IMG/VR virus record: IMGVR_UViG_3300046367_000006
Location: 1-20,790 of that record
Length of the DNA stretch: 20,790 nt
Source: a virus
Strand: one strand, 5' to 3'
Shown here: positions 1 through 20,790 of the stretch, piece after piece
Numbering within the stretch: the stretch's first letter is position 1
Layout: every line of letters begins with the position of its first letter
Made by a program: the position numbers and the translations under genes
The notes under the pieces: model-generated
The model's input: the letters and a program-made list of their open reading frames with translations, nothing else
Told to the model about the DNA's origin: nothing
Database searches by the model: none

Positions 1-108
1 AAGTCTGACCTGAATCGTCTGCAGAATATCATCGATGAGTCTATGACTTACGATGACGAAACTGAAGATTTTAACGCTATTCTGCGTGAGAATGGTATCG
101 AAGTCTAA
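1..108 (+). CDS. C-terminal end of an unknown protein (partial)
   Basis: Frame 1 is open from the first base to a TAA at 106-108 and encodes the last 35 residues of a protein that begins upstream of the window. The tail is acidic (DDETED, residues 18-23 of the fragment) and ends NGIEV. I do not recognise the family from this fragment. A strong hairpin with a T-tract follows 22 bases after the stop, so this is probably the last gene of its transcript. Confidence 0.6.
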   Translation, partial: KSDLNRLQNIIDESMTYDDETEDFNAILRENGIEV

Positions 109-129
109 TTACAAATAGGTTACTTTTCT

Positions 130-165
130 GCTGACAGAGGACGCCATCCCTCTGTTGGCATTTTT
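130..165 (+). terminator. Rho-independent terminator
   Basis: An 11-bp stem (130-140 with 149-159, two G-T wobbles) encloses an 8-base loop and is followed directly by TTTTT at 161-165. This is a classic intrinsic terminator shape. It sits between the partial first gene and the small HTH-like gene. Confidence 0.8.
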
Positions 166-193
166 CGTTGATGGTTTATTATGGAGTTATTAT

Positions 194-454
194 ATGTCTA
201 AACAAGCTAAGCTGTTGAATCACCTGTCCACTGGTGCTGAACTTACTGCCAAGCAAATTGCAGGCTCATTTGGTTTGAAGAATCCACATCGTGCGATTCA
301 CCTGTTGCGCTCACAAGGTCATTGTGTTTATAGCAACGCTGCTAAATTGGCAGACGGCACAGAGACTACTAAGTACCGTATTGGTAAGCCAAGCAAGCGC
401 ATGGTCGCTGCTGCAAATGCTATCCTTGGTGCTTCTGCATTCTCTCGAGGCTAA
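194..454 (+). CDS. Small winged-helix/HTH-like putative DNA-binding protein
   Basis: The protein has 86 residues counted from the ATG at 194, which has GGAG seven bases upstream. The same frame could open at 155, but that ATG lies inside the terminator stem and has no ribosome site. The first half reads as helix-turn-helix: TAKQIAGSFGLKN (about residues 18-30) followed by a recognition-helix-like HRAIHLLRSQGH. A beta-wing-like stretch (VYSNAAK to TTKYRIG) follows, with a basic region KPSKR near residue 68. It could be a small phage transcription regulator. No specific T4 homologue is recognised. The fold call is an inference from the pattern, not from a database hit. Confidence 0.65.
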   Translation: MSKQAKLLNHLSTGAELTAKQIAGSFGLKNPHRAIHLLRSQGHCVYSNAAKLADGTETTKYRIGKPSKRMVAAANAILGASAFSRG

Positions 455-456
455 TT

Positions 457-487
457 GAATCGGGGCTGGATTTCTCCAGCCCCATTC
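457..487 (+). terminator. Strong hairpin, probable terminator or mRNA-processing stem
   Basis: GGGGCTGG (462-469) pairs perfectly with CCAGCCCC (476-483) around a 6-base loop. GAAT (457-460) can extend the stem with ATTC (484-487) past one bulged C. The downstream T-tract is weak, so it may attenuate or protect mRNA ends rather than fully terminate. The ribosome site of the next gene follows at about 489. Confidence 0.55.
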
Positions 488-498
488 TTGGAGACATA

Positions 499-831
499 AT
501 GGCTACACCTGACGAAGTTAAGAAATCACAAAAAGCCACCACTGGTGGTCGCAAATTTGATGGTGGTAAACTGCAATATGGTTTGCTGCCTCCACTCGCC
601 CTAGCTGAAACTGTAAAGGTTCTCACATTTGGTGCAGAGAAGTATGAACCAGATAACTGGAAGCAAGTTCCAGATTCTAAGCGTCGTTATTTCGACGCAG
701 CGCAACGTCATCTCTGGGCATACAAAGATAATGAAGAACTAGATCCCGAATCAGGTATTCACCACTTGGCGCACGCAATGTGTTGCTTAATGTTCTTGTA
801 TGAACACGATGTAAAATACTCAAAGGAATAA
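499..831 (+). CDS. DUF5664 family putative dATP/dGTP pyrophosphohydrolase (MazG/MazZ-like)
   Basis: The protein has 110 residues with GGAG at 489-492 before the ATG. It shows the family pattern: KFDGGKLQYGLLPP (about residues 19-32), ALAETVKVLTFGAEKYEPDNW (about 34-54), RYFDAAQRHLWAY (about 63-75), and the C-terminal helix GIHHLAHAMCCLMFL. DUF5664 proteins belong to the all-alpha MazG-like NTP pyrophosphatase group. The best known relative, MazZ of phage S-2L, hydrolyses dGTP and dATP-type pools for its modified genome. The likely role here is to shape the dNTP pool during infection. No PurZ or other Z-genome gene is visible, so a diaminopurine genome is not supported. The family call is confident; the exact substrate is not known. 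Confidence 0.8.
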   Translation: MATPDEVKKSQKATTGGRKFDGGKLQYGLLPPLALAETVKVLTFGAEKYEPDNWKQVPDSKRRYFDAAQRHLWAYKDNEELDPESGIHHLAHAMCCLMFLYEHDVKYSKE

Positions 832-832
832 T

Positions 833-1207
833 ATGAGTCTGTGGTCTTGGGAAAAGAAAGAGGACGACCAGTCCTATAAACTGGCTACTGAAAATGTTAA
901 ACTCCAGCAAAGAGTTAATGAGTTAGATCATAAGATTAAACAATATCAAGAACGTCTTGAGGGTGACTTTGCTAAGGCTAGTTTTTCTGTCGACTGGAAT
1001 GCGATGAATGTATTCTCGATCGAGCGCAACAATAATGGTCACGATGGTTACAAGACTATCCTAGGTTATATGTTATCTGAACCTTACACTACTAGCGATG
1101 GCTCTATTACATCTACAGATGTTGTTCGTGAGTGGACTCTGTACTGTTCACACAAAGAACATGAGCGTCTTGTCGCTGAGTTTAATCTGTACAAAGCATC
1201 AAAATAA
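833..1207 (+). CDS. Hypothetical protein with N-terminal coiled coil
   Basis: The protein has 124 residues. AAGGA overlaps the end of the preceding gene and sits five bases before the ATG; the two genes are separated by one base and are probably co-translated. Residues about 15-45 (from YKLATENVKLQQRVNELDHK) form a heptad-like charged coiled coil. The second half is a mixed alpha/beta segment with a central FSVDWNAMNVFSIERNNNG. No enzyme motif or membrane segment is visible, and the family is not recognised. Confidence 0.7.
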   Translation: MSLWSWEKKEDDQSYKLATENVKLQQRVNELDHKIKQYQERLEGDFAKASFSVDWNAMNVFSIERNNNGHDGYKTILGYMLSEPYTTSDGSITSTDVVREWTLYCSHKEHERLVAEFNLYKASK

Positions 1208-1209
1208 AT

Positions 1210-1238
1210 TTGGCTGAAAGAGCCTTTTGACGTATAAT
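1210..1238 (+). promoter_or_regulatory. Sigma-70-like promoter upstream of sliding clamp gene
   Basis: TTGGCT (1210-1215), a 17-bp spacer and a perfect TATAAT (1233-1238) lie 35 bp before the clamp start. The -35 hexamer is also the left arm of a short hairpin (GGCT-GAAAG-AGCC followed by TTTT), so the upstream gene's weak terminator and this promoter may overlap. Confidence 0.7.
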
Positions 1239-1272
1239 CATTTATACATAGTTATTATTACTTGGAGAAAAT

Positions 1273-1929
1273 ATGAAATTATCTAAAGAGACAGTTGCCC
1301 TAATTAAGAACTTTGCTGGTATCAATAGCAACCTTCTTTTGAAAGCTGGTAATCAGTTGTCCACAATCTCTGCACAAAAGAACGTCATGGCAGACGCTAC
1401 TGTGACTGAGACATTCCCTGACTTTGGTATCTACGACTTGAATGAGTTCTTGGGTGCTATGTCTTTGTTTGAAGATCCAGAGTTGACCTTTAGCGACAAG
1501 TTCGTTAAAATCGAACAAGGTGGTTCAAGCATCAAGTATTTCGCTGCAGATGCTAGCGTGTTGACTGCTCCACAAAAAGCTATCACATTCCCATCCCATG
1601 AGATTGAGTTTACTGCAACTGCTGCTATGTTGAATATGATTCATCGTACTGCTTCTGTGTTGCGTGCTTCTGATGTTTCTATCATCGGTGACGGTTCCAC
1701 AATGAGCGTTGTTGTTGGTGATAAGAAGAATACCACTGGTAACTCTTATAGCGCAAATGTTGGCACTACTGACAAGTCTTTCCGTGTGAACTTGAAAGTA
1801 GAAAACTTGAAGATGATTCCTAACGACTATACTGTTAGCATCTCAAGCAAGAAAATCTCTCGATTCAAAGCTGCAGGTGACTTGGTTTATTACGTAGCTG
1901 TTGAAGCAGATTCTTCATTTGAATTCTAA
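1273..1929 (+). CDS. 45: Sliding clamp (DNA polymerase processivity factor), T4 gp45-like
   Basis: The protein has 218 residues, against 228 for T4 gp45. The start MKLSKETVALIKNFAGINSN closely matches the T4 N-terminus, IYDLNEFLG is a conserved internal block, and the end YVAVEADSSFEF matches T4 YVVALEADSTHDF. gp45 forms a ring trimer that encircles DNA and tethers polymerase gp43, and in T4 also the late-transcription factors gp33 and gp55. GGAG precedes the ATG and a sigma-70-type promoter ends at 1238. The clamp loader subunits follow downstream, but here a halogenase gene comes between. Three proteins in this window carry a matching clamp-binding tail (see findings). Confidence 0.95.
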   Translation: MKLSKETVALIKNFAGINSNLLLKAGNQLSTISAQKNVMADATVTETFPDFGIYDLNEFLGAMSLFEDPELTFSDKFVKIEQGGSSIKYFAADASVLTAPQKAITFPSHEIEFTATAAMLNMIHRTASVLRASDVSIIGDGSTMSVVVGDKKNTTGNSYSANVGTTDKSFRVNLKVENLKMIPNDYTVSISSKKISRFKAAGDLVYYVAVEADSSFEF

Positions 1930-1935
1930 TAAATA
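1928..1935 (+). promoter_or_regulatory. Possible T4-type late promoter
   Basis: AATAAATA matches the late-promoter core TATAAATA at 7 of 8 bases and fits the relaxed NATAAATA form described for cyanophages. It overlaps the stop codon of the clamp gene and lies about 25 bp before the halogenase start. A short A/T motif in A/T-rich DNA is weak evidence by itself. Confidence 0.3.
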
Positions 1936-1959
1936 TAATTACTTAACTATAAGGATTGT

Positions 1960-3438
1960 ATGAAGAAGATTTTGGTATTGGGTGGAGGAACAGCTGGTCT
2001 GATTTCTGCCTTAGTAATGAAAAGAACTTTCCCAGAGTATAACATTACAGTTATAGAGTCTGACTCTATCGGTATCATTGGTGTTGGTGAGGGGTCTACT
2101 GAACATTGGAAAATGTTCATGGACTACTGTGATATTAATGCCCACATGCTCGTTAGAAAAACTGATGCTGCTCTTAAGAAGGGCATTAAGTTCGAGAATT
2201 GGAATGGAGATGGTAAAAGCTATTTCCACTCTTTGGGCGATCCATTCTATTCTGAATATGGTCAAGACACTGGACACAGACTTTTGTTTATCAAATCATT
2301 GATTGCCAATGGTATTAAAACTGAAGATGTTTTGGTGGATACCAATCTTGTGACCATGCAAGGTGGTATTAATAGCACAAACCAATACCACTTCAACACA
2401 TTTAAACTAAACGAAGTTCTCCATGAGATTTGTTCTGAGCGAGGTGTGAATTTTATTCATACAACTATCTCTGACGTTTCAGTTAAAGAGAATGGTGACA
2501 TCGAATCTCTAACAGATACTGCTGGCGTTACACACGAAGCTGATTTCTTTATTGATAGTAGTGGTATGAAAAGAATCATCTCCTCCAAACTTGGAGTGAA
2601 GTGGGTTTCTTATAAAAAGTATTTGCCGATGAATCATGCATTGGCATTCCCAACTCAAGATGTTTCTGACTTGAAACCGCACACTCTGTCTCGTGCTCTT
2701 TCTTCTGGTTGGAATTGGAGAATTTCTACACAAGGGAGATATGGTAATGGGTACGTGTTCTGTGATGATTTTATTGATTCTACTAAAGCCCATGCTGAAG
2801 TTCAGACAGTATATTCAGAAGAAGTTAAAGTAGCCAAAGACATTAAGTTTGATGCAGGACGTGTAGATAAATTTTGGGTTAACAATTGCGTTTCTATCGG
2901 ATTGTCGGCTTCTTTTGTAGAACCACTAGAGGCTTCTAGTATTGGTAATTCTATTCTTCAGTCTATCGGTTTGGCTAGGATGTTTGGTTCTTGGGAGCTA
3001 GATCGTAAGATTTCAGAAAAGTATAACAGTAAATTTGTTTCTTGTTTTAATAATATCGTAGACTTCGTTCAGTTGCATTACATAACAAAACGTGATGATA
3101 CTGAATTTTGGAGAGCACTACCATCAATGATGACCAAGACAGACTTCGTACAAGAACACTTGGAAACATTTAAGAAAACATTACCAAACCAGACATATTT
3201 TATGGATGAATATAATATGTTTAATGCACCAAACTGGGCGCAGGTTATGGATGGTCTTGGTCTTTATGATAAACAATATATCACTAAGACTCTGCATACT
3301 ACATATGGAGATAAAGTTGTTCAAGAACAATTAAACAAGTATAATGAATACTTGGCTAATGTTCAACGAGGTGTTTACATTGAGCATAAAGTGTTATTGC
3401 AACAAAACAATATTGTGGTTAAATTCGACCAACAATAA
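1960..3438 (+). CDS. Flavin-dependent tryptophan halogenase-like protein
   Basis: The protein has 492 residues with AAGGA before the ATG. The N-terminus is a Rossmann FAD-binding site, GGGTAG at 8-13. The segment LKKGIKFENW places K73 where the family has its catalytic lysine (K79 in PrnA). The halogenase signature W-x-W-x-I appears as GWNWRI (250-255), although the usual following proline is a serine. EPLEASSIG (321-329) holds E324, matching the second catalytic glutamate region of PrnA (E346). The enzyme would use FADH2, O2 and halide to chlorinate or brominate an indole or similar substrate; the true substrate cannot be read from sequence. It needs a flavin reductase, and none is seen here. 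The gene is placed between the sliding clamp and clamp loader, an odd context for a metabolic enzyme. Similar genes occur in other aquatic T4-like phages. Confidence 0.9.
   Translation: MKKILVLGGGTAGLISALVMKRTFPEYNITVIESDSIGIIGVGEGSTEHWKMFMDYCDINAHMLVRKTDAALKKGIKFENWNGDGKSYFHSLGDPFYSEYGQDTGHRLLFIKSLIANGIKTEDVLVDTNLVTMQGGINSTNQYHFNTFKLNEVLHEICSERGVNFIHTTISDVSVKENGDIESLTDTAGVTHEADFFIDSSGMKRIISSKLGVKWVSYKKYLPMNHALAFPTQDVSDLKPHTLSRALSSGWNWRISTQGRYGNGYVFCDDFIDSTKAHAEVQTVYSEEVKVAKDIKFDAGRVDKFWVNNCVSIGLSASFVEPLEASSIGNSILQSIGLARMFGSWELDRKISEKYNSKFVSCFNNIVDFVQLHYITKRDDTEFWRALPSMMTKTDFVQEHLETFKKTLPNQTYFMDEYNMFNAPNWAQVMDGLGLYDKQYITKTLHTTYGDKVVQEQLNKYNEYLANVQRGVYIEHKVLLQQNNIVVKFDQQ
3317..3345 (+). promoter_or_regulatory. 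Possible internal promoter before clamp loader gene
   Basis: TTGTTC (3317-3322), a 17-bp spacer and TATAAT (3340-3345) lie inside the halogenase gene, 108 bp before the gp44 start. The -35 matches consensus only in TTG, but the spacing equals that of the other candidate promoters in the window. Confidence 0.4.
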
Positions 3439-3453
3439 TTTTTAGGATATATT

Positions 3454-4407
3454 ATGATTGATTCACGTGATAACCAGTTTTTGTGGGTAGAGAAATATCG
3501 TCCACAAACGATCGATGAGTGCGTCCTACCAGAAGCACTCAAGAAGACTTTTAAAGAGTACATTGATCAGGGTGAACTCCCACATTTTTTATTCGCAGGT
3601 ACGGCAGGTATCGGTAAGACTACTGTAGCTAAAGCACTGTGTAACGAGATTGGTGCTGAGTATATTATCCTTAACGGTTCTGATACAGGTGGTCACATCG
3701 ACACACTTCGCACCCAGATTAAGGGATTCGCTTCTACAGTTTCCTTAACGGATGCTAAGAAGATTGTTATCCTCGATGAGGCTGATTATCTTCAAGCCAA
3801 CTCTACTCAACCAGCACTTCGTGCGTTCATGGAAGAGTATAGTGCTAACTGTCGTTTTATCTTCACGTGTAACTATAAGAACAAGATTATCGAACCGCTG
3901 CACTCTCGTTGTGCTGTTATAGAATTCAAGATTGAGAATAAAGACAAGCAGCAACTTGCTGGCACATTCTTCAAACGTGCTACTCAGATCTTGAAACAAG
4001 AAGGTATTGAGTTTGATCCTAAAGTTGTAGCTGAACTGGTGACTAAACACTTTCCAGACTGGCGTCGAGTATTGAATGAACTTCAACGCTATTCTGTTTC
4101 TGGTAAGATTGACTCTGGTATCTTAGTTAATCTTGGAGAAGAAACCTATAAAGAATTAGTCAAGCACCTGAAAGATAAAAATTACGCTGAGGTTCGTAAG
4201 TGGGTTGGAAAGAACTCAGATGCTGATACTGTTGCATTGTTTCGTGAGTTGTATGACAATTCTGCCACAACAATGGAAGCTGGGTCTATCCCATCTCTAG
4301 TTTTGGTTCTAGCTGATTATCAGTATAAGGCAGCATTCGTCGCTGATCATGAACTAAATATCATGGCAGCGTTGACTGAGATTATGATGCAATGTAAATT
4401 TAAGTGA
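3454..4407 (+). CDS. 44: Clamp loader large subunit (AAA+ ATPase), T4 gp44-like
   Basis: The protein has 317 residues, close to T4 gp44 (319). It opens with the clamp loader signature LWVEKYRPQTIDE (10-22). Walker A is GTAGIGKTT (49-57), Walker B is VILDEAD (105-111), sensor 1 is FTCNY (137-141), and SRC (151-153) supplies the trans arginine finger. gp44 forms the ATPase part of the gp44/62 loader, which opens gp45 and places it at primer-template junctions. Partner gp62 lies at 4925-5314, after two small ORFs. AGGA precedes the start. Confidence 0.95.
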   Translation: MIDSRDNQFLWVEKYRPQTIDECVLPEALKKTFKEYIDQGELPHFLFAGTAGIGKTTVAKALCNEIGAEYIILNGSDTGGHIDTLRTQIKGFASTVSLTDAKKIVILDEADYLQANSTQPALRAFMEEYSANCRFIFTCNYKNKIIEPLHSRCAVIEFKIENKDKQQLAGTFFKRATQILKQEGIEFDPKVVAELVTKHFPDWRRVLNELQRYSVSGKIDSGILVNLGEETYKELVKHLKDKNYAEVRKWVGKNSDADTVALFRELYDNSATTMEAGSIPSLVLVLADYQYKAAFVADHELNIMAALTEIMMQCKFK

Positions 4408-4414
4408 GGATGAT

Positions 4415-4741
4415 ATGGAAGATTTTTTGTCTTTTGGCGTATTTGCTTTAGGGTTTATTTTAGGTTGGATCCTTCGAGAGGAACTTGCTAAACGTCGAGT
4501 TGATAAACTATTGGCAGAACTCGAGGGTGATATTGAAGAGAAATCTGATGCTATTCGTAAGAATACTATTCCTATTAAAATTGAGATACATAATGGTGCA
4601 TATTATGTATTTAATACGGACACTGATGAATTCATGGCGCAAGGTAAAACTCGTCCAGAATTAGAAATCGAACTTGCTAAACGCCACCCAGAAAAGCGAT
4701 TCATCGCTACACCAGATAATTTAAAAGAGGTAGGATTTTAA
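4415..4741 (+). CDS. Small protein with N-terminal membrane segment
   Basis: The protein has 108 residues. Residues about 5-20 (LSFGVFALGFILGWIL) form one hydrophobic helix, followed by the charged REELAKRR, which suggests an N-out or signal-anchor topology with a cytoplasmic body. A charged helix (about 26-48) and a small beta-rich segment (IKIEIHNGAYYVFNTDTDE, about 54-72) follow. The start overlaps nothing, and TGAGGATGAT gives a good ribosome site just after the gp44 stop. The family is not recognised. The position between clamp loader genes is unusual for a membrane protein. Confidence 0.7.
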   Translation: MEDFLSFGVFALGFILGWILREELAKRRVDKLLAELEGDIEEKSDAIRKNTIPIKIEIHNGAYYVFNTDTDEFMAQGKTRPELEIELAKRHPEKRFIATPDNLKEVGF

Positions 4742-4923
4742 TGAACACCATATACGAAACAGAAGAACGTAGTGCTAATATCGAACAGCAAGCTACCAAA
4801 GATTATATGGTAGAGTTCGCCGATAAAGAAACTTGCCAGTCTCAATTTGAAACATTCCATACACTTGAACAAGCACAAGACTCTGCCAAGCGTTGGTTGA
4901 TTCATGCTTACACCCCACTGTAA
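4741..4923 (+). CDS. Hypothetical 60-residue protein
   Basis: The ATG at 4741 shares its A with the TAA of the preceding gene, with AGGTAGGA upstream. The product is acidic in its first half and has EFADKETCQSQFETFHTLEQ, then a helix ending KRWLIHAYTPL. The FETFHTLEQAQDSAKRW pattern resembles small phage proteins of a beta-alpha type, but I do not recognise a named family. Coding status rests on tight coupling with both neighbours. Confidence 0.6.
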   Translation: MNTIYETEERSANIEQQATKDYMVEFADKETCQSQFETFHTLEQAQDSAKRWLIHAYTPL

Positions 4924-4924
4924 T

Positions 4925-5314
4925 ATGAGCCCATTTGATTATGTGAAAGCTATCAATGAAACCAAAGTTGATTTACTATCAGGAGATCCAGAAGCAGTTA
5001 AAGATTATAACAAGGTAAAGTTCATTGTGAACCGAGCCTTGGGATATTTCCCCGATACAGTTATGCAAGCTAATCAGATGAATCAACATTCTGATATTCC
5101 TGCAGACTGGCAATTTTCTTTTTTCCTAAATACTATTTCGAAGAAACGACGTTTCAGTAAATGGGCAAAAGCCGACGCTGAATCCGCTTCTTTAGAACTC
5201 GTAAAAGAGTACTATGGGTATTCAAGCGAAAGGGCGAAAGAGGCACTCAGTGTCCTTTCCGATGAACACTTGATTATGATAAAAGAAAAATTATTCAAAG
5301 GTGGAAAATCATGA
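4925..5314 (+). CDS. 62: Clamp loader small subunit, T4 gp62-like
   Basis: The protein has 129 residues from the ATG at 4925; an in-frame ATG at 4904 would overlap the previous gene and adds seven unconvincing residues. The blocks GYFPDTVMQANQMNQ and KKRRFSKWAKADAESASLELV align with T4 gp62 SQFPECMPAVYAMN and RGKRYGKWAKLVEDSTEVLI. T4 gp62 has 187 residues, so this copy lacks part of the N-terminal half. gp62 is the structural subunit that holds the gp44 ATPases in the loader. No clear ribosome site precedes it, so translation is probably coupled to the preceding ORF. The stop overlaps the RegA start. Confidence 0.85.
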   Translation: MSPFDYVKAINETKVDLLSGDPEAVKDYNKVKFIVNRALGYFPDTVMQANQMNQHSDIPADWQFSFFLNTISKKRRFSKWAKADAESASLELVKEYYGYSSERAKEALSVLSDEHLIMIKEKLFKGGKS

Positions 5315-5730
5315 CTGTTGAAGTGATTTATTACGACTGGACTCCTGAGTCCATGCTCGAGGTGACGTTGCCAGAACCAGATGCATTTCTAAAGGTTCGT
5401 GAAACTCTAACCCGTATCGGGATTGCCTCAAGAAAAGAACAAAAGCTATATCAATCTTGCCATATTTTACATAAACAAGGTCGATACTTCATCGTGCACT
5501 TCAAGGAATTGTTTGCACTCGATGGTAAAGAATCGAATATTACCGCAGGTGATATCGAGAGACGCAATGCTATTGCTAGTTTGCTACAGGACTGGGATCT
5601 GTTAAAGATCCTAAATACTACACAAGCTGAACAAAAGGCTTCGCTGTCTCAAATTAAGGTGGTCTCTTACAAAGAAAAAGACCAGTGGGAATTAGTTCCA
5701 AAATACAACATAGGAAAAAAAGCAAAATGA
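5311..5730 (+). CDS. regA: RegA translational repressor of early genes
   Basis: The protein has 139 residues, against 122 for T4 RegA. LYQSCHILHKQGRYFIVHFKE (about 46-66) and the end WELVPKYNIG are nearly T4 RegA (LYQSCHILQKKGLYYIVHFKE, WKLVPKYTIG), and FLKVRETLTRIGIA (about 26-39) also matches. RegA binds the translation start region of early phage mRNAs, including those of clamp and loader genes in T4, and blocks initiation. The start at 5311 has AGGTGG upstream and overlaps the gp62 stop. It gives 14 extra N-terminal residues before MLEVTLPEPDAF, where T4 RegA begins; an internal start at 5353 is possible but lacks a good ribosome site. Confidence 0.95.
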   Translation: MTVEVIYYDWTPESMLEVTLPEPDAFLKVRETLTRIGIASRKEQKLYQSCHILHKQGRYFIVHFKELFALDGKESNITAGDIERRNAIASLLQDWDLLKILNTTQAEQKASLSQIKVVSYKEKDQWELVPKYNIGKKAK

Positions 5731-5894
5731 TTAAACTTGAATTGACTGTAGATGAAGTAAACGTTATTCTTCGTTCTTTGGGTAAGCACCCGTTTGATGA
5801 GATCGCCCAATTGATCGTTAAGATCAAACAACAAGGTGATCCACAAGCTGTTGCGGCATCCGCAGAAGCTACTGCTGAAACACCAGCAGCCTAA
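5727..5894 (+). CDS. Hypothetical 55-residue protein
   Basis: The ATG at 5727 overlaps the RegA stop as ATGA, which favours this start over an in-frame one at 5685 that lies inside regA. The product begins MIKLELTVDEVNVILRSLGK and ends in an alanine-rich tail (VAASAEATAETPAA). Similar short proteins with an LTVDEVN-type start are common in tailed phages, without known function. The helix near FDEIAQLIVKIKQQG may be a dimer or partner-binding helix. Confidence 0.65.
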   Translation: MIKLELTVDEVNVILRSLGKHPFDEIAQLIVKIKQQGDPQAVAASAEATAETPAA

Positions 5895-6045
5895 CCAAAC
5901 CCACCTTAGGGCTGTTGTCGTCTACGGTATAGGCGTCCGTGCAATTGAACTGACATACGTAATTGTCGCCAGATAAAGTAACTGGCACTGTCTTGCCTTC
6001 GGGGAGACACTTTTATCACTAACTCGCTTAATAGGAGAAACTCGA
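5895..6045 (+). promoter_or_regulatory. Structured 151-base leader before hsp20
   Basis: No coding region is seen. A hairpin with TGTCT (5989-5993) and AGACA (6005-6009) surrounds an inner CC-TTCG-GG, a stable UUCG tetraloop, followed by CTTTTATC. It may terminate the regA transcript or act in the hsp20 leader. Further upstream, GACA-N8-TGTC around TACGTA (5952-5967) can also fold. A weak promoter, CTGACA-16-GATAAA (5950-5977), is possible. Good ribosome site TAGGAGAAA lies just before the hsp20 ATG. Confidence 0.45.
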
Positions 6046-6528
6046 ATGACAAAACCATTCACACCATCATTTTTTAGTCAAGACACTTTCAAGGACTTCG
6101 ATAAGTTCTTCGTAGGTTTCGATGAACAGTTCGAGAAAATGCAAGCATTGCATGACGACTTGACAAAGAACATCCCAAACTACCCACCATTTAACGTTCG
6201 CAAGAATGGCAATACCTACACAATCGAAATTGCTGTGGCAGGTTTCGCACAAAACGAAATCGACGTCACCATCGATGGCGGTAAGCTAATCGTTAAGGGT
6301 AATGTAGAGTCTAAAGAAGCTGAAGATAACTTCTTGTTCAAAGGTATTTCCAACCGTGCATTTACACGTGCTTGGGCTATTGGTGATCAGTATGAAGTTA
6401 AAGATGCTGAAATTTTCAACGGTATGTTGAAAATCGCTCTCGATAAATTAGTACCAGAAGTTCCAAAGGCTAAGAAGGTTCCAGTTAAAACTGGTTCTGG
6501 AAAACAGTTCCTACAGGAAGGTGAATAA
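6046..6528 (+). CDS. Small heat-shock protein (Hsp20/alpha-crystallin, IbpA-like)
   Basis: The protein has 160 residues. The alpha-crystallin domain spans about 45-140: PPFNVRKNGNTYTIEIAVAGF (47-67), then NEIDVTIDGGKLIVKGN, the RAFTRAWAIGDQYEV strand and NGMLKIALDKLVPE. The conserved A-G-F after the first strands and the GML-type motif near the end are typical of the IbpA class. These ATP-independent chaperones bind unfolding proteins; phage copies are common in aquatic T4-like viruses and may assist capsid folding or stress during infection. An aromatic-rich N-terminal arm (FFSQDTFKDFDKFFVGF) and a basic C-terminal tail are present. Confidence 0.92.
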   Translation: MTKPFTPSFFSQDTFKDFDKFFVGFDEQFEKMQALHDDLTKNIPNYPPFNVRKNGNTYTIEIAVAGFAQNEIDVTIDGGKLIVKGNVESKEAEDNFLFKGISNRAFTRAWAIGDQYEVKDAEIFNGMLKIALDKLVPEVPKAKKVPVKTGSGKQFLQEGE

Positions 6529-6686
6529 TGTTAGAAGTACTAAAACAATTTTTCGTTTATGTATTTCGTGACCGTTCCCAAACTCTGGAACAATACATTC
6601 TTTCTCAAAATCCACAAAACCAAATGCATGTCGAACAACTTGAGCGACAGTATTATGCTAGAGTGGCAAGAAATCGAATGATCTAA
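6528..6686 (+). CDS. Hypothetical 52-residue protein
   Basis: The start ATG shares its A with the hsp20 TAA, so the two are translationally coupled. The product begins MLEVLKQFFVYVFRDRSQT, a short amphipathic helix, followed by LEQYILSQNPQNQMHVEQLERQ and a basic end (ARVARNRMI). This resembles the layout of small DUF3563-type proteins, but the match is only by impression. A stem-loop with a GUAA tetraloop follows at 6690-6707. Confidence 0.6.
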   Translation: MLEVLKQFFVYVFRDRSQTLEQYILSQNPQNQMHVEQLERQYYARVARNRMI

Positions 6687-6689
6687 TCA

Positions 6690-6707
6690 ATGGGGCGTAA
6701 GCCCCAT
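6690..6707 (+). terminator. GUAA-tetraloop hairpin
   Basis: ATGGGGC (6690-6696) pairs perfectly with GCCCCAT (6701-6707) around GTAA, a GNRA-type tetraloop. There is no strong T-tract afterwards, so it may be a weak terminator or a 3'-end stabiliser for the hsp20 transcript. It lies nine bases before the next start. Confidence 0.5.
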
Positions 6708-6715
6708 ATTCAATT

Positions 6716-7276
6716 ATGATCCCAAGAAAATTAACCCAATTAGATCGAGATGCTATAGTAGCACATTTAAATTCTCTTGAAGGAGAAGACCGTCGCTTAC
6801 GTTTCGGTGCCATGGTTTCTGATAACTTCATCGAGCACTACGTACATTCTTCTTTCAACGACCAGTCAAAATGGTTTGGGTGCGAAGACGCTGAAGGTAA
6901 TATTATTGCAGCTTGTCATGCGGCAGTTGTGAAAGATGACGCTGAACTTGGTTGTTCTGTCAATAAAGAATATCGTGGTCATGGATTAGCGCAAGATATG
7001 TTTGATCGTGCCGTGACTTGGTTACGCACACAAGGTATTAAAGAAGTATTCATGCACTGTCTTACTGAGAACCAAGTCATGAGACATATCGCTCGAAAGA
7101 ATGATATGACAATCGTTAGTGAGTATGGTGAGTCAGATGCTATTGTTGGTATTCAACCAGCAACTACAGCGACTGTGATGAAAGATGCTTATTTAGATAG
7201 AATTGCGTTTTATGATATGTTAATAAAAACAAATTATAATGCGTTCGACTTCTACTGGAGACGCAACAATACCTAA
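6716..7276 (+). CDS. GNAT family N-acetyltransferase
   Basis: The protein has 186 residues. The acetyl-CoA binding core is SVNKEYRGHGLAQDMFDRAV (81-100), with R87-G-H-G-L-A as the pyrophosphate loop, followed by helix TWLRTQGIKEVFMHCL and the motif B-like ENQVMRHIARKNDM. An N-terminal substrate-binding part (residues 1-60) includes RRLRFGAMVSDNFIEHY. The acetyl acceptor cannot be predicted. No good ribosome site is seen before the ATG at 6716; initiation may depend on the hairpin just upstream bringing a distant site closer. It does not carry the clamp-binding tail found on the second GNAT at the end of the window. Confidence 0.85.
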   Translation: MIPRKLTQLDRDAIVAHLNSLEGEDRRLRFGAMVSDNFIEHYVHSSFNDQSKWFGCEDAEGNIIAACHAAVVKDDAELGCSVNKEYRGHGLAQDMFDRAVTWLRTQGIKEVFMHCLTENQVMRHIARKNDMTIVSEYGESDAIVGIQPATTATVMKDAYLDRIAFYDMLIKTNYNAFDFYWRRNNT

Positions 7277-7286
7277 ATAATTAGGT
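7271..7286 (+). other. Perfect 6-bp hairpin between GNAT gene and next start
   Basis: ACCTAA-ATAA-TTAGGT is a perfect inverted repeat that contains the GNAT stop codon and ends directly at the ATG at 7287. The only AGG before that ATG lies in the right arm. It may limit translation of the next gene or be a protein-binding operator. Confidence 0.4.
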
Positions 7287-7490
7287 ATGAAAGCAAGACT
7301 CTCTCCCAACCTAATTTCATTTGTCACGGTTCTTCGTGGCAATTGGATACTCAAGGTATCTGTTTTTAAAAACAAACAGATTATGGTAGTGAGTCGACAC
7401 TGTTTTGATATGGACAGGACGAATGTGAATTTCTTCATGGACCAAAATCTTGCAGCAGATTTTATTGAACAACTTGTTATAGAGGAATGA
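7287..7490 (+). CDS. Hypothetical 67-residue protein
   Basis: The ATG directly abuts a 6-bp hairpin and has no normally spaced ribosome site. The protein is basic at the start (MKARLSPN), then beta-rich (SFVTVLRGNWILKVSVFKNK, QIMVVSRHCFD), and closes with an acidic helix LAADFIEQLVIEE. The family is not recognised. Its coding status is supported by the tight junction with the following gene, whose ribosome site (GAGG) overlaps its last codons. Confidence 0.55.
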   Translation: MKARLSPNLISFVTVLRGNWILKVSVFKNKQIMVVSRHCFDMDRTNVNFFMDQNLAADFIEQLVIEE

Positions 7491-7491
7491 T

Positions 7492-7791
7492 ATGGGAATT
7501 AAAGTATTTAAATTGATTAGTGGTGAAGAACTTATCGGCAGTATAACTGCTGGATCAGATGCTGGTTACTTTGTTGAAGGTGCTGCTACTATTATGCTCC
7601 AACAAACCGAAAATGGTATTGGAGTTGGTCTGGCACCTTATATGCCGTATGCCGAAGGTGACAAAATTTATCTGTTTAGACACGCTATTGCTTCTGAAGC
7701 AGAACCTGCTGTAGCCATGCGCAACGAATATAGCCGTATGTTCGGTTCTGGTATCGAGATCGCCCCCGCCAGCTCCCTCTACACAGGCTAA
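7492..7791 (+). CDS. Conserved phage protein, possible Sm/LSm-like fold
   Basis: The protein has 99 residues with GAGG at 7482-7485. It starts VFKLISGEELIGSITAG, which resembles the first strands of Sm/Hfq-type small barrels (a loop-strand with a G-E-E/V-I-G step). Later blocks are GIGVGLAPYMPYAEGD and the conserved-looking NEYSRMFGSGIEIAP near the C-terminus. Proteins of this type are common in aquatic T4-like phages, where their function is unknown. The LSm idea is an inference from the N-terminal pattern only; an RNA-binding role is not shown. Confidence 0.65.
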   Translation: MGIKVFKLISGEELIGSITAGSDAGYFVEGAATIMLQQTENGIGVGLAPYMPYAEGDKIYLFRHAIASEAEPAVAMRNEYSRMFGSGIEIAPASSLYTG

Positions 7792-7952
7792 AACGCCTTC
7801 GCTAGCCCTCTATTCTAGAGGCTTCTAGCTCCCCAAAACCCCTGTAGAATCAACGCCTTACAATCCCCTGCGGGTTGTAGGGTCATTGCATTTAGTTGTT
7901 GTCTTAGGTTCCTATCTGGTGTATAATAACTACAGTTGATTAGGAGAACAGA
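7792..7952 (+). other. Spacer with two bulged hairpins behind a direct repeat
   Basis: No coding region is seen. AACGCCTT occurs at 7792-7799 and again at 7852-7859, 60 bases apart. The first copy is followed by a hairpin (AGCCCTCTA 7804-7812 with TAGAGGCT 7816-7823, one bulged base), the second by another (TACAATCCC 7859-7867 with GGGTTGTA 7872-7879, one bulged base). Neither has a T-tract. A sigma-70-like promoter lies at 7899-7927. The repeated layout suggests duplicated RNA elements or terminator remnants. Confidence 0.45.
7899..7927 (+). promoter_or_regulatory. Sigma-70-like promoter
   Basis: TTGTCT (7899-7904), a 17-bp spacer and a perfect TATAAT (7922-7927) precede a good ribosome site (AGGAGAA) and the ATG at 7953. 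Its intergenic position and matching spacing make this a convincing promoter for the ligase-region operon. Confidence 0.7.
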
Positions 7953-8162
7953 ATGGGTTTCGAAAAGATTGTTTTGAATGAGATCGATGGCTACTTGGAA
8001 TCTGGCGAGTGTGCCCAGTTTGTTGGTGGTTCTTTGTTTGTGACTTGTTCACCAAAGACTGCCTCTGAGATCAAAACTGTCTTGAACGATATGAATTTTG
8101 GTGGTATAATTGTTACTCCCATCGGCGCTCCTGCCCGTGAATTTGCTTACGACTTCGTTTAA
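7953..8162 (+). CDS. Hypothetical 69-residue protein
   Basis: The first gene after a sigma-70-like promoter, with AGGAGAA upstream. The product begins MGFEKIVLNEIDGYLESGEC and has an alternating beta-alpha-beta look: SLFVTCSPKTASEIKTVLND, then GGIIVTPIGAPAREFAYDFV. This could be a small ferredoxin-like fold. No known family is recognised. A second candidate promoter lies inside the gene at 8082-8110. Confidence 0.65.
   Translation: MGFEKIVLNEIDGYLESGECAQFVGGSLFVTCSPKTASEIKTVLNDMNFGGIIVTPIGAPAREFAYDFV
8082..8110 (+). promoter_or_regulatory. Possible internal promoter
   Basis: TTGAAC (8082-8087), a 17-bp spacer and TATAAT (8105-8110) lie inside the preceding small gene, 66 bp before the ATG at 8176. 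The -35 matches TTGACA at four of six bases. The spacing equals that of the other candidates in the window. Confidence 0.5.
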
Positions 8163-8175
8163 TAAAGGGTATAAC

Positions 8176-8319
8176 ATGTTCCAAGTAAAATCAAAAGCTG
8201 AGTTGCGTGCTGAAACTGAAAAGCAATTGAAGGCTTTTCTCAAACATGGTGGTCACGTCCAAGTCATTGAGACTAAAAAGAAGGCTCCATCTGGTGCTCG
8301 CACTTGGATGAAAAAATGA
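8176..8319 (+). CDS. Hypothetical 47-residue basic protein
   Basis: The ATG at 8176 has AAAGGG upstream; an in-frame start at 8110 would lie deep in the previous gene. The sequence is MFQVKSKAELRAETEKQL, then KAFLKHGGHVQVIETKKKAP and a tail ARTWMKK. It is rich in lysine, so it may bind nucleic acid, but the family is not recognised. The stop TGA overlaps the next ATG (ATGA), so the two genes are coupled. Confidence 0.6.
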   Translation: MFQVKSKAELRAETEKQLKAFLKHGGHVQVIETKKKAPSGARTWMKK

Positions 8320-8498
8320 GAGCGTTACAGGAAACTACCAGTGATTGGAGCCATAAGGTTTCTAATCACATCTACTACGTCAATGATACTAGGACAAAGC
8401 TGGTTGCATTCTACAACGTGGACACCAAGACTACTAAGAAGTTTTCCAAGCCTCTACCCTTCTATACAAAATACAGAACCTTCAAAGAGTTAAAATGA
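8316..8498 (+). CDS. Hypothetical 60-residue protein
   Basis: The ATG at 8316 overlaps the stop of the preceding gene; a TTG in the same frame at 8304 is a less likely start. The product contains SNHIYYVNDTRTKLVAFYNV, two strands joined by a turn, then a basic and aromatic C-terminus (KKFSKPLPFYTKYRTFKELK). No known family is recognised. The last codons overlap the DNA ligase start (ATGA), so it is probably co-translated with ligase. Confidence 0.6.
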   Translation: MRALQETTSDWSHKVSNHIYYVNDTRTKLVAFYNVDTKTTKKFSKPLPFYTKYRTFKELK

Positions 8499-9790
8499 AC
8501 ATCAATCAATTCCTAGACGGCATCGCCGCAAATGCATCTCGTAACTTCAAACTCGAACAGTTGGAAGCCAACAAAGACAATGAACTCTTGCGTGAAGTTA
8601 TTCGTCTAGCATTGTGTCCATTCACTCAGTTCTACATTCGTAAGATTCCTGCTTACACCCCTAACGCTACTAGCCATGCAGCATCTCTAGCATCAATTCT
8701 CCCAGCCCTATACGACCTAAAAGAACGAATCGTTACTGGTAATGCCGCCATTGATCACCTAAAGTCAATGCTGGAAGCTGTATCACCCGATGATGCTAAG
8801 GTTTTGGAGCGAATCATCCAGAAAGATCTACGTGCTGGTTTCTCAGCATCAACCTCCAACAAAGTTTGGATGGGCTTGGTGCACGAGTATCCTGTTATGC
8901 TCTGCTCACCGTTCGAGCAAAAGTTGGTGGACAAAATCAAATGGCCAGCCACAGTCCAACTGAAGATGGATGGTATGCGTTTCAACGCCATCGTTCGTGA
9001 TGGTAAGTGCGAATTCCGCTCACGCAACGGCAAAGAAATTCAACTGCTGGGTAATCTTGAACAAGACTTCATTGATATGGCTGGAGTTGTGGACTGCGTA
9101 TTCGATGGTGAACTCTTGGTCATGGAAGGTGACAAGATTTTAGATCGTCAGACTGGTAACGGTATCTTAAACAAAGCCAACAAGGGTACAATCTCCAAAG
9201 CCGATGCTGCAAAAGTTCGTGCCACTGTCTGGGACATTATCCCTTACGTATTGTTTGAGGCTGGTTACTGTGCCACTCCATACTCTCAACGTATCGATAC
9301 ACTGGCTAATCTGCTGGCGACTCATGAGCCTGAGAAAGTTTACTTGGTACAAAAGACCACAGTAGAAAATATCGAAGAAGCCAATGTTATCTTCGAGCGT
9401 TACCTTTCCATGGGTCAAGAAGGTATCATCCTGAAAGACTTGAGTGGTGTCTGGGAAGACAAACGTTCCAAGACCCAGATCAAATTCAAGGGCGAGTTAG
9501 AATGTGACTTGCGTATCGTTGGCATCGAAGAAGGTACTGGCAAGTATGCAGGAATGCTTGGTGCAATTCTCTGTGAGTCTGCTGATGGTGTGATTAAAGT
9601 TCGAGTTGGCTCTGGCTTCTCTGACGAACAACGCAAGAATCTCGGCGAGAATATAGTTGACAAAATCGCCGCTATCAAGTATAATACTAGAATCAAGAAC
9701 AAAGCTGGAGAAGAATCTCTGTTCCTGCCTATCATTCTCGAGATTCGTGATGACAAAGAAGTTGCGGACTCCTCTAAGGACATTAAATGA
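8495..9790 (+). CDS. 30: ATP-dependent DNA ligase, T4 gp30-like
   Basis: The protein has 431 residues; T4 ligase has 487. The adenylation motif is KMDGMR with K157 as the AMP-accepting lysine. Motif Ia/II-like FRSRNGKE (174-181), motif III FDGELLV (203-209), motif IV EGIILKD (309-315) and motif V QIKFKG (328-333) follow in order. An N-terminal all-helical domain (1-140), with AGFSASTSNKVW near 114-125, precedes the catalytic domain, as in T4 ligase. It seals nicks in lagging-strand and repaired DNA using ATP. The start overlaps the preceding stop, and the end overlaps the next start. A perfect sigma-70 promoter lies inside the coding sequence at 9657-9685. Confidence 0.93.
   Translation: MNINQFLDGIAANASRNFKLEQLEANKDNELLREVIRLALCPFTQFYIRKIPAYTPNATSHAASLASILPALYDLKERIVTGNAAIDHLKSMLEAVSPDDAKVLERIIQKDLRAGFSASTSNKVWMGLVHEYPVMLCSPFEQKLVDKIKWPATVQLKMDGMRFNAIVRDGKCEFRSRNGKEIQLLGNLEQDFIDMAGVVDCVFDGELLVMEGDKILDRQTGNGILNKANKGTISKADAAKVRATVWDIIPYVLFEAGYCATPYSQRIDTLANLLATHEPEKVYLVQKTTVENIEEANVIFERYLSMGQEGIILKDLSGVWEDKRSKTQIKFKGELECDLRIVGIEEGTGKYAGMLGAILCESADGVIKVRVGSGFSDEQRKNLGENIVDKIAAIKYNTRIKNKAGEESLFLPIILEIRDDKEVADSSKDIK
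9657..9685 (+). promoter_or_regulatory. Perfect-consensus sigma-70 promoter inside ligase gene
   Basis: TTGACA (9657-9662), exactly 17 bp, then TATAAT (9680-9685). Both hexamers match consensus at every base. It lies near the 3' end of the ligase gene, about 100 bp before the start at 9787, and could drive the genes leading to DNA polymerase. Confidence 0.7.
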
Positions 9791-10140
9791 AAGTTGTAAT
9801 CAATAAATGCTTCGGTGGTTTCGGTTTGAGCCACGAAGCCATTCTGAAGTATGCTGCAGCAGCTGGCATTGCTATGGTTGTTGTGGATAAGAATCCAGAA
9901 AGTAAGTGGCTTCGTTATGAATACTACAAGGATAGTATCGCAGACGAAAACTTCTGGAGTGAGTATCAGATCGATCGCACTGATCCAGCTCTTGTAAAGG
10001 TTGTTGAGCAGATGGGCGAGGCGTCATGGGGTGATTGTGCTGAGTTGTCTGTAGTAGAAATTCCAGATGGTATTGAATGGCATCTGGGTGAATACGATGG
10101 TATTGAACACATCGCTGAAAATCATAGAACTTGGAGATAA
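9787..10140 (+). CDS. Conserved phage protein of unknown function
   Basis: The protein has 117 residues. The start overlaps the ligase stop as ATGA. It opens with MKVVINKCFGGFGLSHEAIL, and the second half has IDRTDPALVKVVEQMG, then AELSVVEIPDGIEWHLGEYDG and the end HRTWR. This order (INKCFGGFGLS, RTDPALV, EIPDGIEW, EYDG) recurs in many tailed phages as an uncharacterised protein. No catalytic motif is evident. It is the first gene fully downstream of the perfect promoter at 9657-9685. Confidence 0.75.
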   Translation: MKVVINKCFGGFGLSHEAILKYAAAAGIAMVVVDKNPESKWLRYEYYKDSIADENFWSEYQIDRTDPALVKVVEQMGEASWGDCAELSVVEIPDGIEWHLGEYDGIEHIAENHRTWR

Positions 10141-10142
10141 TA

Positions 10143-10538
10143 ATGGATGAAATGAAAGAGTATGACGACTTCGCTAAGCGAATGGAAGAGAAGTACCCTG
10201 CCATGTTTGTTGGAGCATATGGTGGCTTTGCTGTAGGTAAAGGTTGGTGGCACATCATTGAAACTCTTTGCTCCAACATCCAACACCACATTGATTGGGC
10301 TAACAGGAAAGAACAAGTTGTTGAACAAGTAGTTGTGGCTCAGATCAAAGAAAAGTTCGGTGGTCTCCGTTTCTATTACGACGGTGGTGACGAGCAAGTT
10401 AGTGGTATGGTTCGTATGGCAGAAGCATGGGCTGATCAGTCTTGTGAGACCTGCGGTGATAAAGGCGAACGTCGTAGTGGTGGTTGGATTCGTACCCTGT
10501 GTGACAAACACGAAGCTGAAAGAAAACAAAATGTCTGA
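10143..10538 (+). CDS. Conserved phage protein with C-terminal zinc-binding motif
   Basis: The protein has 131 residues from the ATG at 10143, which follows TTGGAGATAATA; the upstream TTG belongs to the ribosome site. The middle reads IKEKFGGLRFYYDGGDEQV, a block seen in a phage and bacterial family of unknown function. The C-terminus has C-E-T-C (about 105-108), then W-I-R-T-L-C-D-K-H (about 117-125), giving a probable C2CH zinc site. The binding partner is not known. It overlaps the next gene by eight bases. Confidence 0.7.
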   Translation: MDEMKEYDDFAKRMEEKYPAMFVGAYGGFAVGKGWWHIIETLCSNIQHHIDWANRKEQVVEQVVVAQIKEKFGGLRFYYDGGDEQVSGMVRMAEAWADQSCETCGDKGERRSGGWIRTLCDKHEAERKQNV

Positions 10539-10815
10539 TAAAGTATGGGTGATGGTGGATGCGATCTCCACCTTTCGTATGCGCTATGTGATTGAAGCAC
10601 CAGCTGATCATCCAGAGTATGCGCTTGATGATGTGACAATGGAAACTGCAAAAGAGTTTTCTCAAGAGTGGCTAGGTGAACAGATTGTATCACATCGAGT
10701 TGTCTCTGAAGAAGAAGCCCTTGCAGTTTGCGATGTAGACAATTCATATTTGAAATCGTGGTCAAAAGAAGATAAGATTAGGGTTCTGTTTACTAAAGAA
10801 GGTGAGTCCCGATAA
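10531..10815 (+). CDS. Conserved phage protein of unknown function
   Basis: The protein has 94 residues from the ATG at 10531; the frame is open further upstream, but that part shadows the preceding gene. It begins MSDKVWVMVDAISTFRMRYV and continues with EFSQEWLGEQIVSHRVVSEE and ALAVCDVDNSYLKSW. A run of strand-helix elements suggests a small alpha/beta domain. The family is not named in my knowledge, though similar phage proteins exist. The stop shares its last A with the next ATG. Confidence 0.65.
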   Translation: MSDKVWVMVDAISTFRMRYVIEAPADHPEYALDDVTMETAKEFSQEWLGEQIVSHRVVSEEEALAVCDVDNSYLKSWSKEDKIRVLFTKEGESR

Positions 10816-11381
10816 TGTTTATGTTCGACGTTGAAACACTTGGTGTAGAATCTAATGCTGTAGTTCTGTCTGCAGCATTAGTGTATTTCGACCCAGAAGA
10901 AAAACCTTCTTACCAGAAGATGCTTGATGGGGCTTGCTTTGTTAAGTTCAAAGCAAAGGAACAAGGAGAGATGGGTCGTACTGTAACCTTGTCCACTCTT
11001 GAGTGGTGGAAGACTCAACACGAGTATGTTCGTAAGGTTTCACTCGAGCCATCTGGTTACGACTTGACTGCCGTAGAAGGTATGAACGTCCTTTACGAAT
11101 ATATGAGCAAGCACCCCACCGCACAAAAGCAAACTATGTGGGCACGTGGTTCTCTTGATCAGTTGGTGATTGATTCATTGGCTACAAAATTAGGCATGGA
11201 GCCGTTGACAGGATACGCACAGTGGCGTGACGTTCGCACTGCAGTAGATATCTTGTACGGCACATCAAATGGTTACTGTGGTGTTGATCATCCAGACTTT
11301 GAACGAGCACAAGTTATCAAACACCATCCAGTTCATGATTGCGCATACGACGCAATGATGTTAATGTACGGAAAGAACTAA
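10815..11381 (+). CDS. dexA: DEDDh 3'-5' exonuclease, DexA-like
   Basis: The protein has 188 residues. MFDVETLG (about 3-10) supplies the first D-x-E metal site of the DEDD superfamily. ARGSLDQLVIDSL (about 110-122) gives the second acidic residue. HPVHDCAYDAMMLMYG (about 171-186) gives the H-x4-D of the ExoIII motif, which makes it DEDDh. Proteins of this type (Rv2179c-like, including T4 DexA, 227 residues) degrade single-stranded DNA or RNA from the 3' end. The place directly before DNA polymerase fits a repair or nucleotide-recycling role. The start could also be the second ATG at 10821. The stop overlaps the polymerase start. Confidence 0.85.
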   Translation: MFMFDVETLGVESNAVVLSAALVYFDPEEKPSYQKMLDGACFVKFKAKEQGEMGRTVTLSTLEWWKTQHEYVRKVSLEPSGYDLTAVEGMNVLYEYMSKHPTAQKQTMWARGSLDQLVIDSLATKLGMEPLTGYAQWRDVRTAVDILYGTSNGYCGVDHPDFERAQVIKHHPVHDCAYDAMMLMYGKN

Positions 11382-13867
11382 TGGAATTTTATACATCAGC
11401 CCACGCATTCGGAGACAAGATCCTTGTGCGTGGTTACGAGAATGGTCGATCTTACAAACGTAAGATCGACTTCTCCCCAACTCTCTATGTCCCAGCAAAG
11501 AAACCCTCCAAGTGGCAAACACTGGAGGGTACGTTCGTTGATGAAGTCCAGCCTGGATCCATCAGAGAGACTCGTGACTTCATCAAACGTTACGAAGGCA
11601 TCGAAGGGTTTCCAGTCTATGGACAGACCAACTACGCCTATCAATATCTCAGCGACACTTACGATACCCTTGTTAACTGGGACATGGATCTATTCAAGAT
11701 CTTTACCATCGACATTGAGACCAAGACTGAGTCTGGATTCCCAGATATCAAAACTGCCAATGAAGAAGTGACGTTGATCACGATTAAAGATCTATTCACT
11801 AAGCGTATCATCACATTCGGTGTTGGTGCGTTCGTTCACAATCGTGACGATCTGGTTTACATCAACTGTGCAACAGAACAACAACTCCTTAAAGAGTTTA
11901 TGATTTTCTGGCAGAATAATTATCCAGATGCTGTTACAGGATGGAACACTGACTTTTTCGACGTGCCTTATTTGGTTCGTCGTATCACTCGAGAACTTGG
12001 TGACTCTTTCGCTAACAAGATCAGCCCATGGGGTTATGTTAACGAGCGTAAGACTTTCATCAAAGGTAATGAAGAGATTCACTACGACATCGTAGGTATT
12101 GCTCAGCTAGACTACCTAGAACTGTACAAGAAGTATACTTACCAAAAGCAAGAGTCTTATCGTCTTGATTACATTGCTGAACAAGAACTCGGCGACCGAA
12201 AGAAAGAAAATCCAGGCGATTCATTCAAAGACTTCTACACAAACCATTGGCAACAATTCGTTGAATATAACATTCATGACGTAGAGTTGGTTGACCGAAT
12301 GGACGACAAGATGCGTCTGCTTGAACTGCATCTAACGATGGCGTATCAAGCCAAGATCAATATGGAAGACGTTTACTCGCAGGTTCGTATGTGGGACTCT
12401 ATCATCTATAACCATCTTCGTGCCAAGGGTATCGTGATTCCAGCGAAGGCGTTCTCTGGTAAAGATGCGCAGTTCGAAGGTGCGTTCGTCAAGGATCCGC
12501 TGATTGGTCTTCACAAGTGGGTTGCTTCATTTGACTTGAACTCACTGTACCCTCACTTGATTATGCAATACAACATCTCACCAGAGACTTTGACTTCAGA
12601 GAAACTCCAAGTGTCTGTTGATAAGCTGCTCACCAAAGAAGCCGATACTAGCTACGCACACAAGCGAGATCTAACTGTAACTGCCAACGGCTGGTGCTAT
12701 CGTAAAGACATCAAAGGCTTCATGCCCGAGTTGATGGAGAAGATGTACAAAGATCGTTCCAAGTTTAAGAAGCAGATGCTTGGAGTTGAACAAGAGTATC
12801 AGAACGACAAGACAAAGGTTCATCTCCTGAAAGAGATTAGCCGACTGAACAACTTGCAGATGGCAATGAAGATTGCCCTAAACTCTGCTTACGGTGCGAT
12901 GGGTAATCAGTATTTCCGATACTTCGATATCCGTATGGCTGAAGGTATTACCACATCTGGTCAGTTGTCCATTCGTTGGATGGCTAACAAGATCAATGCT
13001 TACATGAACAAGGTCATGAAGACCGAAGGTAAAGATTACATCGTTGCCATCGACACTGACTCAATCTACCTGACTCTCGAGAATCTGGTTGAACATACTT
13101 GCTCTGGTAAGACTACCGAACAAAAGATCAAGTACATGGACAAAGTCTGTGAAGAGATTTTCCAACCGTTCATTGATACTGGTTATCAGGAATTGGCTCA
13201 GTACATGAATGCATATTCTCAGAAGATGGTTATGAAGCGAGAAGTTCTTGCCGACAAAGCTATCTGGACTGCGAAGAAGCGATACATTATGAACGTCCAT
13301 AACTCCGAAGGTGTGCAGTTTGCTAAGCCGAAGGTTAAGGTCATGGGTCTTGAGATGGTTAAGTCTTCAACCCCAGCCGTCATTCGTGATAAGCTGAAAG
13401 ACTCTATTGATGTTATCCTACTGGGTGATGAGAAAGAACTGCATAAGTATGTGACTGAGTTCAAGAAAGAATTCGATCAGATGCCTCTGGCTGATGTAGC
13501 ATTCCCTCGTGGTGTTAACGGTATGAAACAGTACGCTGGTTCTCCGATCTATTCTAAGGGTACTCCAATTCATGTTCGTGGTGCCCTGCTTTACAATCAC
13601 TACATCAAGAAGCATGGTATCGATAAGAAGTACGCTGCGATTCGAGATGGTGATAAGATTAAGTTTGTGTATGTTCGTACACCCAACCCACTACAGGAAG
13701 ACGTGATTGCGTTTAGCCAAGAACTACCAAAGGAGTTTGGATTGCATACATATATTGACTATGACAAACAATTTGAAAAGGTATTCTTGGATGCGCTACA
13801 AATTGTAATACAGCCATTGGGTTGGAAGACGCAAGAACAAAGTTCACTAGAGGACTTTTTCGGGTGA
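11381..13867 (+). CDS. 43: DNA polymerase, family B, T4 gp43-like
   Basis: The protein has 828 residues from the ATG at 11381, where MEFYTSAHAF fits the T4 start; T4 gp43 has 898. Exonuclease motifs are DIET (111-114), GWNTDFFDVPYL (187-198) and YNIHDVELV (296-304). Polymerase motif A is SFDLNSLYPHLI (383-394), motif B is KIALNSAYGAMGN (497-509), and motif C is IDTDS (557-561), with D558 and D560 as metal ligands. The C-terminus QSSLEDFFG matches the T4 clamp-binding tail (KKASLDFLFG). It replicates the phage genome with proofreading. The last seven codons, including this tail, are overlapped on the other strand by a homing endonuclease gene. The coding sequence is intact, with no intron seen. 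Confidence 0.96.
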   Translation: MEFYTSAHAFGDKILVRGYENGRSYKRKIDFSPTLYVPAKKPSKWQTLEGTFVDEVQPGSIRETRDFIKRYEGIEGFPVYGQTNYAYQYLSDTYDTLVNWDMDLFKIFTIDIETKTESGFPDIKTANEEVTLITIKDLFTKRIITFGVGAFVHNRDDLVYINCATEQQLLKEFMIFWQNNYPDAVTGWNTDFFDVPYLVRRITRELGDSFANKISPWGYVNERKTFIKGNEEIHYDIVGIAQLDYLELYKKYTYQKQESYRLDYIAEQELGDRKKENPGDSFKDFYTNHWQQFVEYNIHDVELVDRMDDKMRLLELHLTMAYQAKINMEDVYSQVRMWDSIIYNHLRAKGIVIPAKAFSGKDAQFEGAFVKDPLIGLHKWVASFDLNSLYPHLIMQYNISPETLTSEKLQVSVDKLLTKEADTSYAHKRDLTVTANGWCYRKDIKGFMPELMEKMYKDRSKFKKQMLGVEQEYQNDKTKVHLLKEISRLNNLQMAMKIALNSAYGAMGNQYFRYFDIRMAEGITTSGQLSIRWMANKINAYMNKVMKTEGKDYIVAIDTDSIYLTLENLVEHTCSGKTTEQKIKYMDKVCEEIFQPFIDTGYQELAQYMNAYSQKMVMKREVLADKAIWTAKKRYIMNVHNSEGVQFAKPKVKVMGLEMVKSSTPAVIRDKLKDSIDVILLGDEKELHKYVTEFKKEFDQMPLADVAFPRGVNGMKQYAGSPIYSKGTPIHVRGALLYNHYIKKHGIDKKYAAIRDGDKIKFVYVRTPNPLQEDVIAFSQELPKEFGLHTYIDYDKQFEKVFLDALQIVIQPLGWKTQEQSSLEDFFG

Positions 13868-14431
13868 TGTCTTGCAGTTATTGAAGTGCCATCTAAGCAT
13901 TGCGTTTAGTTTACCTTCTTTACTGCAATGTGGACATTTTGTTATAACTTGCCCTTCTTTTAGGCTTAACTCTGTTATTAGAGGAGAATCTTCTGGAAGA
14001 TAATAAGACTTTTTGCCGTCGTTATAATGTTTATGTTTTACTTTGTAACGATCTTTCATAGACTGTTTATGGGACTCGCTTTTAGGTTTTCTAAAATTAG
14101 TTTTCTTAGACTCTGGTAGTTTATATCCACCTTTGTTTTTGAACTTGTAGTCTCCATTTTGACAGTTTAGCCAGACCTCTGACTTAGCAGCATTAAGTTT
14201 AGATAAGACTTTAGTCTCCCATCTAACCGCTTCTTCTGCAGTTAAGAATGTCCTTCTTACCTGAGTTTGGAAGTTTTCTACTCCATATTTTTCGATTAGA
14301 GTATGAACTCTTTTAGATGATGTGAAGTATGAGTTCCAGAGTTGGTCTGGGTGGCAGTTTGATGAGTACCGAACACCATAGTAAACTTGGTTAGTTGGGA
14401 TACACTTAATAAGGTAGGTAAATGGTTTCAT
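13847..14431 (-). CDS. GIY-YIG homing endonuclease (free-standing)
   Basis: The only minus-strand gene encodes 194 residues. The GIY-YIG domain covers about 4-92: TYLIKC (5-10) and VYYGVRYSS (16-24) stand for the GIY and YIG elements, R21 for the catalytic arginine, and E72 in VRWETKVL for the metal-binding glutamate. A lysine-rich linker (100-145, including KSESHKQSMKDRYK, similar to NUMOD-type DNA-binding repeats) follows. A C-terminal zinc finger, C166-x2-C169-x12-H182-x3-C186, ends the protein. Such enzymes cut phage genomes lacking the gene and spread by repair. The gene is visibly richer in A/T than its neighbours, a sign of transfer. No clear ribosome site precedes the start. Its last codons overlap the polymerase gene by 21 bases. 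Confidence 0.88.
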   Translation of the reverse strand: MKPFTYLIKCIPTNQVYYGVRYSSNCHPDQLWNSYFTSSKRVHTLIEKYGVENFQTQVRRTFLTAEEAVRWETKVLSKLNAAKSEVWLNCQNGDYKFKNKGGYKLPESKKTNFRKPKSESHKQSMKDRYKVKHKHYNDGKKSYYLPEDSPLITELSLKEGQVITKCPHCSKEGKLNAMLRWHFNNCKTSPEKVL

Positions 14432-14466
14432 ATAAGTATATAGGAATTTAACCTTTTTGGATTACT

Positions 14467-15003
14467 ATGAAGAACATTCGCATTATTAAAACAGGACTCA
14501 ACGTGTCAAAGATTTTGGCACAGCTGGAGAAGCATCCAGAGGACTGGGGAGTTCAAACGAGAATGGATGGAGCTAAGTCCATGCTCACTTACGGATTCCC
14601 AGTTGTCCAAGCTGGTGTGCTGCAACTTGTAATGGGTGGTATAGAAAAGGTTGGAGACTACGTTGGAGATACAGAGATTTGTATTCCAACTCCAGCTATC
14701 AAACACCACACTGAAGTTATCGGCTTTGTCAAACGACACTTTAAGAAAGTCAGTCGCTGTGGTTTTCTTTCACTCCCAGTTGGTGGTGAAGTAGGACAGC
14801 ATATTGATATTGGACAATACTACCAAACCAGAGACCGCTATCATCTGTCCATCAAAGGCAGATACATATACACAGTAGGCGATGAATCTGTTACGGTAGA
14901 ACCTGGAACCTTGCTATGGTTCAATAATAAATTACCCCATGGAACTAAGAATATTGGTGATGAGGTAAGAGTTACATTTGTGTTTGATGTTCCCCAGAAA
15001 TAA
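14467..15003 (+). CDS. Aspartyl/asparaginyl beta-hydroxylase-like 2-oxoglutarate oxygenase
   Basis: The protein has 178 residues. The double-stranded beta-helix lies in the C-terminal half: FLSLPVGGEVGQHIDIG (H and D of QHID as the first iron ligands), YHLSIKGRYIYTV, VEPGTLLWFNNKLPHG (the third iron ligand H) and VRVTFVFD (the arginine that binds 2-oxoglutarate). The order fits the AspH family (PF05118 type). The N-terminal half (1-90) may recognise the substrate, which could be a protein residue or a small molecule. Iron, O2 and 2-oxoglutarate would be needed. It sits directly after the homing endonuclease gene, with only a weak ribosome site. It is unrelated in detail to the TET/JBP-like oxygenase at 18064 and lacks its clamp-binding tail. 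Confidence 0.8.
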   Translation: MKNIRIIKTGLNVSKILAQLEKHPEDWGVQTRMDGAKSMLTYGFPVVQAGVLQLVMGGIEKVGDYVGDTEICIPTPAIKHHTEVIGFVKRHFKKVSRCGFLSLPVGGEVGQHIDIGQYYQTRDRYHLSIKGRYIYTVGDESVTVEPGTLLWFNNKLPHGTKNIGDEVRVTFVFDVPQK

Positions 15004-15032
15004 TTGCTTTGCATATGGGGATAGTGTATAAT
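15004..15032 (+). promoter_or_regulatory. Sigma-70-like promoter before thioredoxin
   Basis: TTGCTT (15004-15009), a 17-bp spacer and a perfect TATAAT (15027-15032) begin just after the stop of the preceding gene and lie about 20 bp before the thioredoxin start. It probably drives thioredoxin, uvsX and the downstream genes. Confidence 0.7.
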
Positions 15033-15051
15033 ATATTTTTAGGAGATGAAT

Positions 15052-15303
15052 ATGAAAGTTTTTAAATTTTACGCTGAGTGGTGTGGTCCATGTAAAGGAT
15101 TGTCCATGGTAGTTAAAGGTGCTGGTGATAAAGTCACAGTTCCAATCGAAGATGTGAATATTGATGAGAACATTATGCTCACTCAACAGTTCAAAGTTCG
15201 TTCTGTTCCAACTATGATTTTAGTTGATGCTCAAGAGAATGAAGTCAAACGTCACGTAGGTTTGATGAACGAAGCCCAATTACTTGAATTTGTGAAGGTT
15301 TAA
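15052..15303 (+). CDS. Thioredoxin-like protein
   Basis: The protein has 83 residues from the ATG at 15052, with AGGAG at 15041-15045. An upstream in-frame ATG at 15046 is too close to that site. The active site is FYAEWCGPCKGL (7-18), the classic CGPC, and SVPTMILVD supplies the cis-proline loop. It is shorter than bacterial thioredoxins (about 105-110), lacking the first beta-alpha unit, like glutaredoxin-sized phage thioredoxins. It could donate electrons to ribonucleotide reductase or to other phage enzymes, but no RNR gene lies in the window. Confidence 0.9.
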   Translation: MKVFKFYAEWCGPCKGLSMVVKGAGDKVTVPIEDVNIDENIMLTQQFKVRSVPTMILVDAQENEVKRHVGLMNEAQLLEFVKV

Positions 15304-15304
15304 T

Positions 15305-16375
15305 ATGAGCATTCTAGATAAAATTAAAAAGAACACTACAATCAAAGACTCTGCGGTCTTGAATGTATCGAAGTTCTTTACGAAGAAGGATATGATCCCT
15401 ACTTCAATTCCAATCATCAACGTAGCCCTTTCTGGTCGTCTTGATGGTGGTCTCACTCCAGGTCTTACAATGTGGGCTGGTCCATCGAAACACTTTAAGA
15501 CTGCATTCAGTTTGCTGATGGCTAAGTCTTACCTTGACAAATATCCAGAAGCTGCTCTGTTGTTCTATGACTCTGAATTCGGTACTCCACAGTCTTACTT
15601 TGATTCCTTTGGTATTGATACTAATCGTGTTCTGCATACACCTATCACTGACGTAGAACAACTGAAGTTCGACATCATGCAACAGCTTCAGAACGTAGAT
15701 CGTGGAGATCGTCTGATGATTGTTATTGACTCAATTGGTAACTTGGCTTCTAAGAAAGAAGTTGATGATGCCTTGGATGGTAAGTCTGTTGCCGATATGT
15801 CTCGTGCCAAGCAGATGAAGTCTCTGTTCCGTATGGTCACACCTCACTTGTCTATCAAAGACATCCCTATGGTTGTAGTGAACCATACATATAAAGAGAT
15901 CGGTTTGTATCCGAAAGATATCGTTGGTGGTGGTACTGGTTCATACTACTCTGCCGACAACATCTTTATTCTCGGTCGTCAGCAAGAAAAAGAAGGTACT
16001 GAAGTAATCGGTTACAACTTCATTATCAACGTGGAAAAATCTCGTTATGTTAAAGAAAAATCTAAGATCCCTGTCAGTGTATCTTTCGATGGTGGTATTA
16101 GCAAGTGGTCTGGTCTACTTGATGTTGCACTCGAATCAGGACACGTTATCAAGCCTAGCAATGGTTGGTATTCGCAAGTAAACCAAGAGACTGGTGTTGT
16201 TGAAGACAAGAAGTATCGTCTCAAGGATACTGATACCAAAGAGTTCTGGATGCCACTGTTGACTCAGAAGTCGTTCTATGATTACATCAAGAACAAATAC
16301 TCTATGGGTCAGTCTGATATGATTCAGTCTGATGCATTGGACAAGACTCTAGAGGAATTAGAATTCGATGAGTAA
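15305..16375 (+). CDS. uvsX: RecA-like recombinase, T4 UvsX-like
   Basis: The protein has 356 residues, against 391 in T4. Walker A is GPSKHFKT (59-66), very close to T4 UvsX GPSKSFKS. FYDSEFG (88-94) carries the glutamate region, Walker B is LMIVIDSIGNL (137-147), and VVVNHTYKEIG and DIVGGGTGSYYSADN follow as in UvsX. It forms filaments on single-stranded DNA and performs strand exchange for recombination-dependent replication. AAGG precedes the start. Its end overlaps the next gene (ATG at 16368). The C-terminus TLEELEFDE is acidic and is not the clamp-binding type. Confidence 0.93.
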   Translation: MSILDKIKKNTTIKDSAVLNVSKFFTKKDMIPTSIPIINVALSGRLDGGLTPGLTMWAGPSKHFKTAFSLLMAKSYLDKYPEAALLFYDSEFGTPQSYFDSFGIDTNRVLHTPITDVEQLKFDIMQQLQNVDRGDRLMIVIDSIGNLASKKEVDDALDGKSVADMSRAKQMKSLFRMVTPHLSIKDIPMVVVNHTYKEIGLYPKDIVGGGTGSYYSADNIFILGRQQEKEGTEVIGYNFIINVEKSRYVKEKSKIPVSVSFDGGISKWSGLLDVALESGHVIKPSNGWYSQVNQETGVVEDKKYRLKDTDTKEFWMPLLTQKSFYDYIKNKYSMGQSDMIQSDALDKTLEELEFDE

Positions 16376-16700
16376 TCATTTAGCTAAACCACCATTCATT
16401 GTTCTTGAGAACAGCAAGACTGGACAAGATCGACTGAAGTTGACAGAAGGTGATTACTCAGGTATAATCTTCTCTTACGGTGCGGTTCGCTTTGATGAAC
16501 AGGTTGACACTTGTGAAATGCACTTCGAGTATGAGGTGCATGAAGATGCGGGTGTCACTTACATCAAAGAAGAACTAGAACAATATCTTGGTGACTTGTT
16601 GCAGTTCATCATTATGGACCAATTGCAGCAAAACAGTATTTCCTACACAGGCGGGGTTGATGAGATTAGAACAACAGATTCTGAGCAGACTGATTTATGA
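16368..16700 (+). CDS. Hypothetical protein in the T4 gene 40 position
   Basis: The protein has 110 residues. The start overlaps the uvsX stop, and the end overlaps the gp41 start by 41 bases. The sequence begins MSNHLAKPPFIVLENSKTGQ, then has an acidic beta-rich middle (DEQVDTCEMHFEYEVHEDAG) and a helix EELEQYLGDLLQFIIMDQLQ. In T4, gene 40 lies between uvsX and 41, and this ORF has the same place and size. Sequence likeness to gp40 is not something I can confirm. A perfect sigma-70 promoter is contained within its coding sequence. Confidence 0.75.
   Translation: MSNHLAKPPFIVLENSKTGQDRLKLTEGDYSGIIFSYGAVRFDEQVDTCEMHFEYEVHEDAGVTYIKEELEQYLGDLLQFIIMDQLQQNSISYTGGVDEIRTTDSEQTDL
16440..16468 (+). 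promoter_or_regulatory. Perfect-consensus sigma-70 promoter before gp41 helicase
   Basis: TTGACA (16440-16445), exactly 17 bp, then TATAAT (16463-16468), inside the coding sequence of the preceding gene and 191 bp before the gp41 start at 16660. All twelve consensus bases match. Confidence 0.7.
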
Positions 16701-18054
16701 TGAGAATTACTGCCGAAAAGTAATTCCATTTCTTAAGCATGAGTATTTTAGCGAGAGAAAAGAGTCAGTTGTAATTAGAGAGATTTCAGAATTCTTCACG
16801 AAGTATAACAAGCCAATCACAAAAGAGATTTTGGCGATTGAAGTAAGTAACCGTACAGACCTCAACGACAAAGAACTTGGCGAGGTTGGTACATTCCTTG
16901 ACACTCTAGTTGACATTCCAACCAATGATGATTGGATGTTGGTCAACACAGAGAAGTTTTGTAAAGACAAGGCGGTGTATAATGCAATCCTTACGTCAAT
17001 CAGAATCCAAGAAGGTAGGGACAAGACTTACACCACTGACTCAATCCCTTCTATCCTTTCCGATGCTCTTGCTGTATCTTTCGACAATCATGTTGGTCAT
17101 GATTACATTGATGACGCTAATTCTCGTTATGAGTTTTATCATCGCATTGAAGAGAAAATTGCATTCGACTTGGACTTGTTCAATAAGATTACCAAAGGTG
17201 GGTTGTCAAGAAAAACTCTAAACATCGTCCTTGCTGGTACTGGTGTTGGTAAGTCTTTGTTTATGTGTCACGTTGCTGCTGGTGCTCTAAGTGCTGGTCG
17301 AAATGTTTTATACATAACAATGGAGATGGCTGAAGAACGTATCGCTGAACGTATTGATGCGAACCTCTTGAACCTAACCATGGACGAGTTGAAGGTTGTT
17401 GACAAGGATATCTACGAATCCAGACTGGCTAAGTTGGCCAAGAAGACTCAAGGTAAGTTGATCATCAAAGAATATCCAACTGCTGGTGCCCACGCTGGAC
17501 ACTTTAGAGCATTGCTCGAAGAGTTGAAATTGAAACGAGAGTTTACTCCCGACATCATTATGATTGACTATCTGAACATCTGCGCTTCACAGCGTATGAA
17601 GCAAGGTGGCTCTGTTAACTCTTATACATATATTAAGGCAATCGCTGAAGAGTTGCGTGGTCTTGCAGTTGAGTATAATGTTCCGATTCTATCGGCTACT
17701 CAGACTACTCGTTCAGGTTATACTAACAGCGATCCAGGGCTGGAAGATACCTCAGAATCTTTTGGTCTACCTGCCACTGCTGACTTTATGTTTGCGTTGG
17801 TGAGTAATGAAGAACTAGAGCAATTGAATCAGATTATCGTTAAACAACTTAAGAATCGTTACAACGATCCAGGGTTTTACAAACGATTCATCATTGGTGT
17901 TGATCGAGCAAAGATGAAACTCTACGATGTAGAAGCATCGGCTCAAGAAGGACTGGCAGATGCTGGTCACATGAAGAACGATACACCGATGTTTGATAAG
18001 AGTGATTTTGGTCAACGTGCTAAGGCTGAGAGTTTTGACGGTTGGAAATTTTAA
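16660..18054 (+). CDS. 41: Replicative DNA helicase, DnaB-like, T4 gp41-like
   Basis: The protein has 464 residues from the ATG at 16660 (T4 475), preceded by GGCGGGG. The start LEQQILSRLIYDENYCRKV matches T4 VEIILSHLIFDQAYFSKV. The frame is open further upstream, but that part only shadows the preceding gene. Walker A is AGTGVGKS (192-199), then YITMEMAEERIAERIDANLL (218-237) as in T4, Walker B IIMIDYLNIC (about 305) and SFGLPATADFMFAL (about 364). It unwinds the fork as a hexamer and works with a primase, which is not in the window. The end AESFDGWKF is not a clamp-binding tail. Confidence 0.94.
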   Translation: MRLEQQILSRLIYDENYCRKVIPFLKHEYFSERKESVVIREISEFFTKYNKPITKEILAIEVSNRTDLNDKELGEVGTFLDTLVDIPTNDDWMLVNTEKFCKDKAVYNAILTSIRIQEGRDKTYTTDSIPSILSDALAVSFDNHVGHDYIDDANSRYEFYHRIEEKIAFDLDLFNKITKGGLSRKTLNIVLAGTGVGKSLFMCHVAAGALSAGRNVLYITMEMAEERIAERIDANLLNLTMDELKVVDKDIYESRLAKLAKKTQGKLIIKEYPTAGAHAGHFRALLEELKLKREFTPDIIMIDYLNICASQRMKQGGSVNSYTYIKAIAEELRGLAVEYNVPILSATQTTRSGYTNSDPGLEDTSESFGLPATADFMFALVSNEELEQLNQIIVKQLKNRYNDPGFYKRFIIGVDRAKMKLYDVEASAQEGLADAGHMKNDTPMFDKSDFGQRAKAESFDGWKF

Positions 18055-18063
18055 GGAAAGTAA

Positions 18064-19392
18064 ATGACTAAAATATTAGTAGCACCAATCAAGCATGATT
18101 GTTCTCATATGCAAGGACAATTCCCTACAGAAAAAGATTATGATCTTCTTATTGAAGAAGACATGGATGTTTATATGCCAGAAATTCCAGGTCACCCTGA
18201 GATGACTGGAACTGAAGAAAGAATTATCCTAAAGTTCCGTAAGAACTACTTCACTAAAGAACAGCAAGACCAAGCGTATGCTGGGCTTCGTGAAGCTGCA
18301 GTAGAAACACAGAACCGTGGCATGGCTGCTGGTCCACGTAATGAGAAGTTGGGTAATCGTGAATGGGTCACTGAGTATGAGTCAGACATTATTGAATACT
18401 TTTCAAATCCAGGTGCCAATCTATATGGAGACGATCCAGTAGAAGATATTCGTGAGAGCCACAAGGGTAAGAAAGATACCGCTTCTACACGTAACAACGT
18501 CTGGGGTATTCAGGCGGTAAAGAAGGATAACTTTGACTTTGAAACATGGGTAGATGCTACTAAGAACTTGTCAGACGACGACAAGAAGAAAGAAGTTGAT
18601 CGTGTTGTTAAGAAGTATGTCTGCTCTACTACTTACGCCAATGGTGTTATGTCTGGTATCGCTGGTTGGTTCGATCGTTACCCACGCATCCCTTATGGTC
18701 GTGCAACATCGTACACTCAACGTGAACCTGAAAAGTTTGCCATGGCGTTTCCATTCCTTCAATCTCTTGCCAAGGGTTTCAAGGACTTGTCGCCAAAACG
18801 ATTCACTGCACAAATGGAATCTGCAAGTAAAGTTGATAGTGGCTTTTTAATTCCAGGGACTCCATTCACTACTGTTACAGTAAACAAGACATTCCGCACA
18901 GCATGTCACTTTGACGCTGGTGATTTGACATCTGGTTTGAGTAACTTGCTTGTATTGTCCAACAATGGTAACTACTCTGGTTGTTATCTTGTGGCTCCTG
19001 AGTATCGTGTTGCAGTGAACGTGCGTCCAGGTGATCTCTTGTTGATTAATAATCACGAAGTTATGCACGGTAATACTGAAATCAAATTGCTTGATGAAGA
19101 AGCAGAACGTGTTTCACTTGTTTGCTATTTCCGTGAGAAGATGCTTGAGCTTGGTTCTAAGCAATATGAAGACTGCCGATATGAGTATGTTGAGTCTCGT
19201 CGTTTGGACAAAGAACATCCAGGCCATAAGAATGAAGATGGCTCTGCCCGTCACTTGTGGAATGGTGTGAGTCAAGGTATGTGGGAAGACAAAGAGTGGT
19301 ATAACTACTTGGAATCTAAACTTGGTGTAGAAACTCTGCACAAGTACCACCCACTGTCTGTTGAATCAAATTCACTTGAAGGCTTTTTCTAA
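18064..19392 (+). CDS. TET/JBP-like 2-oxoglutarate/Fe(II) dioxygenase with clamp-binding tail
   Basis: The protein has 442 residues with AAGGAAAG upstream. WFDRYPRIPYGRATSYTQ (202-219) and FTTVTVNKTFRTACHFDAGD (268-287) lead into the iron site H282-x-D284. GLSNLLVLSNNGNYSGCYLV, then APEYRVAVNVRPGDLLLINN and HEVMHGN give the distal ligand H335, and ERVSLVCYFR gives the 2-oxoglutarate arginine (R349). This order and the P-E-Y/PGD/HGN pattern are those of TET/JBP-type base dioxygenases, which oxidise 5-methylcytosine or thymine in DNA. The base used here cannot be read; no cytosine methyltransferase is in the window. The C-terminus NSLEGFF resembles the polymerase tail SSLEDFFG, so it may bind the gp45 ring. 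The amidotransferase and GNAT genes follow with overlaps. Confidence 0.82.
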   Translation: MTKILVAPIKHDCSHMQGQFPTEKDYDLLIEEDMDVYMPEIPGHPEMTGTEERIILKFRKNYFTKEQQDQAYAGLREAAVETQNRGMAAGPRNEKLGNREWVTEYESDIIEYFSNPGANLYGDDPVEDIRESHKGKKDTASTRNNVWGIQAVKKDNFDFETWVDATKNLSDDDKKKEVDRVVKKYVCSTTYANGVMSGIAGWFDRYPRIPYGRATSYTQREPEKFAMAFPFLQSLAKGFKDLSPKRFTAQMESASKVDSGFLIPGTPFTTVTVNKTFRTACHFDAGDLTSGLSNLLVLSNNGNYSGCYLVAPEYRVAVNVRPGDLLLINNHEVMHGNTEIKLLDEEAERVSLVCYFREKMLELGSKQYEDCRYEYVESRRLDKEHPGHKNEDGSARHLWNGVSQGMWEDKEWYNYLESKLGVETLHKYHPLSVESNSLEGFF

Positions 19393-20078
19393 TGTGTGCA
19401 GTTATCGGTGCTGTGATTAAAAAACCCACAGCAACTGACTTTGATATGATTAGAAGTGTATTCCACGAGTCTCGTATTCGTGGTTTACATGCGACTGGAT
19501 TGTCCTACCTCAGGGGTGGCGTAATCCATACCTTTAAAGAACCTGTCCCAGCGGATGAGTTCAGAAAACTAGATGATTTGGAGGATATGGTTGATGACGA
19601 TGGTACTCTTTACCTTATTGGTCACTGTAGATATAGCACTAGCGATTTATTGTATAACCAGCCGATAGCAAATGCAACCACGTCAATTGTCCATAATGGT
19701 GTTATTACTCAGCACGATCCTGCTGATTGGGAAGTCTTGCACGGATATGCATGCGAAGGTAAGAACGACACCGAACTCTTACTCCGCTCATTGGAGCATT
19801 ACAGCCCACTAGAACATTGGAAAGATGCAAGCCTTGCAGTGTGCGAACTCCGAACTGATAGAACCATCCGTGCGTATCGCAACGGTAAGCGTCCATTATA
19901 CTTGACAGTTTTGGATAATGGGTGTATAATTACTTCTACGGCTAACGTTGCAAAACGTGCCAATTTAAACTATACAACTGTGCCGCTGTCTATGAACATC
20001 TATCATACTATCGATGAACACTTGTCTCATCTTTTAGAGAAAGTAGATATTCAAGGTGCAGTGGACTATCAATTATGA
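19392..20078 (+). CDS. Stand-alone class II glutamine amidotransferase
   Basis: The protein has 228 residues, and its start shares a base with the preceding stop. C2 in MCAVIG is the N-terminal nucleophile of Ntn-type amidotransferases (PurF, GlmS and AsnB N-domains). Supporting motifs are RGLHATG (30-36), GHCRYST (77-83), NQP (89-91), VHNGVI (100-105) and NDTE (125-128). The enzyme would release ammonia from glutamine, but the usual fused acceptor domain (isomerase, synthetase or transferase) is missing. The acceptor enzyme must therefore be a separate protein, possibly one encoded next to it. A perfect sigma-70 promoter lies inside the gene at 19902-19930. The gene lies between two genes whose products have clamp-binding tails. 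Confidence 0.88.
   Translation: MCAVIGAVIKKPTATDFDMIRSVFHESRIRGLHATGLSYLRGGVIHTFKEPVPADEFRKLDDLEDMVDDDGTLYLIGHCRYSTSDLLYNQPIANATTSIVHNGVITQHDPADWEVLHGYACEGKNDTELLLRSLEHYSPLEHWKDASLAVCELRTDRTIRAYRNGKRPLYLTVLDNGCIITSTANVAKRANLNYTTVPLSMNIYHTIDEHLSHLLEKVDIQGAVDYQL
19902..19930 (+). promoter_or_regulatory. Perfect-consensus sigma-70 promoter inside amidotransferase gene
   Basis: TTGACA (19902-19907), exactly 17 bp, then TATAAT (19925-19930). It lies 145 bp before the GNAT-like gene at 20075 and could drive that gene and those that follow beyond the window. Confidence 0.7.
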
Positions 20079-20716
20079 TTCTTGTAAACTCAACCAAAGT
20101 ACAACAACTTATCGAAAGCAGTCCAGCTGGTAAGAACACCAAGTTCTTATCGGCTGCACACTCATTGTGGACTCGTTTCCATAACTACGATAAGTCTCTG
20201 CCGATGGCTTATGAAGTCAACGGTGAAGTTGTTTCTTTAATCTTTGCTACATTTAATCGGGATGGATATGCCAACCTCTACGAAATCGTCACACTCGAAG
20301 GTCAAGAAGGTAAAGGATATGCGTCCAAGTGCTGGGATGCGTGGATCAAATATGCAGTCGAAGAACGAAAAGTCCAACGACTTAAAATCTCTTGTACCCC
20401 ATCCTCTGTCAGCTGGCACAATCGCAATGGGCTGGTCTTTTGGGCAGTTGATCCCACTGGTTCACTCCGCTCAGACCAACCACTATTCCCTACACGTGCC
20501 GAACAAATTGCGTACAGAGACAACGCCATTGTAAACCCACTTCAAGCATTACCACCAGCAAAGGCTCGTGCGCAATTCCTTGCTGAAGGTTTAGAATCTT
20601 ACACATGGGGTGAGAAGAAGAAAGCCAAGACACAGACTGCTATTGATACTGTTGGTAAGTCTTGGTTGCGTGCAGCGCTAATGGATCAACCATCACTTGA
20701 AGACTTTTTGAAATAA
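20075..20716 (+). CDS. GNAT-like protein with clamp-binding tail
   Basis: The protein has 213 residues; the ATG overlaps the amidotransferase stop. The fold is suggested by MAYEVNGEVVSLIFATFNRD (44-63), YEIVTLEGQEGKGYASKCWDAW (69-90), where GKGYA is the acyl-CoA loop (the usual Q/R at its first position is E78), and helix YAVEERKVQRLKISC. A long extra part (115-200) follows, including GLVFWAVDPTGSLRSDQ and NPLQALPPAKARAQFL, which does not look like a standard acetyltransferase. The C-terminus DQPSLEDFLK matches the polymerase clamp-binding tail. A role in modifying DNA bases or amino groups added to bases is an inference from the tail and neighbours. The Mom protein of phage Mu is a GNAT-type DNA modifier, but I see no specific likeness. 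Confidence 0.75.
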   Translation: MILVNSTKVQQLIESSPAGKNTKFLSAAHSLWTRFHNYDKSLPMAYEVNGEVVSLIFATFNRDGYANLYEIVTLEGQEGKGYASKCWDAWIKYAVEERKVQRLKISCTPSSVSWHNRNGLVFWAVDPTGSLRSDQPLFPTRAEQIAYRDNAIVNPLQALPPAKARAQFLAEGLESYTWGEKKKAKTQTAIDTVGKSWLRAALMDQPSLEDFLK

Positions 20717-20790
20717 TGGATTATCGTTTAAAAGAAAACCGACGTGAGGCATTCATCCGTTGGTATGCTTGGTCGTTGAAGTGTGATGAT
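20716..20790 (+). CDS. N-terminal part of an unknown phage protein (partial)
   Basis: The ATG shares its A with the preceding TAA, and the frame stays open for 25 codons to the window end: MDYRLKENRREAFIRWYAWS and five more. The R-R-E-A-F-I-R-W-Y pattern reminds me of phage proteins annotated as alpha-glutamyl/putrescinyl thymine pyrophosphorylase-type enzymes, which act in thymine hypermodification. With only 25 residues this is a weak recollection and is given as a lead, not a call. Confidence 0.5.
   Translation, partial: MDYRLKENRREAFIRWYAWSLKCDD

Follow-up and report, generated by a model that had tools for sequence, protein, structure and literature searches.

Two enzymes encoded in the window (the whole 20,790-nucleotide stretch of viral DNA analyzed here), a TET/JBP dioxygenase (TET) and a GNAT acetyltransferase (GNAT), end in C-terminal tails that resemble the tail of the DNA polymerase encoded in the same window. 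Comparison of the sequences leads us to read these tails, with a probability of about 0.8, as clamp-binding motifs of the gp43/gp55/gp33 type that would tether two steps of thymidine hypermodification to the gp45 sliding clamp.

Results

Polymerase-type tails on two window enzymes

The original prediction held that the polymerase, TET and GNAT share a tail. All three tails are present as claimed: the polymerase ends EEQSSLEDFFG, TET ends ESNSLEGFF and GNAT ends DQPSLEDFLK. They belong, as was also proposed, to the type found on T4 gp43 (KASLDFLFG) and gp55 (PSLDFLYEAND). Like the window's tails, these T4 tails lie at the extreme C terminus, have the hydrophobic-acidic form S-L-[ED]-x-[FL]-[FLY], follow a divergent linker and match the polymerase tail. 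The tail is indeed absent from the proteins for which this had been stated, with ends of SSKDIK in the ligase, LEELEFDE in UvsX, MLMYGKN in the exonuclease, FVFDVPQK in the AspH-type oxygenase and YWRRNNT in the first GNAT. gp41 also has no polymerase-type tail, and its end (SFDGWKF) is a different conserved tail. The glutamine amidotransferase gene between those of TET and GNAT in the same operon, which the original prediction did not mention, encodes no clamp-type tail. The window features are collected in Table 1. The polymerase start at TTG 11339 is the mechanical start of the open reading frame, and MEFYTS at about 11381 is the likelier start by comparison with relatives.

Table 1. Window features bearing on the clamp-tail interpretation
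Feature	Position	Strand	Evidence or remark
gp45-type sliding clamp, presumed docking partner	1273..1929	+	gp45-slide_C Pfam 3.9e-9; phrog_223 3.7e-71
Family-B (gp43-type) DNA polymerase, carrier of the reference tail	11339..13867	+	
Polymerase C-terminal tail SSLEDFFG (clamp-binding type)	13841..13864	+	cf. T4 gp43 KASLDFLFG
TET/JBP 2OG-Fe(II) oxygenase	18064..19392	+	PF12851 2.6e-25; phrog_24024 1e-153
TET/JBP C-terminal tail NSLEGFF, variable linker before it	19369..19389	+	
Class-II glutamine amidotransferase (GlmS-N/GATase_6 type)	19392..20078	+	PF13522 9e-10; phrog_4736 2.4e-12
GNAT acetyltransferase	20075..20716	+	PF00583 5.7e-6, above cut-off
GNAT C-terminal tail PSLEDFLK	20690..20713	+	predicted disordered, last-block pLDDT 31
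Amino acid:DNA transferase (ADDT) gene, 5' end, cut at window end	20716..20790	+	PF18724 8.6e-21

TET has the double-stranded beta-helix domain of the TET/JBP class (PF12851) with the HxD...H motif and the 2OG-binding Arg, and residues H282, D284, H335 and R349 are invariant. The enzyme is predicted to hydroxylate thymine to 5-hydroxymethyluracil (5hmU) on DNA. GNAT gives Foldseek matches to spermidine/Ard1 N-acetyltransferases (E ~1e-5); its motif-A region, which binds acyl-CoA, keeps GxxGxG and is missing the usual Arg/Gln. GNAT is predicted to be a tailoring enzyme for the appended group. Its identification as a Mom protein was rejected on the finding of generic N-acetyltransferase matches only and no Mom match. 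The AlphaFold model is moderate for GNAT (mean pLDDT 66) and unusable for TET (mean pLDDT 43.5). The ADDT gene is complete in an identical contig (L195, 9228-10247, minus strand), and its product ends ASGLDAFL.

Operon context

An identical 73-kb contig (G001) gives the operon order TET, glutamine amidotransferase, GNAT, ADDT, radical SAM, a 156-aa protein and a P-loop kinase. The window holds the start of this operon, with TET, glutamine amidotransferase and GNAT, and the remainder lies beyond its end. The original prediction spoke of two tailed enzymes of unknown substrate; the tails stand, and the description of the substrate does not, as both genes lie within a predicted thymidine-hypermodification operon marked by ADDT and the kinase. 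ADDT is present in six of six related contigs, the P-loop kinase was matched by profile in five of the six and by sequence in the other, and the radical SAM gene is missing in relatives G002, G003 and G004. The window-lineage kinase scores 29.4 bits against PF18751, barely over the cut-off of 27, and falls outside the HMUD2 and HMUDK_hel families of Vi01, D506 and Cygsa01. The kinase, radical SAM enzyme and glutamine amidotransferase of the operon carry no tail, so not every step needs tethering.

Profile searches found no pyrimidine hydroxymethylase (PF00303) in G001-G006 and no C5-methylase in the window's lineage. PF00303 is also absent from three phages with a TET (DLP6, C48C1 and Melnitz), and it is present in Vi01, D506 and Cygsa01, which are kinase/ADDT phages without a known TET. 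Cr30 has both TET and PF00303, and G001 encodes ThyX. Because PF00303 and C5-methylases were not found in the window's lineage, and PF00303 does occur in kinase/ADDT phages, TET is most likely the source of 5hmU, which would be made within DNA. The operon thus appears to encode a thymidine-hypermodification pathway in which TET replaces the missing pyrimidine hydroxymethylase.

Conservation of the tails

Related IMG/VR loci (80 for TET and 80 for GNAT) were used to follow the tails. Near relatives keep them, and the claim stands on this point, since tail-less homologues in close relatives had been named as the finding that would refute it: among closed TET open reading frames the tail is in every near relative except one truncated frame. 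L-E-x-F-F is nearly invariant in 80 distinct aligned TETs, with a column entropy of 0.1-0.2 bits against a protein mean of 0.74, and the linker just before the motif reaches 1.3-2.8 bits. L-x-x-F-L is found in 73 of 73 distinct GNATs. The longer form P-S-L-E-x-F-L is kept as well, with S differing in one sequence and E in one, and the residues preceding the GNAT tail are more conserved than the TET linker. Tail codons at fixed positions vary synonymously (several Leu codons, GAA/GAG, TTT/TTC), which indicates that the tail amino acids are under selection.

Two distant TETs (41-46% identity) also carry the tail, as ATLGDFFV in DLP6 and SLEEFFV in C48C1. The tail is missing from the TETs of Cr30 and S-CBWM1, and from the Cr30 ADDT, although Cr30 has gp45. 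A blastn search of INPHARED phages with the locus gave no match, and GNAT has no relative among those phages. The GLxxF tail of ADDT is kept in 63 distinct homologues, and the ADDT of the window's lineage may be clamp-tailed. It is the weaker case because, in likeness to the polymerase tail, it comes only 14th to 25th among about 240-290 genes. The original prediction was thus too narrow in scope: a third possibly tailed enzyme begins at 20716, and the same logic appears in unrelated lineages with other tail sequences.

Modification enzymes and the tail of their own polymerase

In the Vibrio phage D506 the polymerase ends KKARKLW, which is unlike T4, and comparable ends are seen on two proteins of the 5-hmdU kinase family, the HMUD2 kinase (PF18747; AKTKKLW) and HMUDK_hel (PF18723; KSTKRLW), and on ADDT (VKTRKLW). 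Among 916 D506 open reading frames of at least 40 aa, [KR]LW ends are confined to these four proteins and one 99-aa protein. The Salmonella phage Vi01, a phage of known hypermodified base, has VNLLSMMGKKG on the polymerase, VSLLGLMRKA on the HMUD2 kinase and VNLMSLLKR on ADDT. The same pattern holds in four further Ackermannviridae, with kinase tails such as SLLDLMKKG. Cygsa01 pairs a polymerase ending SVMDFFS with a kinase (NVFDLF), HMUDK (SVLDLF) and ADDT (DLMGFFQ). The polymerases of Melnitz and C48C1 both end TLEDFFG; Melnitz has a Mom protein (PF25680, 7.4e-49) ending TLEGFF and a TET ending NLNDFLGE, and C48C1 has a Dam (PF02086) ending TLDAFFG beside its tailed TET. The DLP6 polymerase ends TLDSFFA, and Cr30 has DLSSLFD on the polymerase and DLSKLF on a glycosyltransferase-like protein. 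The Melnitz Mom, the C48C1 Dam and the Cr30 glycosyltransferase-like protein were found by the tail search. This lineage matching, in which the enzymes carry the tail of their own polymerase even where its sequence differs, is the strongest evidence for the interpretation.

The similarity was quantified by ranking all genes of each genome by the similarity of their C terminus to the tail of their own polymerase. Modification genes fell in the top 2% in 17 of 30 cases. Removal of the window's lineage and of the tail-found Dam, Mom and glycosyltransferase left 8 of 15 in the top 2% (P = 1.5e-10), and correction of the Cygsa01 polymerase frame in this reduced set raised the count to 11 of 16 (P = 8e-16). 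For both P values independence is only approximate, and the genomes were chosen as relatives. Composition alone would yield 0.008 matches to the strict tail pattern in ~270 genes, and the related genomes (~240-290 genes each) hold few genes other than those of the polymerase, TET and GNAT whose products end like the polymerase. A chance occurrence or a misreading of the tails is rejected on conservation and the rank tests.

In some of the same genomes the baseplate hub protein (PF12322) ends GMQSFF. These proteins are regarded as false positives, and the tail motif alone is consequently not specific.

gp45 as the presumed docking partner

The window gp45 can be aligned over its full length to T4 gp45 (1CZD, 1e-24) and RB69 gp45 (1B77). 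gp45 (phrog_223) is present in every tailed genome tested. It was not found in Pelagibacter HTVC112P or Nonlabens P12024L, and the short TETs of these two phages are tail-less. In T4, gp43, gp55 and gp33 each bind gp45 through a C terminus, and these C termini can replace one another; the gp55 clamp epitope has a divergent linker, and its motif can be swapped with that of gp43 (PMC2988020). Compared position by position with the T4 consensus, the window tail SLEDFFG fits SLDFLFG. By analogy with these T4 proteins, the TET and GNAT tails would bind gp45.

Discussion

Clamp tethering is the best explanation of the tails. In the mechanism proposed here, gp43 and gp45 would copy the DNA using ordinary dTTP, and TET riding on clamps behind the fork would convert thymine to 5-hydroxymethyluracil in DNA. 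The P-loop kinase of the operon would activate the hydroxyl, and ADDT, possibly clamp-tethered through its GLxxF tail, would swap the phosphate for an amino acid. Tailoring of this adduct would fall to GNAT, itself on the clamp, and to the radical-SAM enzyme in those phages that have one. A tethered enzyme would be concentrated locally and could scan new DNA in one dimension, so that this DNA could be modified ahead of the arrival of host nucleases. We infer thymine as the substrate, this order of steps and the benefit of tethering. It is also probable, at somewhat lower confidence than for the two window enzymes, that clamp tethering is general in gp45-encoding phages. A TET, 5hmdU kinase, ADDT, Mom, Dam, GNAT or glycosyltransferase would have independently gained the tail of its own polymerase in at least seven lineages, making hypermodification a replisome-coupled assembly line in which the TET of the window's lineage supplies 5hmU in new DNA.

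The tails could bind gp45 for other ends, such as placing the enzymes on clamps that serve late transcription, or competing with the polymerase for the clamp. T4 late transcription uses the same gp45 site through gp55 and gp33, and the share of modification due to the T4 alpha-glucosyltransferase is not set mainly by its binding to gp45 (PMC13216743). We consider another purpose unlikely all the same: the tail carriers are DNA-modifying enzymes in operons shared with other modification genes, and access to DNA is then the simplest purpose of their tails. There is a smaller chance that the partner is not gp45 and that the tails bind another replisome partner of the polymerase, such as the clamp loader, SSB or helicase. 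The evidence gathered here is similarity to the polymerase tail only, and the D506 tail is basic and ends LW, unlike the classical hydrophobic-acidic gp45 motif. The interchangeable gp45-binding C termini of T4, the fit of the window tail to their consensus and the presence of gp45 in every tailed genome tested make this reading improbable.

That the C termini are ordinary structural parts, alike to the polymerase by convergence or chance, is strongly disfavored and hardly credible. The motif is short, the baseplate protein shares such an end and the window-lineage ADDT tail is only moderately similar; against this, the tail sits on the unrelated folds of TET, GNAT, ADDT, kinase, Dam, Mom and glycosyltransferase, it changes along with the polymerase between lineages with the rank-test significance given above, and the TET linker before it is variable. 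A different question is the substrate of TET. Oxidation of 5-methylcytosine has been proposed for other phage TETs, and the tailed TET of Melnitz adjoins an HhaI-type C5-methylase. For the window TET this activity, which would lie outside the thymidine pathway, is disfavored and has only a slim chance of being correct, as the relatives of the window show no C5-methylase profile and no PF00303, and their TET is followed by ADDT and the P-loop kinase.

In phages ViI, M6 and phiW-14, 5hmdU is made as a nucleotide, and in the ViI type of pathway a dUMP hydroxymethylase supplies 5hmdUTP. Their pathway resembles the operon described here in its ADDT (PF18724), P-loop kinase, radical SAM and acetyltransferase classes, and enzymes of these classes are said, in work by Lee et al. 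from 2018 and 2022, to build hypermodified thymidines. The window's lineage differs from the ViI type in that no pyrimidine hydroxymethylase was found and a TET/JBP enzyme is the predicted maker of 5hmU in DNA. In the ViI, M6 and phiW-14 pathway a DNA kinase phosphorylates 5hmdU and transferases then modify it (PMC6449724).

The original prediction, which knew of no clamp-tethered base modification in T4-like phages, was mistaken on this point because the T4 alpha-glucosyltransferase binds gp45 (Sommer 2004; PMC13216743). This enzyme is, as proposed here for TET and GNAT, a phage base-modification enzyme on gp45. It differs in being a single enzyme whose C terminus (FKEQFDIITK) has no polymerase-type tail, and a 2026 study attributes the dominance of its glucosylation mostly to expression, with the gp45 interaction not the main cause (PMC13216743). 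Known carriers of T4-type tails are the polymerase, the late-transcription factors and T4 DNA ligase, unlike the modification enzymes that carry them here. The eukaryotic DNMT1-PCNA pair (PMC9690074) offers a parallel in which a clamp-binding peptide brings a DNA-modifying enzyme to new DNA, with a different clamp, peptide, chemistry and purpose. A literature search, mostly without subscription papers, found no description of such tails on ADDT, 5hmdU kinase, TET, Mom or Dam. What is new is the recurrence of a lineage-matched clamp tail on DNA-modification enzymes of several chemistries. The original prediction is partly supported, with its direction upheld, its scope extended and its precedent corrected.

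A recruitment mechanism for fast whole-genome modification against restriction has so far been missing, save for the T4 alpha-glucosyltransferase. The shared lineage-specific tail offers a mechanism that can be tested for several chemistries, among them that of the studied phage ViI. It also provides a finder for unknown modification enzymes, in which a phage genome is searched for polymerase-like protein ends. Polymerase-like tails on modification enzymes suggest that in these phages the DNA is modified by enzymes attached to the machinery that copies it.

C-terminal ends of other proteins

The small Cys-rich proteins of phrog_4789 in Vi01 and D506 have a C-terminus that resembles that of their own lineage's polymerase (VNLLSMM and RKLW, respectively). 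Members of this family may be small clients of the clamp, for example transcription factors. The gp41 helicase and its relatives end in a signature of their own, SF[ED]G[FW]KF (18031-18051 in the window), which hardly varies and differs from the polymerase tail. The T4-type baseplate hub proteins of several compared phages end in GMQSFF, GMENFFV or GIDDFF, a superficial likeness to the clamp tail.

Additional features of the window and compared phages (L and W08, loci or contigs of compared phages, with their own coordinates)
Feature	Location	Strand	Match or C-terminus
Tryptophan halogenase, FAD-dependent, full-length	window 1960-3438		PF04820, 5e-99
Homing endonuclease ORF, GIY-YIG/SegE-type	window 13847-14431	minus	weak match
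AspH/cupin-type 2OG oxygenase	window 14467-15003		phrog_32420, 6e-69
Baseplate hub protein, T4-type	L138:17287-18006 and homologues		PF12322
Small Cys-rich protein (Vi01)	L197:30355-30567		phrog_4789; VNLLSLMRK
Small Cys-rich protein (D506)	L223:17591-17890		phrog_4789; KTKRLW
103-aa ORF (Cygsa01)	W08 109399-109710		NSLLDFF
C5-methylase, TET, 427-aa protein, P-loop kinase in a row (Melnitz-3)	L199:4010-8090		
Glycosyltransferase (adjoining TET) and methyltransferase (Nonlabens phage P12024L)	L201:3589-4984		

Gene neighborhoods and annotation

The 3' end of the homing endonuclease ORF overlaps the polymerase clamp-tail codons (13841-13867) on the opposite strand. The AspH/cupin-type oxygenase gene adjoins the polymerase and is kept in relatives. 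The halogenase gene sits between the gp45 and clamp-loader genes of a T4-like phage.

Public phage records carry misleading names: TET appears there as 'SNF2 DNA repair protein', the HMUD2 kinases as 'guanylate kinase' or 'homing endonuclease', and P-loop kinases of this kind as 'terminase small subunit' (phrog_800). The Melnitz-3 gene row, whose C5-methylase is annotated as HhaI type, adjoins the polymerase and is a possible cytosine hypermodification operon.

Bacterial β-clamp motifs have the form QL[SD]LF. P12024L lacks gp45, and its glycosyltransferase and methyltransferase end in NQLEIF and SQQTLF, which resemble these motifs. The likeness suggests that the P12024L enzymes perhaps use the host clamp in the same tethering strategy.
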